Positions 1-64,000 of a stretch of DNA of 64,000 bases are shown piece after piece. The notes beneath the pieces are model-generated. The model saw only the letters and a list, made by a program, of their open reading frames with translations, ran no database searches and was not told the origin of the DNA. The stretch's first letter is position 1, and each line of letters begins with the position of its first letter. A program made the position numbers and the translations under genes. Location: contig NZ_AP012322.1 of assembly GCF_001025155.1 (NCBI RefSeq), forward strand, positions 1 to 64,000. Direction: 5' to 3'. This stretch comes from Bifidobacterium angulatum DSM 20098 = JCM 7096. GTDB lineage: Bacteria; Actinomycetota; Actinomycetes; Actinomycetales; Bifidobacteriaceae.

Positions 1-1557
1 GTGACCATGAGCGCCGAAGACCCAACAGTACAAGCCAAGAACATTTGGTCAGACGCCCTTACGCTGCTGAAGCATAAGAAGTCCCTTTCCCCTCGTGACA
101 AGGGATGGCTGGAGGGGGTAACGCCCGAAGCCGTATATGGTACGACCATCGTGCTCTGCGTCGATAACGCCAGCACGCGGCAAGCGCTTGAAAACGAACT
201 CATGCAGGCGCTGCTCGAAGCGCTGAAGATCGTCACCGGTCAGGATATGTTCCCGGCATTCAAGATCGTGCCGCAGCAGACGGCACCGGAACCGAAGCCT
301 GAGTCCAAGCCGCAGCCGAAGAAACCCGCCAGCCACGTTGAGGAACAGCCCGAACTGCCATTGAACGGCCCGTCCCCGTCCCTTGACGATCTGGGTAAGG
401 AGCCTTTCGGAACCGCAGGGCCGGTGCCGACCGTTCCTTCGGCATTGCAGCCGCAGGTCAGTGGCGATGCGGAGGGGCAGTATGGCGTTGACCGCAACAA
501 GGTCCAGCGCGATCCCGAAACGCATCTCAATAAGAATGCGACATTCGACACGTTCGTTCCCGGCGATTCCAACCGTTTCGCCCGCACCGTGGCATTGGCA
601 GTGGCGGAAGGTTCCGGCAAGGATTTCAACCCGCTGTGTATTTACGGCGGATCCGGCTTGGGTAAAACCCACTTGCTGAACGCCATCGGCAACTACGCGC
701 TGGTCAAAGACCCGACGCTTAAGGTGCGTTACGTCAATAGCGAGGAATTCCTGAACGAGTTCATCGAGGCGTTGCAGATCCCTTCGCAAAGCCAGGGGCG
801 TATTGCGGAGTTCAACCGCCGATACCGCAGCGTCGACGTGCTGCTCATCGACGATATTCAGTTCCTTGGCGGCAAGGAAGCGACCCTCGAACAGTTCTTC
901 CATACGTTCAACGCGTTACATCAGGCGAATAAGCGTATCGTCATCGCGTCCGATGTGGCTCCGAAGAACCTCAAGGGCTTCGAGGCCCGCCTCATCTCGC
1001 GCTTCGACTCCGGGTTGACGGTGGATGTCAAGCCGCCGGATCTGGAAACCCGTATCGCCATTCTTCGCATGATGGCGTCCATGAACCACAGCAATATCCC
1101 GAACGACGTGCTTGATCTGATCGCCGAGCGGTTTACGGAGAACATTCGAGAGCTTGAAGGCGCTCTGACCAGAGTGACCGCTGTGGCTTCGCTGAGCAAT
1201 CAGCCGGTGACGCGAGCCATGGCCGAGCAGACGTTGCAGGATTTCTTCACCACCGATGTGGAGATTAAGCCCACGGACATCATCAGCCAGGCCGCGAAGT
1301 ACTTCCATCTCACCTTTGACGATATCGTTGGGCGTTCGCGTATGAAGAACATCGCGCTTGCACGTCAGATCGCCATGTATCTCACGCGAGAAATGACCAG
1401 CATGAGTCTGGTGGATATCGGCAAGGTATTCGGTGGCAAGGACCATACCACGGTTATGCACGCCTGTGACCGTATTACCAATGAAATGCAGCAGCGTCAG
1501 GATATCTACAACTACGTTATGGAGCTTACGGTTCGATTGAAGCAGGGATCCAACTAA
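1..1557 (+). CDS. dnaA: Chromosomal replication initiator protein DnaA
   Basis: ATP-dependent initiator that binds DnaA boxes at oriC, melts the origin and loads helicase. The 518-residue protein has the normal domain order: N-terminal domain I (about 1-85), a long Pro/Glu-rich linker (about 90-170), the AAA+ domain with Walker A GGSGLGKT at 216-223 and Walker B LLIDDIQ at 281-287, and a C-terminal DNA-binding domain with the DnaA signature around [12 protein letters not shown] (478-489). The window opens on its GTG codon; an in-frame ATG two codons later is an alternative start. A hairpin-plus-T-run terminator follows and the DnaA-box cluster of oriC lies just downstream, the usual actinobacterial arrangement. 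Confidence 0.98.
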
Positions 1558-1579
1558 CCTACCGAAGCACATACGCCTG

Positions 1580-1613
1580 CCGTCTCTCAGAACGATTCTG
1601 AGAGACGGTTTTT
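1580..1613 (+). terminator. Intrinsic terminator of dnaA
   Basis: Perfect 11-bp stem (CCGTCTCTCAG at 1580-1590 with its complement at 1598-1608), a 7-nt loop, then TTTTT. It begins 22 nt after the dnaA stop codon. Confidence 0.85.
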
Positions 1614-1698
1614 GCATGTTTTGCGGTAATCCACATATCGTTCGGATTTCGGTTCGTCAGAACGATTCTCCCAGCCGCAACACTCCGGCGAAGCCGGT

Positions 1699-1946
1699 AA
1701 AAATTAAAAAAGTTATCCACATAGTTATTCACAAATGTGGGTAAAGCCTGCGGATAACCCGTGGATGACTCCACATTTCGCTGTGGATAACTCGTGGACA
1801 ACTTTGCACCGAATGTGGATAACCGTTCTCGTGCAAAACGCCTGTGGATAACCGGCCATGTTGTCCACATGACTCTTCGAGTTATCCACAATAAGAGGGT
1901 TATCCACAATGCTACATGTGAGAACGGATTGCGAACGTTATCCACA
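1699..1946. other. oriC: oriC: DnaA-box cluster between dnaA and dnaN
   Basis: The dnaA-dnaN intergenic region (1558-2115) has no gene but holds seven perfect DnaA boxes, TTATCCACA or its complement, at 1713, 1782, 1814, 1843, 1882, 1900 and 1938 (first base of each), in both orientations. Near-matches occur at 1725 (TTATTCACA), 1749 (TGCGGATAA) and 1861 (TTGTCCACA). An A/T-rich stretch (1699-1712) abuts the first box and another A/T-rich stretch (about 1957-2015) follows the last; either could be the unwinding element. Position and box density make this the replication origin. Confidence 0.95.
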
Positions 1947-2115
1947 TATCCACCGGACCTTATTATGAGTATTACTGACGTAGTTACCTCAACTAATCTT
2001 CATAGCAATAATGCGCCGACTGAGCCGATTCTGAAAGCATCCGCAAGTCGCTACAATGATTTTCAGTTCAAGAAATACCCGTTCCACGGGTTCTTCCCAG
2101 TGAAAGCAGGCTTTT

Positions 2116-3240
2116 ATGAAGGTTGAAGTCAATTCCGGCGCACTCGCCGACGCAGTAGCATGGACGACCAGGGTCATTGATGCTCGTCCTTCCAACCCAA
2201 TTCTTGCCGGCATCCGGCTTGAAGCAGCAGATGGTGCCCTACGGCTTTCCGCCTTCAATTACGAAATTTCTGCCCGCGACCATATCGAAGCTGGAGTCGA
2301 CGAATCCGGCAGCATCCTCGTGCTTGGCAAGCTGCTCGCCGACATCACCAAATCACTGCCATCCGAAAAAACCTATCTTTCGGCCAACTCCACCACGTTG
2401 ACCATCACCTCCGGCAAATCGACGTTCACCATGCAGCTGATGCCGAACGCCGAATACCCCGATTTGCCGAGCATGCCAGGCATGCTCGGCCAGGTCGACG
2501 CACCGACCTTCATACAGGCAGTATCTCAGGCCTGCGTCGCAGTCTCCCGCGAAGAAAACCGCCCCGTGCTGACAGGCGTGCGCATGCAGTTCGACGGCGA
2601 CAAGGTGGTGCTGACATCCACCGATCGTTTCCGCCTGGCCCGCGCCACCTTCTCCTGGAGCCCCCAGGATCCGACCGTGCACACCACTACGCTCGTCCGT
2701 GGCTCGCTGCTTCGCGATGTCTCCCGTTCCCTTAACGAACGTCAGAACCTCACCCTTGATTTCGATACGGAGAACCCGTCCCTCCTCGGCTTCGACAATG
2801 CCGGGCGCTCCTCCACCTCGCAGCTCATCGACGGCGAATTCCCCGCAGTCGACAGACTGTTCGCCGACGACTATCCGATTCAAGCCGTCATCGACAAGCA
2901 GTCCCTGATCGGCGCCATCAAGCGTGTGGCCCTGGTCGCCGAACGTGACGCCCCCATTCGCATGGTCTTCTCCGGGCAGGAACTCACCTTGAGCGCCGGT
3001 GCCGTGGACGAAGCGCAGGCAAAGGAAATCATCGACGTCGATATGGATGGTGACGACATCACCGTCGCCTTCAACCCGTCGTACCTTATCGAAGGTCTGA
3101 GCGCCATCAGCGAACCGTATGTCCGCATGAAGCTCACCACCGCCGTAAAGCCCGTGGAATTCAACGGCCAGCAGGAAGCCGACTCCGACGAGTCGATGGA
3201 TTACCGCTATCTGCTCGTTCCGATGCGATTCAACAACTGA
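2116..3240 (+). CDS. dnaN: DNA polymerase III subunit beta (sliding clamp)
   Basis: Ring-shaped processivity clamp that tethers DNA polymerase III and mismatch-repair partners to DNA. The 374-residue length is typical and the protein begins MKVEVNSGALADAVAW, as clamp domain 1 does. Conserved clamp features include RPVLTGVRMQ in the middle domain and the C-terminal YLLVPMRFNN, which matches the usual PMR ending. It lies directly downstream of oriC and 32 nt upstream of recF, in the expected origin operon. Confidence 0.97.
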   Translation: MKVEVNSGALADAVAWTTRVIDARPSNPILAGIRLEAADGALRLSAFNYEISARDHIEAGVDESGSILVLGKLLADITKSLPSEKTYLSANSTTLTITSGKSTFTMQLMPNAEYPDLPSMPGMLGQVDAPTFIQAVSQACVAVSREENRPVLTGVRMQFDGDKVVLTSTDRFRLARATFSWSPQDPTVHTTTLVRGSLLRDVSRSLNERQNLTLDFDTENPSLLGFDNAGRSSTSQLIDGEFPAVDRLFADDYPIQAVIDKQSLIGAIKRVALVAERDAPIRMVFSGQELTLSAGAVDEAQAKEIIDVDMDGDDITVAFNPSYLIEGLSAISEPYVRMKLTTAVKPVEFNGQQEADSDESMDYRYLLVPMRFNN

Positions 3241-3272
3241 ATCACAGCCTCCATCTACCCCGACTGACAGCC

Positions 3273-4427
3273 ATGTATATTTCGCGCCTCGCTCTTGACC
3301 ATTTCCGTTCCTGGAATCAGGTCGTAGTGGACTTTACGCCTGGAGTGAACGTGCTGTATGGGGCGAACGGTCTGGGCAAAACCAATCTGGTCGAGGCCGT
3401 GGAGGTTTTGTCTACCGGCGGCAGCCATAGGGTGAACTCCTCGCTGCCGCTGGTGGAACGCGGGTATGGCAAAGCGACCATTCGAGTCAATGCCAATACT
3501 GCCGAAACCACCACCTACGAGGTGACGATTGCAGCGCGTGGCGCGAATCGTGCACGAGTGAATTCCGGGCCGTCGCAGTATCTTCGCGATGTGGTCGGTC
3601 TGGTGCCGTCTGTCTCGTTCACACCGGAAGACCAGCGTTTGATCAGCGCGGATCCGGCCACGCGCCGCGGTTTCCTCAATCAGAGTGCCGGTATGCTGAT
3701 TCCCGGGTACACCGGTCGGCTGCAGCGGTTCACGCAGATCGCACGCCAGCGTGCAGCACTCCTGAAGCAGCTTGGTCAGCATGAAGGCTCAGCGGATGCG
3801 GTATTGAGCGGACTGGAGGTTTGGACGGGGCAATTCATCGAAGCCGGCGTCGCCCTGACCAGAATGCGTAACGAGGTGATGGGGATTCTGGCGACCCCGT
3901 TCTCCGATATCTATGCACGCCTTGCCTCGGGGCACGGCAAAGCGGAAATCGTCTATGAGCCGTCGTTTGTGGAAGTCCGCGACTGTGATACTCCGGAGCT
4001 GAATATCTCCGAACATTTCCAGCGTCTATACCCGGGCGAGGTGTCTCGCGGCATGAACCTCATCGGCCCGCAGCGCGATGATTTCTCGGTGTTGCTCGAT
4101 GGCGAGCCGGCTCGTGATTTCGCCTCGAACGGCGAGATGTGGACCATGGCGCTGTCGCTCAAAATGGCGTTGTTCGAGGCGATCGCCGAATCTCGCGGCA
4201 TCAGGCCCATTGTGATTCTCGATGATGTGTTCGCGCAGCTGGATGAATCTCGTAGGCATCAGATCCTCGATTTCGCCAATGATCAGGATCAGGTGCTGGT
4301 CACCGCTGCCGCGGCGAGCGATATTCCGCAAGACGATAGGGCGAATATCATCGACGTCGCCTCGCTGAAGGAACAATCGGATATGTTCGGTGCGATGCCC
4401 ATGCCGTCAGGAAGCGGTTCGCTATGA
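3273..4427 (+). CDS. recF: DNA replication and repair protein RecF
   Basis: SMC-like ATPase that helps load RecA at single-strand gaps. The 384-residue protein starts MYISRLALDHFRSW, followed by Walker A GANGLGKTN (residues about 31-39). The C-terminal region has the ABC-type signature and Walker B (PIVILDDVFAQLD, then RRHQI). There is no strong Shine-Dalgarno; the start is chosen from the conserved N-terminus. Its stop overlaps the next start by 4 nt (ATGA), indicating translational coupling with the DciA-like gene. Confidence 0.96.
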   Translation: MYISRLALDHFRSWNQVVVDFTPGVNVLYGANGLGKTNLVEAVEVLSTGGSHRVNSSLPLVERGYGKATIRVNANTAETTTYEVTIAARGANRARVNSGPSQYLRDVVGLVPSVSFTPEDQRLISADPATRRGFLNQSAGMLIPGYTGRLQRFTQIARQRAALLKQLGQHEGSADAVLSGLEVWTGQFIEAGVALTRMRNEVMGILATPFSDIYARLASGHGKAEIVYEPSFVEVRDCDTPELNISEHFQRLYPGEVSRGMNLIGPQRDDFSVLLDGEPARDFASNGEMWTMALSLKMALFEAIAESRGIRPIVILDDVFAQLDESRRHQILDFANDQDQVLVTAAAASDIPQDDRANIIDVASLKEQSDMFGAMPMPSGSGSL

Positions 4428-4894
4428 AACCGCCGATAACGGTGACATTGAAGCTGGACCAGCGCACCCTGCCAGCTCAGGTGTTCGAACGATATGCGCG
4501 GCGTGAGGATTCGCGCAAAATCAGGGCCATTCGAGCGGAACTCGCATGGGAGAACTTCGGCAAACCGGGGCGCGACCCGGTCAAACTCGGTGGCGTGGCG
4601 ACGGTTATCGCGAAGAACGGCAATTGGATGCCGTATCTTAAGATCTCCCAGCTGAACAACCATTGGGATCAGGTGGTTGGTCCTGGCGTGGCGCAGCATT
4701 CCCATGTCGTGAGCCTGCGCGACGGAGTGCTGACCATCGCGGCCGAATCCCAGGTATGGGCCACGCAGCTTACGTTTCTTATTCCGCAGCTCACCGATAC
4801 CATCACCAGAAAACTGGAAGGGCTGCCCATTACCGATATTCGGGTGAGGGGGCCCTCCGTGGGGTACAGCAGAAAATGGGGCAAACGTCGTTAA
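4424..4894 (+). CDS. DUF721 / DciA-like replication protein
   Basis: Protein of 156 residues matching the DUF721 family found between recF and gyrB in most Actinobacteria. Members related to DciA interact with or help load replicative helicase in bacteria lacking DnaC/DnaI. Visible are the central segment with W-ENFGKPGRDPVKLGG and the DUF721 core (HSHVVSLRDGVLTIAAESQVWATQL, given here only to mark residues about 95-120). Function is inferred from family and neighbourhood. It overlaps recF by 4 nt. Confidence 0.85.
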   Translation: MKPPITVTLKLDQRTLPAQVFERYARREDSRKIRAIRAELAWENFGKPGRDPVKLGGVATVIAKNGNWMPYLKISQLNNHWDQVVGPGVAQHSHVVSLRDGVLTIAAESQVWATQLTFLIPQLTDTITRKLEGLPITDIRVRGPSVGYSRKWGKRR

Positions 4895-5039
4895 CGGCTG
4901 TATATAGTGCTCGTCGCGGTGCGTGAGTAGAATCACATGCAGTATAGTCAAAACGTCTCAAGGGGCCTTAGAAGGCGTTTTTGAGGTAATGGACCGCGAA
5001 AAACCCCTTCGCGAGCCAGTGACGCAGGAAGGAAGCTCC

Positions 5040-7142
5040 TTGGCGGATTCGCTGGAGAATGCTACGAGCAAAGAAGAACAGCTCAAAGCCGTAGACGAAC
5101 ATATCAATAATGCCGAATTGCAGGATGGCGAGCTCGACGAGTCAATGACTCCCGAACATTACGACGCCTCCGATCTTAAGGTTCTTGAAGGTCTTGAGGC
5201 CGTGCGTATCCGCCCAGGCATGTATATCGGATCCACCGGTCCTCGCGGCCTGCACCATCTGGTGTATGAGATCGTCGATAATTCGGTGGATGAGGCGTTG
5301 GCAGGTTACGCCAGCCATATCGAAGTCACGATTCTGCCGGATAACGGCATTCGCGTCGTGGACGATGGCCGTGGCATCCCCGTCGATATCGTGCCGGGCG
5401 AAGGTGTCTCCGGCGTGGAAACCGTGATGACCAAGCTGCACGCCGGCGGCAAGTTCGGCGGTGGCGGCTATGCCGTTTCCGGCGGTCTGCACGGCGTGGG
5501 TATCTCCGTGGTGAACGCGCTGTCCACCCGCGTGGACATCGAAGTGCGCCGCCAGGGATTCCACTGGACCCAGACCTATAAGGACCAGCACCCCACGGCA
5601 CCGCTGGCGCAGGGGCAGCCCATGACAGACGACGAGTCCACCGGCACATCCGTCACCTTCTGGGCCGATCCGGCGATCTTCGAGACCACCACATACGACT
5701 TCGAGACGCTGCGTAGCCGTTTCCAGCAGATGGCGTTCCTGAACAAGGGCCTGAAGATCACGCTGACCGATCTTCGCCAACTGGACGAAGCCGGCGACGA
5801 AGTGGCCGGCGACGGCGACAATGCCGCCGAGGAACTGCATCAGACCGCCACCTACCAGTACGTCAACGGCATCAAGGATTACGTGGACTATTTGGTGAAG
5901 TCCCGCAAGGCCGTGCCGGTGGAGGACGAGGTCATCAACTTCGACGCCGAAGACCTCAAGCTGGGCATCTCCGCGGAAATCGCCATGGAATGGACCACCG
6001 CGTATTCCGAATCCGTGCACACCTTCGCGAACACCATCTCGACCACCGAGGGCGGCACCCACGAGGAAGGCTTTAGAGCCGCGCTGACCTCACTGGTGAA
6101 TCGTTATGCGCGTGAGAAGAACATCCTCAAGGACAAGGACGAGAACCTGTCCGGCGATGATGTACGCGAAGGCCTGACCGCGGTGGTGTCCGTCAAGCTC
6201 ACCAACCCTCAGTTCGAAGGCCAGACGAAAACCAAACTCGGCAACTCCGAAGCCAAGACCTTCGTGCAGCGTGTGATGACCGACAAGCTCGGCGACTGGT
6301 TCGACGCGCATCCGAGCGAGGCGAAGAACGTCATCCAGAAGGCCATCGAAGCGTCCCGCGCTCGTCTTGCCGCCAAGAAGGCCCGCGAAAACACTCGACG
6401 TAAGTCGATTTTCGAATCCGCCGGCATGCCGGACAAGCTGAAGGACTGCCAGTCCAACAATCCGGAGGAATGCGAGCTGTTCATCGTGGAGGGTGATTCC
6501 GCAGGCGGTTCCGCCATCCAGGGGCGCAACCCGATCACCCAGGCGATTCTGCCGCTGCGAGGCAAGATCCTGAACACCGAGCGCGCAAGCCTTGACCGCA
6601 TGATGAAGTCCGACACCATCGAATCGCTGATCACCGCGGTCGGCGGTGGTTACGGCGAGGACTTCGATATCAACAAGGTGCGCTACCACAAGGTCATCAT
6701 CATGGCCGATGCCGATGTCGATGGCGCTCATATCGCCACGCTGAACCTGACCTTGTTCTTCCGCTATATGCGGCCGATGATCACGGCCGGTTACGTGTAT
6801 GTGGCCATGCCGCCGCTGTACCGACTCAAGTGGACCAAGGGCGCGCATGATTTCGTCTACACCGACGCCGAGCGCGACCGTGTGCTTGCCGAAGGCAAGG
6901 CGAAGGGACGCCAGCTGCCGAAGGGCGAAGGCATCCAGCGCTACAAGGGTCTGGGCGAGATGAGCTATCAGGAACTGTGGGAAACCACCATGGATCCGGA
7001 GCATCGTATTTTGAAGCAGGTGCAGATCGAGGATGCGGAAGCCGCGGACGAGACCTTCTCCATGCTGATGGGCGACGAGGTTGAACCGCGCCGACTGTTC
7101 ATCCAGCGCAACGCGCGCAACGTCAGCTGGATCGACGCCTAA
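5040..7142 (+). CDS. gyrB: DNA gyrase subunit B
   Basis: ATPase subunit of type II topoisomerase that, with GyrA, introduces negative supercoils. Seen in order: the GHKL ATP-binding domain (VDNSVDEALAG, DDGRGIPVD, GGLHGVGISVVNALS), the transducer domain, the TOPRIM domain (EGDSAGGSA, then ADADVDGAHI) and the C-terminal tail (PRRLFIQRNA). The start is uncertain. The frame is open from an ATG at 4923, with another ATG at 4989, but neither has a good ribosome site. TTG at 5040 is preceded by AGGAAGG with a 7-nt spacer and gives a 700-residue protein that begins (M)ADSLENATS. Confidence 0.96.
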   Translation: MADSLENATSKEEQLKAVDEHINNAELQDGELDESMTPEHYDASDLKVLEGLEAVRIRPGMYIGSTGPRGLHHLVYEIVDNSVDEALAGYASHIEVTILPDNGIRVVDDGRGIPVDIVPGEGVSGVETVMTKLHAGGKFGGGGYAVSGGLHGVGISVVNALSTRVDIEVRRQGFHWTQTYKDQHPTAPLAQGQPMTDDESTGTSVTFWADPAIFETTTYDFETLRSRFQQMAFLNKGLKITLTDLRQLDEAGDEVAGDGDNAAEELHQTATYQYVNGIKDYVDYLVKSRKAVPVEDEVINFDAEDLKLGISAEIAMEWTTAYSESVHTFANTISTTEGGTHEEGFRAALTSLVNRYAREKNILKDKDENLSGDDVREGLTAVVSVKLTNPQFEGQTKTKLGNSEAKTFVQRVMTDKLGDWFDAHPSEAKNVIQKAIEASRARLAAKKARENTRRKSIFESAGMPDKLKDCQSNNPEECELFIVEGDSAGGSAIQGRNPITQAILPLRGKILNTERASLDRMMKSDTIESLITAVGGGYGEDFDINKVRYHKVIIMADADVDGAHIATLNLTLFFRYMRPMITAGYVYVAMPPLYRLKWTKGAHDFVYTDAERDRVLAEGKAKGRQLPKGEGIQRYKGLGEMSYQELWETTMDPEHRILKQVQIEDAEAADETFSMLMGDEVEPRRLFIQRNARNVSWIDA

Positions 7143-7212
7143 CCGGCATATTGCATCTCCTCTTGCGCTTCGAACATCACGGCCGATGCGCAAGAGGGCC
7201 AGAAAACGTAAC

Positions 7213-7240
7213 GGGGGAAGCCTTGAACGGCTTCTCCCCC
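7213..7240 (+). other. Hairpin in the gyrB-gyrA gap
   Basis: Inverted repeat GGGGGAAGCC / GGCTTCTCCCCC (one bulged T) in the 153-nt gap between gyrB and gyrA. There is no T-run, so it may be an RNA-stability or pausing structure and not a terminator. A second weaker pair (CTTGCGC...GCGCAAG, about 7163-7195) lies just upstream. Confidence 0.4.
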
Positions 7241-7295
7241 AGCCGGTTGTGTGACCGGCAGCTCCTTGTTGGAGGAGCATAGCTACGGAGGAAAA

Positions 7296-9974
7296 GTGGC
7301 AGACGAAAACAACAATGACAACGGTCAGTTCGTGCCGGACGGCTCGATGGAACCGCTAAGCCCGCAAGAGGCCGACAACACCGATTACGGCCTGATGGTC
7401 GGCGAACGCATCCAGGTGCGTGATCTGCAGACGGAAATGCGCGAATCGTACCTCGCCTACGCCATGAGCGTGATCGTGGATCGAGCGTTGCCGGATGTAC
7501 GCGACGGTATGAAACCGGTGCATCGCCGCGTGGTGTATGCCATGTACGACGGCGGCTACCGTCCCGATCGTGGCTATTCCAAGTGCGCGCGCGTGGTCGG
7601 CGAGGTCATGGGTAAATACCATCCGCACGGCGACTCCGCCATCTACGATACGTTGGTGCGTATGGCGCAGTCCTGGTCCATGCGCTATATGCTGGTCGAC
7701 GGTCAGGGCAATTTCGGCTCCCCCGGCGACGATCCGGCTGCGGCAATGCGTTACACCGAATGCCGCATGGCGCCGCTCGCCATGGAAATGGTGCGTGATA
7801 TCGACAAGGACACCGTTGATTTCCTGCCGAACTACGACGGTAAGACGCAGGAACCGACCGTACTGCCGGCACGTTTCCCGAATCTGCTGTGCAACGGTTC
7901 CTCCGGTATCGCAGTCGGCATGGCCACTAACATTCCGCCGCACAACATGCGTGAGGTCGCCGAAGGCGTGCATTGGGCGCTTGACCACCCGGAGGCAAGC
8001 CGTGAGGAGCTGCTCGACAACCTGATTCGCATCATCAAGGGACCGGATTTCCCGACCGGTGCCACCATTCTCGGCCATAAGGGCATCGAACAGGCCTACC
8101 GCACCGGCCGCGGCCTGATCACCATGCGGGCCGTCGTCAACACCGAGGAGATCAAGGGCCGCATGTGCCTGGTCGTCACCGAGCTGCCGTATCAGGTCAA
8201 CCCCGATAGACTGGTCGCCTCCATCCGCGAAGCGGTGCGCGACGGTAAGATCCAGGGCATCGCCGACATGCGTGACGAAACCTCCGGCCGTACCGGTCAG
8301 CGCCTGGTGCTCGTGCTCAAGCGCGACGCGGTTCCGAAGGTCGTGCTTAACAATCTGTACAAGCATTCCCAGCTGCAGCAGACTTTTGGCGCCAATATGC
8401 TGGCGCTGGTCGACGGCGTGCCGCGGACGCTGAGCCTTGATGCGTTCATCCGCCATTGGATCAACCATCAGATCGACGTGGTCGCCCGTCGTACCGCCTA
8501 CCTCAAGCGTGAGGCGGAGGAACGCGATCATATTCTGCAGGGTCTGCTGAAGGCGCTCGACGCCATCGAAGAGGTCATCAAGCTGATTCGCAGCAGCCAG
8601 GGGCGTGAGGACGCACGTCCGAAACTGATGGAATTCCTCGACATCGATCAGGTTCAGGCCGATGCCATCCTGTCGATGCAGTTGGTGCGACTGGCCAATA
8701 TGGAAGCGCAGAAGATCGTCGACGAGCATAACGAGCTGATGCGCAAGATCGCCGACTACAACGATATTCTCGCCAAGCCGGAACGCCAGCGCAGGATCGT
8801 CGGCGACGAGCTCGACGAAATCGTCGCCAAGTATGGCGATGAGCGTCGCACCAAGATTCTGCCGTACAGCGGCGAGATGAACGTCGAGGATCTCATCCCC
8901 GAAGAGAACGTGGTGGTCACCGTCACCCACTCCGGTTTCATCAAGCGCACCAAGGCCGACGAATACCGTGCGCAGCACCGTGGCGGCAAGGGCATCAAGG
9001 GCGCGAAACTGCGTGAGGATGATGTGGTCGATCACTTCTTCCTGACCAGCACGCATAACTGGCTGCTGTTCTTCACGAACAAGGGTCGCGTCTACCGTCT
9101 CAAGGCGTATGAGCTGCCGGAAGGCTCGAGGGATTCCAAGGGGCAGCATGTGGCGAACCTGCTGCAGTTCGGGCCCGACGAGACCATCCAGACCGTGCTG
9201 TCGATTCCGAATTACGAGGTCGCCAAGTACCTGGTGCTCGCAACCCGTTCCGGCAAGGTCAAGAAGACCGCGCTTGCCGAGTACGACTCTCCGCGTCAGG
9301 GCGGTCTGATTGCAGTGCGTCTGATGACCGACGAGAACGGCGAAAACGCAGACGAACTGATTGGTGCCGCACTGTGCAACGCCGACGACGACATCATGCT
9401 GGTGTCCAGAAAGGGCATGAGCCTGAAATTCACCGCCAACGACGAACAGCTGCGCCCGATGGGCCGACAGACCGCCGGCGTGCAGGGCATGAAATTCCGC
9501 GACGGCGACGAGTTGCTGGCTATGGACGTGGTGTGGGGCGATTCCGACAAGGATCTGCTCGTGGTCACCGATGAGGGCTTCGCCAAGCGTTCCGCCGTCA
9601 GCGAGTATCGTCTGCAGGGGCGTAACGGTTACGGCGTCAAGGCGTTGCAGCTTGCTGAAGGCCGTGGATCGCTGGTCGGCGCGCTGATTGTTTCCGAAGA
9701 TGACCAGGTGATGGCCATTATGAAGTCAGGCAAGGTGATTCGTTCCGATGTGGCCGAGGTCAAGCGCACCGGCCGTAATACGCAGGGCGTTACGCTGGCC
9801 AAGCCGGATAAGAATGACGAGATCATCTCCATCGCATTGAACGCCGAGAAGGATGATGCCGACGATCAGAACGACGTTCAGCCCGCCCAGTCCGAACAGT
9901 CGGATTCCGCCGAGCAGCAGGCCGAACAGCCCGCTGACGTACAGAATGTGAACACTGAGTCGGATGGCGAGTAA
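7296..9974 (+). CDS. gyrA: DNA gyrase subunit A
   Basis: DNA-cleaving subunit of gyrase. From the GTG start at 7296 (GGAGG 4 nt upstream) the protein is 892 residues. The N-terminal winged-helix region contains [10 protein letters not shown], with Ser114 and Asp118 equivalent to E. coli Ser83 and Asp87, so quinolone-target positions look wild type. The active tyrosine is in AMRYTECRM (Tyr153). The beta-pinwheel C-terminal domain carries the gyrase-specific box QHRGGKG. The last 60 or so residues are an acidic Gln/Asp-rich tail. An upstream ATG at 7251 is possible but has no better ribosome site. Confidence 0.97.
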
Positions 9975-10029
9975 TCGTCGGTAAAGATTGCTAGTCTCGG
10001 CTACAGATAGCGAATCATGAAGGAGCAAC

Positions 10030-10641
10030 ATGAGCGACGACAAGCCTGAAGAGAACGTGACCGCCGAAACCGCCGAGGCGCCGGCGAACACCAACGCGAC
10101 CGAGGCGGTCGAACCGGTCGATCAGCCGCGCGGCCTGGATGACGCTCCGCGTGAGGCCCGTTCCGTGTCGAGCCAGTCCACTGCCAGCGAGAAGTCTCAC
10201 ACCTTCCCCACGGCGACTTCGACCACGCCTACCGGCGTTCCCGTGCGTCCGGCTCCGTCCGGCAAGCGTGGCACGCCGCGCGCACGCCGCATGAACCTGT
10301 CGCTGACGCGTTTGAACGCGTGGAGCGTTGCCAAGGTGTCCTTCATGATGTCGCTTGCGTGGGGCATCATCCAGATCATCGCGGCGGGCCTGGTGTGGAT
10401 GCTGCTGAACGTCGTCGGCGTATTCGACCAGCTGACGCAGATCGTCGCATCCACAGGTCTTGACGCAGGCGGTTTGAACCTGACCGATGTGTTCTCGTTG
10501 AGCTCGGTGCTGTCCGCGGTGACGATCTTCTCCATCATCGAAATCGTGCTGTTCACTCTGCTCGCGGCCATTGTCGCTCTGATCTATAACGTCGTGAGCT
10601 CCCTGGTGGGAGGCGTGCACATCACGCTTGGCGACGACTGA
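10030..10641 (+). CDS. DUF3566 transmembrane protein
   Basis: Protein of 203 residues with a long polar, probably disordered N-terminal half (about 1-95, rich in Glu, Thr, Ser, Pro) and a C-terminal half with two hydrophobic membrane segments (about 105-135 and 160-190). DUF3566 proteins follow gyrA in many Actinobacteria; their role is not established. A clear ribosome site (GAAGGAG) precedes the ATG, 55 nt after gyrA, so it is probably co-transcribed. It is followed by a strong terminator. Confidence 0.88.
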   Translation: MSDDKPEENVTAETAEAPANTNATEAVEPVDQPRGLDDAPREARSVSSQSTASEKSHTFPTATSTTPTGVPVRPAPSGKRGTPRARRMNLSLTRLNAWSVAKVSFMMSLAWGIIQIIAAGLVWMLLNVVGVFDQLTQIVASTGLDAGGLNLTDVFSLSSVLSAVTIFSIIEIVLFTLLAAIVALIYNVVSSLVGGVHITLGDD

Positions 10642-10667
10642 GTCGCGGCGGGCGGCAGCAACGCGCA

Positions 10668-10700
10668 ACGGGTGGCGGATTATTCCGCCGCCCGTTTTTT
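10668..10700 (+). terminator. Intrinsic terminator of the gyrA-DUF3566 unit
   Basis: Stem ACGGGTGGCGGA / TCCGCCGCCCGT with a 4-nt loop and a T6 run. The rest of the gap to 11160 holds the promoter of the next gene and nothing else recognised. Confidence 0.85.
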
Positions 10701-10949
10701 ATTGTCGGCAACGGGTGGTGCCAACGTTCATCCGGCATACTGCAAAGCCGACCTGGTGCTGCGGCAGGTATGCCGGACTGCTCAGGGGCGGATGATGCTG
10801 TTCGTATGAGGCCAACGACTCGCCGCATGCCGTGGAACCGATCGGCCGTGTGTATGAGCGGAACGGATACCAGGCAATAGGCCACCAATAGGCCGACTTG
10901 TATGATGTGATATGGCTCACAATCTCCGGTTGAACACGAAACATGCCGA

Positions 10950-10977
10950 TTGACGAATCGGAATCGGCGTGTATAGT
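10950..10977 (+). promoter_or_regulatory. Predicted promoter of the MsmK-type ATPase gene
   Basis: TTGACG at 10950-10955, a 16-nt spacer, and TATAGT at 10972-10977. This leaves an untranslated leader of about 175 nt before the ATG at 11161. The leader contains a short open frame (ATG at 10991, 12 codons) whose use is unknown. Confidence 0.65.
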
Positions 10978-11160
10978 AAACAGAAGGCTCGATGAGGAGG
11001 ACCTCATTGAACTCAAAACCAAACAAGTAAACGCAGAAGTTTGCGGTTTGCCTGAATGTTTGCAGTGATGCGAACGGGCAGGTGATTCACAGATTGAAGC
11101 ACCGAAATCCCTTTACAACGGATCGTGAGGCACGTACCTGCCTCTGAAAGGATTGCAATT

Positions 11161-12288
<1,128 letters not shown>

Positions 12289-12399
12289 GTCGAGTGACAG
12301 GCCGCAAGGCCGGTCGTATCGGACTTGACCAGATTCTCGACTGAGCTGGTCAACCATTAAACGAGACGTTTTCTCTTCCTCTCTAACCGTCTCGTTGAA

Positions 12400-12432
12400 G
12401 AAGCCCCGCTATGACGCGGGGCTTCTTTTTTA
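12400..12432 (+). terminator. Intrinsic terminator after the ATPase gene
   Basis: Perfect 10-bp stem GAAGCCCCGC (12400-12409) with GCGGGGCTTC (12416-12425), followed by T7. A weaker hairpin (AACGAGACG at 12360-12368 with CGTCTCGTT at 12388-12396) lies immediately before it. Confidence 0.9.
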
Positions 12433-12517
12433 TGTGCGCGTTCACGTATCCCCGTTCTGAGACGAAACAGCATATTCACGATTCCATGGGGAGGTGGCGA
12501 GGGTAGAATCATGAGCC

Positions 12518-13927
12518 ATGACCCCTAATCCAATTGATGTGTCCCAGCTGGACCCCCGTGTCGCCATGGCGACTTCTGTGAATGCGGAAAGCGAATCGGA
12601 GAACGCGGCGGAACCGCAGGCTCTGAAGATTACCGCGGCAAGTTCCAACCCGAAGATGTTCACCCTACCGTGGTCCGAGCCGCTTGCCTCCTGGCCGCAG
12701 GATCTGCTGGCGAATCTTCCGAGAGGTATTTCAAGACACGTTGTGCGTTTCGTGCATGTAGGCGACGAAGTCTACGCAATGAAGGAAATCACCCGGCAGA
12801 TGGCCGAACGCGAATATGAGAATCTTCGCCGTCTGCAGAAACTCGAACTGCCCGCCGTCACGCCGATCGCCGTGGTTACCGGTCGTCATGATCACAATGG
12901 GGAACCGCTGGAAGCCATTCTGGTCACCAAGCATCTGAAGTTCTCGTTGCCGTACCGTGCGCTGTTCGCACGCAATCTGCGTCCGGATACCGCCGAACGA
13001 CTGATCGACGCCCTGGCCGTGCTCATGGTCCGTCTCCACCTCGCAGGCTTCTATTGGGGTGATGTGTCCCTGTCCAACGTGCTGTTCCTGCGTGATGCCG
13101 ACGCATTCACGGCATTCCTGGTCGATGCCGAAACCGGCGATCTGCAGATCAACCTGACCGAAGGCCAGCGCGAATACGATATCGATTTGGCTCGCACCAA
13201 CATCATCGGCGAACTTATGGATTTGAGCTACGGCAAGTTGCTTCCGGGCGACGTGGACGAGATCGAAATCGGCAATCGCCTGGTCGACCGCTACCATTCG
13301 CTGTGGAGCGCGCTCACCGATACCGACAAGTTCAAGCCCGATGAGATGTGGAAGATCGAAAAGCGCGTCAACAAGCTGAACGAGCTTGGCTTCGACGTTG
13401 ACGAGCTGGAAATGAAGACCACGGAGGACGGCAAGCGTGTGCTGGTCCGCCCGCGCGTGGTGGACGCCGGTTACGCGTCACGTAAGCTGCTTCGCCTTAC
13501 CGGTCTTGATGTGCAGGAGAATCAGGCGCGTCGATTGCTCAACGACCTTGACGCATACCGTGCGTCCACTTGGCGTGAAGGCGAGGATCTGGAAATCGTG
13601 GCAACCGATTGGATGCGCGAAGTGTTCGAACCGACCGTCCGCATGATTCCACGCGAATACCGCTCGCAGATTCAGCCGGCGCAGTTCTTCCATGAGATTC
13701 TGACCCATCGCTGGTATCTTGCCGAGCATGCCGGGCATGATGTGCCGATGGTCGAGGCCGTGAAGAACTATATCGACAATGTGCTGCCCAACTACAAGCT
13801 TGACGACAAGGCCATCAGCGCGCTGTTGGAAGAGGCGGATTCCGGCGTCATCGATGATGAAAGCACGTATGGCGACGACGGATACGATCCCGACTACGAT
13901 CCCGACGCAGCCGTGTGGAGTCACTGA
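12518..13927 (+). CDS. DUF4032 domain protein with kinase-like core
   Basis: Protein of 469 residues, conserved in Actinobacteria as DUF4032. Residues about 85-225 resemble the lipopolysaccharide-kinase/protein-kinase fold: YAMKEIT (candidate ATP-lysine strand), YWGDVSLSNVLF (catalytic-loop-like GD...N) and FLVDAETGD (DFG-like position). The C-terminal half (DUF4032 proper) has no motif I recognise, and the last 25 residues are acidic. No substrate is known. No ribosome site is visible; a TAGAAT box ends 8 nt before the ATG, suggesting a leaderless mRNA. Confidence 0.85.
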   Translation: MTPNPIDVSQLDPRVAMATSVNAESESENAAEPQALKITAASSNPKMFTLPWSEPLASWPQDLLANLPRGISRHVVRFVHVGDEVYAMKEITRQMAEREYENLRRLQKLELPAVTPIAVVTGRHDHNGEPLEAILVTKHLKFSLPYRALFARNLRPDTAERLIDALAVLMVRLHLAGFYWGDVSLSNVLFLRDADAFTAFLVDAETGDLQINLTEGQREYDIDLARTNIIGELMDLSYGKLLPGDVDEIEIGNRLVDRYHSLWSALTDTDKFKPDEMWKIEKRVNKLNELGFDVDELEMKTTEDGKRVLVRPRVVDAGYASRKLLRLTGLDVQENQARRLLNDLDAYRASTWREGEDLEIVATDWMREVFEPTVRMIPREYRSQIQPAQFFHEILTHRWYLAEHAGHDVPMVEAVKNYIDNVLPNYKLDDKAISALLEEADSGVIDDESTYGDDGYDPDYDPDAAVWSH

Positions 13928-14010
13928 TCTGTTGCTTGTCAGCCGATAGACGAGCCGGAGGTTTTTCTCCTCTCCCCCAAGGCAACTTGCTGCGGCAACC
14001 GTGAAGCTAC

Positions 14011-14044
14011 ACATCCCGTTCAGGTTGAGACCTGGACGGGATGT
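14011..14044 (+). terminator. Terminator-like hairpin after the DUF4032 gene
   Basis: Inverted repeat ACATCCCGTTCAGG / CCTGGACGGGATGT with one G-T mismatch and a 6-nt loop. Only a weak T-rich tail (TGTTGTATATG region) follows. It lies about 85 nt after the stop codon. Confidence 0.6.
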
Positions 14045-14083
14045 TGTATATGTGTACGTATGTGCGCAATGCATGCGCATATA

Positions 14084-14230
14084 AGAAACCCCGGTGCGGT
14101 TGGCACCGGGGAGAAGAAAAAGGAGAAGGAAGAGATGAAGATTGAGTTATGCGAGGCTGTGGAGCTCCGCCCGAATTGCTTCGGTATTTGATATATAACC
14201 ACCCGTTGCTGTGTCTAACACTGGGTTTTC
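14084..14230 (+). ncRNA. Candidate structured RNA, copy A of a two-copy family
   Basis: Non-coding stretch resembling 17778-17928 on the other strand. Layout: GC-rich 9-bp hairpin (14089-14097 with 14103-14111, loop GGTTG), purine-rich linker AGAAAAAGGAGA, an ATT-A-TTAT block, a small hairpin CCGAA/TTCGG (14171-14175 with 14180-14184, loop TTGC), then TATATAACC and a conserved CGTT-CTGTG. Relative to copy B the closing pair of the first hairpin changes from C-G to G-C, keeping pairing, and the second stem differs in sequence but still folds. It sits between convergent genes, so it is not an obvious leader of a + strand gene. A MITE is an alternative. Confidence 0.5.
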
Positions 14231-14264
14231 CTGGAAGTTCACCGCTATACGCTGAGAAAAGCCA

Positions 14265-14297
14265 TAAAAAATCGTCCCATGGATTCCATGGGACGAT
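14265..14297 (-). terminator. Intrinsic terminator of the RlmB-type gene
   Basis: Perfect 12-bp stem ATCGTCCCATGG (14271-14282) with CCATGGGACGAT (14286-14297), loop ATT. Read on the minus strand it is followed by a T6 run, 30 nt after the stop codon. Confidence 0.88.
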
Positions 14298-14327
14298 ACG
14301 AAATGGTTTGCCTCCTTGCAGGAGAAG

Positions 14328-15320
14328 TCAGCGGTCAGCTGCCTTACGGCGTTCGTTGGCCACGGCATACAGGCTGATGCCGGCCGCGACGGACGCGTTC
14401 AGGGACTCCACCTGACTGGAGATCGGAATGCCGGCGATGGCGTCGCACGCCTCACGAACCAGACGGCTGAGACCCTTGCCTTCCGAGCCGAGCACCACTA
14501 CCAGCGGATCGGTTTCGAAACCGGTTTCGCCAACCAGCTTGTCGCCGCCGCCGTCAAGACCCACCACATAGTAGCCGCGAGCCTTCAACGCTTCGATGGC
14601 CTTGGTGAGGTTGACTACGCGGCATACCGGCAGATGGGCTGCGGCGCCCGCCGAAACCTTCCACGCCGCGGCGGTCACCGAAGCGGAGCGGCGCTCCGGT
14701 AGAATCACGCCATTGGCGCCGAATGCGGCTGCGGAACGAATCACCGCACCGAGATTCTGCGGATCGGTCACCCCGTCCAATGCGATGAACAGCGGCCTGG
14801 CGCTGATGCGTGCCGCAGCGGAGTTCGCAGCTTCCATGGCGCGGGATTTCTTGTCCGCACGATCGGCAAGCTCCGCCAGCGAGGAATACTGGTATGGCTC
14901 GACCTTGAGAATCACGCCCTGATGGTTGCTGGACCTGGCGATGCGATCCATCTCCAGTCGGTCGGCCTCCATCATGCGCAACCCGTGGGCGCTTGCGATT
15001 TTCACGATTTCACGAGTACGGTCGTCATGTTCGATGCGGGACATCACGTACAGCGTGTTCGACGGTACGCCGACGCGCAACGCCTCGAGGACGGAATTGC
15101 GGCCGAATACCAGATCCGTGGTGTTGCCTGTCGAGAACTTGTCGGCGCGGCGTCGAGCCGCCAGTCGCGGATCGGACATCTTGCGTCGGTCGGCGGCCTT
15201 CTTGGCCGCATATGCCTTGTGATACACGCGATCTTCGGCTTTGGGCGTCGGCCCTTTGCCTCGAAGTGCGTTCCTATGCTTTCCACCCGACCCCTTGGTC
15301 GGTCCTTTCTTAAGTGCCAT
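14328..15320 (-). CDS. rlmB: TrmH/SpoU-family RNA 2'-O-methyltransferase (RlmB type)
   Basis: S-adenosylmethionine-dependent methyltransferase of the SPOUT superfamily, most like RlmB, which methylates G2251 of 23S rRNA. The basic N-terminal tail (KKGPTKGSGGKHRN, about residues 2-15) is typical of actinobacterial members. VFGRNSVLEALR marks the SpoU substrate-binding domain. SPOUT motifs follow: DGVTDPQNLGAVIRSAAAFGA (motif 1 region), VVLGSEGKGLSRLV (motif 2) and PISSQVESLNASVAAGI (motif 3). The start chosen gives 330 residues. A GACAAT box 7 nt upstream is compatible with leaderless translation, although the frame stays open further upstream. Confidence 0.9.
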   Translation of the reverse strand: MALKKGPTKGSGGKHRNALRGKGPTPKAEDRVYHKAYAAKKAADRRKMSDPRLAARRRADKFSTGNTTDLVFGRNSVLEALRVGVPSNTLYVMSRIEHDDRTREIVKIASAHGLRMMEADRLEMDRIARSSNHQGVILKVEPYQYSSLAELADRADKKSRAMEAANSAAARISARPLFIALDGVTDPQNLGAVIRSAAAFGANGVILPERRSASVTAAAWKVSAGAAAHLPVCRVVNLTKAIEALKARGYYVVGLDGGGDKLVGETGFETDPLVVVLGSEGKGLSRLVREACDAIAGIPISSQVESLNASVAAGISLYAVANERRKAADR

Positions 15321-15393
15321 GCGTCCCATTGTCCCAGCACCCCGCGTCATACCGGTACGGCGTTGATGGCGTGGAACACCGGTGTCGATACGG

Positions 15394-15472
15394 AACGGCA
15401 CCTTGATAACCGTTGCTATCAAGGTGCCGTTGGATGTCGATTGTCGTTCATTCCACGGTTGAACGACAATCG
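15394..15472 (-). terminator. Two tandem hairpins downstream of the TQ-repeat gene
   Basis: First met by minus-strand transcripts is CGATTGTCGTTCA (15438-15450) with TGAACGACAATCG (15460-15472), 13 bp. Next is AACGGCACCTTGATA (15394-15408) with its complement at 15417-15431, 15 bp. Neither has a T-run. They fill much of the 161-nt gap between two minus-strand genes. Confidence 0.6.
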
Positions 15473-15481
15473 GTGGGCAGA

Positions 15482-17011
15482 TCAGTCGTTGCCGTTGCCG
15501 GTTTGGCAGGTGCCGTCTGCCGAATCGTCGCATTGGGCGTTCTGGCCTTGGCTGGACTGGCCGCTATTGGTGGAATTCTGGTTTTGATTCTGATTCTGGT
15601 TTTGATTGGCGGCGTTCTGCTGTTCCTGCTGTTTGCGTTGTGCCTCGGCGTCGGCCTGCTGCTTGGCGCTGATCGAGGCGTTGACGTCGGATGCGGCCTT
15701 CTGCAATTGGGATTTGGCGTTATTCACGTCGGATTGCGCCGGCGTGGACTGTCCGGCGACGTTATTGGCGTTGCTGATCGCGTTCTGCAATGCGGTGCGT
15801 GTGCTTTCGTCCGCGACCTGGCCGGCGGAATTGTTCAGTACATTCTGCGCGTTGCTGATAGTGGCGTTCAGATCGGCTTTCAATGCGTTGACATCCTTGG
15901 CGTCCTTGCTGCTGTTTGCGGCTTCCAAGGCGTCTTGAATGGCCTTGCGCGCCTCTTTCGCCTGTTTGGTGGCGTTCTTGAAGCTGGTCGTGTTCGTTTT
16001 CAGCTCGTTGGCTTTCATATCCGCGGAGCAGCTTGCCGTTGTGGTAACGGATGAGGCGTTGGCAATAGCCTGATTGAGAGTGGTCAGCGTCTGCTGATCG
16101 TCTACGGTGCTGGCTGCTGGCGCGTTCTGTTGCGCCTGCGTCGCCTCCGCGTTCAGTTTCTTGACCGTATCGTTATATGACGACTGCGCGCCGGTGCATG
16201 CGGCATAGGCAAGCTTTCCGCTGTTCGAGCGGAAGAACATCACGCCAGCCACGATGAGTGCGACAACCGCAATGGCTGCGATGACGATTCCGGCGATCTT
16301 GCCGTTGGAGAGTTTCCTGGCTTTTTTGTTCGGTGCCGTGCCGTCTTGCTCGGCGTCATCGTGGTCGTTGGGAGGAATGGTGGGCGGCAGAATCGTCGGT
16401 TGCGTCGAAGGGGTGATGGTACGAGGAGTGGTTTGGCCGGCTACGCGTGGCTGGGCGGTGTCAGGGGTGAACACCTGCGTAGGCTGGTCGGCCTGATTGC
16501 CGAATATGGTGGACTGCGTGGCTGGCGCCGTTTGCGGCATGGCTTGCGTGGCCTGTAGTTGAGCCGGCATGGCCTGTGTTGCCTGCAGCTGATCCGGCGT
16601 TGACGAAGCTGCTGGGGGCGTCGGCATAGTGGGGAACGCCTGCGTGGGTTGCGATGCGATGGGGAACGCCTGCGTGGGCTGTGGCATGGCCTGCGTGGGC
16701 TGTTGTGCGGCTGATGTCGTCTGCGGCATGGCTTGTGTGGGTTGCGCGGCCGAGGGTGCCGTGCCCGGTGCGGCAAAGTCCTCGAGATCCCATAGCGGCG
16801 GCATGGCCTGTGTCTCGCCTAGCGATGCGGAACTGGGCGGGGTTTCCGGGGTCGCTGCGGTATTCGATACCGGATTCGAGCTGGTGGGGAACGCCTGCGT
16901 CGCTTCGCTGTTCTGCGATTGATTCAGCACAGTGGTTTCCTCGTCGGACGGACGATTGGCGCGAGGCTGACGTTGAAAATCGAAGTGGAACTCGCCACTG
17001 GGGTCGTTCAT
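15482..17011 (-). CDS. Single-pass membrane protein with TQ[A/V][M/F] repeats
   Basis: No family recognised with certainty. In 509 residues: a cytoplasmic-looking, Pro/Gln/Thr-rich N-terminal half with nine copies of T-Q-(A/V)-(M/F)-(P/T) between about residues 37 and 185, plus DEETTVL near residue 26; a basic patch (KKARKLSNGK); one transmembrane helix (IAGIVIAAIAVVALIVAGVMFF, marking about 246-267); then an alanine/asparagine-rich helical, probably coiled-coil, extracellular region with four cysteines and an NQ-repeat tail. Ribosome site AAGGAG. The threonine repeats resemble Ser/Thr-kinase or FHA-domain target sites, which is inference. It is 68 nt from dcd. Confidence 0.75.
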   Translation of the reverse strand: MNDPSGEFHFDFQRQPRANRPSDEETTVLNQSQNSEATQAFPTSSNPVSNTAATPETPPSSASLGETQAMPPLWDLEDFAAPGTAPSAAQPTQAMPQTTSAAQQPTQAMPQPTQAFPIASQPTQAFPTMPTPPAASSTPDQLQATQAMPAQLQATQAMPQTAPATQSTIFGNQADQPTQVFTPDTAQPRVAGQTTPRTITPSTQPTILPPTIPPNDHDDAEQDGTAPNKKARKLSNGKIAGIVIAAIAVVALIVAGVMFFRSNSGKLAYAACTGAQSSYNDTVKKLNAEATQAQQNAPAASTVDDQQTLTTLNQAIANASSVTTTASCSADMKANELKTNTTSFKNATKQAKEARKAIQDALEAANSSKDAKDVNALKADLNATISNAQNVLNNSAGQVADESTRTALQNAISNANNVAGQSTPAQSDVNNAKSQLQKAASDVNASISAKQQADAEAQRKQQEQQNAANQNQNQNQNQNSTNSGQSSQGQNAQCDDSADGTCQTGNGND

Positions 17012-17079
17012 GCTTATCTCCTTGTATATGCAAAGGCGGCCGGTGAAGGCCGCCGAAACGAAATATCGGATACCGCGAG

Positions 17080-17661
17080 TCAGTCGGTGATGCGCGCGCG
17101 GTAGAAGTTCTCATAGGAACGGCTCGGCGTCGGGCCGCGCTGCCCCTGGTAATGCGATCCGGTGCCGGCGGACCCGTACGGGTGTTCCGCCGGGGAGCTG
17201 AGCTGGAAGAAGCACATCTGACCGATTTTCATGCCAGGCCACAGCTTGACCGGTAGCGTGGAGACGTTGGACAGTTCCAACGTGATATGCCCCTCAAAAC
17301 CGGGGTCGATGAATCCGGCTGTGGAATGCGTCAGGATTCCCAGGCGTCCAAGCGAGCTTTTGCCTTCCAGGCGAGCCGCGATGCTGGCATCGAGTTTGAC
17401 ATACTCCCAAGTGGATCCCAACGCGAATTCCCCCGGATGCAGGATCCACGGCTCGTCCGCCTTGACCTCGAACTGTTCGGTCAGCTCGCCCTGGTTTTCG
17501 GCGGGATCGACATAGGTGTAGGCGTGATTGTTGAACAAACGGAAGAACCGGTCGAGCCTGACGTCGATTGAGGCAGGCTGCACCATCTCCGGCGTCCATG
17601 GATCCAATGAAATATGTCCTTCGGCCTGTGCGGTCAGAATGTCGCGGTCGGACAACAGCAT
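17080..17661 (-). CDS. dcd: dCTP deaminase
   Basis: Deaminates dCTP in the pyrimidine deoxynucleotide pathway; some actinobacterial members also hydrolyse the product to dUMP. The 193-residue protein starts [15 protein letters not shown], and an SD-like GAGGAG precedes this ATG, so the open frame five codons upstream is not used. Conserved family segments: [39 protein letters not shown] (marking about 85-108) and [20 protein letters not shown], which contains the catalytic Glu region. Whether it is mono- or bifunctional cannot be decided from motifs alone. Confidence 0.95.
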
Positions 17662-17777
17662 GAGAGCTCCTCGCAAATGGAAACGATACTGACCGCCAGT
17701 CTAGTGCCTGCCGTCTATCGCGGTTGCGATAAGGACGTTTGGCATAATGCGCGGTATTGAGGAATTCTCAGGTATTT

Positions 17778-17928
17778 ATCAGATAACCGTATCGGTAAGC
17801 ACAGGAACGTGAGGTTATATAGGACCTGTCGAAAGCAATCGACCCGGGCCATATGGCTCCGATAATTGAATCTTCTTCTTCTCTCCTTTTTCTGTCCCCG
17901 GTGGCGACCCCACCGGGGTTTCCTTTGT
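17778..17928 (-). ncRNA. Candidate structured RNA, copy B of a two-copy family
   Basis: On the minus strand this repeats the layout of 14084-14230: GAAACCCC, a 9-bp hairpin CCCCGGTGG/CCACCGGGG (17910-17918 and 17896-17904, loop GGTCG), AGAAAAAGGAGA, an ATT-A-TTAT block, a 5-bp stem GTCGA/TCGAC (17839-17843 and 17828-17832, loop TTGCTT), TATATAACC, then CGTT-CTGTG. It lies in the 319-nt gap between the antiporter and dcd, about 115 nt upstream of dcd on the same strand, so it could be a dcd leader or a separate small RNA. I see no other feature in this gap. Confidence 0.5.
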
Positions 17929-17980
17929 CGGCACACTCGCCGGCATGCAATGCAGCGGTTTGCGAAACGGCATTGCCGAC

Positions 17981-20053
17981 TCAGACTCCCGAATCCGCAT
18001 CCACCTGCATCACGTAGATATTGCGACGCAGCGCCTTGGCCTGCGCACGGGTGATATCGCCGGCTTCGAGCATGTCCTGCACAACGCCGAGCTCGATGCC
18101 GTAGCTGTCCCGTTTGATATCGGCTGCCTGATTGGCGGCCTCGGTGCTTCCCTCCATATTCGGGCGTGATTTCAGCGAGGCTTCGGCTCGACGATAATCA
18201 AGGATCAGTGCGGAGCAGAATTCCGTGTTGTAGGTGTCTTTGGTCATTTCCTCGCTGAGTCGTTCAATGACATGATCGATGGCTTCGACCTGAAGCACCT
18301 GCGTGTGCGCGAAGATCTGATCTTCGCTGACAAGCGGAGTGGTTCGACGGATGCGATTGCCTACGCGCTTGACGATATTGCCCGTTCGATGCTGGAATCG
18401 GCGGATACGGCCGCGAATCTGGGATACGGTATGCCCTGATTCCGGGTTCGCGGACGCATGTCGAAGCGAATTCATGATCTGGTCGAGCATGCGCTCGCAC
18501 GCTTCCAGATTCAGTTCCTGCACAGCCTTGTTGGCATTCGGATGCGCCCTGACCTCGGCCTGCCGGGCACGCACGAATTCCTTCTCCCAATACAGTGCCT
18601 GGAGCTTGAGCTGTTCATAGCCGTGCAAGTCGACGATGCCGGCGAGCTGCTTCAAACGGCTGATGCGTTTGGTGTAGGAATCGATGACCATCAGCACTGC
18701 ACGGCGGTTGTCCGGGGTGATGCGGGTGGTGAGTTCCTCCACCGTCTGTCTCAGCACCTCGATCGTGACCTCGAACATTTCGGACGAAGTGTTTTCGGCA
18801 TGGTTCGGCGCCAGCAGCGGCAGCGTGAAGTTGGCCAGCAGCAACGTCATGACGATGACGCCGGCGGCGATGAAGATCAGTTCATCGCGCATGGGGAATT
18901 CCGCGCCTGCCGCAATGGTGTAAGGAATGGTGAACATCAGCGACAATGTGATGGCGCCTTTGGGGCCGCCGAATGTCATGACCGCGGCGGAACGCCAGCG
19001 GTCGGGCGACATTTTGCGACGCTTGCCGGTTGTGGTGTCGCGCGCGAGACACAGCATGGAAGCCACCCAGATGAAACGAAGCGTGATCACCACAACGGTG
19101 ATCAGCAGGATCACCGTCAGCAGTTGCTTATTGCTGACGTTCGGATCGGACCAGCTTGCCGTCATCGCCTGGGGCAGCAGCATGCCCAGCAGAATGAACA
19201 CCGCGCCGTTCAGCGTGAACGACAGTACTCCCCACACGCTTGAGGACACAATATTGGTACGTGCCACGTTCGGCCCGATTCCGGTACGGTCGAAACGGAT
19301 CAGCAGACCTGCAGTGACTACGGAAAGAATACCCGACACATGGCATTCCTCCGCTCCCACATACAGCAGCACCGGAAGGAACAGTTCCATGAGAATGCGG
19401 GTGGTGGTGTTCTCCCATCCCAGCGAGCGGACGGTTTCGAACAGCCAGTTGATGAACAGTCCGACGATAAATCCGAACGCCGCTCCCCCGATGAACGAGA
19501 CGATGAATTCCCCGGTGGCTTTTCCAACGGCGAATTCCCCGGTGATGGCGGCAGAGATCGCGAACTGGAACCCGACGATGCCCGAAGCGTCGTTGAACAG
19601 GGATTCGCCTTTCAATACGCTGCGTTGGCGCGTGGTCAGCGAAGCCTCTTTGCCTAATGAGCTGACGGCGACGGCGTCGGTTGGCCCCAAGGCGGCACCT
19701 AAGGCCAGTCCGGCCGCCAAGGGCATTGCCGGCCAGATCGAGTGCAGGGCGAATCCGACCGCTGCCATGGTGGCGATGGCCAGTCCGATGGCAAGGGATA
19801 GGCTGAGTTTCACGGTTTTCAGCAATTCGGACTTGTCGATGTCATGGGCTTCGAGATACAGCAGCGGCGCGATGAACAGCACCATGAACAATTCCGGGTT
19901 CAGCTGTACGCCCTGGAAGAACGGCAGCTGGCTGGCAAGGGCGCCCAACGCGATCTGCACGAGCGGCGTGGATACCTTGGGTATGAAGCGACTGAGAAAT
20001 GATGACGCCACGACAATGGCGATAATGCAGAGAATAAGTTCGATTACGGCCAC
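17981..20053 (-). CDS. Na+/H+ antiporter, CPA1 family (NhaP/NHE-like)
   Basis: Membrane exchanger for Na+ (or K+) and protons. The 690-residue protein has about 11-12 hydrophobic segments in the first 410 residues, then a long cytoplasmic helical C-terminal domain (about 430-690) rich in charged residues. CPA1 signatures are visible: GPTDAVAVSSLGKEA, then GESLFNDASGIVGFQFA, with the ND pair of the ion site. It starts at GTG. The C-terminal extension suggests regulation, as in eukaryotic NHE-like bacterial proteins. It is transcribed divergently from tadA. Confidence 0.92.
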   Translation of the reverse strand: MAVIELILCIIAIVVASSFLSRFIPKVSTPLVQIALGALASQLPFFQGVQLNPELFMVLFIAPLLYLEAHDIDKSELLKTVKLSLSLAIGLAIATMAAVGFALHSIWPAMPLAAGLALGAALGPTDAVAVSSLGKEASLTTRQRSVLKGESLFNDASGIVGFQFAISAAITGEFAVGKATGEFIVSFIGGAAFGFIVGLFINWLFETVRSLGWENTTTRILMELFLPVLLYVGAEECHVSGILSVVTAGLLIRFDRTGIGPNVARTNIVSSSVWGVLSFTLNGAVFILLGMLLPQAMTASWSDPNVSNKQLLTVILLITVVVITLRFIWVASMLCLARDTTTGKRRKMSPDRWRSAAVMTFGGPKGAITLSLMFTIPYTIAAGAEFPMRDELIFIAAGVIVMTLLLANFTLPLLAPNHAENTSSEMFEVTIEVLRQTVEELTTRITPDNRRAVLMVIDSYTKRISRLKQLAGIVDLHGYEQLKLQALYWEKEFVRARQAEVRAHPNANKAVQELNLEACERMLDQIMNSLRHASANPESGHTVSQIRGRIRRFQHRTGNIVKRVGNRIRRTTPLVSEDQIFAHTQVLQVEAIDHVIERLSEEMTKDTYNTEFCSALILDYRRAEASLKSRPNMEGSTEAANQAADIKRDSYGIELGVVQDMLEAGDITRAQAKALRRNIYVMQVDADSGV

Positions 20054-20189
20054 AAGTTTCCTTACCTTGGAGGGACGTTGATAACAGTATAGAGACCGGT
20101 TTCCATCAATGTGCCGTCTGTCTTATGCCGTGAGGCGAATCGGATCGCCAGGGGCGGGACGGAGGGGGTTCTGCGATGCTGTGCCCAGG

Positions 20190-20195
20190 TAGACT
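20190..20195 (+). promoter_or_regulatory. -10 element giving a leaderless tadA mRNA
   Basis: TAGACT ends 6 nt before the tadA ATG at 20202, so the predicted transcription start coincides with the start codon. No Shine-Dalgarno is present. Confidence 0.55.
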
Positions 20196-20201
20196 GGCGG
20201 T

Positions 20202-20645
20202 ATGAACGATGATAAGGCGATGCGTTGTGCGCTGGAATTGGCGCATCGCGCCGCAGAGCACGGTGATGTGCCTGTAGGCGCACTGGTGCTTGATGCGCAT
20301 GGACATATTGCGGGCGAGGGATGGAACACCCGTGAGGTCGATGGCGATCCGTTGGCCCACGCGGAGGTCGCGGCCATGCGTGAGGCAGCCGAACATGGCT
20401 GGAATCTTGCCGATTGCACGTTGGTGGTTACGTTGGAGCCGTGCCCGATGTGTGCGGGCGCATGCATACAGACGCATATCGGGAGAATCGTGTTCGGCGC
20501 GTGGGATGCCAAGCTCGGCGCCTGCGGGTCGGTGTGGGATATTCCCCGCGATCCGCATGTAGGTTCCGTGCCGGAGGTGTATGGCGGTGTTATGGAGCGG
20601 GAATGCGCCCAGGTGCTGAGTGAGTTCTTCGCGGCTCGCCGTTGA
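20202..20645 (+). CDS. tadA: tRNA-specific adenosine deaminase
   Basis: Zinc enzyme that converts A34 to inosine in tRNA-Arg(ACG), needed to read CGN codons. The 147-residue length is typical. The cytidine-deaminase-fold zinc site is visible: HAEVAAMREA (His ligand plus catalytic Glu) and EPCPMCAGAC (two Cys ligands). VPVGALV near the N-terminus is also conserved. The stop is 42 nt from the convergent end of the TauE/SafE gene. Confidence 0.95.
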   Translation: MNDDKAMRCALELAHRAAEHGDVPVGALVLDAHGHIAGEGWNTREVDGDPLAHAEVAAMREAAEHGWNLADCTLVVTLEPCPMCAGACIQTHIGRIVFGAWDAKLGACGSVWDIPRDPHVGSVPEVYGGVMERECAQVLSEFFAARR

Positions 20646-20687
20646 GCCGCCGTAGCGCTCGCCGTCGTTGTTATCTGGTGTGGGCGC

Positions 20688-21530
20688 TTATTTGGCGTGA
20701 TAGCCGTGTGTGATGCGTGCCACCAGGCCGCGTGCTGCCGGTGTGATCTTCAATGCGGTCCACAGGCATCGTGCGGCGATGACGACCAGATAGACGGTGA
20801 AGAGATTCGTGCCGACGCGTGGGCTGACGGTGCCGGCGATCATGGTGCCGAGTGGTGCGGAAAGCGCGGATACGATGCCGATGACGAGTCCGTCCTTGAC
20901 GATTACGAGGTTGCGTTTGCTGTTCGCCACTGTCGCGGTAATCGAGCTGGGGAACATGGCGAGCAGCGAGGTTCCGCGTGCGATGAGGTCGGAGGCGCCG
21001 AAGATCAGCGACAGCGATGGAACGGCGATGGCGCCGCCGCCGATGCCGAGCAGTCCGGCCAGTGTGCCGATGAATACGCCCACGAGGATGATGGCGATGC
21101 CGGTCTCCGGCGTCAATGCGATTGAAGAATCCCTGGACGGCGTGAAACATATCTGTGAAACAATCACGAAGCAGAGGAAGACCACGTAGAACCAGCGTAG
21201 GAACACCTCGGAGAGCCTAGACAGCAGCCAGCTGCCGATCTGCGAGCCGACCATCATGCCCACGGCCAGCAGCAGCGCGGCAATCCAGTCCACGTCGCCG
21301 CCGTGCGCATAGGAGATCACACCGGAGATCGACGTGATGATGATCGCACAGATCGAGGTCGCCGCGGCCTGCCGTTGCGTCAGACCGATCCAGACGAGCG
21401 CCGGCACGATGACGGTGCCGCCGCCGATGCCGAACATGCCGGAGAACAGGCCGGCGATGAGGCCTACCGCAAGAAGAATGCACAGTGTGCGTCGTGCGCT
21501 GCCGTGAAGTGCTGCCTGTTCGTAATCCAT
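20688..21530 (-). CDS. TauE/SafE-family membrane permease
   Basis: Polytopic membrane protein of 280 residues from the ATG at 21530, which has a GGGAGG ribosome site 11 nt upstream. About eight hydrophobic segments occur in two homologous halves, each starting with the family's glycine-rich motif (GLFSGMFGIGGGTVIVPALV near the N-terminus and GTLAGLLGIGGGAIAVPSLS mid-protein). Family members export or import sulfite, sulfonates or other organic anions; the substrate here is unknown. Hydrophobic residues continue to the C-terminus. Confidence 0.9.
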   Translation of the reverse strand: MDYEQAALHGSARRTLCILLAVGLIAGLFSGMFGIGGGTVIVPALVWIGLTQRQAAATSICAIIITSISGVISYAHGGDVDWIAALLLAVGMMVGSQIGSWLLSRLSEVFLRWFYVVFLCFVIVSQICFTPSRDSSIALTPETGIAIILVGVFIGTLAGLLGIGGGAIAVPSLSLIFGASDLIARGTSLLAMFPSSITATVANSKRNLVIVKDGLVIGIVSALSAPLGTMIAGTVSPRVGTNLFTVYLVVIAARCLWTALKITPAARGLVARITHGYHAK

Positions 21531-21610
21531 GGAATGAGTGGCCTCCCGCCTTGTTGCTTCGGCAATCCTACGAAATGATAGGTCGTGTTCGGGATGACGC
21601 AATAAATTAG

Positions 21611-21629
21611 TTTCTGAAAACAAGAAACA
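21611..21629. promoter_or_regulatory. Inverted repeat upstream of the alpha-galactosidase gene
   Basis: GTTTCT at 21611-21616 and AGAAAC at 21624-21629 form a perfect inverted repeat with a 7-nt spacer, between two divergent genes. A -10-like TACTAT lies at 21662-21667. It is a possible operator for a sugar regulator such as the ROK protein at 24.1 kb, by inference. Confidence 0.35.
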
Positions 21630-21711
21630 CGCTGGGGTGCGGCAAAAAATAGTTCCGGGCATACTATAGAAGCAGCAAATCTCCCGGTTTCACGAAGAGA
21701 AGGATGGTGCA

Positions 21712-24006
21712 ATGTCGCACATTCAACAATTCCAAGGCAATACCGCAAACGGCACCGCGATCACTGTCGTGTACGCGCAGCAGCCGGCCGTCGATGTGGC
21801 GGTGGCATTTGCGTTCGTCGGCAACGATCTGCCTCGACTGGTGCACTGGGGTCGGCCGATCAGCGCTCCCGAAACGCTGGTGGGCGCTTATGACGCGCAG
21901 AATCCGCAGCGCGTCTCCGGTGCGCTTGACTACACCCCGTGGCCGAGCGTCCTGCCCACACAGTCGGAATCCTGGATCGGCGCCGACCGCTTCGATGTGA
22001 GCCGTGACGGACGCAAGCTGTTCTGCAAATTCACCGTCACGAACATCTCCGCCGAAACCGTCGAAGCCGGCAATGCCTACGATATGACGGTGGAAGGCGG
22101 CTACCCGCAGTGGAAGGTGTCGGATTCCCCCAAGGCCACGCCGACCATCACCGCCACTGCCGAAGACGCCGAGCAAGGCGTCAGAATCGTATGGACCTGC
22201 GAGCTTGATGCCAGCGGTCTGATGCGTCAGAAGGCGTCCGTGATCAATATCGGTTCCGGCCAGTTGGAAGTCGGCAAGGTGGAACTTGCCTACACCATTC
22301 CCGCGGACGCCACCGAGATTCTGACCACAACCGGCCATCATCTGCATGAGCGTTCCCCGCAGCGCCAGCCGCTCACCGTGGGACGCTTCGAACGGGTCTC
22401 CATGGTCGGGCGCCCGGATTTCGATGCCACGTTGCTGCTCTCCGCGGGCGAGACGGGCTTCGGCTTCACCCGAGGCGACGTGTATTCCGCTCACGTCGGT
22501 TGGAGTGGCAACAGCGTGCTTTCCATCGAACGACTCCCCTACACGGCAGGCGTGCTGGGCGGCGGCGAAGTGCTGCTGGGTGGTGAGATCAGCCTGGGCG
22601 AAGGTGAGGAATACGCCACCCCATGGCTGTACGGCTCCTATGGCACCGGCCTGAACGAGGTGTCGTCCAGATTCCACTCCTATATTCGCAATGTGCACCG
22701 CGACTGGCGTGCGGAGCATGGCATCGCCGCAAAGCCCCGCCCGGTCATCCTCAACACATGGGAGGCGGTCTACTTCAATCACGATTACGACACCCTCACC
22801 GCGCTTGCAGACAAGGCCGCGGAAAGCGGCGTCGAACGCTTCGTGGTGGATGATGGCTGGTTCGGCTCCCGCCGCGATGACACGTCAGGCCTGGGTGATT
22901 GGGAGATCTCCCAGGATGTATGGCCAGACGGCCCCAAGTCGTTGAAGGCGCTGGCGGACTACGTGCACGGCAAGGGGCTTGAGTTCGGCCTGTGGTTCGA
23001 GCCGGAAATGGTCAATCCAGATTCCAACATGTTCCGTAACCATCCCGATTGGGTGATGAAGCCGACCGCGAATCGTCTGCCGATGCAGGGGCGCACCCAG
23101 CAGGTCGTCGATCTGACCAATCCGGATGCGTACGCCTACGTGTACGGCGCAATGGACAAGCTGGTCGGAGAGCTGGGCATCGACTACATCAAGTGGGATC
23201 ACAACAAGCTCGTCACCGAAGAGGTTTCCCCGCGTACCGGGCGCCCTGCGGCACATGCGCAGACCCTTGCCGTCTACAGGATTTTCCATGACCTCAAGGC
23301 GGCGCACCCCGGACTGGAAATCGAAAGCTGCTCGTCCGGCGGCGGCCGCATCGATGTGGGCATTCTCGAAGTCGCCGATCGCGTCTGGGTCTCCGACTGC
23401 GTCGATCCGGTCGAGCGCGCCGATATCCAGCGCTATACCTCGCTGCTGGTGCCTCCGGAGATGATGGGCGAGCATGTCGGCGACAGCCCCGCACACTCCA
23501 CGCATCGTGCCACGTCGCAGGAGATGCGCATGGCCATGGCGTTCTTCGGACACATGGGCGTCGAATGGAATCTGCTGAAGCAGCCGCAGGAAGATATCGA
23601 CAAGCTGCATGAGTGGGTGTCGGAATTCAAGAAGCATCGCGAATGGTTCGCCGTCGATACGGTGGTCCATTCCGACGCGGCCGACCCTGCCGTGCGCGTG
23701 GACGGTTGCGTCATGCCGAACAAGGATGCTGCCATCTATCGTTTCACGCAGCTGACCACGTCACAGACCTACCCGGCCGCCCCCGTGCGTTTGCCCGGTC
23801 TTGATCCCGATGCCGTATACGAGGTGTCTCCGCTTGAGGTAAGCCTCGATCTGGCCAAGCAGGATATCGGCAACGGGCAGAGTCCGCTGGGTTGGTGGAC
23901 CGCTGAAGGCGTGAGGATGACGGGTCGTGCGCTTGCCTCCTATGGCATTCGCCCGCCGGCTCTTCACCCGGCCCAGGCCGTGCTGTTCAAGGTCGTTCGC
24001 GTCTGA
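21712..24006 (+). CDS. aga: Alpha-galactosidase, glycoside hydrolase family 36
   Basis: Cytoplasmic retaining hydrolase (no signal peptide) releasing galactose from raffinose, stachyose and melibiose. The 764-residue length fits GH36. An N-terminal beta-sandwich is followed by the (beta/alpha)8 barrel: NTWEAVYFNHD, VDDGWFGSRRDD, LWFEPEMVNPDS, then YIKWDHNK with the predicted nucleophile Asp496, ESCSSGGGRID, and WVSDCVDP with the predicted acid/base Asp562. The Cys after the SD pair is where many members have Asn. It is followed by a terminator and a ROK regulator on the other strand; the ABC importer nearby fits alpha-galactoside use. Confidence 0.95.
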   Translation: MSHIQQFQGNTANGTAITVVYAQQPAVDVAVAFAFVGNDLPRLVHWGRPISAPETLVGAYDAQNPQRVSGALDYTPWPSVLPTQSESWIGADRFDVSRDGRKLFCKFTVTNISAETVEAGNAYDMTVEGGYPQWKVSDSPKATPTITATAEDAEQGVRIVWTCELDASGLMRQKASVINIGSGQLEVGKVELAYTIPADATEILTTTGHHLHERSPQRQPLTVGRFERVSMVGRPDFDATLLLSAGETGFGFTRGDVYSAHVGWSGNSVLSIERLPYTAGVLGGGEVLLGGEISLGEGEEYATPWLYGSYGTGLNEVSSRFHSYIRNVHRDWRAEHGIAAKPRPVILNTWEAVYFNHDYDTLTALADKAAESGVERFVVDDGWFGSRRDDTSGLGDWEISQDVWPDGPKSLKALADYVHGKGLEFGLWFEPEMVNPDSNMFRNHPDWVMKPTANRLPMQGRTQQVVDLTNPDAYAYVYGAMDKLVGELGIDYIKWDHNKLVTEEVSPRTGRPAAHAQTLAVYRIFHDLKAAHPGLEIESCSSGGGRIDVGILEVADRVWVSDCVDPVERADIQRYTSLLVPPEMMGEHVGDSPAHSTHRATSQEMRMAMAFFGHMGVEWNLLKQPQEDIDKLHEWVSEFKKHREWFAVDTVVHSDAADPAVRVDGCVMPNKDAAIYRFTQLTTSQTYPAAPVRLPGLDPDAVYEVSPLEVSLDLAKQDIGNGQSPLGWWTAEGVRMTGRALASYGIRPPALHPAQAVLFKVVRV

Positions 24007-24027
24007 CGGCCTCGTGATGGCTTCGTG

Positions 24028-24067
24028 ACGGGTGCGCATGGTTCTTATGCCTGCGCACCCGTTTTTT
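24028..24067 (+). terminator. Intrinsic terminator of the alpha-galactosidase gene
   Basis: Stem ACGGGTGCGCA (24028-24038) with TGCGCACCCGT (24052-24062) and a T6 run, 21 nt after the stop codon and next to the convergent ROK gene end. Confidence 0.88.
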
Positions 24068-24091
24068 CATGGCAATAGGCGCGCTGTGAGC

Positions 24092-25312
24092 CTAGCCGAT
24101 ATGGCTCACGATTACACGTGACGCCGCGGCCCTGGCCCATAAGGACCAGTCATGGTCGAGAATCTCGAATTCCACCGGAGCGGCTTGGCTGTGCCGGTGC
24201 GCGTTGATGCCGTTGCGCAGTGTGTCGATGCCTCGTTGCGCGATGAACGCCGACTCTCCCGCGATCATGATTTTTTCCGGCATGGCGATATTCGAGATGA
24301 TCGCGATAAGCGTTCCCAATCGGAAGCAGGTGCGATTGACCAGTTTGGTCGCCTGCGGCACATGGTTGCGCATATCGCGTTCGAAATCGTCGAACGTGAC
24401 TGGCTTGCCGATGAGTCGGGAATATTGGTCGGCGATGGAGTCGTCGGTCAGGCATTGTGAACAGCCTCGATGCCCTGAATCGCAGTATGGGCCATCCGGG
24501 TCCAGCGGGATGTGCCCCACCAGTCCATAGCTTTTATCCGCGCAGTCGATGAGCTTGCCGTGCATCGCCAGCGAATAGCCCACGCCGGACCCGATGGTCA
24601 GTGTGGCGAAGCTGCGCAATCCCACGCCGGACCCGAACCAGCATTCGTTTACCAGCATTGAATCGATGTCGTTGTATACGCCGGTCGGCAGGCCTGTGGC
24701 TTGTTTCACCATTTCGGAAAGGTTCACGTCGTGGTCCCAATGCAGGAATGGCGCGAAGGTGATGGTGGTGTCATGTTCGATATGGCCGCCAACGGCGATG
24801 CCCACGGCGTATGGGCGCGGCAGCCCGGTTGTTATCGCCTCGCTGGAACAGTCGCTGATGAGCCTGGTCAGGGTTTGCGTCACCATGTCCGGCGCACTGT
24901 CGGTGATCGGCGCCTCGTGGCATCCGGTGACGATATTGTTTCCCGCGTCGACGACGACGGCGTGTGCCATGGTGCCGTTGAGCTTGATGCCCACGAAGGT
25001 TTTGGAACGGCAGTTCAGTTTCAGCCCTGTCTGTGGTCTGCCGCGGCGTTCTGTGTTTGATGCGGCGGTAAAGTCCTTGGGCAATGTGGCGGACATGGTC
25101 TCGCCGGGTTCCGTCTCCACGATGACGCCGTTGTGGATGAGGTCGCTGGTGATGCGCGAGACCGCGCCTTGTGACAGTCCCAGGATGTGCGCGAGCGTGA
25201 TGCGTGATATGGGGCCGTATTTGGTGATACAGGCCGCTACTTCGTGCGTGTATTCTGATCCCTCGAACCATTGAGGGATGGGATGTATCGCCATAGACTC
25301 TTCTCTTTTCAT
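24092..25312 (-). CDS. ROK-family transcriptional regulator
   Basis: NagC/XylR-type repressor of 406 residues. An N-terminal winged helix-turn-helix (about 28-75, ITLAHILGLSQGAVSRITSDL) is followed by a sugar-kinase-like ROK domain. Visible are VGIAVGGHIEH, YNDIDSMLVNECWFGSG and the zinc-site-like CDSGHRGCSQCLTD, the ROK signature pattern of a His and three Cys. It lies between the alpha-galactosidase and the ABC importer, so it is probably their sugar-responsive regulator. The start is uncertain: ATG 25312 or ATG 25294; neither has a strong ribosome site. Confidence 0.9.
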   Translation of the reverse strand: MKREESMAIHPIPQWFEGSEYTHEVAACITKYGPISRITLAHILGLSQGAVSRITSDLIHNGVIVETEPGETMSATLPKDFTAASNTERRGRPQTGLKLNCRSKTFVGIKLNGTMAHAVVVDAGNNIVTGCHEAPITDSAPDMVTQTLTRLISDCSSEAITTGLPRPYAVGIAVGGHIEHDTTITFAPFLHWDHDVNLSEMVKQATGLPTGVYNDIDSMLVNECWFGSGVGLRSFATLTIGSGVGYSLAMHGKLIDCADKSYGLVGHIPLDPDGPYCDSGHRGCSQCLTDDSIADQYSRLIGKPVTFDDFERDMRNHVPQATKLVNRTCFRLGTLIAIISNIAMPEKIMIAGESAFIAQRGIDTLRNGINAHRHSQAAPVEFEILDHDWSLWARAAASRVIVSHIG

Positions 25313-25388
25313 ATTTACTATCCAAGAGTAACTAATTCATAGAGCATACCAACATATGCAGTGTGATGCTTGTTGCGGCACCCGATAA

Positions 25389-25583
25389 TGCGGGAAGAGG
25401 GGCAAGACGGGGGTGTGCGCGGCGGCCACCGGCTTTGCGATGATGGTTGTCGCGCGTATCATCCTCGGCCTGGCGGTGTTTGCGGTGTTCGCCGTGCTGT
25501 CCATTCCATTTGTGGCCCGTTGCGTTCCGGAGACCAAAGGCAGGTCTTTGGAGGAGATCGAACGTGACCTGGTCAGGCGGTAG
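25389..25583 (+). pseudogene. C-terminal remnant of an MFS sugar transporter
   Basis: One open frame after a stop at 25386 encodes a last transmembrane helix (MMVVARIILGLAVFAVFAVL) followed by PETKGRSLEEIERDL and a stop. PETKGRS(L/Y)EEIE is the cytoplasmic C-terminal signature of the sugar-porter branch of the major facilitator superfamily. Only about 55 residues survive; the other 11 helices are absent. No other gene is seen in the 505-bp gap 25313-25817. It probably marks a lost sugar permease replaced by, or displaced by, the ABC system that follows. Confidence 0.75.
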
Positions 25584-25817
25584 CTGTTTTTCGTAGGTTT
25601 GGCTCCGCTTGGCTCAAGGTGTCCGCGGACGGTGAAATTCCATGGCGGGCGCCTTGTTCTTTCCTATTTTCTTTCCTTCGATATGAAATTTCTCGCTGTT
25701 TTATTGCGCAACAGACAGACACACGAAAGGTGGGAATGAAAAAACAAATAATTTATCCTGAAACATGTCGGTTGCGGTGATGATGCCGCATCCCCAAGGA
25801 AGGGAAAGAGGTCGACG

Positions 25818-27110
25818 ATGGGAACAGCATCTCATATAAGGCACAAGACAATAGCCCGTGCGCTCACACGCACGGCAACGGCTGTATGCGCAGCCGTGAT
25901 GGGATTGGGCGTTGCCGGCTGTGGCACTGCGAACGCCGGCACGGTAACCTTGGATTTCTTCCAATACAAGGCCGAGGCCGCCGACTGGTTTACGGCCAAA
26001 GCGCGTGAATTCGAGAAGACCCATCCGAACATCAAAATCAATGTCAACAATTCGTCCGACGCAACCACCGATCTGCGTACGCGTCTGGTGAAGAACCGCG
26101 AGCCCGACGTCATCACCATCAACGGCGACATCAATTACGGTATGCTCGCCGAAGCAGGTGTCTTCCACGATTTCACCGATGATGAGATCGTTGACGAACT
26201 CAATCCGGGCATGGTGAAGATCGCCAAGAGTCTCGTGCAGACCACTGACCAGTCCAAGAAGCGTTTGTATGCGATTCCATACGCCGGAAACGCAAGCGGC
26301 TACATCATCAACGCCGACGTATGGAAGCAGGCCGGCGAAGACCCGGAGAACCCGCCTCAGACCTGGAGCGAGTTCATCGCATTGCTCAAGCGTTTCAAGG
26401 CCAAGGGAATCACGCCGATCGAAGCAAGCACCGCCGACCCGTGGACACTGCAGGCGCCGTTGTCCTCGCTGAATTCGACGCTGGTGCCGGAATCGGAATA
26501 TGCGAATCTTAAGGATGGTTCCAAGAAGTTCTCCGACCTGTGGTCCACGGTGAGCGACGAACTGGTCGAAATCTACCAGAACTACACGCAGAAGAACCCG
26601 GCCGTCACCTATCAGCAGGCCACGCAGGATCTCGCTGCCGGCAAGGCCGCGATTCTGCCGCTGGGCACATACGCCATCCCCCAGGTTCGTCTGATCGACA
26701 AGAACGCCAACCTGCGGTTCGCGCAGATGCCCGCCACCGACAACGCCAAGGAACAGCAGCTCACCGCCGGTGACGACGTGATGCTGACCATGGGCGCCCA
26801 TACCAAGCATGAGAAGGAGGCCCGTGAGTTCGTGGACTTCCTGATGAGCGACGAGAACGTCAAGGACTACTCCAAGCAGCAGTCGGCATTCTCCCCATAC
26901 AAGAACACGTATGTCGGTGATAGCGCGCTCAACGGTGTGCTGTCGTTCTATAAGGCCGGCAAGCTGACTGACTTCTGCGACCATTACGTGCCTGCCAGCA
27001 TCAATATCGCCGGTTTCCTGCAGACGCTGATCCAAACCGGCAACAAAGACAAATTCCTGAGCAGTATGCAAAGCGAATACGACAAGATCGAAGCCAGGAA
27101 CTTCAGGTGA
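25818..27110 (+). CDS. Sugar ABC transporter substrate-binding lipoprotein (raffinose-type locus)
   Basis: Extracellular solute-binding protein, family 1, 430 residues. A signal sequence with a lipobox ending VAGCGT places the lipidated Cys at about residue 35, so it is anchored outside the membrane. The mature part shows the family's FKAKGITPIEAS and AAGKAAILPLGTYA segments. It heads an operon with two permeases (14 and 30 nt gaps). Position next to a GH36 alpha-galactosidase, a ROK regulator and an alpha-glucosidase matches the raffinose/alpha-galactoside loci of bifidobacteria; the ligand is therefore inferred and not shown. Confidence 0.9.
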   Translation: MGTASHIRHKTIARALTRTATAVCAAVMGLGVAGCGTANAGTVTLDFFQYKAEAADWFTAKAREFEKTHPNIKINVNNSSDATTDLRTRLVKNREPDVITINGDINYGMLAEAGVFHDFTDDEIVDELNPGMVKIAKSLVQTTDQSKKRLYAIPYAGNASGYIINADVWKQAGEDPENPPQTWSEFIALLKRFKAKGITPIEASTADPWTLQAPLSSLNSTLVPESEYANLKDGSKKFSDLWSTVSDELVEIYQNYTQKNPAVTYQQATQDLAAGKAAILPLGTYAIPQVRLIDKNANLRFAQMPATDNAKEQQLTAGDDVMLTMGAHTKHEKEAREFVDFLMSDENVKDYSKQQSAFSPYKNTYVGDSALNGVLSFYKAGKLTDFCDHYVPASINIAGFLQTLIQTGNKDKFLSSMQSEYDKIEARNFR

Positions 27111-27124
27111 GGGAGGGAAGAACC

Positions 27125-28051
27125 ATGAGTGTCAATACTGCTGCACAATCCGCTGGAAAGCCGGCGAAGAAAAAGGTCTCGAAGTTCTCCAAGCGCAAGG
27201 TCGATCCGGCGTTTTATTGGATGACGGTTCCGGCTGCGATCCTGGTGGGCATATTCCTGTACTTCCCGTTCCTTCAGGGAGCGATGTACTCGTTCACGAA
27301 TTCGCAGGGATATGGCGATTTCAAGTTCATTGGACTCAAGAACTACTTCGCCATGTTCCAGGATGCGCGCGTGGGCCATGCCTACCTGTTCACGATTTTC
27401 ATCGCGGTCCTGATCACCATCGGCACGAATTTCCTCGGCATGTTCCTGGCGGTGCTGCTGAACTCCAAGATCGCCTTCAAGAACGGGTTCCGCGCCATCT
27501 TCTTCATCCCGTACACCTTGTCGGTGCTGGTCATCGGCTATGTGTTCAAGTACATCTTCATGACCCCGCTGCCGGAGCTCGGTCAGGCGTTGCACATCGA
27601 CTGGCTGTCCACGTCGATGCTGTCCAATCCCGATCTGGCTTGGTTCCCGATCGTGTTCCTGTCGATCTGGCAGGGTGTGGCGTATTCCACGCTGCTGTAC
27701 CTGGCGGGCCTGCAGACCATCGATAACGAGATCTACGAGGCCGCGGCCATCGATGGCGTGAGCGCATGGCAGAACTTCTGGCAGATCACCTTCCCGCTGA
27801 TCGGCCCGTTCTTCACCATCAACATGGTGCTGAGCCTCAAGAACTCGCTTGGCGCATTCGACCAGATCATGGCGTTGACCAAGGGCGGCCCGGATTCCAA
27901 GACCGAAACCGTCTCCTACCTGATCTTCCAGAACGGCTTGGGCAATGGCGAATACTCCTATCAGATGGCGAACGCGGTCACGTTCTTCATCGTGCTGGCT
28001 GTTCTCGCGTTTGTGCAGCTGAAGTTCTTCGGCAACAAGGAAAAGGTCTGA
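27125..28051 (+). CDS. Sugar ABC transporter permease, MalF type
   Basis: Inner-membrane subunit of a CUT1 importer, 308 residues from the ATG at 27125, which has GAGGGAGG upstream. There are six hydrophobic segments and the cytoplasmic EAA loop EAAAIDGVSAWQNFWQITFP, which docks onto the ATPase. A basic N-terminal tail (KKKVSKFSKRK) precedes helix 1. It pairs with the following MalG-type permease. The ATPase partner is not in the operon and is probably the MsmK-type protein at 11.2 kb. Confidence 0.93.
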   Translation: MSVNTAAQSAGKPAKKKVSKFSKRKVDPAFYWMTVPAAILVGIFLYFPFLQGAMYSFTNSQGYGDFKFIGLKNYFAMFQDARVGHAYLFTIFIAVLITIGTNFLGMFLAVLLNSKIAFKNGFRAIFFIPYTLSVLVIGYVFKYIFMTPLPELGQALHIDWLSTSMLSNPDLAWFPIVFLSIWQGVAYSTLLYLAGLQTIDNEIYEAAAIDGVSAWQNFWQITFPLIGPFFTINMVLSLKNSLGAFDQIMALTKGGPDSKTETVSYLIFQNGLGNGEYSYQMANAVTFFIVLAVLAFVQLKFFGNKEKV

Positions 28052-28081
28052 GTAGAGGTCTGAAAGTAAGGGGCGATTAAC

Positions 28082-28954
28082 ATGACTTCCGCAAATGTTT
28101 CGACTACAGCCAAGGGTTCTGCCGGCACCGTAGGGCTTCGCAAGGACCATAAGATCAACTGGTGGCTCACTGCTGCCGTCGCGGTGCTGAGCCTGACCGT
28201 TCTGGTGCCACTGTATTTCACCGTGGTCACCGCGTTGAAAACGCCTGGTGAGGCGGGTTCGTTCGGTCTGCCGTCCTCATGGCAGTGGCATAACTTCGTT
28301 GACGCGTGGAACAAAGTGAACTATCCGAAGGCCGCGCTCAACTCCGCCATTATCACCGTGTGCGCCGTGGTGCTCACTTTGCTGACGAACACATTCGTCG
28401 CATACGCCGTGGCAAGGAACATGGATAAGCGGTTCTTCCGCTTCCTGTACTACTTCTTCCTTGCCATGATGTTCGTGCCGTTTACCGTGATCATGCTGCC
28501 GATCGCCAAGGAAATGGGGTCGTTGCATCTCGATAATCAGCTTGGTCTGATTATTCTGTACACGATTCTGGGCATCGGTACGAATCTGTTCATTGCAATC
28601 GGCTTCATCCGGTCGATTCCGGTTTCATTGGAAGAAGCCGCGCGTATTGACGGTGCTTCGACCTGGCGCATCTTCTGGACGGTGATTTTCCCGCTGATGG
28701 GCCCGATCAACGCCACGATCGCAATTCTGACCGCGCTGTGGGCGTGGAACGACTTCCTGCTGCCGCTGATCACGCTGACCGATCAGAGCAATCAGACGAT
28801 TCCGCTGGCGCAGTACGTGTTCCAGAGCCAGTTCACGTCGAACTACCCGATGGCCTTCGCGTCCTACCTGATGGCCATGGCTCCGGTGCTTATCGTCTAC
28901 GTCTTCGCCCAGAAGTGGGTCGTCGGCGGTGTAATGAGGGGAGCCGTTAAGTGA
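28082..28954 (+). CDS. Sugar ABC transporter permease, MalG type
   Basis: Second membrane subunit of the importer, 290 residues, six predicted helices and the EAA loop EAARIDGASTWRIFWTVIFP. The C-terminus (QKWVVGGVMRGAVK) is typical of MalG-type permeases. Ribosome site AAGGGG precedes the ATG. It ends in a short hairpin and then a gap with the promoter/operator of the alpha-glucosidase gene. Confidence 0.93.
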   Translation: MTSANVSTTAKGSAGTVGLRKDHKINWWLTAAVAVLSLTVLVPLYFTVVTALKTPGEAGSFGLPSSWQWHNFVDAWNKVNYPKAALNSAIITVCAVVLTLLTNTFVAYAVARNMDKRFFRFLYYFFLAMMFVPFTVIMLPIAKEMGSLHLDNQLGLIILYTILGIGTNLFIAIGFIRSIPVSLEEAARIDGASTWRIFWTVIFPLMGPINATIAILTALWAWNDFLLPLITLTDQSNQTIPLAQYVFQSQFTSNYPMAFASYLMAMAPVLIVYVFAQKWVVGGVMRGAVK

Positions 28955-28974
28955 ACAGCCCAGTGGGCTGTTCA
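28952..28974 (+). terminator. Hairpin at the end of the permease operon
   Basis: TGAACAGCCC / GGGCTGTTCA, loop AGT; it starts on the permease stop codon. No T-run follows, so partial read-through into the alpha-glucosidase gene is likely. Confidence 0.5.
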
Positions 28975-29054
28975 TAGGCTCCCCCGAGCGGGACGAGCCG
29001 CTTGAGATACGCGGTTGGCTGGATGTTTTGGCAATATTCCGCTAACCGCGTTTC

Positions 29055-29076
29055 TGTAAACGTTTCACGCTATAAA
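29055..29076 (+). promoter_or_regulatory. LacI-type operator and -10 box before the alpha-glucosidase gene
   Basis: TGTAAACGTTTCAC (29055-29068) is a near-palindrome centred on CG, the LacI/CcpA-like pattern. It abuts TATAAA (29071-29076), a good -10 box. Repression by a LacI regulator such as the two encoded at 54.6 and 58.9 kb is plausible but not shown. Confidence 0.6.
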
Positions 29077-29154
29077 TAGTCACTTGTATGGTTCTTGTCT
29101 CAGGTGAGATTTGCAACATCAATGAATGTACAGAAAGCAAAGGAGCTTATTCGC

Positions 29155-30975
29155 ATGACCGATTTCAATCGTTCCGTCCTTCCCGACTCGGTGCGCACCA
29201 ATGGCGCCACCCCGAACCCATGGTGGGCCAATGCGGTGGTCTATCAGATCTACCCGCGTTCCTTCCAGGATTCCAATGGCGACGGCATTGGCGACATCAA
29301 GGGCATCACCAGTCGTCTTGACTATCTTGCAGGTCTTGGCGTGGATGTGCTGTGGCTCTCCCCCGTCTACAAGTCCCCGCAGGACGATAACGGCTACGAT
29401 ATCTCCGACTATCAGGATATCGACCCGCTGTTCGGCACGATGGAAGATATGGATGAGCTGCTTGCCGAAGCGCACAAGCGCGGCTTGAAGATCGTTATGG
29501 ATCTGGTTGTGAACCACACTTCGGACGAGCACGCCTGGTTCCAGGCTTCGCGCGACAAGAACGATCCGCATGCGGACTGGTATTGGTGGCGTCCCGCCAA
29601 GCCGGGCCACGAACCGGGTACCCCGGGTGCCGAGCCGAATCAGTGGGGTTCCTATTTCGGTGGTTCCGCTTGGGAATACGATCCGAAGCGTGGCGAATAC
29701 TTCTTCCATCAGTATTCCAAGAAACAGCCTGATCTCAACTGGGAGAATCCGGAGGTGCGCAAGGCCGTCTACAAGATGATGAATTGGTGGATGGATCGTG
29801 GCATCGACGGCTTCCGTATGGATGTGATCACGCAGATTTCGAAGGTCGTTGACGAGAACGGCAAGCTGCCGGGCGAGGAAGGCGGCCTTATCGCCGACGA
29901 GCCGGTTGGTCCGGAAGGCTATTCCAGCCCATTCCCCTTCTGCTCCGATGGTCCGCGCGTCGATGAATTTCTGGCTGAGATGCGTCGCGAGGTCTTCGAG
30001 GGGCGTGATGGCTACATGAACGTGGGTGAGGCTCCTGGCGTCACTCCGGCGCGAAATGAGCACATCACCGATCCGGCCAATGGCGAGCTTGACATGATGT
30101 TCCAGTTCAATCATGTCGGCATCGACCAGTCCGGTTCCAAGTGGGATACCGTGCCGTTCAAGGTGGCGAATCTGCGCCGCGAGCTTGCCGAACAGCAGAA
30201 TGCCGTGGGCAAGGTCGGTTGGGCCAGTCTTTTCTTCTGCAATCATGATCAGCCGCGCGTGGTGTCTCGTTGGGGCGATGATTCCAGTGAGGCGAATCGT
30301 GTTGCATCGGCAAAGGCGTTTGCCTTGCTGCTGCATATGCATCGTGGCACGCCGTATGTGTATCAGGGAGAGGAATTGGGCATGACGAACGCTCATTTCA
30401 CTTCACTTGATCAATATCGCGATCTGGAGGCGCTGAACGCTTATAAACAGCGTGTCGAAGAGGCCAAGGTGCAGTCCCCCGAGTCTATGATGGCCGCCCT
30501 TGCTTTGATCGGGCGCGACAACGCTCGCACGCCGATGCAGTGGGATGCGTCGAAGTTCGCCGGCTTCACTGATGAGAACGCTGCCGTCGAACCGTGGATC
30601 AGTGTGAATCCGAACCATGCCACGGTCAATGCCGATTGTCAGGTCGACGATCCGGATTCCGTATACGCCTTCTACCGGCAGCTGATCGCGTTGCGGCATA
30701 ACAATCCGGTTGTTGCCGCAGGCACGTGGCATCTGATCGATGTCAACGATGATTACGTCTATGCGTTCGTCCGCAAGCTGGGCGACGCCGCGTTGCTTAC
30801 CGTGGTGAATCTGTCGGGCAAGCGTGTGGCTATTCCCTCCGATAGTGCCGCCTTGACGGAATCCGGGGTTTCCGAGCCGCGGATCGTGGTGTCTACGCAT
30901 GGAGCGACGCATGCTGTGGTTTCCTTGGCGAATAAGGAATTGAGCGCTTGGGAGGGCATCGTCGTCGAATTGTGA
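29155..30975 (+). CDS. aglA: Alpha-glucosidase, glycoside hydrolase family 13
   Basis: Cytoplasmic exo-alpha-glucosidase of the oligo-1,6-/alpha-1,4-glucosidase group, 606 residues. The ATG at 29155 has AAAGGAGC upstream. GH13 regions seen in order: VVYQIYPRSFQDSNGDGIGD, VVNHTS, GFRMDVIT with nucleophile Asp223, MNVGEAPG with acid/base Glu292, and FCNHDQPR with Asp365. The Val after the region II Asp and MNVGEA fit alpha-glucosidases acting on maltose-type or isomaltose-type linkages; preference cannot be fixed from sequence. It probably acts on glucosides brought in by the preceding ABC system. Confidence 0.94.
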   Translation: MTDFNRSVLPDSVRTNGATPNPWWANAVVYQIYPRSFQDSNGDGIGDIKGITSRLDYLAGLGVDVLWLSPVYKSPQDDNGYDISDYQDIDPLFGTMEDMDELLAEAHKRGLKIVMDLVVNHTSDEHAWFQASRDKNDPHADWYWWRPAKPGHEPGTPGAEPNQWGSYFGGSAWEYDPKRGEYFFHQYSKKQPDLNWENPEVRKAVYKMMNWWMDRGIDGFRMDVITQISKVVDENGKLPGEEGGLIADEPVGPEGYSSPFPFCSDGPRVDEFLAEMRREVFEGRDGYMNVGEAPGVTPARNEHITDPANGELDMMFQFNHVGIDQSGSKWDTVPFKVANLRRELAEQQNAVGKVGWASLFFCNHDQPRVVSRWGDDSSEANRVASAKAFALLLHMHRGTPYVYQGEELGMTNAHFTSLDQYRDLEALNAYKQRVEEAKVQSPESMMAALALIGRDNARTPMQWDASKFAGFTDENAAVEPWISVNPNHATVNADCQVDDPDSVYAFYRQLIALRHNNPVVAAGTWHLIDVNDDYVYAFVRKLGDAALLTVVNLSGKRVAIPSDSAALTESGVSEPRIVVSTHGATHAVVSLANKELSAWEGIVVEL

Positions 30976-31015
30976 CGCATGGTGCGGCGGCATTGCGCAG
31001 CCGTGCGTAAGTCGG

Positions 31016-31048
31016 TGAGGGGAACGTGACTGCATCGCGTTCCCCTCA
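31016..31048 (+). terminator. Terminator-like hairpin after the alpha-glucosidase gene
   Basis: Perfect 11-bp stem TGAGGGGAACG (31016-31026) with CGTTCCCCTCA (31038-31048). No T-run. Confidence 0.6.
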
Positions 31049-31079
31049 TGCGTTGGTCTGCTGATGTTCGAGAAGCGGT

Positions 31080-31108
31080 TTGCCCAATGCAAGTGCGACT
31101 CATACAAT
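31080..31108 (+). promoter_or_regulatory. ilvA promoter (leaderless)
   Basis: TTGCCC at 31080-31085, a 17-nt spacer, and TACAAT at 31103-31108. The ATG at 31116 is 7 nt past the -10 box, so the mRNA should begin at or next to the start codon. Confidence 0.7.
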
Positions 31109-31115
31109 GCCATGT

Positions 31116-32381
31116 ATGGAACAAAAGGACGTACTGAAAGCACTGCAGCGTGACCATGCAGCCGAACTCAAACTCGCAGCGAAGCGTTTGAAGGGCACGG
31201 CTCGCCACACCAAAATCATTCCCTCCCCGGTGCTGAGCGAAACAACGGGTCATGAGATTCTGCTCAAACCCGAGAATCTGCAGGTCACCGGTTCGTTCAA
31301 GATTCGCGGTGCCTATAACAAGATCGCTTCTTTGAGCGAGGAGGAGCTATCCCATGGCATTGTCACCGCTTCCGCGGGTAATCATGCTCAGGGCGTGGCC
31401 TATGCCGCTCGTGAGCGTGGTGCCAAGGCGACTATCTGCATGCCGCAGATCACTCCCCCGCTGAAGGTCGATGCGACCAAGGCCTATGGTGCCGATGTGG
31501 TGCTGTGTGGCGAGGTGTTTGATGAGTCCGCGGCTCGCGCACAGGAGCTTAGCGAAACCGAAGGCATGATCTATGTGCCGCCGTTCGACGATTACGAGGT
31601 ATTGTGCGGTCAGGGCACCATCGGTTTGGAGATTCTTGAGGATGTGCCTAATGTCACCGATGTTGTCGTTCCGCTGGGTGGCGGCGGTCTGGGCGCTGGC
31701 GTGGCGTTGGCCATTAAGACGTTCAAACCGGAAGTGCGTGTGATTGGCGCGATTCCGGAGGGTAGCCCCGCCTGGAAGAATTCGCTGGCCGCTGGTCGTG
31801 TTGTGCCGGCCGATGATGTGGTCACTTCTGCCGAAGGCGTCGCCGTCAAGCGTCCTGGCGATCTTACGTTCGCGCTGCTCAACGAGTTCCTTGACGATCT
31901 GGTCACGGTGTCCGAGCGTGATATCAACGAGATGATTCTGCTTATGCTGGAGAAGCACAAGCTGGTGGTCGAGGCCGCCGGCGCCGTGTCGTTGGCAGCA
32001 CTTGAGCATCTGAATCTGCGTTCGCGCAAATTCGCTGAAGCGCAAGGCCCGCATGTGGTGGTGCCGATTCTTTCCGGCGGCAACGAAGATACCGTGTCTA
32101 TCGGTGCCGTGATTCAAAAGGGCATGATTGCCCGCGGTCGCATTATGAATTTTGAGGTTGAGCTTCCCGATAAGCCTGGTCAGCTGGTCAAGGTTGCGAC
32201 CATTCTTGCGAGCGAACGCGCCAATGTGATTGCGTTGGATCATGATCAGTTCAAGGCTTCCGGCCATTACACCAATGCGGTGTCCTTGGGTGTGACCGTG
32301 GAGACGAACGGTCCGGATCATATCGATCGTATTCTTATGGCGCTCAGGGAGGCTGGGTTCCAGCCCAAGCGCATCTACTGA
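31116..32381 (+). CDS. ilvA: Threonine ammonia-lyase (threonine dehydratase)
   Basis: PLP enzyme converting threonine to 2-oxobutyrate, the first step of isoleucine synthesis. In 421 residues: SFKIRGAYNKI contains the PLP lysine, SAGNHAQGVAYAA the phosphate-site region, and GGGGLGAGVA the glycine loop. The C-terminus (about 335-421, ELPDKPGQLVKVATIL) is an ACT-type domain, so allosteric control is likely. The short single ACT domain resembles the type found with catabolic-like members in Actinobacteria. No ribosome site; a promoter placed 7 nt upstream of this ATG decides the start. Confidence 0.94.
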   Translation: MEQKDVLKALQRDHAAELKLAAKRLKGTARHTKIIPSPVLSETTGHEILLKPENLQVTGSFKIRGAYNKIASLSEEELSHGIVTASAGNHAQGVAYAARERGAKATICMPQITPPLKVDATKAYGADVVLCGEVFDESAARAQELSETEGMIYVPPFDDYEVLCGQGTIGLEILEDVPNVTDVVVPLGGGGLGAGVALAIKTFKPEVRVIGAIPEGSPAWKNSLAAGRVVPADDVVTSAEGVAVKRPGDLTFALLNEFLDDLVTVSERDINEMILLMLEKHKLVVEAAGAVSLAALEHLNLRSRKFAEAQGPHVVVPILSGGNEDTVSIGAVIQKGMIARGRIMNFEVELPDKPGQLVKVATILASERANVIALDHDQFKASGHYTNAVSLGVTVETNGPDHIDRILMALREAGFQPKRIY

Positions 32382-32407
32382 TTGCGGCGTGCACGCCAGG
32401 AATCACG

Positions 32408-32439
32408 AAGGCCCGGTTCATGTGAACCGGGCCTTTTCC
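32408..32439. terminator. Bidirectional terminator between ilvA and the sirtuin gene
   Basis: Perfect 13-bp stem AAGGCCCGGTTCA (32408-32420) with TGAACCGGGCCTT (32423-32435), followed by TTTT; the two genes converge here. Confidence 0.8.
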
Positions 32440-32482
32440 GTCGTTCCGCATGTCCGTTGTCGGCATGTGGAGGTGTGTTTGT

Positions 32483-33238
32483 TCAGCTGTTGGCTGCGAT
32501 GGTTTCATCCACGAGCTGCGGCAGGGCGGTTGCGATGTCGTCGTGAATCAGCCTTGTTGCCAGTCGGTCGTATTGTGTGCGTCCCATGTTCATGATGGTG
32601 ATCGGCACGCCTGCTTGTGCTGCGACCGGTACGATGCTCGCCGCAGGCATTACTTCCAGTGTCGACCCGATTACCCACAGTTCGTCGGCCTGCGTGGCCA
32701 GGCGATACGATTTTTCGATCGCGCCGTCCGGCAGTGCTTCGCCGAAATAGACGACGTCGGTTTTGATGAGTCCGTTGCATGGCATGTTTCCGCTATACGG
32801 CAGTGTGCGATGGCAGTGCGGATCCGGCTCGTTGTCCAGATTCGCCATGATTTCGGCGGTGTCGTACTGCTGGTGGCATTTCATGCAGTGTGAGGTGCCG
32901 ATGGTGCCGTGCAGGTTCACGATGATGTCGCTGCTGTTGCCGGCCTTTTCATGTAATGCGTCGAAGTTTTGCGTGGCCAGTAGCGTCAGCATGCCGGCCT
33001 GTTCCAGTTTGACGAGCGCCTTGTGCGCGGTGCCCGGCTGCGCATTCCATACAGGGGATTCCTTTTGCCAACGCCAGGAGTATTCGCGATCCTCTTCATT
33101 GGCGAGAAAAGCATCGATGTCGTATACGTTCATCTGTTCGGGGTGTTTGGTCCACACGCCGTCCGGTCCTCGGAAATCGGGAATGCCTGCCGAGGTCGAG
33201 ATGCCAGCGCCTGTCAATACTGCGATCTTTTTGCTCAT
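32483..33238 (-). CDS. cobB: NAD-dependent protein deacylase, sirtuin family
   Basis: Sir2-family enzyme that removes acyl groups from lysines using NAD+. In 251 residues: GAGISTSAGIPDFRG (NAD pocket), TQNFDALHEKAG, NLHGTIG with the catalytic His, zinc-binding Cys pairs CMKC and (further on) C-H...MPC, and VVYFGEALP. The ATG at 33238 is chosen because the protein begins MSKKIAVLTGAG and a TAGGGT box (33246-33251, complement) ends 7 nt upstream, suggesting leaderless translation. A longer open frame upstream runs into rRNA-leader sequence and is not credible. Confidence 0.94.
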   Translation of the reverse strand: MSKKIAVLTGAGISTSAGIPDFRGPDGVWTKHPEQMNVYDIDAFLANEEDREYSWRWQKESPVWNAQPGTAHKALVKLEQAGMLTLLATQNFDALHEKAGNSSDIIVNLHGTIGTSHCMKCHQQYDTAEIMANLDNEPDPHCHRTLPYSGNMPCNGLIKTDVVYFGEALPDGAIEKSYRLATQADELWVIGSTLEVMPAASIVPVAAQAGVPITIMNMGRTQYDRLATRLIHDDIATALPQLVDETIAANS

Positions 33239-33448
33239 GCGCACTACCCTACGCCTGTTGGATGCATGTAATGAGTGCTGTGAGGCGTCTTCTGTACTGT
33301 GACGCGCCGTTGTCTGGTTGTTCTGTGGGTGGTTCCGGTGTCCCCGTGGGTGTCGTGGGTGTGGTTCGGTCCGGTTTCGGGGTGTTTTCGACACGCCGGT
33401 GTTTGCGTGTGTTTCCAATGGTTTTGGGGGTGTTCGTGTGGGTCGGGG

Positions 33449-33477
33449 TTGCGTGTGTGCCGGTGTTGGTGTAAGTT
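33449..33477 (+). promoter_or_regulatory. Candidate rRNA promoter and leader, operon 1
   Basis: TTGCGT (33449-33454), a 17-nt spacer, and TAAGTT (33472-33477). The leader to 33738 contains TTTGAGAACTCAAGAG (from about 33545), an antitermination/processing-type element known in actinobacterial rRNA leaders, and short hairpins (CCTTATAAGG, CTTCGCGAAG). The left part (33240-33445) is G/T-rich and holds no gene. Confidence 0.5.
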
Positions 33478-33738
33478 TTTCTCTTGCTGCTCGGCACGGG
33501 GTGCTTCCCCTTGGGGCTGGTGCTTCCGGTCCGGTGCGGTGGTGGTTTGAGAACTCAAGAGCGTGTCTGTACTACTTTATGCAAGTCAATGATTGCCAGT
33601 CCGCCGTCCGCTTCCCGTTGGGGAGTGGCCGAGGGGCCTTGAAGGTCGGCGGGGTTTTCGTGCGATAGCGCCTTTCCTTATAAGGCGAAGTCGATTTTCT
33701 TTATTTTGGGAGTCACATGTTGATTCCCTTCGCGAAGT

Positions 33739-38751
<5,013 letters not shown>

Positions 38752-38925
38752 TACTCCATCATCCGGGTTTCCGGGTGGTGGCCCGTATTGCGTCCTTCGG
38801 ATGATTCCCCACGGCAGGGAGCGTCCGGAATGCGTCACAAGACAGTTTTTCGCGTCCATTGTCCGGTTCCCGGACCGTCACGGTCCGATCCCCCCGGGGT
38901 CCTTCCCGGGGAAGGTCGACAAGAT

Positions 38926-39043
38926 TTGCGGCGGCCATGGCCAGGGTGAGACGCCCGGTCCCATTCCGAACCCGGAAGCTAAGGCCCTGCACGGCGATGG
39001 TACTGCACCCGAGAGGGTGTGGGAGAGTAGCGCGCCGCCGCTT
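38926..39043 (+). rRNA. rrf: 5S ribosomal RNA, operon 1
   Basis: Bounded by helix I GCGGCGG (38928-38934) with CCGCCGC (39035-39041). Contains the conserved GTCCCATTCCGAACCCGGAA and GATGGTACTGC segments. Confidence 0.93.
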
Positions 39044-39058
39044 TCACACGATACGGTT

Positions 39059-39103
39059 CCCCCCGGTCGAGCCCCCACGGGCTCCCGGGGGGTTCCTCGT
39101 TTC
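39059..39103 (+). terminator. rRNA operon 1 terminator
   Basis: Strong GC stem CCCCCCGG...GAGCCC with GGGCTCCCGGGGGG (loop CCAC, two-base bulge), followed by TTCCTCGTTT. The repeat ends here. Confidence 0.8.
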
Positions 39104-39142
39104 CTGGACAATCTCCAATCTAACGGGTGTTGCACTTTCGTT

Positions 39143-39170
39143 TAGACAACGGGGGCAAACCATGTATTAT
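39143..39170 (+). promoter_or_regulatory. Promoter of the island ABC operon
   Basis: TAGACA (39143-39148), a 16-nt spacer, TATTAT (39165-39170). It lies over an in-frame ATG at 39162, so translation should begin at the next good site, ATG 39249. Confidence 0.6.
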
Positions 39171-39248
39171 TGGCGAATAACCAATCGAAGAATCGAATTA
39201 GATTTCATTGTTTCGGATGAGAAGGTCCCATCTTTACAAGGGGTATTA

Positions 39249-40616
39249 ATGACATTCATCTCACGGGCGGTGCGCTATGTGTTCAGAAAACGAGTGCGCA
39301 CCGCGGTGCTGTTCATTGTGCTGACCATCATAACGGCGAGTATGCTGTCCGCGACCGCAGTTTCTCGGGCGGCTCAGCATGAGGCCGGGCAGATTGAGAA
39401 ACAGGCGGTCGGCGGATTCGTGCTGGCCAGTAACCTGCAAGGCAGCATGCTGACACCTCGCGGAGGCGGAATGGTTCGTCCCGCCGATGTGCAACGAATC
39501 TCGAAGCTGCCCGGGGTCGACTCGTACATGGTCAGGCAGAACGCCACCGCCGATCTCGTGGGAGCCAGCGTAGTGAAGGTCCCCGGCGGCGATGATTACG
39601 ATGCGGAGAAAGAGCAGCAGTTCGGCAATACGGCCAATGTCATAGGCACAAACGATTCGTCAAAACTCAATGTGTTCACGTCGCACACGCTCGGCATGAC
39701 CGAAGGGCGTCATCTCAAGGCATCCGATAAGCATATGTCGATGGTCCATGAGGATCTCGCCAAAACCAATGGGCTTAAAGTCGGCGATACCCTCACGCTC
39801 AAGGCCAATCCATATGATGTCGACAATGAGTCGCATTCGACGGCAACCGTCAAAACCACCATCATTGGAATATTCAAAGGAGACAGCGACAGAAAAGTAT
39901 CCAGCCGCGCGGAACTCACCTCCAACACTGTGTACACCGACTTGGACACTACAAGTGCTTTGTACCAGTACAAGGCCGGCAAGAAAATATATCAGGATGC
40001 CACTTTCGTCCTAGCCAAGGGTGTCGACGTGGAGAAAACCATGGAAGCGGCGAAGAAACTTCCAGTGGATTGGAACAACTACCAGATCACGCGCAATGAT
40101 CAATATACGTCGAGCATGCTGAATGCCGCCCGAGGTGTGCGTTCCATGATGCGCAGCGCTTTGATCGGCGTGACCATTTCGGCTGTGATAGTTCTCAGTC
40201 TCATGCTCTTACTGTGGATGAACGATCGACGTCAGGAGATGGGCGTATTGGTGTCCCTCGGCATCGGCAAGCCATCCCTGGTCGCCCAATATCTAACCGA
40301 GATGATGCTGATCGGCCTGCCGTCCCTGGTCTTCGGATGGTTGTGTGCACGAGGAGTGGCCCAATGGCTTGGCACCTCGGCCCTCCGTTCCGTGAACGCC
40401 TCCGCGGCGAAGGAGCTGAGCAGCATGGGGCAGGTCGGCGGCGATCTCGAATCCAATATGTCGGTTCGCACCTTGGATTCGCTCACGGTATCAATCGACG
40501 CAACCTCCGTACTGTATGTATCGCTCGGCCTGCTGGCGGTGATGCTGGTATGCATCGCCGTATCATGCATACCGATGCTGCGCAAGTCGCCGCGAAGCCT
40601 GTCGGAGTTCCGATGA
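39249..40616 (+). CDS. ABC transporter permease, FtsX/MacB type (first)
   Basis: Membrane protein of 455 residues. ATG 39249 has AAGGGG upstream. It has an N-terminal helix (about 18-38), a large extracellular domain (about 40-300, with the MacB periplasmic-core-like pattern of alternating short blocks), and three C-terminal helices in an FtsX-like domain (LIGVTISAVIVLSLMLLLWM, then MGVLVSLGIGKPSLVAQYLTEM). It is the first gene of an operon with a second permease and an ATPase. Such systems export peptides or lipoproteins or resist antimicrobial peptides; the cargo is unknown. It lies between the two rRNA operons. Confidence 0.85.
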   Translation: MTFISRAVRYVFRKRVRTAVLFIVLTIITASMLSATAVSRAAQHEAGQIEKQAVGGFVLASNLQGSMLTPRGGGMVRPADVQRISKLPGVDSYMVRQNATADLVGASVVKVPGGDDYDAEKEQQFGNTANVIGTNDSSKLNVFTSHTLGMTEGRHLKASDKHMSMVHEDLAKTNGLKVGDTLTLKANPYDVDNESHSTATVKTTIIGIFKGDSDRKVSSRAELTSNTVYTDLDTTSALYQYKAGKKIYQDATFVLAKGVDVEKTMEAAKKLPVDWNNYQITRNDQYTSSMLNAARGVRSMMRSALIGVTISAVIVLSLMLLLWMNDRRQEMGVLVSLGIGKPSLVAQYLTEMMLIGLPSLVFGWLCARGVAQWLGTSALRSVNASAAKELSSMGQVGGDLESNMSVRTLDSLTVSIDATSVLYVSLGLLAVMLVCIAVSCIPMLRKSPRSLSEFR

Positions 40617-41836
40617 CGAGCATGAACGTGTGGAAGCGTGCCACGCTGGCAATCATACGTAAACCGGTACGCAGCGGAATCATCGGACTGCTGATGCTAA
40701 CGGTTTTCACCAGTCTTGTGGCTCAGGTTGGAGTGTCAACGGCGCTTCAGAACATGTCCGACGATATCGCCAGAAGCATGGGAATAGGTTTTACCATCGA
40801 CACAGGCGAGAATCCTGCAAGTCCAAAGGAAGCGAGCCGGTTCTCGCGCATCCCCGGCGTAGGGAAAACCGTTTACGAGCGTAAAACCCTGGCAGGGGTG
40901 GATGGTGCGCATCCGGTTGTCCCTGAACGTGGTCCTCGACTGGATTCCGGTCTATCCACGCAGGTCAGCGTGCTAGGTACCACTGATTCCTCATTGTCCG
41001 AAGAGTTCCAAAGCGGTCTGTACCGGTTGGAACAAGGGCACCACATTTCAAGTAATGGCCGGAACGTACTGATTCACCGGGATTTCGCACATGAGAATGG
41101 GCTATCGGTGGGATCAACATTCCGTCTCAATCAGGAGGGCCGCGATTCCACCGTTCGCGTGGCCGGAATCTTCTCTGGCAATGTGCAGGCACAGAGCCCT
41201 ATGCCATCGGACGCATCGGAGAATCTTATCTATTCGGGTGTCCAAGTGGTTTCCGCGCTGACTGGAGAGGAACGGGTCGGCACGATTCGGTGCCTCTCGG
41301 ATAATCCGCAGGCTCTCTCCGCCGCAGTGGCCCAAGCAAAAAAAATCGCTGGAAGCAAGTATGTCGTCACCGATGACTCGGCGCGGCTTTCCGGCGTGCT
41401 GCAGTCGGTGGAAACGGTGCGCGACCTGGTCCGTATGGTGCTGTTGTCCGTTTGCCTGGCTGATGTGTTGGTACTGGGCATGGCGCTTGTCTTCTGGATC
41501 CGCTCACGTATCCATGAGATAGGCACCCTTCTGGCTCTCGGCATCGGCAAGATGCAGATTATTGCCCAGCTTGCAATCGAAACCGGTCTCATGGCTGTGG
41601 TCGCCGCCCTGTGCTCGCTGGGCACAGGCTCCCTATTGTCTGGATACGTGTCTTCGCTCCTGCTGCACGATTCGGGAGTCGCGCCTCTTGAATCATTGCG
41701 GGTGGAGGCTCTGCCGCCAGAACAGACGCTGCTTATCCTGCTGCTCGGATGCGCGGTCATCGCGATCGCGCTTGCCGTGTCGTGCGCCGCAGTGCTGGCC
41801 AAATCCCCGAAATCAATTCTTTCCTCTATGCGTTAG
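40613..41836 (+). CDS. ABC transporter permease, FtsX/MacB type (second)
   Basis: Paralog of the preceding permease, 407 residues, starting on an ATGA overlap of 4 nt. The same plan is seen: helix near residues 15-35, an extracellular domain, and three C-terminal helices with IGTLLALGIGKMQIIAQLAIET, which closely matches the first permease's MGVLVSLGIGKP segment. The two probably form a heterodimeric channel. An ATPase gene follows 12 nt later. Confidence 0.85.
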   Translation: MTSMNVWKRATLAIIRKPVRSGIIGLLMLTVFTSLVAQVGVSTALQNMSDDIARSMGIGFTIDTGENPASPKEASRFSRIPGVGKTVYERKTLAGVDGAHPVVPERGPRLDSGLSTQVSVLGTTDSSLSEEFQSGLYRLEQGHHISSNGRNVLIHRDFAHENGLSVGSTFRLNQEGRDSTVRVAGIFSGNVQAQSPMPSDASENLIYSGVQVVSALTGEERVGTIRCLSDNPQALSAAVAQAKKIAGSKYVVTDDSARLSGVLQSVETVRDLVRMVLLSVCLADVLVLGMALVFWIRSRIHEIGTLLALGIGKMQIIAQLAIETGLMAVVAALCSLGTGSLLSGYVSSLLLHDSGVAPLESLRVEALPPEQTLLILLLGCAVIAIALAVSCAAVLAKSPKSILSSMR

Positions 41837-41848
41837 GAGATATTAATC

Positions 41849-42484
41849 ATGACCGTCTGTCTGCAATTGGACCATGTCAATTACTCATATGGCGCGGCGA
41901 AGATCCGCGTTCTTTCGGATGTGAATGCAGATTTCGAATTCGGAAAGATGTATGCGATAACCGGCCCATCGGGAGCGGGAAAGAGCACTTTGTTGTCCCT
42001 GTTGGCCGGTTTGGATGCCCCCTCTGATGGAGTGGTTCGTTTTGAGGGCGAGGATATAGTCACGACGGGTTACTCAAGGCACCGTCGCGAGCACGTATCT
42101 CTGGTGTTCCAGGACCATAATCTGATTGACTATCTCACCCCCGAAGAGAATCTGCGCCTGGTCAATCCCAAGGCTGATATGAAGATTCTCGAGGATCTGG
42201 GGCTGAGCCGTGAGGAATCGAAACGCAATATCATGCACTTGTCGGGTGGCCAACGTCAGCGGGTGGCGGTCGGACGTGCCCTAGTGGCGCCCGGTCGCGC
42301 GATTCTGGCGGATGAACCGACTGGCAACCTGGATCCGGAAATGACTGATGAGGTGATTAATCTTTTGCGGCATGCCGCCCATCAACTCGGTAAATGCGTC
42401 ATCGTAGTGACGCATTCCAAGCGTGTCGCCGGTTCCGCCGATGCCGTTTACACCCTCAGACGTAAGAAACTAGCCAAAGCATAG
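41849..42484 (+). CDS. ABC transporter ATP-binding protein, LolD/MacB type
   Basis: ATPase of 211 residues for the two preceding permeases. Walker A GPSGAGKST (39-47), Q-loop VFQDHNLIDYLTPEEN, signature LSGGQRQR (131-138), Walker B AILADEPTGNLDP, and switch His VVTHSKRVA. Ribosome site TAGGAG. The gene order permease-permease-ATPase is the reverse of many such operons. No two-component system adjoins it. Confidence 0.92.
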   Translation: MTVCLQLDHVNYSYGAAKIRVLSDVNADFEFGKMYAITGPSGAGKSTLLSLLAGLDAPSDGVVRFEGEDIVTTGYSRHRREHVSLVFQDHNLIDYLTPEENLRLVNPKADMKILEDLGLSREESKRNIMHLSGGQRQRVAVGRALVAPGRAILADEPTGNLDPEMTDEVINLLRHAAHQLGKCVIVVTHSKRVAGSADAVYTLRRKKLAKA

Positions 42485-42522
42485 CTCGCTCGCACAGACC
42501 GCGTCTTCCGTACGAACAGTGA

Positions 42523-42725
42523 TCCGCCATCAATGATTTCTCAGACTCCCATCGCGGCAGGGATCCTCTTGACGCGTGGTTGCTGCACCACGCAATGAAC
42601 GCATTGGACCGCGGCATCGCTGTTGCCTACGTGTCCATGGGCGGGGCGGCATGCTGACCGGCTGCTACTCGCTGTCCGCGAACAACGTGGGCTGGGGCGA
42701 CGTGCACGGCATCATGGATGGCTCG
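42523..42725 (+). pseudogene. Decayed GNAT acetyltransferase fragment (TacT-like)
   Basis: One frame (from 42523) reads ...DPLDAWLLHHAMNALDRG IAVAYVSMGG and hits a stop at 42655. One base shift later the next frame continues MLTGCYSLSANNVGWGDVHG. Joined, these match the start of TacT-type GNAT proteins: an LD-WL helix, then a strand, then G-YSLSA. The C-terminal acetyl-CoA-binding half is missing and the next gene runs in on the other strand. It is a broken gene, possibly a former toxin, but too short to be sure. Confidence 0.45.
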
Positions 42726-42728
42726 TTA

Positions 42729-43166
42729 TTACAACGGCAGTTCCCGATAAACCAAATCGTCACGGACTGCAAAACCCTGCCGCTCCCAGAAATCGTTGCC
42801 GGCATCGTTGTCTGCGGGCACTCCGACAGCGACTCTCGGCAGGCCGATCGCACGAAGCGCTTCAACCACGCGGCCCACCAAAATCGAGCTAATGCCCCTA
42901 CCGCGCACGTCGGGGTCGACCGCCGTGTGGTAGATGCGCGATCGTCTTCCGTCGTGGCCGGCAAGAATCGCGCCAATAATCCTTCCATCATCGTCCTCGG
43001 CTGCGAAACAGGTGTCGGGATTGCGTTCGAGAAACGCCTTTATCGCATTCTTGCAATCGTTTATATCCTTCATAGTGAAACCTGAGCATCGTGTCCACAG
43101 TCCGTATACCAGCGGATAATCCTCGATTATCATATGGCGTATGGTCATTGCTGTCGGTTCGGTCAT
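42729..43166 (-). CDS. GNAT-family N-acetyltransferase
   Basis: Acetyl-CoA-dependent acyltransferase of 145 residues; substrate unknown. Acetyl-CoA motif region: YHTAVDPDVRGRGISSILVGRV (about 79-100), with the R/Q-x-x-G-x-G/A pattern RGRGIS; C-terminal motif NDAGNDFWERQGF. The ATG at 43166 has a strong AAGGAAGGG ribosome site, so the longer frame upstream is not used. It may be a simple relative of RimI-like enzymes. It is a single-gene unit in the island between rRNA operons. Confidence 0.88.
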   Translation of the reverse strand: MTEPTAMTIRHMIIEDYPLVYGLWTRCSGFTMKDINDCKNAIKAFLERNPDTCFAAEDDDGRIIGAILAGHDGRRSRIYHTAVDPDVRGRGISSILVGRVVEALRAIGLPRVAVGVPADNDAGNDFWERQGFAVRDDLVYRELPL

Positions 43167-43371
43167 ATTCCCTTCCTTTCTTCTTGAACGCCAACCCCGA
43201 TTCTCGCATCGTTTGCGGTATTTCCTGTGAGGGTATGCCATATTTGCGATGCATGGTCGTTTGCGGCGTGCGTGCCGTGGAAGCACCCTGAAAGATAATC
43301 CGTCGATTTTCGGGGATGCCCCGGATGTGAACACACGGCAACGGCACAGTGAACTCTGCTTAACTGGAATC

Positions 43372-44074
43372 ATGCATATGAAGAACGGAAGTATCGCGAG
43401 AGCGGCAGCTGTGGTAGCCGCAACCGCACATATTGTGCGGCATTGTGCCTGCGATTGGCGTCGCACTGCGCAATTCGGCAATCTCAACAATGCATGAAAC
43501 CAATATTTTGCAGGCTTTAGCGGTGCTGCCAGAAGGGTTGCGCGACTGCTCCACGGTACTTGCGCACCTGTTTTCAACGGTAGGCTGCATCGCAATCGTC
43601 GCCGCGCTCGCTGCTGTCGATTCGCGTATTACCCGCAGCAGGCGCGTTGTTATCCGCGATGTCACCGTGTCGGCGGCACCGATACTGTACGTGATCAGCG
43701 TCAAATGGCTGGTCGAACGCCCCCGTCCGATCACGTCCGCTGGCAGTGGTCTGTTGCCGGGCGATCCAAGTTTTCCGAGTGGTCATACGGCAGCCGCGGT
43801 GATCGTATCGGTAATGATGATTCTTGCCGCGCGTAATTTCGCGCGCATATGCTTCCCCGATGGAGAAGGTGACGGTCGTGCAAACAGAAGACGGGCGTTC
43901 CTCCGCAGGGCGATCATCGGCGCTGTCGCGCTTGTCGTGGCGGTCGCCTGTTCGCGATTGCTGCTCGGCCTGCACTATCCGACCGACGTGATTATTTTCG
44001 CCATCATCTGTCCACTCATTTCCTGCGCCGTGTGGTGTGTATGGAACGCATACGAAAGTGCGGGGGAGCGGTAA
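43372..44074 (+). pseudogene. PAP2-family phosphatase, probably frameshifted near its N-terminus
   Basis: The main frame encodes a membrane phosphatase of the PAP2 family: KWLVERPRPITS, then PSFPSGHTAAAV, then SRLLLGLHYPTDVI, the three catalytic motifs (K-6x-RP, PSGH, SR-5x-H-3x-D), with about five helices. This frame has no good start before residues already in the fold (only TTG 43433 or ATG 43490, both without ribosome sites). The preceding +1 frame has ATG 43372 and encodes MHMKNGSIARAAAVVAATAHI, a plausible first helix that joins at about 43433. A one-base frameshift therefore probably separates helix 1 from the rest. A sequencing error is an alternative. Substrates would be lipid phosphates such as undecaprenyl pyrophosphate. 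Confidence 0.65.
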
Positions 44075-44376
44075 AATCGTGCGCCGTTGACGAAATGTAT
44101 AGGCGTTTGGGATATGGCAAGGGATTTCACACAGTTTGCGTCAGCATGGTGAATGACTGATTAGACCCGTCGTCTTCGACCACGCCGATTCGTATGGTGC
44201 GCACGCGGGGCCTCCCTGTTTCCTTCCTTGTCTGTCCTTATTTGCCTGGTAAACGGTGATAATGCATTGCAAGACGCGGTTGTGTCGTTTTCCGTGTTTT
44301 TCGGGTTTGTTTTCCGTTCGTTCGTGGTGTCCCCGGGGGTTGGGTTCCGTTTTTCCGGGCCGTTCGTGGTGTTCCG
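44075..44376. other. Gap between the PAP2 gene and the second rRNA repeat
   Basis: About 300 bp with no gene recognised. The right half is G/T-rich with repeated GTTC/TTCCG and GGTGT runs, similar in composition but not identical to the unique sequence before repeat copy 1. Confidence 0.6.
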
Positions 44377-44736
44377 GGGGTGTTTTCGACACGCCGGTGT
44401 TTGCGTGTGTTTCCAATGGTTTTGGGGGTGTTCGTGTGGGTCGGGGTTGCGTGTGTGCCGGTGTTGGTGTAAGTTTTTCTCTTGCTGCTCGGCACGGGGT
44501 GCTTCCCCTTGGGGCTGGTGCTTCCGGTCCGGTGCGGTGGTGGTTTGAGAACTCAAGAGCGTGTCTGTACTACTTTATGCAAGTCAATGATTGCCAGTCC
44601 GCCGTCCGCTTCCCGTTGGGGAGTGGCCGAGGGGCCTTGAAGGTCGGCGGGGTTTTCGTGCGATAGCGCCTTTCCTTATAAGGCGAAGTCGATTTTCTTT
44701 ATTTTGGGAGTCACATGTTGATTCCCTTCGCGAAGT

Positions 44737-49749
<5,013 letters not shown>

Positions 49750-49923
49750 TACTCCATCATCCGGGTTTCCGGGTGGTGGCCCGTATTGCGTCCTTCGGAT
49801 GATTCCCCACGGCAGGGAGCGTCCGGAATGCGTCACAAGACAGTTTTTCGCGTCCATTGTCCGGTTCCCGGACCGTCACGGTCCGATCCCCCCGGGGTCC
49901 TTCCCGGGGAAGGTCGACAAGAT

Positions 49924-50041
49924 TTGCGGCGGCCATGGCCAGGGTGAGACGCCCGGTCCCATTCCGAACCCGGAAGCTAAGGCCCTGCACGGCGATGGTA
50001 CTGCACCCGAGAGGGTGTGGGAGAGTAGCGCGCCGCCGCTT
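49924..50041 (+). rRNA. rrf: 5S ribosomal RNA, operon 2
   Basis: Identical to the operon 1 5S gene, bounded by helix I GCGGCGG/CCGCCGC. Confidence 0.93.
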
Positions 50042-50056
50042 TCACACGATACGGTT

Positions 50057-50101
50057 CCCCCCGGTCGAGCCCCCACGGGCTCCCGGGGGGTTCCTCGTTT
50101 C
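50057..50101 (+). terminator. rRNA operon 2 terminator
   Basis: Same GC-rich hairpin as in operon 1. After it the sequence becomes C-rich with ACGCACGCACGCGCGG, then no gene until 50344. Confidence 0.8.
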
Positions 50102-50343
50102 CCCCCCACGCACGCACGCGCGGGCCGGGCGACGCAGCCCCGCATCCCCCGGGGACGCCGGGCCGGAACCCATACGAGCCAACGGGCACGGGATTTAAAC
50201 AACTGACATGCGGTCTGCGTATTGCAGGGGTAGAACCCAAAAGTACTGGCCGAACATGCCAAAGCAGTATAACTCCATCAACATTCAAAACCGTTTGACC
50301 AGAATCCTATCGTCGCTTTGCCTGACTACACTAATGTGACACT

Positions 50344-50595
50344 ATGCACTATTTCGTACCTAAACGATGCGTTGAATCAAACAAGATCATGTACCACGAC
50401 AAAGCCACAGCCCAACAGGCAGCTGACCAGAGTTGGCGCGAGCGTGGAACCGAACTGTGGGTATATCGATGCGAGTTTTGCGGTACATGGCATCTGACGC
50501 ACCGCGATCCGCAATCAAGCTATAGGTACGCGCCACTTAATCAGCAAATGAAGCCACACTCTCGTAAGAAGGGCTATAAGCCACGTAGACGGTAG
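50344..50595 (+). CDS. Small zinc-ribbon-like hypothetical protein
   Basis: Basic protein of 83 residues. Residues about 40-52 read YRCEFCGTWHLTHR, a C-x2-C-x3-H-x2-H pattern able to bind zinc; the tail is Lys/Arg-rich (HSRKKGYKPRRR). Small proteins with this YRC-x-C-x-WHLT pattern are widespread in Actinobacteria and their phages; no function is known. No ribosome site is visible. TTGACC (50305-50310) and TACACT (50327-50332), 16 nt apart, form a likely promoter whose start lies only a few nt before the ATG. A strong terminator follows. Confidence 0.75.
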   Translation: MHYFVPKRCVESNKIMYHDKATAQQAADQSWRERGTELWVYRCEFCGTWHLTHRDPQSSYRYAPLNQQMKPHSRKKGYKPRRR

Positions 50596-50620
50596 TGCAC
50601 CAGTGATACGAAAAAATATA

Positions 50621-50669
50621 CGAGGAGGGGCTTGTCTGCATGCAAAGACCGCAGACGAGCCCCTCCTCG
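50621..50669. terminator. Bidirectional terminator between the zinc-ribbon and nitroreductase genes
   Basis: Near-perfect 19-bp stem: CGAGGAGGGGCTTGTCTGC (50621-50639) with GCAGACGAGCCCCTCCTCG (50651-50669). On the minus strand it is followed by TATTTTTTCG. Confidence 0.85.
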
Positions 50670-50679
50670 TCGTATATCC

Positions 50680-51459
50680 TTATCGATCCAGACGGAATCC
50701 CTGCCGCTGCGCAAGCGGCAGAACGGACTTGTTCAGCACAGCCGCATCCACGGCGTTCACGGCGATCTGATCGCTGAACGCATCGACCGGTCGTTCCGTA
50801 TTGCGCAGATCGTAATACTGACGCACTTCGTCATCGAAAGTATCCAAGCCGGAGAGAAGACGTTCATCGCTTGAAGGATATTCATTCTCGAAGAATTGCA
50901 TCGAACGCGGCATACGCGGTTTCAGGGCCGGCTCCTGGTCCGGTTTTCCGATGGCCAGTCCCAATACCGGATACGTGTACTCGGGGAGTCCCAGCAGGTC
51001 AACCAATGCGGCGGCATCGTTGAGAATCGACCCAAGAACCACACAACCCAGGCCAAGGGAGTATGCGGCTGTTTCCATGGCATGCAGCGCCAGCACTGCG
51101 TCGTTCTGAGCCTGCGTGTACCGATAGCTGGAGGTCAGTGTGAACGCGTCATCGCCCGTCTCAACGCCTTTGGAACGTGCGATTGCGGCATTGCGATGTT
51201 CATCGAGTACGAAGACGTACAGCAGAGGAGCCTGCGCAATGTAAGGCTGCCCTCCGATGTGCGCGAGTTGGTTTTTGATATCGGGATCGGTGACGCGTAT
51301 GGCGGACCAGTCGTTAAGGAACTGGCTCGAAGGCGCATGCTGGGCCACGGTTTCCAATGTGGCGATAACTTCGCTGCTCAGTGCTTCGTTGCTGAATTTG
51401 CGGATGGATCGGCGTTCAAGGAGCGTATCGATCGTGGTGTTATGGATAAGTTCAGTCAT
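50680..51459 (-). CDS. NfsA/FRP-type NAD(P)H-dependent nitroreductase
   Basis: FMN flavoprotein of 259 residues that reduces nitro compounds, quinones or flavins with NAD(P)H. The N-terminal ERRSIRKFSNEALS is the FMN-phosphate arginine motif of the family; APSSQFLNDW and AMETAAYSLGLGCVVLGSI are further conserved segments; the C-terminal part is longer than in the NfsB group, which fits NfsA. The ATG at 51459 is preceded by a GACAAT box 6 nt upstream instead of a ribosome site. Confidence 0.9.
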   Translation of the reverse strand: MTELIHNTTIDTLLERRSIRKFSNEALSSEVIATLETVAQHAPSSQFLNDWSAIRVTDPDIKNQLAHIGGQPYIAQAPLLYVFVLDEHRNAAIARSKGVETGDDAFTLTSSYRYTQAQNDAVLALHAMETAAYSLGLGCVVLGSILNDAAALVDLLGLPEYTYPVLGLAIGKPDQEPALKPRMPRSMQFFENEYPSSDERLLSGLDTFDDEVRQYYDLRNTERPVDAFSDQIAVNAVDAAVLNKSVLPLAQRQGFRLDR

Positions 51460-51519
51460 ACCGCCATTGTCACGCGATTTCATGGATGATGCAATCGATA
51501 TTCGATTATCGAATAATGC

Positions 51520-51897
51520 TCACCGATGATGCTTACGATGCCGGAAATCAACCAATGCTTGCGATCCGCGATCGGACAGTGTGGAGATCACGGCTCCCAA
51601 TGCAGCGGATGCCGCAGCGAAAGCGATGTTCATCATCAGTCCTTTGGCGTTGCTGGAAGATTCGCCGGAAGATGCCTTCCGTCGTGCCTGCGCCCTGTCC
51701 CAAGTCACTTGGAATAATTTGCCGGCAACCATGCCGGTAATGGCGGGCAGAACGGATTTAATGAGCTTGTCGGTGGCGGAATCCGGGTCTTCCAGGCGCT
51801 GTTTGCGCAGCATCGCGACCTTATCGTCAATACGATGGAGCGTCTCGACAGCACGATCCGCGGTCGAACCGGTTGCATTGTAGGTTTCGTCACTCAT
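51520..51897 (-). CDS. DUF4235 membrane protein
   Basis: Protein of 125 residues from ATG 51897. It has a polar N-terminal helix (about 10-45), then two hydrophobic segments: SVLPAITGMVAGKLFQVTW (about 48-66) and GLMMNIAFAAASAALGAVIS (about 85-104). This matches DUF4235, a small actinobacterial membrane family without known function. TAGACT (complement of 51905-51910) ends 7 nt upstream, suggesting a leaderless mRNA. It is divergent from the phosphatase gene. Confidence 0.82.
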   Translation of the reverse strand: MSDETYNATGSTADRAVETLHRIDDKVAMLRKQRLEDPDSATDKLIKSVLPAITGMVAGKLFQVTWDRAQARRKASSGESSSNAKGLMMNIAFAAASAALGAVISTLSDRGSQALVDFRHRKHHR

Positions 51898-52007
51898 ATA
51901 CACCAGTCTACTGCCGTGAGCGCACTGCGATGTGGCGAAAAGCCGCTCGACTCGCTGAAAACCCTACGCTGATAGGTCGGCGGCGGCATGCGGGGTAAAG
52001 TGTGACT

Positions 52008-52709
52008 ATGAGCGAAAACGGACAGAATGGCAATGCTGCCATGACAACAGCTGGACGTCTGGTCGTGCTCCGTCATGGGCAAACCGTGTGGAGCGAATCC
52101 GGCCAGCATACGGGGCGTACGAATATTCCCCTGACCGCAGTAGGTGAGCAGCAGGCAGTAGCGGCCGGAGAACGGCTTCGGATGGCCTTCCCGCAGGGTT
52201 TCGATGATGATTGCGTATTCGCCAGCCCGTTGAAGCGAGCTCAGCAGACGGCGCGGCTGGCCGGGTTTTCTCATATTCGTACGCTTGATGCCATCGCCGA
52301 GTGGGATTACGGGCGTGCGGAGGGGCGTACTCGTCAGACGGTCAGTGATATGGGCGGTTTTGATTGGAATGTGTGGAGCGATGGCCCGACCTCGCTTCCT
52401 GAATCCATGAATGCCGATTGGGAGGAACGTCTTCCCGACGGCACGTGTGTGCACGTGCACGCGGGTGCCGGCGAAAGCCTTGACGAGGCTGCGGCCCGTG
52501 CGTGTAATGCCATCGAGCAGGTCGTTCCGCTTATTGAAGCCGGCCATGATGTGCTATTGGTCGCGCACGCGCACATTCTTCGCATTCTTACATCGCAGTG
52601 GCTTGGGCTTGAGCCGGGGTTCGGGCGTTTGCTCAGACTGGATACGGCGCACTACTCGGTGTTGAGCCTGTACAAGGGCGATCGTGTCATCGAACGCTGG
52701 AATTGCTGA
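52008..52709 (+). CDS. Histidine-phosphatase (phosphoglycerate mutase-like) protein
   Basis: Member of the histidine phosphatase superfamily, 233 residues. VVLRHGQTVWSESGQHTGRTNIPLT contains the catalytic RHG (phospho-His) near residue 24; FASPLKRAQQTARLAG is the second conserved segment; VAHAHILRIL holds the second catalytic His. Substrate unknown; broad phosphatases of this type are common. The start is ATG 52008, six nt after TAAAGT; ATG 52041 is possible. Confidence 0.9.
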   Translation: MSENGQNGNAAMTTAGRLVVLRHGQTVWSESGQHTGRTNIPLTAVGEQQAVAAGERLRMAFPQGFDDDCVFASPLKRAQQTARLAGFSHIRTLDAIAEWDYGRAEGRTRQTVSDMGGFDWNVWSDGPTSLPESMNADWEERLPDGTCVHVHAGAGESLDEAAARACNAIEQVVPLIEAGHDVLLVAHAHILRILTSQWLGLEPGFGRLLRLDTAHYSVLSLYKGDRVIERWNC

Positions 52710-52847
52710 GCATGCGGTGCGCTTGCGTCGGTGATTGTCCCTTAATCCGCTCGTTTGGCCGGTATTTGTAATATGCCTGGCAGTGCCGCGGTGTCGCAGA
52801 TTTCTCAGTGCATGTCTGTGCGTCACGGGCGTTTCGGCACGCCAATT

Positions 52848-52886
52848 TTGCCATCGTTTGCAAGAAATCGAAAGATGCGCCATAAT
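52848..52886 (+). promoter_or_regulatory. LacI-type operator overlapping the promoter of the binding-protein gene
   Basis: TTGCCATCGTTTGCAA (52848-52863) is a TTGC-N8-GCAA palindrome. Its right half TTGCAA serves as a -35 box, 17 nt before CATAAT (52881-52886). A repressor bound here would block RNA polymerase. The gap 52710-52989 shows no gene. Confidence 0.65.
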
Positions 52887-52989
52887 GGGTGCTGTCGAGA
52901 TAAACGTCGTCGGCGCCGAAGCTGACGCCTCGCCCTTGAATATTAAAAATGTTCGAGGGAGGGAACACAAAAAGGAAGAGAAAGGTTCG

Positions 52990-54318
52990 ATGATGAATCG
53001 TAATGTGAAGGCAGCGGTTAGTCTGGTTGCTATCACCGCAATGTCTCTGGGCACGCTCGCCGCATGTGGCTCCAATTCCAGCTCCAGCAACGGCAAGGGC
53101 AAGGTCTATTATCTGAACTTCAAGCCGGAACAAGCCGATGAGTGGGCCGCTCTGGCCAAGGAATACACCAAGGAGACCGGCGTCGAGGTCAAGGTTCAGA
53201 CCGCAGCCTCCGGCACCTACGAGCAGACGCTGAAGTCCGAGATCGCAAAGACCGAAGCCCCGACCCTGTTCCAGGTCAACGGCCCTGTTGGCTACCAGAA
53301 CTGGAAGCGCTACACCGCCGATATGAAGGATTCCGAGCCTTACAACCAGCTCATCAACAAGGATGTGGCGCTGAAGGACGGCGACAAGGTCGTCGGCGTG
53401 CCGTACGTTATGGAAACCTACGGCCTGATCTACAACAAGGACATCCTCAACAAGTACATCGCCACCGATGGTGCCAAGATCAAGAGCGTCGACGACATCG
53501 ACAACTTCGACACCCTGAAGGCCGTCGCCGACGACATGCAGGCCAAGAAGGACCAGCTCGGCATCAAGGGCGCCTTCACCTCCGCTGGCTTCGATTCCAG
53601 CTCCGACTGGCGTTTCAAGACCCATCTGGCCAACCTGCCGCTGTACTACGAGTTCACCAAGGACAACGTCACCGAGCAGCCGGAGACCATCAAGGGCACC
53701 TACCTGCCGGAGTACAAGAACATCTTCGACCTGTACATCACCGACTCCACCACCGATCGCACGCAGCTGAGCTCCAAGACCGGTGACGACGCCAACTCCG
53801 AGTTCGCCCTCGGCCAGGCAGCCTTCTACCAGAACGGCACCTGGGCTTGGACCGATCTGCAGAAGGCCGGCATGAAGGCCGATTCCGTCAGCATGATGCC
53901 GATTTACACTGGCGCCAAGGGCGAAGAGAACCAGGGCCTGGCCACTGGCTCCGAGAACTACTGGTGCATCAATGACAAGGCTTCCGATGCCGACAAGAAG
54001 GCCACCAAGGACTTCCTGAAGTGGGTCATCACCTCCAACGCCGGCAAGAAGTCGCTGAGCCAGGACATGGGCTTCACCACCCCGTTCAAGTCCTTCTCCG
54101 ACGTCAAGTCCGACAACCCGCTGGTCCAGGCTGCTCAGGACGATCAGAAGTCCGGCAAGACCCAGGTCTCCTGGAACTTCACCATGATGCCGTCCGAAGA
54201 GTGGAAGAACAAGCTGGGCAACGCTCTGCTTGAGTACGCTCAGGGCACCGGCGACTGGAACGCTGTGAAGACCGCATTCGTGGACAACTGGGCCACTGAG
54301 TACAAGGCTTCTCACTGA
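52990..54318 (+). CDS. Sugar ABC transporter substrate-binding lipoprotein (maltodextrin-type module)
   Basis: Solute-binding protein, family 1, 442 residues. A signal peptide with lipobox LAACGS (Cys about residue 22) makes it a surface lipoprotein. The Ser/Asn-rich linker is followed by a two-lobe fold with FQVNGPVGYQNW, GVPYVMETYGLIYNKDIL and FYQNGTWAWTDLQ, as in maltose/alpha-glucoside-binding proteins. The neighbours (two MalFG permeases, two LacI regulators, MalQ) point to malto-oligosaccharides; ligand inferred. It is separated from its permeases by the regulator gene and ends in two terminators, so it can be expressed in excess. Confidence 0.9.
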   Translation: MMNRNVKAAVSLVAITAMSLGTLAACGSNSSSSNGKGKVYYLNFKPEQADEWAALAKEYTKETGVEVKVQTAASGTYEQTLKSEIAKTEAPTLFQVNGPVGYQNWKRYTADMKDSEPYNQLINKDVALKDGDKVVGVPYVMETYGLIYNKDILNKYIATDGAKIKSVDDIDNFDTLKAVADDMQAKKDQLGIKGAFTSAGFDSSSDWRFKTHLANLPLYYEFTKDNVTEQPETIKGTYLPEYKNIFDLYITDSTTDRTQLSSKTGDDANSEFALGQAAFYQNGTWAWTDLQKAGMKADSVSMMPIYTGAKGEENQGLATGSENYWCINDKASDADKKATKDFLKWVITSNAGKKSLSQDMGFTTPFKSFSDVKSDNPLVQAAQDDQKSGKTQVSWNFTMMPSEEWKNKLGNALLEYAQGTGDWNAVKTAFVDNWATEYKASH

Positions 54319-54346
54319 GTCCGATCCGCTGAATAATTGAATACCG

Positions 54347-54384
54347 GCGACGACCGGTTTCCTTCTCCCCGGTCGTCGCTTTTC
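54347..54384 (+). terminator. First terminator after the binding-protein gene
   Basis: Perfect 11-bp stem GCGACGACCGG / CCGGTCGTCGC, 11-nt loop, then TTTTCC. Confidence 0.85.
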
Positions 54385-54423
54385 CTCTCTGCAACAACTT
54401 CTTCTTCATGTAACTTCTCCAAA

Positions 54424-54471
54424 GGGTGATGGCCGCAGACCTTGACGGGTCTGCGGCCATCACCCCTTTTT
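54424..54471 (+). terminator. Second terminator after the binding-protein gene
   Basis: Perfect 18-bp stem GGGTGATGGCCGCAGACC (54424-54441) with its complement (54448-54465), 6-nt loop, then T5. It could also stop the convergent LacI transcript. Confidence 0.88.
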
Positions 54472-54591
54472 GAATGAGAATCCGCAGCACCGCCATATGC
54501 CGAAGCATGGTGCTGAGGAGACGAGAGCGCCTGCATATGCTTGTGCCCCGCCTCACGCTAGGTGAAACAGGGCACAGAGGGTCTGCGGAAA

Positions 54592-55611
54592 TCAGTGGCG
54601 CACGCTGGCTGTGCTGGAACGTACCACAAGCTGTGCCGGAACGTCCACGAATGCGGGGGACAGCTCATGCCCCTGAATGAGATCCAGTGCCATACGTGCG
54701 GCCGTTCGCGCCATTTCGGCAGGATCCTGACGAATGGTGGTCAGGCCAATGTCGTTCGTATAGAAGCTATCGTCGTAGCCGATGAGCGAGATGTCGCCGG
54801 GGACGGCGAACCCGTTGCGCTCCAATTGGAAAAGCAGCGGCAAGGCGATGCCATCCTCCTGGCATGCGATAGCCGTCGGCATCTGAGGCAAACTCATCAG
54901 CTGCGTGACCACGTCGCCGATCTGATAGTGTCCGTCATGATCGACCTTGCAGACCACGATCTGCGGTTCGAGGCCTTCCTTGCGGCAACAATCGCAGAAG
55001 ACGTTGAAACGGCTCTTTACGGAGAAGGACAGGGAAACGCCTCGGTCTGTGCTGATATAGGCGATGTTGCGGTGCCCAAGCGCGATAAGATGCCGGGCGG
55101 CAAGTGTGGAGCCCTGTTCATCATTGATATTGACAGCTGCGGAGAATCCGCGTTCCTCGGGCTTGACGGCGTTGATGCCGATAATAGGCACGCCGACGGA
55201 TGCAAGCTGCGCGCTCTCCTGCGCATCGATGTCAAAGGAGACGACGATGACGGCGTCGGCGTTGCGGCGTACCGGAAGGGTGTCGAAGAACTCCTTGCGT
55301 TCCTCGATGCTGGAGATTTGGAAGATGGAGATGTCGTAGCCTTCGGCATGGAGCACTTCGTTAAGCCCCTCGATAACCGAAGCGGTGAACCACAGACTGA
55401 TATGGCCGCTCATCAGGACGGCGATGCGCAGCGACCGGCCCGACTTCAGCGCGGCGGCGGAACGGGACAGTGAGAAATTAAGCTCATTGGCGATCTCCAG
55501 CACGCGTTTGCGCGTCTTTGCGGAAACAAGGTCTGGTCGTGTGAACGAGCGGGAAACAGTGGAGATGGAAACGCCTGCCGCCTTGGCCACATCTTGAATG
55601 CTGCTGGTCAT
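54592..55611 (-). CDS. LacI-family transcriptional regulator (first of a paralogous pair)
   Basis: Sugar-responsive repressor of 339 residues. N-terminal helix-turn-helix (SIQDVAKAAGVSISTVSRSF, residues about 4-23) with hinge SAAALKSGRSLRIAVL, then a periplasmic-binding-protein-like effector domain. Ribosome site AAAGGGGG. It is clearly paralogous to the regulator at 58.9 kb (shared SRSAAALKSG, LPVRRN-DAV, DPY/DPA-MA segments). Operator-like palindromes upstream of its own gene, the permease operon and the binding-protein gene suggest it controls this module and itself. Confidence 0.94.
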   Translation of the reverse strand: MTSSIQDVAKAAGVSISTVSRSFTRPDLVSAKTRKRVLEIANELNFSLSRSAAALKSGRSLRIAVLMSGHISLWFTASVIEGLNEVLHAEGYDISIFQISSIEERKEFFDTLPVRRNADAVIVVSFDIDAQESAQLASVGVPIIGINAVKPEERGFSAAVNINDEQGSTLAARHLIALGHRNIAYISTDRGVSLSFSVKSRFNVFCDCCRKEGLEPQIVVCKVDHDGHYQIGDVVTQLMSLPQMPTAIACQEDGIALPLLFQLERNGFAVPGDISLIGYDDSFYTNDIGLTTIRQDPAEMARTAARMALDLIQGHELSPAFVDVPAQLVVRSSTASVRH

Positions 55612-55696
55612 GGAACCCCCTTTGCTAAGTAAACAGCGGCTTCTGTGCCCAGCTTACACTTCGATGGGGTTGCATGTAAGGGGGATAACGTTTCGT

Positions 55697-55712
55697 TTAC
55701 AAACGTTTGCAA
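55697..55712. promoter_or_regulatory. LacI-type operator between the regulator and permease genes
   Basis: TTACAAACGTTTGCAA, a palindrome centred on CG. TTGCAA on the minus strand could be the -35 of the regulator gene, so this site is a candidate autorepression operator. Confidence 0.65.
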
Positions 55713-55810
55713 TTTGACGGAGTCCAATGCCGTATGGCAGAAAATATAATCCTTTCAACAAATGCGCACGCTGGGAACGTTGACGGGGGCAAAGGGGGAA
55801 ACGCCGAAAA

Positions 55811-55848
55811 TGACAACGTTTGACATACGTTTCCGCGACACGTACCAT
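55811..55848 (+). promoter_or_regulatory. Permease-operon promoter with LacI-type half sites
   Basis: TTGACA (55820-55825), a 17-nt spacer, TACCAT (55843-55848). TGACAACGTTTGACA (55811-55825) overlaps the -35 and resembles the other operators. The leader to the ATG at 55975 is about 120 nt. Confidence 0.7.
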
Positions 55849-55974
55849 ACTAATACGTCTTGCATGAGGGTGTGCACGTCACGTCAGAGCATGCAGGAAG
55901 TGCACCAGCACAATAAAATTGGAATCCATACACGATGCAGTGTTATGGACTCAAGGAGGAGGAAGTGGTGTTTC

Positions 55975-56829
55975 ATGATTAGCATGGCTGGAAAGGCGAT
56001 ACGGAGGTGGTGGGCGCTATTCGCACTGCCTACGTTCGCAGCGTTCATTATCGGATTCGTGGTGCCGTTCCTTATGGGCGTGTACCTGAGCTTCTGCGAG
56101 TTCACAACGGTGACCGACGGCGAGTGGGTCGGTCTCAAGAACTACGGCAAGGCTCTGCAGGATAAGGAATTCCTGCATGCACTTGGCTTCTCGACCGCAT
56201 TCACCATCGTAACGACCATCGTGATCAACGTGGCCGCATTCGCCATCGCCTACATGCTCACCAAGGCGATCAAGGGATCGAACCTGTTTCGTTCCGTGTT
56301 CTTCATGCCGAATCTTATCGGCGGCATCATCCTGGGCTATATCTGGCTGCTGCTGCTCAACGGCATTCTGGCCCACTGGGGCAAGGCGTTGACCTATTCC
56401 GCGACATATGGCTTCTGGGGCCTGGTTATTCTGGTCTGCTGGCAGCAAATCGGCTACATGATGATCATCTACATCGCCGGCATGCAGTCCCTGCCCACCG
56501 ACGTGCTTGAAGCCGCTGCAGTGGATGGCGCGAACGGCACCCAGACCATGTTCAAGATCATCATTCCGCTGATGATGCCGTCCATCACCGTGTGCTCGTT
56601 CCTGTGCGTGACCAATGGCTTCAAGCTGTACGACCAGAACCTTGCGTTGACCAACGGTGCTCCGAGCAACATGTCTGAAGGTCTGGCAATGAACATTACG
56701 CGTACGTTCTACGGACGCATGGGCTGGGAAGGCGTCGGCCAGGCGAAGGCCGTGTTGTTCTTCATCCTGGTGGCAGTGATCGCACTGCTCCAGAACAAGC
56801 TCACGACAAGCAAGGAGGTGGCGGCCTGA
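55975..56829 (+). CDS. Sugar ABC transporter permease, MalF type
   Basis: Membrane subunit of a CUT1 importer, 284 residues. ATG 55975 follows AAGGAGGAGG, which sets the start. Six helices; EAA loop EAAAVDGANGTQTMFKIIIP. Its stop overlaps the next start (TGATG), coupling the two permeases. No ATPase gene is present in the module. Confidence 0.93.
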   Translation: MISMAGKAIRRWWALFALPTFAAFIIGFVVPFLMGVYLSFCEFTTVTDGEWVGLKNYGKALQDKEFLHALGFSTAFTIVTTIVINVAAFAIAYMLTKAIKGSNLFRSVFFMPNLIGGIILGYIWLLLLNGILAHWGKALTYSATYGFWGLVILVCWQQIGYMMIIYIAGMQSLPTDVLEAAAVDGANGTQTMFKIIIPLMMPSITVCSFLCVTNGFKLYDQNLALTNGAPSNMSEGLAMNITRTFYGRMGWEGVGQAKAVLFFILVAVIALLQNKLTTSKEVAA

Positions 56830-57671
56830 TGACCGACAACAACAAGGTCAAGCACCCGGCGCTGTGGACCGTTCTTTTCTCCGTCGTATCGCTGGCATGG
56901 ATCTTCCCGATCGTGCTGGTCATCATCAACTCGTTCAAGCAGAAGGCGTATATCTCCAACAACGCGTTCTCCATCCCGGCCGGTAAGGCGTTCATCGGTC
57001 TGGAGAACTATACGCGCGGCATCGAAACCACGAACTTCTTCGCCAGCTTCGGCTGGACCCTGCTGGTCACGGTCGGTTCGGTGGCTCTGATCCTGCTGTG
57101 CACCTCGATGTGCGCATGGTGGATCGTCCGTGTGAACAACTGGGCAGCCAAGCTGCTGTACACGCTGTTCCTGTTCAACATGATCGTGCCGTTCCAGATG
57201 GTGATGTTCACCCTGTCCAAGCTGGCCGACATGCTCAAGCTCAACACCCCGTGGGGCCTGTGCATCGTATACCTCGGTTTCGGCGCCGGCCTGGCCGTGT
57301 TCATCTTCACCGGCGTGATCAAGGGCATTCCGCAGGAGCTTGAGGAATCCGCCATGATCGATGGCGCGAGCGTACCGCGCATCTTCTTCCAGATCGTGGT
57401 GCCGATTATGAAGCCGAGCATCGTGTCCGTGGCGATTCTTGAAGCCATGTGGATCTGGAACGACTACCTGCTGCCGTACCTGACGCTTGATCTGGGCAAG
57501 TACAAGACCATCTCCGTCGCAGTGCAGTACCTCAAGGGCGGCTACGGCTCCGTGGATATGGGCGCTATGATGGCCTGCCTGGTTCTTGCCATCATCCCGA
57601 TCATCGTGTTCTACCTGATCTGCCAGAAGTACATCGTCAAAGGAGTAATGGCCGGTGCGGTGAAAGGCTGA
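56829..57671 (+). CDS. Sugar ABC transporter permease, MalG type
   Basis: Partner permease of 280 residues with six helices and EAA-type loop ESAMIDGASVPRIFFQIVVP (the first residues are E-S in place of E-A). C-terminus QKYIVKGVMAGAVKG is typical of MalG-like subunits. Translationally coupled to the upstream permease. Confidence 0.93.
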   Translation: MTDNNKVKHPALWTVLFSVVSLAWIFPIVLVIINSFKQKAYISNNAFSIPAGKAFIGLENYTRGIETTNFFASFGWTLLVTVGSVALILLCTSMCAWWIVRVNNWAAKLLYTLFLFNMIVPFQMVMFTLSKLADMLKLNTPWGLCIVYLGFGAGLAVFIFTGVIKGIPQELEESAMIDGASVPRIFFQIVVPIMKPSIVSVAILEAMWIWNDYLLPYLTLDLGKYKTISVAVQYLKGGYGSVDMGAMMACLVLAIIPIIVFYLICQKYIVKGVMAGAVKG

Positions 57672-57753
57672 TGCAATCAGGCATCGCACTTGCCTCACTA
57701 TAAAGCCAAACAAGGTGGTGATTGACAAAACTTCCTGACCGACAAACACCTGA

Positions 57754-57805
57754 CAACGGGATTGGGGCGGATGATCCGTACGGATCATCCGCCCCAATCC
57801 CGTTG
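57754..57805. repeat. 52-bp perfect palindrome
   Basis: Two uninterrupted 26-bp arms with no loop. The left arm is CAACGGGATTGGGGCGGATG (57754-57773) continuing ATCCGT to 57779; the right arm is its exact complement to 57805. It follows the permease operon by 82 nt, has no T-run, and shares GGGATTGGGG with the hairpin at 58808-58859. It may act as a transcription end or RNA 3' stabiliser. The rest of the gap 57672-58147 shows no gene. Confidence 0.8.
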
Positions 57806-58147
57806 TGCATAATACGGCTCGGCAGAACCGCCGTACGGGCCTGAAACGACGTATAGGAGGGGGAAAGCCCGGGCTTGCTGTGTTGCAGCGCAGGAGGGCG
57901 GTTATGCCATGCTGAGGGGCATGTGATGGGTGCCGTGATCACGCCGCAACATATCTCGCCTCCGCGAGTTGCCGAAACAATGGTCGAAGCGACGTTTCCG
58001 CCATCATCGTGGCCTTTCCGCAAGCGCAACGGAACGGCCACGAAGGCAGGTGTTCGCGTCAGTGTAGGCTGGTATTGCCAATGAATCTGCCGGGCGTCAT
58101 CTTGCCATAGTGGGGTGGCTTTGCCGCAACGAAGGGAGCATCGCTCA

Positions 58148-58762
58148 GTGAATTTTCTGTCTCCTGATTCGAAGTTCATGCAGGAGCTTCGCAATCTCAC
58201 GGATGCCATCTGGATCAACATTCTGATGGTCGTCACATCCATTCCCATAGTGACGGTCGGTGCCGCGATTACCGCGGCCCATGATGCCAACAGGCGCGCA
58301 CTGCAAGGTGAAGCCGGGGGCGTGACCCGCAACTACTTCACGGCGTTCCGTGCGAACTTCGCCGAATCGACGGCGCTGTGGGCGGTGTTCGGCATTACCG
58401 GTGCGGCACTGGCGTATGCGTGGGTGGTATTGCAGATCACGCCATTGCTGGTACCGAAAATCGGCTTGACTCTGGTCTGGATAATCGGGTTTGAATGGGT
58501 GTTCGCACTGCAAGCCCGGTTCAAGAACACGGTCGGGCGCACGTTGGCAAACGCGTTTATATTCGGCATAAACCATATTCTGCTTACTGTGGGCATGATC
58601 GTCCTTGACGCAATATGGGTCGGCCTGCTGGCGGCCTGCTGGTTCTTGTTCCCGCAAGGGCTGTTCCTGCTGGTGGTTATGGGGTACGGCACGATGATCC
58701 TGTGCCATATCCCGTTGTTGGAGCGTGGTTTCGCACAATACCTGAAGTCCGGCGAAGAATAG
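58148..58762 (+). CDS. DUF624 / YesL-like membrane protein
   Basis: Protein of 204 residues with four to five hydrophobic segments. The GTG at 58148 has AAGGGAGC 8 nt upstream. N-terminal LRNLTDAIWINILMVVTSIP and ITAAHDANRRALQGE fit the DUF624 (YesL) family, which is often encoded next to CUT1 permeases and glycan-use genes in Firmicutes and Actinobacteria. Its role is unknown; a helper of ABC import is a common guess. It is 476 nt from the permeases, so probably has its own transcript. Confidence 0.87.
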   Translation: MNFLSPDSKFMQELRNLTDAIWINILMVVTSIPIVTVGAAITAAHDANRRALQGEAGGVTRNYFTAFRANFAESTALWAVFGITGAALAYAWVVLQITPLLVPKIGLTLVWIIGFEWVFALQARFKNTVGRTLANAFIFGINHILLTVGMIVLDAIWVGLLAACWFLFPQGLFLLVVMGYGTMILCHIPLLERGFAQYLKSGEE

Positions 58763-58807
58763 GTTGATAGGGATGCCGGCGATGGCATGACGGCGTTCGC
58801 ATTGCGC

Positions 58808-58859
58808 ATATGCTTGGGCCCCAATCCCCTCCGGCAAGGGGATTGGGGCCCAAGCATAT
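58808..58859. terminator. Long hairpin between the DUF624 and LacI genes
   Basis: Perfect 23-bp arms (58808-58830 and 58837-58859; left arm begins ATATGCTTGGGCCCCAATCC) with loop CCGGCA. It lies between convergent genes and has no T-run. It shares the core GGGGATTGGGG with the palindrome at 57754-57805. Confidence 0.75.
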
Positions 58860-58908
58860 CGAATGTATGCCTTACGCGTTTATCGCAGTGCGTGCGGCGG
58901 CTGCGCGA

Positions 58909-59955
58909 TCATGCGTCGGGGTCGACATACGGTGCCGTGGTCTCGCGAAGCATGAGTTGTACCTGCGGCGTTTCGAAGCGAGGCTCGGCTGCGGCGCTGG
59001 GATGCTTGCTGTCGGAGGAAATCAAGGCGAGCGTCTTTTGTGCGGCCTTGGCGCCCATGGCATAGGGATCCTGATGCAATGTGGTCAGGCCAAGGCTGGG
59101 GGCGTATAGGTTGTCATCAAAACCGATCAGCGACAGATCCTGCGGAATGCGGCGACCGTACTGACGCAAACGGAACAATGCCGGAATCGCCAACTCGTCG
59201 TCGCACAGGCAGACCGCAGACGGGGCGGGGGAGGCGGAGATGATGCAGTTAAGCACTGCGTTGGCCGGGTCGCCGGCATGGTCGAGGGACAACGGCATAG
59301 GCGTGACCCCCGGATACGAGTTGCAGGCGTCCATAAAGCCCTGCAATCTGGCGCTCGCCGAATAACGCAGCGCGGAGCGGTCGTCCATCTCGTCATAGCC
59401 GATATAGGCGATGCGATGATGCCCCAAGGCGACAAGATGATCCACTGCGATATGTTCGGCGGCGTGATCGTCGATGCTGACGCCGGCGTCGAAGCCGTTG
59501 TTCGAAGGAATGTTGATGCCGACGATCGGCACATTCATGGACTTGAGCTTGCGGGATTCATCCGGTTCGATGTTGAAGGAGCTCACCACAACGGCATCGA
59601 CGTTGCGGCGGACCGGCAGGTCGGTGAAGAAGTTCCGGCGTTCGTCGGCGTTCGTCATGGAGAATACGGAGATGTCGTACCCTGCCGGGTGGAAGACGGA
59701 ATCAAGACCGGCGTAGATACGCGAATTGAACCAGGTGACGATGGATTCGCTCAGCAGCAGTGCGATGCGGAACGACTGCCCCGACTTCAGTGCTGCAGCG
59801 GATCGGGAAATGCGGTAGTTGAGTTTTTCCGCGGCGGCCATGACGCGCTCGCGTGTTTCCGGCAGAACAAGGTCGGGCTTGGCGAAGGCGCGTGACACTG
59901 TGGATACGGAAACCCCGGCCTCACGGGCAACTGCTTGAATGCTTGCTTGTGTCAC
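58909..59955 (-). CDS. LacI-family transcriptional regulator (second of a paralogous pair)
   Basis: Repressor of 348 residues. The GTG at 59955 is preceded by AGGAGGG, which fixes the start. Helix-turn-helix SIQAVAREAGVSVSTVSRAF (about 4-23), hinge SAAALKSGQSFRIALL, then the effector-binding domain. Close paralog of the protein at 54592-55611. It is encoded directly upstream of, but not with, malQ (same strand order malQ-lacI is head-to-tail, with a hairpin between). Likely targets are malQ and the permease module. Confidence 0.94.
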   Translation of the reverse strand: MTQASIQAVAREAGVSVSTVSRAFAKPDLVLPETRERVMAAAEKLNYRISRSAAALKSGQSFRIALLLSESIVTWFNSRIYAGLDSVFHPAGYDISVFSMTNADERRNFFTDLPVRRNVDAVVVSSFNIEPDESRKLKSMNVPIVGINIPSNNGFDAGVSIDDHAAEHIAVDHLVALGHHRIAYIGYDEMDDRSALRYSASARLQGFMDACNSYPGVTPMPLSLDHAGDPANAVLNCIISASPAPSAVCLCDDELAIPALFRLRQYGRRIPQDLSLIGFDDNLYAPSLGLTTLHQDPYAMGAKAAQKTLALISSDSKHPSAAAEPRFETPQVQLMLRETTAPYVDPDA

Positions 59956-60001
59956 GGATCCCTCCTGAAAGTGACAATGAAAAAGCTGTGATAACGATAT
60001 T

Positions 60002-60051
60002 ACGACCATTGGCGCATTCCGACCTTCCGGAAGAAATGCGCCAATGGTCGT
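60002..60051 (-). terminator. Hairpin after malQ
   Basis: Perfect 17-bp stem ACGACCATTGGCGCATT (60002-60018) with its complement (60035-60051), 16 nt after the malQ stop codon on the minus strand. No T-run. Confidence 0.7.
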
Positions 60052-60066
60052 GAAAACGGTTAACGA

Positions 60067-62244
60067 TTACTTGTTGGTGGCAGTGCCGTCTCGCATGATC
60101 TTGGACAACGATTGCACGCGAGGGGAGTCGAAGACGTCCGGCGTCAATATGACATGCTGGTTCGCATCCGCCAGAGGGACGCGCCAGTTCGAATATTCGC
60201 TGGACGTGCCCGGCTGATTCTGGCTACGATGCTCGCCGACGCCATCCACCAGTGCGGCCTGCAGCAGCAGGGACGGCGTATCGCACAGCATGGCATGCAT
60301 CGCCTCGACGATCTGCTGCTCGTGCGCCGGAACATCAGCTGCGACATCCGGGGTGATGTAGCCGCTTTCGACCAAGCGGTCCAGCATGGCGTGCTGTTCG
60401 GCTTCGGCGGACTTACGGAACGACTCGGGGTCGTCCAGCAAATGCAGTTTCTTGCGCAACTCGACATGCTCGTAGTTGAGATAGCCGGCGGTTGGCGGCA
60501 GATCGTGCGTGGTGACGGAGGCGAATGCCTGGCGGCGGTAATCGGACGGAGGCATGTACGGGTCGCCGGCGTTCGGGGAATAATCGACTCGGGCGAACCA
60601 CTCGACCTCGGTGCCGAGCACGCCATGCTCGCCAAGCACCTGGCGCACGTAATCGGGCACGGTTCCCAGATCCTCGCCGATTACCATGCCGCCGACGCGG
60701 GTCGCCTCGATGGCAAGCACGCCGAGCATGGCCTCGTAGTTGTAATTCACATAAGCGCCGTTACGGGCACCCAATCCCTGTGGAATCCACCACAGGCGGA
60801 ACAATCCGAGTACGTGGTCGATGCGCACGGCACCCGCATGCTCGTACATGAAATGAACCATTTCGCGGTATACCTGATAGCCGGTGGCCTCCAGGTAGTT
60901 CGGGTTGAACGGCGGCTGACCCCAATCCTGGCCCTGCTGGTTGTAGAAATCAGGAGGACAGCCTACGGTGACGCCACCTGCCGCGAAACGTTCCGGATTC
61001 GCCCATGCATCGGCACCGAGACCATGCACGCCCACGGCCATATCCTGGATCATGCCCAAGGCCATGCCGGAATCAAGAGCGGTCTGCTGCGCATCATTGA
61101 CCTGTTCGGTGGCGATCCACTGCAGCCAGCGGTTGAATTCGAACAGATCGCGATGTTCGGCGATGAGCTGTTGCACGGCTTCGCTGGAAACGGTGGTCTC
61201 CTTGAACCAGGGGTTGTCTCCCCACGGCGCGCCCCACACTTCGAAGCACAGGCTCCAAGCGGCGAAGGAATCCAGATCGGGGCCGGCGTTCTTCTTGAAG
61301 TCCTCGAACTGCGCTTCGCGTTCCGGGGAGCGACCGGCGTCGAAGATGATACGCAATGCCGGTCGCTTGGCATCCCATGCGGCATTGATGTCCATCGGGC
61401 CGGCGTCCTCGTTGTTGGCGGCCACGCAATCATGCAGCGCATCGACCTTCGCTCGTGCCTCCGCGTTGAGATCGGCGTATTCGGGGATGTCTTGCGGACG
61501 AATGTAGGTGACGTTGAGGAAGCGTCGGGACTCCGGCAGGTATGGCGACGGTTCCAGCGGGGAGAGCGGCGCGCAGGCGTGAATCGGGTTGATGAGCATG
61601 AAGTCCGCGCCGGACTTGGTGGCGGCGTCGGCCAGCAGGCGCTTCAGGTCGCCGTAATCGCCCACGCCCCAGGACTCGTGGGAGCGCACGGAGTACATCT
61701 GGGTCATCCAGCCCCAACGATGGTGCTCGGCGACGGCTGCCGGCACTTCGATATGCGCGGGGGCGTTGATGATGGTGGCTTCGGCGGTGCGTTCATCGGC
61801 GGTGACATGCAGGGTGTGGTAGCCCATCGGCAGAGAGCCGGGAAGCGCGATGGTGGGATGTGCGGAGTCGAGATCTGGCAGGGCGTCGAGGTCTTCCTCG
61901 AAGGTGCCGCCGTCTTCCAGGGTGATGGATGCGGTGATGTCGCAGTCGGCGTTGCAGTTGATCTCCACGGTGGTGGTTTTGCCGACCGTTGCGACGATGG
62001 TGGGTGGGATGAGCTGGGCGCGCTGGTGCCGGTCGTGGAGTTCGAGGGAATGTGCGATCGCCTCATCGGAGGATGCGTCGATGCCCAGTGCGGCGAGAAC
62101 GGCGACAAGCGCCTCGTCGCTGATTTCGGTGTATGTGCCGAGCTGGTCGAAGAAGGAGGTCGATAGTCCGCTTGCCTTGGCGAGCTGGATCAGTGGTCGG
62201 GCGAGACGTTCAGCGCTTTCTTCGCGCTGTGTGGCGTTGGTCAT
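60067..62244 (-). CDS. malQ: 4-alpha-glucanotransferase (amylomaltase)
   Basis: GH77 enzyme transferring alpha-1,4-glucan segments between malto-oligosaccharides, releasing glucose; cytoplasmic. The 725 residues from ATG 62244 (ribosome site GAGGAG) include the extra N-terminal domain (about 1-180) seen in bifidobacterial MalQ, then the barrel: WGVGDYGDLKRL, FMLINPIHACAPLSPLEPSPY, AVRIDHVLGLFRLWWIP with the nucleophile Asp, GEDLGTVPDYVR with the acid/base Glu, and SVTTHDLPPTAGYL. A LacI-type operator lies upstream. It completes the malto-oligosaccharide module. Confidence 0.95.
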   Translation of the reverse strand: MTNATQREESAERLARPLIQLAKASGLSTSFFDQLGTYTEISDEALVAVLAALGIDASSDEAIAHSLELHDRHQRAQLIPPTIVATVGKTTTVEINCNADCDITASITLEDGGTFEEDLDALPDLDSAHPTIALPGSLPMGYHTLHVTADERTAEATIINAPAHIEVPAAVAEHHRWGWMTQMYSVRSHESWGVGDYGDLKRLLADAATKSGADFMLINPIHACAPLSPLEPSPYLPESRRFLNVTYIRPQDIPEYADLNAEARAKVDALHDCVAANNEDAGPMDINAAWDAKRPALRIIFDAGRSPEREAQFEDFKKNAGPDLDSFAAWSLCFEVWGAPWGDNPWFKETTVSSEAVQQLIAEHRDLFEFNRWLQWIATEQVNDAQQTALDSGMALGMIQDMAVGVHGLGADAWANPERFAAGGVTVGCPPDFYNQQGQDWGQPPFNPNYLEATGYQVYREMVHFMYEHAGAVRIDHVLGLFRLWWIPQGLGARNGAYVNYNYEAMLGVLAIEATRVGGMVIGEDLGTVPDYVRQVLGEHGVLGTEVEWFARVDYSPNAGDPYMPPSDYRRQAFASVTTHDLPPTAGYLNYEHVELRKKLHLLDDPESFRKSAEAEQHAMLDRLVESGYITPDVAADVPAHEQQIVEAMHAMLCDTPSLLLQAALVDGVGEHRSQNQPGTSSEYSNWRVPLADANQHVILTPDVFDSPRVQSLSKIMRDGTATNK

Positions 62245-62352
62245 AATAGGTGTGCTCCTCTTCGAGTGTTTCTGCAAACGTCCCCTATTGATTCAGCGTC
62301 GACTTGGCTTCGTTTGCTGATTTCTCTATTTAGCATACAAGATAGCCTATTT

Positions 62353-62366
62353 TGACAACGATTGCA
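62353..62366 (-). promoter_or_regulatory. LacI-type operator in the malQ promoter
   Basis: On the minus strand TGCAATCGTTGTCA, a relaxed CG-centred palindrome like those at 52848 and 55697. It overlaps TTGTCA, a -35 candidate, with a TATGCT-like -10 about 15-16 nt further on. Confidence 0.55.
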
Positions 62367-62520
62367 AAAAGGTGCTTACGCATGTCTTGCACAACGTCGA
62401 TTGTGGTGCATGTCGCCGCATTTTCGCAATGAATTTTTCGCAATGAATATATATTGCATACGACTTGATGAAACCTTGATAGATACTGACTCAACTTTCT
62501 GAAGATTTTGGGAATAAAAG

Positions 62521-62554
62521 TTGACATACGGAAGTTGAGTGATGTAGGCTCAAG
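62521..62554 (+). promoter_or_regulatory. dnaK promoter with HAIR (HspR) operator
   Basis: TTGACA (62521-62526) and TAGGCT (62545-62550), 18 nt apart, form the promoter. Overlapping it is GTTGAGT-N7-GCTCAAG (62534-62554), one mismatch per half from the HspR inverted repeat CTTGAGT-N7-ACTCAAG. A further half-site-like GACTCAAC lies near 62489. This is the standard actinobacterial heat-shock control. Confidence 0.8.
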
Positions 62555-62661
62555 TTTTGGAACGGGTCGAATGACCCGGAAGGAAACGTGAGCGGGAAAC
62601 CGTAGAACGAGAACGTTGTTCCGCCGCAGCCGACGGAACCTATAAGTAAGGAGTCACAGTT

Positions 62662-64000
62662 ATGGGACGTGCAGTTGGTATTGATCTTGGCACCACGAAT
62701 TCCTGCATCGCAACGCTGGAAGGTGGCGAGCCGACCGTAATCGTCAACGCCGAAGGCATGCGCACCACGCCGTCCGTGGTGGCATTCTCCAAGTCCGGCG
62801 AAATCCTGGTCGGCGAAGTCGCCAAGCGCCAGGCCGTCACCAACGTCGACCGCACCATCAGCTCCGTCAAGCGCCACATGGGCACCGACTGGACCGTCGA
62901 AATCGACGGCAAGAAGTGGACCCCGCAGGAGATCTCCGCCCAGGTCCTGATGAAGCTCAAGCGCGACGCCGAGGCCTATCTGGGCGAGCCGGTCACCGAT
63001 GCGGTGATCACCTGCCCGGCATACTTCAACGACGCTCAGCGCCAGGCCACCAAGGACGCCGGCAAGATCGCCGGCCTGAACGTGCTGCGCATCATCAACG
63101 AGCCGACCGCCGCCGCACTGGCGTACGGCCTTGAAAAGGGCAAGGAAGACGAGCGCATCCTGGTCTTCGATCTGGGTGGCGGCACCTTCGATGTGTCCCT
63201 GCTGGAGATCGGCAAGGACGACGACGGCTTCTCCACCATTCAGGTGCAGGCCACCAACGGCGACAACCGTCTGGGCGGCGACGACTGGGATCAAAAGATC
63301 ATCGACTGGCTGGTCAGCGAAGTCAAGAACAAGTATGGCGTTGATCTGAGCAAGGACAAGATCGCCCTGCAGCGCCTGAAGGAAGCCGCCGAGCAGGCCA
63401 AGAAGGAACTGTCCAGCTCCACCAGCACCTCCATCTCCATGCAGTACCTGGCCATGACCCCTGACGGCACCCCGGTGCATCTGGACGAGACCCTGACCCG
63501 TGCCCACTTCGAGGAGATGACCTCCGATCTGCTGGGCCGCTGCCGCACCCCGTTCAACAACGTGCTGGCCGACGCCGGCATCAGCGTCTCCGACATCGAC
63601 CACGTCGTGCTCGTCGGCGGCTCCACCCGTATGCCCGCCGTCAAGGAGCTCGTCAAGGAGCTCACCGGCGGTAAGGAAGCCAACCAGTCCGTGAACCCGG
63701 ATGAGGTCGTGGCAGTCGGCGCAGCCGTGCAGTCCGGCGTCATCAAGGGCGACCGTAAGGACGTGCTGCTCATCGACGTGACCCCGCTGTCCCTCGGCAT
63801 CGAAACCAAGGGTGGCATCATGACCAAGCTCATCGAGCGCAACACCGCCATCCCGACCAAGCGTTCCGAAGTGTTCTCCACCGCCGAAGATAACCAGCCG
63901 TCCGTGCTCATCCAGGTCTACCAGGGCGAGCGTGAGTTCGCCCGCGACAACAAGCCGCTGGGCACCTTCGAGCTGACCGGCATCGCCCCGGCTCCGCGTG
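62662..64000 (+). CDS. dnaK: Chaperone protein DnaK (Hsp70), truncated by the window end
   Basis: ATP-dependent chaperone. The first 446 residues are present and the frame is open to the edge. Visible: the phosphate-1 motif [42 protein letters not shown], the phosphate-2 motif [15 protein letters not shown], the adenosine motif [14 protein letters not shown], the interdomain linker [16 protein letters not shown], and the start of the substrate-binding domain. ATG 62662 follows AAGGAG. The missing part should include the lid, probably followed by grpE, dnaJ and hspR. Confidence 0.97.

Follow-up and report, generated by a model that had tools for sequence, protein, structure and literature searches.

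What is encoded by two intergenic stretches of Bifidobacterium angulatum DSM 20098 = JCM 7096 that lie on opposite strands and share an ordered set of sequence blocks? Both (copies A and B) are located in the window, the stretch of 64,000 nucleotides at positions 1 to 64,000 of contig NZ_AP012322.1 that was analysed here. A preliminary description had proposed a structured small RNA with an exposed Shine-Dalgarno (SD)-like purine tract, a cis-leader of dcd or a miniature mobile element (MITE), and had named further homologues, covariation and the ends of a known insertion element as the points to be checked. The copies and the ordered blocks common to both were found where it had placed them, and within the first 28 nt there are indeed three differences (C/G, T/C and G/C), the first and third being the partners of one stem pair. 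Searching the whole 2,021,974-base genome with copy A (14050-14260) recovers copy B at E 1.1e-10 (74% identity across positions 36-164 of the query), and the similarity of the two is thus not due to chance. The two stretches look like genes of an undescribed small regulatory RNA (sRNA) family present in nearly every bifidobacterial genome searched. We assign a probability of about three in four to the reading that they belong to four paralogous trans-acting sRNA genes of ~100 nt, activated by a PhoP-type response regulator (RR), with an exposed tract that would pair with the SD regions of mRNAs.

The direction of the T-tails and the G-U wobbles indicate that the RNA is encoded on the strand opposite to that first read. 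At least six T among the 12 bases after the hairpin are found on that strand in 58 of the 58 unique copies and on the strand first read in none of the 58, and the wobble pairs comprise 69 G-U cells compared with 17 A-C cells, which would be G-U if the other strand were transcribed. The gene of copy A, previously given as plus, is therefore on the minus strand, and that of copy B, previously minus, is on the plus strand (Table 1). A terminator scan of 13930-18000 ranks the hairpins of both copies first of 10 sites (shuffle mean 4.8). The GAAACCCC hairpin is the intrinsic terminator of the gene strand, its T-tail appearing as GAAA in the earlier orientation, and the blocks TATATAACC and CGTT-CTGTG correspond, once reverse-complemented, to the -10 region and the promoter-proximal CACAG half-site. 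The structured small-RNA family, with its compensatory changes and many homologues, thus stands, with its strand reversed. Terminator direction and wobble pairs led us to reject a transcript of the strand first read with an SD-like purine tract; what is exposed in the predicted RNA is instead an anti-SD-like pyrimidine tract. The same features bear on the suggestion of a cis-acting leader of dcd on the strand first read: copy B is located upstream of dcd in many species, but its terminator T-tail and -10 box face away from this gene, none of copies A, C and D is followed by it, and the wobble pairs fit the other strand, making such a leader very improbable.

Table 1. Coordinates of the sRNA copies, their predicted elements and neighbouring genes.
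Feature	Position	Strand	Basis or remark
sRNA copy B, predicted transcript ~98 nt	17828..17925	+	5' end predicted from -10 box; fold
Covariance model R1 match, copy B	17815-17927	+	108.2 bits
Direct-repeat array, copy B	17765..17804	+	TTCTCAG-N4-TTATCAG at 17765-17782 and proximal CACAG half-site ending at 17804
-10 hexamer TATAGG, copy B	17818..17823	+	position kept across copies; missed by plain sigma-70 scan
Hairpin 1, copy B, GTCGA-AAGCAA-TCGAC	17828..17843	+	fold and alignment
Hairpin 2, copy B	17845..17861	+	fold and alignment
Unpaired conserved tract ATAATTGAATC and pyrimidine tract, copy B	17862..17895	+	putative mRNA-pairing, anti-SD-like
Intrinsic terminator, copy B	17896..17928	+	9-bp stem 17896-17918, T-rich tail; terminator scan
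dcd (dCTP deaminase)	17080..17658	-	Pfam DCD; divergent from copy B; conserved neighbour by synteny
sRNA copy A, predicted transcript ~100 nt	14083..14185	-	5' end predicted
Covariance model R1 match, copy A	14080-14198	-	94.7 bits
Half-sites, copy A	14209..14236	-	CAG at -35, -25 and -13 from model position 1; -46 half-site not CAG
-10 hexamer TATATC, copy A	14190..14195	-	upstream-region comparison
Hairpin 1, copy A, CCGAA-GCAA-TTCGG	14171..14184	-	fold and alignment
Hairpin 2, copy A	14151..14170	-	fold
Unpaired conserved tract ATAACTCAATC and pyrimidine tract, copy A	14112..14150	-	fold and alignment
Intrinsic terminator, copy A	14082..14111	-	stem 14111-14089; terminator scan
rlmB-type SpoU rRNA methylase, upstream neighbour of copy A	14328..15320	-	Pfam
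sRNA copy C	1993445-1993568	+	covariance model
sRNA copy D	1588022-1588133	-	covariance model

Covariation is evident. In an alignment of 61 matches (58 distinct rows) that had been fitted to the structure, 96.1% of the cells of hairpin 1 and the terminator pair, and changes on both sides of a pair occur in 85 cells (shuffle mean 22.8, none of 500 shuffles as high); sliding the partner columns by 1-3 lowers the paired cells to 23-52%. A MAFFT alignment of 14 sequences gives 97.1% paired cells and 26 cells with two-sided changes (shuffle mean 9.2, again 0/500 as high), and RNAalifold recovers five covarying pairs in hairpin 2. Between hairpin 2 and the terminator, the folds of copies A and B show no pairing. 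This stretch is conserved in the 61-row alignment and, across subfamilies, holds AUAAYU(G/C)AAYC followed by a pyrimidine tract. The copies are intergenic and conserved, with their own promoter (by conservation), a structured body and an intrinsic terminator, as expected of trans-acting sRNA genes.

Homologues are numerous and, in the genomes searched up to the level of the order, belong to one family. A DNA search of 61 genomes of the genus, B. angulatum included, gave a match in 13. The first covariance model (R1), built from 14 sequences, matched 111 of 112 genomes of the genus at a cut-off of E <= 0.01, with up to seven matches per genome; L008, whose 5' hairpin aligns poorly, was dropped from it, and L013, where no terminator was found, was never included. 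Family-wide, 165 of 189 genomes are positive, in 9 of 16 genera. A second model built from 61 sequences matched 33 of 396 order-level genomes (each at least 90% complete), all 33 in Bifidobacteriaceae, and an exact 24-letter pattern matched 13 stretches in 84,980 named species genomes, all titled Bifidobacterium. Four copies are present in this genome (Table 1); a fifth match (E 0.73) is doubtful.

A second subfamily (L048-L057, L062-L064), in many cases located close to a metG-like gene, differs in its terminator stem (CCCGGCGG) and has CCCAUAA ahead of its tract; this motif could pair with the start codon, as proposed for the csRNAs of streptococci. Two further genomes carry pairs of like copies. 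Those of G090 (L066 and L067) are identical, 24 kb apart and each accompanied by dcd and a Na/H exchanger gene, which may reflect either a segmental duplication or an assembly artefact. Those at G004:C1:17799-17919 and 19962-20082 are similar, ~2.2 kb apart and on the same strand, apparently a local duplication.

No Rfam 15 family matches either window copy or seven homologous loci at the curated gathering score, and sub-threshold matches reach only E 0.37-0.44. Elsewhere in the window, Rfam detects a known element, the msiK RNA (RF01747, 57.5 bits), at 11100-11159 (+), where an ABC-transporter ATPase gene begins. Table 2 of PMC5746004 lists RNase P, tmRNA, 4.5S RNA and three riboswitch-type elements in bifidobacterial transcripts, and Table 3 of PMC4338058 lists 11 intergenic bifidobacterial sRNA predictions; the family is absent from these two tables as far as coordinates and names, rather than the sequences of the 11, allow comparison. 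Neither of the two copies of genome G063, at 205982 and 1808862, corresponds to any of the 11 entries of PMC4338058 Table 3, for which the strain or species may differ. Literature searches of open-access papers showed no such family among the entries listed.

Synteny was assessed by tblastn of the window proteins against the sRNA loci. Of the 46 loci outside the metG-linked group, 38 are flanked by dcd; the eight lacking it comprise copy D, L008, L013, L017, L046, and copy A with its G056 and G051 relatives. Copy A and these relatives lie between rlmB and a DUF4032 gene, and the rlmB-type gene has its own terminator-like site at 14297-14271. In the metG-linked group, a presumed methionyl-tRNA-synthetase-like gene, which we name so from its N-terminus, is found in the fetched flank of 8 of 13 loci. 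Inheritance of the copies is mostly in place. A MITE-like mobile element that happens to carry a hairpin would account for the several copies per genome, up to seven, but it fits neither the dcd synteny nor the rigid promoter-to-terminator architecture. No plasmid or phage match was obtained with copy B, and terminal inverted repeats, looked for around copies A and B, do not delimit an element: no pair of at least 10 nt bounds copy B, and copy A is not enclosed by any of the five pairs in its vicinity. The insertion-element origin raised in the preliminary description is thereby rendered extremely improbable.

The upstream regions have a fixed layout. Sixty of the 61 matches were used (L040 repeats the place of L005), giving 59 unique regions, in which positions were counted from the first T of TTATATA (model position 1). 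CAG starts at -46 in 48 regions, at -35 in 50, at -25 in 16 and at -13 in 27, compared with a highest count of six at any position of the downstream control. The spacing is 11 bp for the distal pair only, the next steps being 10 and 12 bp, and the consensus of the boxes is TTcTCAG-N4-TTcTCAG. A weight matrix built from 48 boxes of other genomes, with the copies of this genome left out, scores copy B at 30.5, copy D at 24.8 and copy C at 20.9. The box of copy B is the top match of the window (30.5 versus 13.6 for the next), while those of copy A (12.0 and 10.5) are no better than the best background matches (13.6 and 12.0). A plain sigma-70 scan of 13930-18000 found neither sRNA promoter and one site elsewhere (shuffle mean 1.6); the sRNA promoters have no consensus -35.

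This layout, a CAG-core repeat of 7-bp motifs with a 4-bp spacer at a fixed distance from the -10 box, is that of a PhoP-type regulon and is weak in copy A. The Mycobacterium tuberculosis PhoP site consists of TCACAGC repeats with a strict 4-bp spacer, so that motif length, spacer and CAG core are common to both boxes, and M. tuberculosis PhoP binds three or four repeats more tightly (PMC4832192); arrays of at least three motifs are present in the bifidobacterial boxes as well. The third motif position differs: it is A in the M. tuberculosis box and variable, mostly T, in bifidobacteria, and Asn212, which contacts this position in M. tuberculosis PhoP (PMC4832192), is Ala in the bifidobacterial regulator. 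A further strong copy of the box (19.3) is located at genome position 76513-76534 (-) (loci L075 and L082). It precedes a MacB/FtsX-type permease gene (76400-75072, -) by ~115 bp, which makes this gene a candidate for protein-coding membership of the regulon.

Five OmpR-type regulators are encoded in this genome. The one at 1831540-1832268 (-) has M. tuberculosis PhoP as its closest solved structure (275 bits; the best other molecule, regX3, scores 155), and its recognition helix keeps Glu215, Ser216, Tyr217 and Tyr220 of the DNA-contacting residues described in PMC4832192, with Asn212 replaced. The box before its gene scores 9.7, a value reached or exceeded at 10 of 167,916 background positions, compared with 1.8-2.8 for three other RR promoters of the genome (L084-L086, start codons assumed); the fifth RR (L088) was left out, its start codon not being set. 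We scored 46 orthologous PhoP-type RR loci, comprising the 30 nearest to the query and a further 16 picked from six genera. The matrix maximum is higher than the 95% null point (3.6) in all 46 and than the 99% null point (7.9) in 38, with eight below. In 45 of the 46 this maximum falls between -52 and -39 relative to the start codon (it is misplaced in L111). One locus belongs to genus g13, in which, by elimination, none of the three genomes has the sRNA, so the RR box may predate or outlive the sRNAs. The regulator is found at E < 1e-100 in 165 of 165 sRNA-positive genomes of the family, a count uncontrolled for kinship, and also in 6 of 24 sRNA-negative ones (four of the 24 identified by elimination). 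In these RR loci (1831540-1832268 (-), L087, L089-L118, L161-L176) no more than ~20-30 nt separate the box from the start codon after it, and no SD is evident by eye, so the RR mRNA may be leaderless.

The PhoP-type RR, with this repeat before its own start codon, is therefore the likely activator of the sRNA copies, and it appears to control its own gene as well. A different RR could control the sRNAs, the repeat before the PhoP-type gene then reflecting cross-regulation or a related box. Such an arrangement would sit easily with the presence of five OmpR-type regulators, one of them (L088) unscored, with the scoring of other RR promoters in this genome only and from assumed start codons, and with the modest score of the PhoP-type box here; it is made unlikely by the fixed place of the repeat before 45 of 46 orthologues, by its lack at the three other scored RRs, and by the matching spacing of the box of the closest solved relative, mycobacterial PhoP (PMC4832192). 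A phosphate-type regulator was considered as controller and rejected: the RR in L085 is RegX3-like by eye and its promoter scores 2.6, and a literature search on phosphate-type control returned a single, unrelated review. Two OmpR-type systems of B. longum BBMN68 are reported to be raised after acid adaptation (PMC3517610).

We propose that each sRNA gene has its own promoter, with direct-repeat half-sites for the PhoP-type (OmpR-family) RR, which would activate the copies when its sensor kinase signals. The transcript would fold into two 5' hairpins and the terminator, leaving AUAAYU(G/C)AAYC and the pyrimidine tract exposed to pair with the SD region of several mRNAs, in some copies perhaps also with the start codon, and this pairing would block translation. 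Both window copies contain TCTCCTTTTT in the unpaired tract, sharing 8 of 10 bases with the 16S tail CCTCCTTTCT. Ahead of the core, 17 of 61 rows, among them copy A and the metG-linked group, have CAU, which could serve as an anti-start codon. A search of this genome for the complement of the core with at most three mismatches gave two matches, compared with one in the control direction; by eye, neither is a start region: one falls within a gene, and the second where a convergent gene has its 3' end. RNAduplex energies for the start regions of the 31 called genes of the window are lower than for shuffled ones (-10.26 versus -8.62 for copy B and -11.28 versus -10.15 for copy A), a difference confounded by the selection of the starts on SD strength.

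The same sRNAs could instead sequester a protein, with the AUAAYUGAACC tract as its binding site. In favour of this reading, AUAAYU(G/C)AAYC equals the pyrimidine tract in conservation and has no SD complementarity of its own, and the pattern search of this genome yielded no mRNA target. CsrA decoys have repeated loop motifs and 6S RNA has a long bulged stem; the consensus structure here has neither. Together with the resemblance of the pyrimidine tract to the 16S anti-SD tail in both window copies, this leaves sequestration a fairly unlikely function, and pairing with mRNA the preferred one.

On balance, we lean towards a self-controlling PhoP-type two-component system that, with one to seven anti-SD sRNAs in nearly every species, would form an undescribed global post-transcriptional network, a convergent actinobacterial counterpart of the csRNA and LhrC systems. 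If so, a major gut commensal genus has a family-wide sRNA regulon under one sensor-regulator pair, which would supply the first set of predicted outputs for the bifidobacterial PhoP-type two-component system, with precise testable sites in the boxes, transcript ends and pairing tract. The design of an OmpR-type regulator, direct repeats and a multicopy anti-SD RNA would then occur in both Actinobacteria and Firmicutes.

LhrC has CU-rich motifs that are partly in loops, whereas the CU-rich tract of the bifidobacterial sRNAs is located between hairpin 2 and the terminator. This LisR-controlled RNA of Listeria monocytogenes is likewise multicopy, has CU-rich motifs and is under a two-component regulator, in its case one tied to cell-envelope stress (PMC4132741, PMC5880928). 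Regarding signalling-linked sRNAs in bifidobacteria, the accessible portions of PMC5746004 and PMC4338058 describe no regulatory sRNA family tied to a signalling system. Within the actinobacteria, Mcr7 is a PhoP-dependent non-coding RNA of M. tuberculosis (PMC4038636) and is comparable in being under a PhoP-type regulator; the family model has no match outside Bifidobacteriaceae in the order-level draw of 396 genomes.

A close parallel in design is with the csRNAs, CiaRH-controlled sRNAs of streptococci that are 87-151 nt long in S. pneumoniae and carry an unpaired anti-SD region between stem-loops (PMC3091779, PMC8186281). Both groups comprise several similar sRNAs per genome with a terminator, direct repeats for an OmpR-family regulator that precede the -10 box with a period of 11 bp, and an anti-SD sequence in an unpaired region between stem-loops, and it is from this csRNA design (PMC3091779, PMC8186281) that we infer SD-directed repression. 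The csRNAs have been verified by Northern blot (PMC3091779, PMC8186281); the bifidobacterial sRNAs are predictions from sequence. The features that would indicate homology both differ: the csRNA repeat is TTTAAG-N5-TTTAAG (PMC3091779, PMC8186281) and that of bifidobacteria TCNCAG, and the recognition helix is VVEVYVSKVRKKL in CiaR and AIVESYISYLRKK in the bifidobacterial RR, in organisms of different phyla. An anti-start-codon CAU is present in 53 of 61 csRNAs (PMC3091779) compared with 17 of 61 bifidobacterial rows. The bifidobacterial sRNAs may therefore work like csRNAs or LhrC by analogy of design, a likeness for which we claim no homology.
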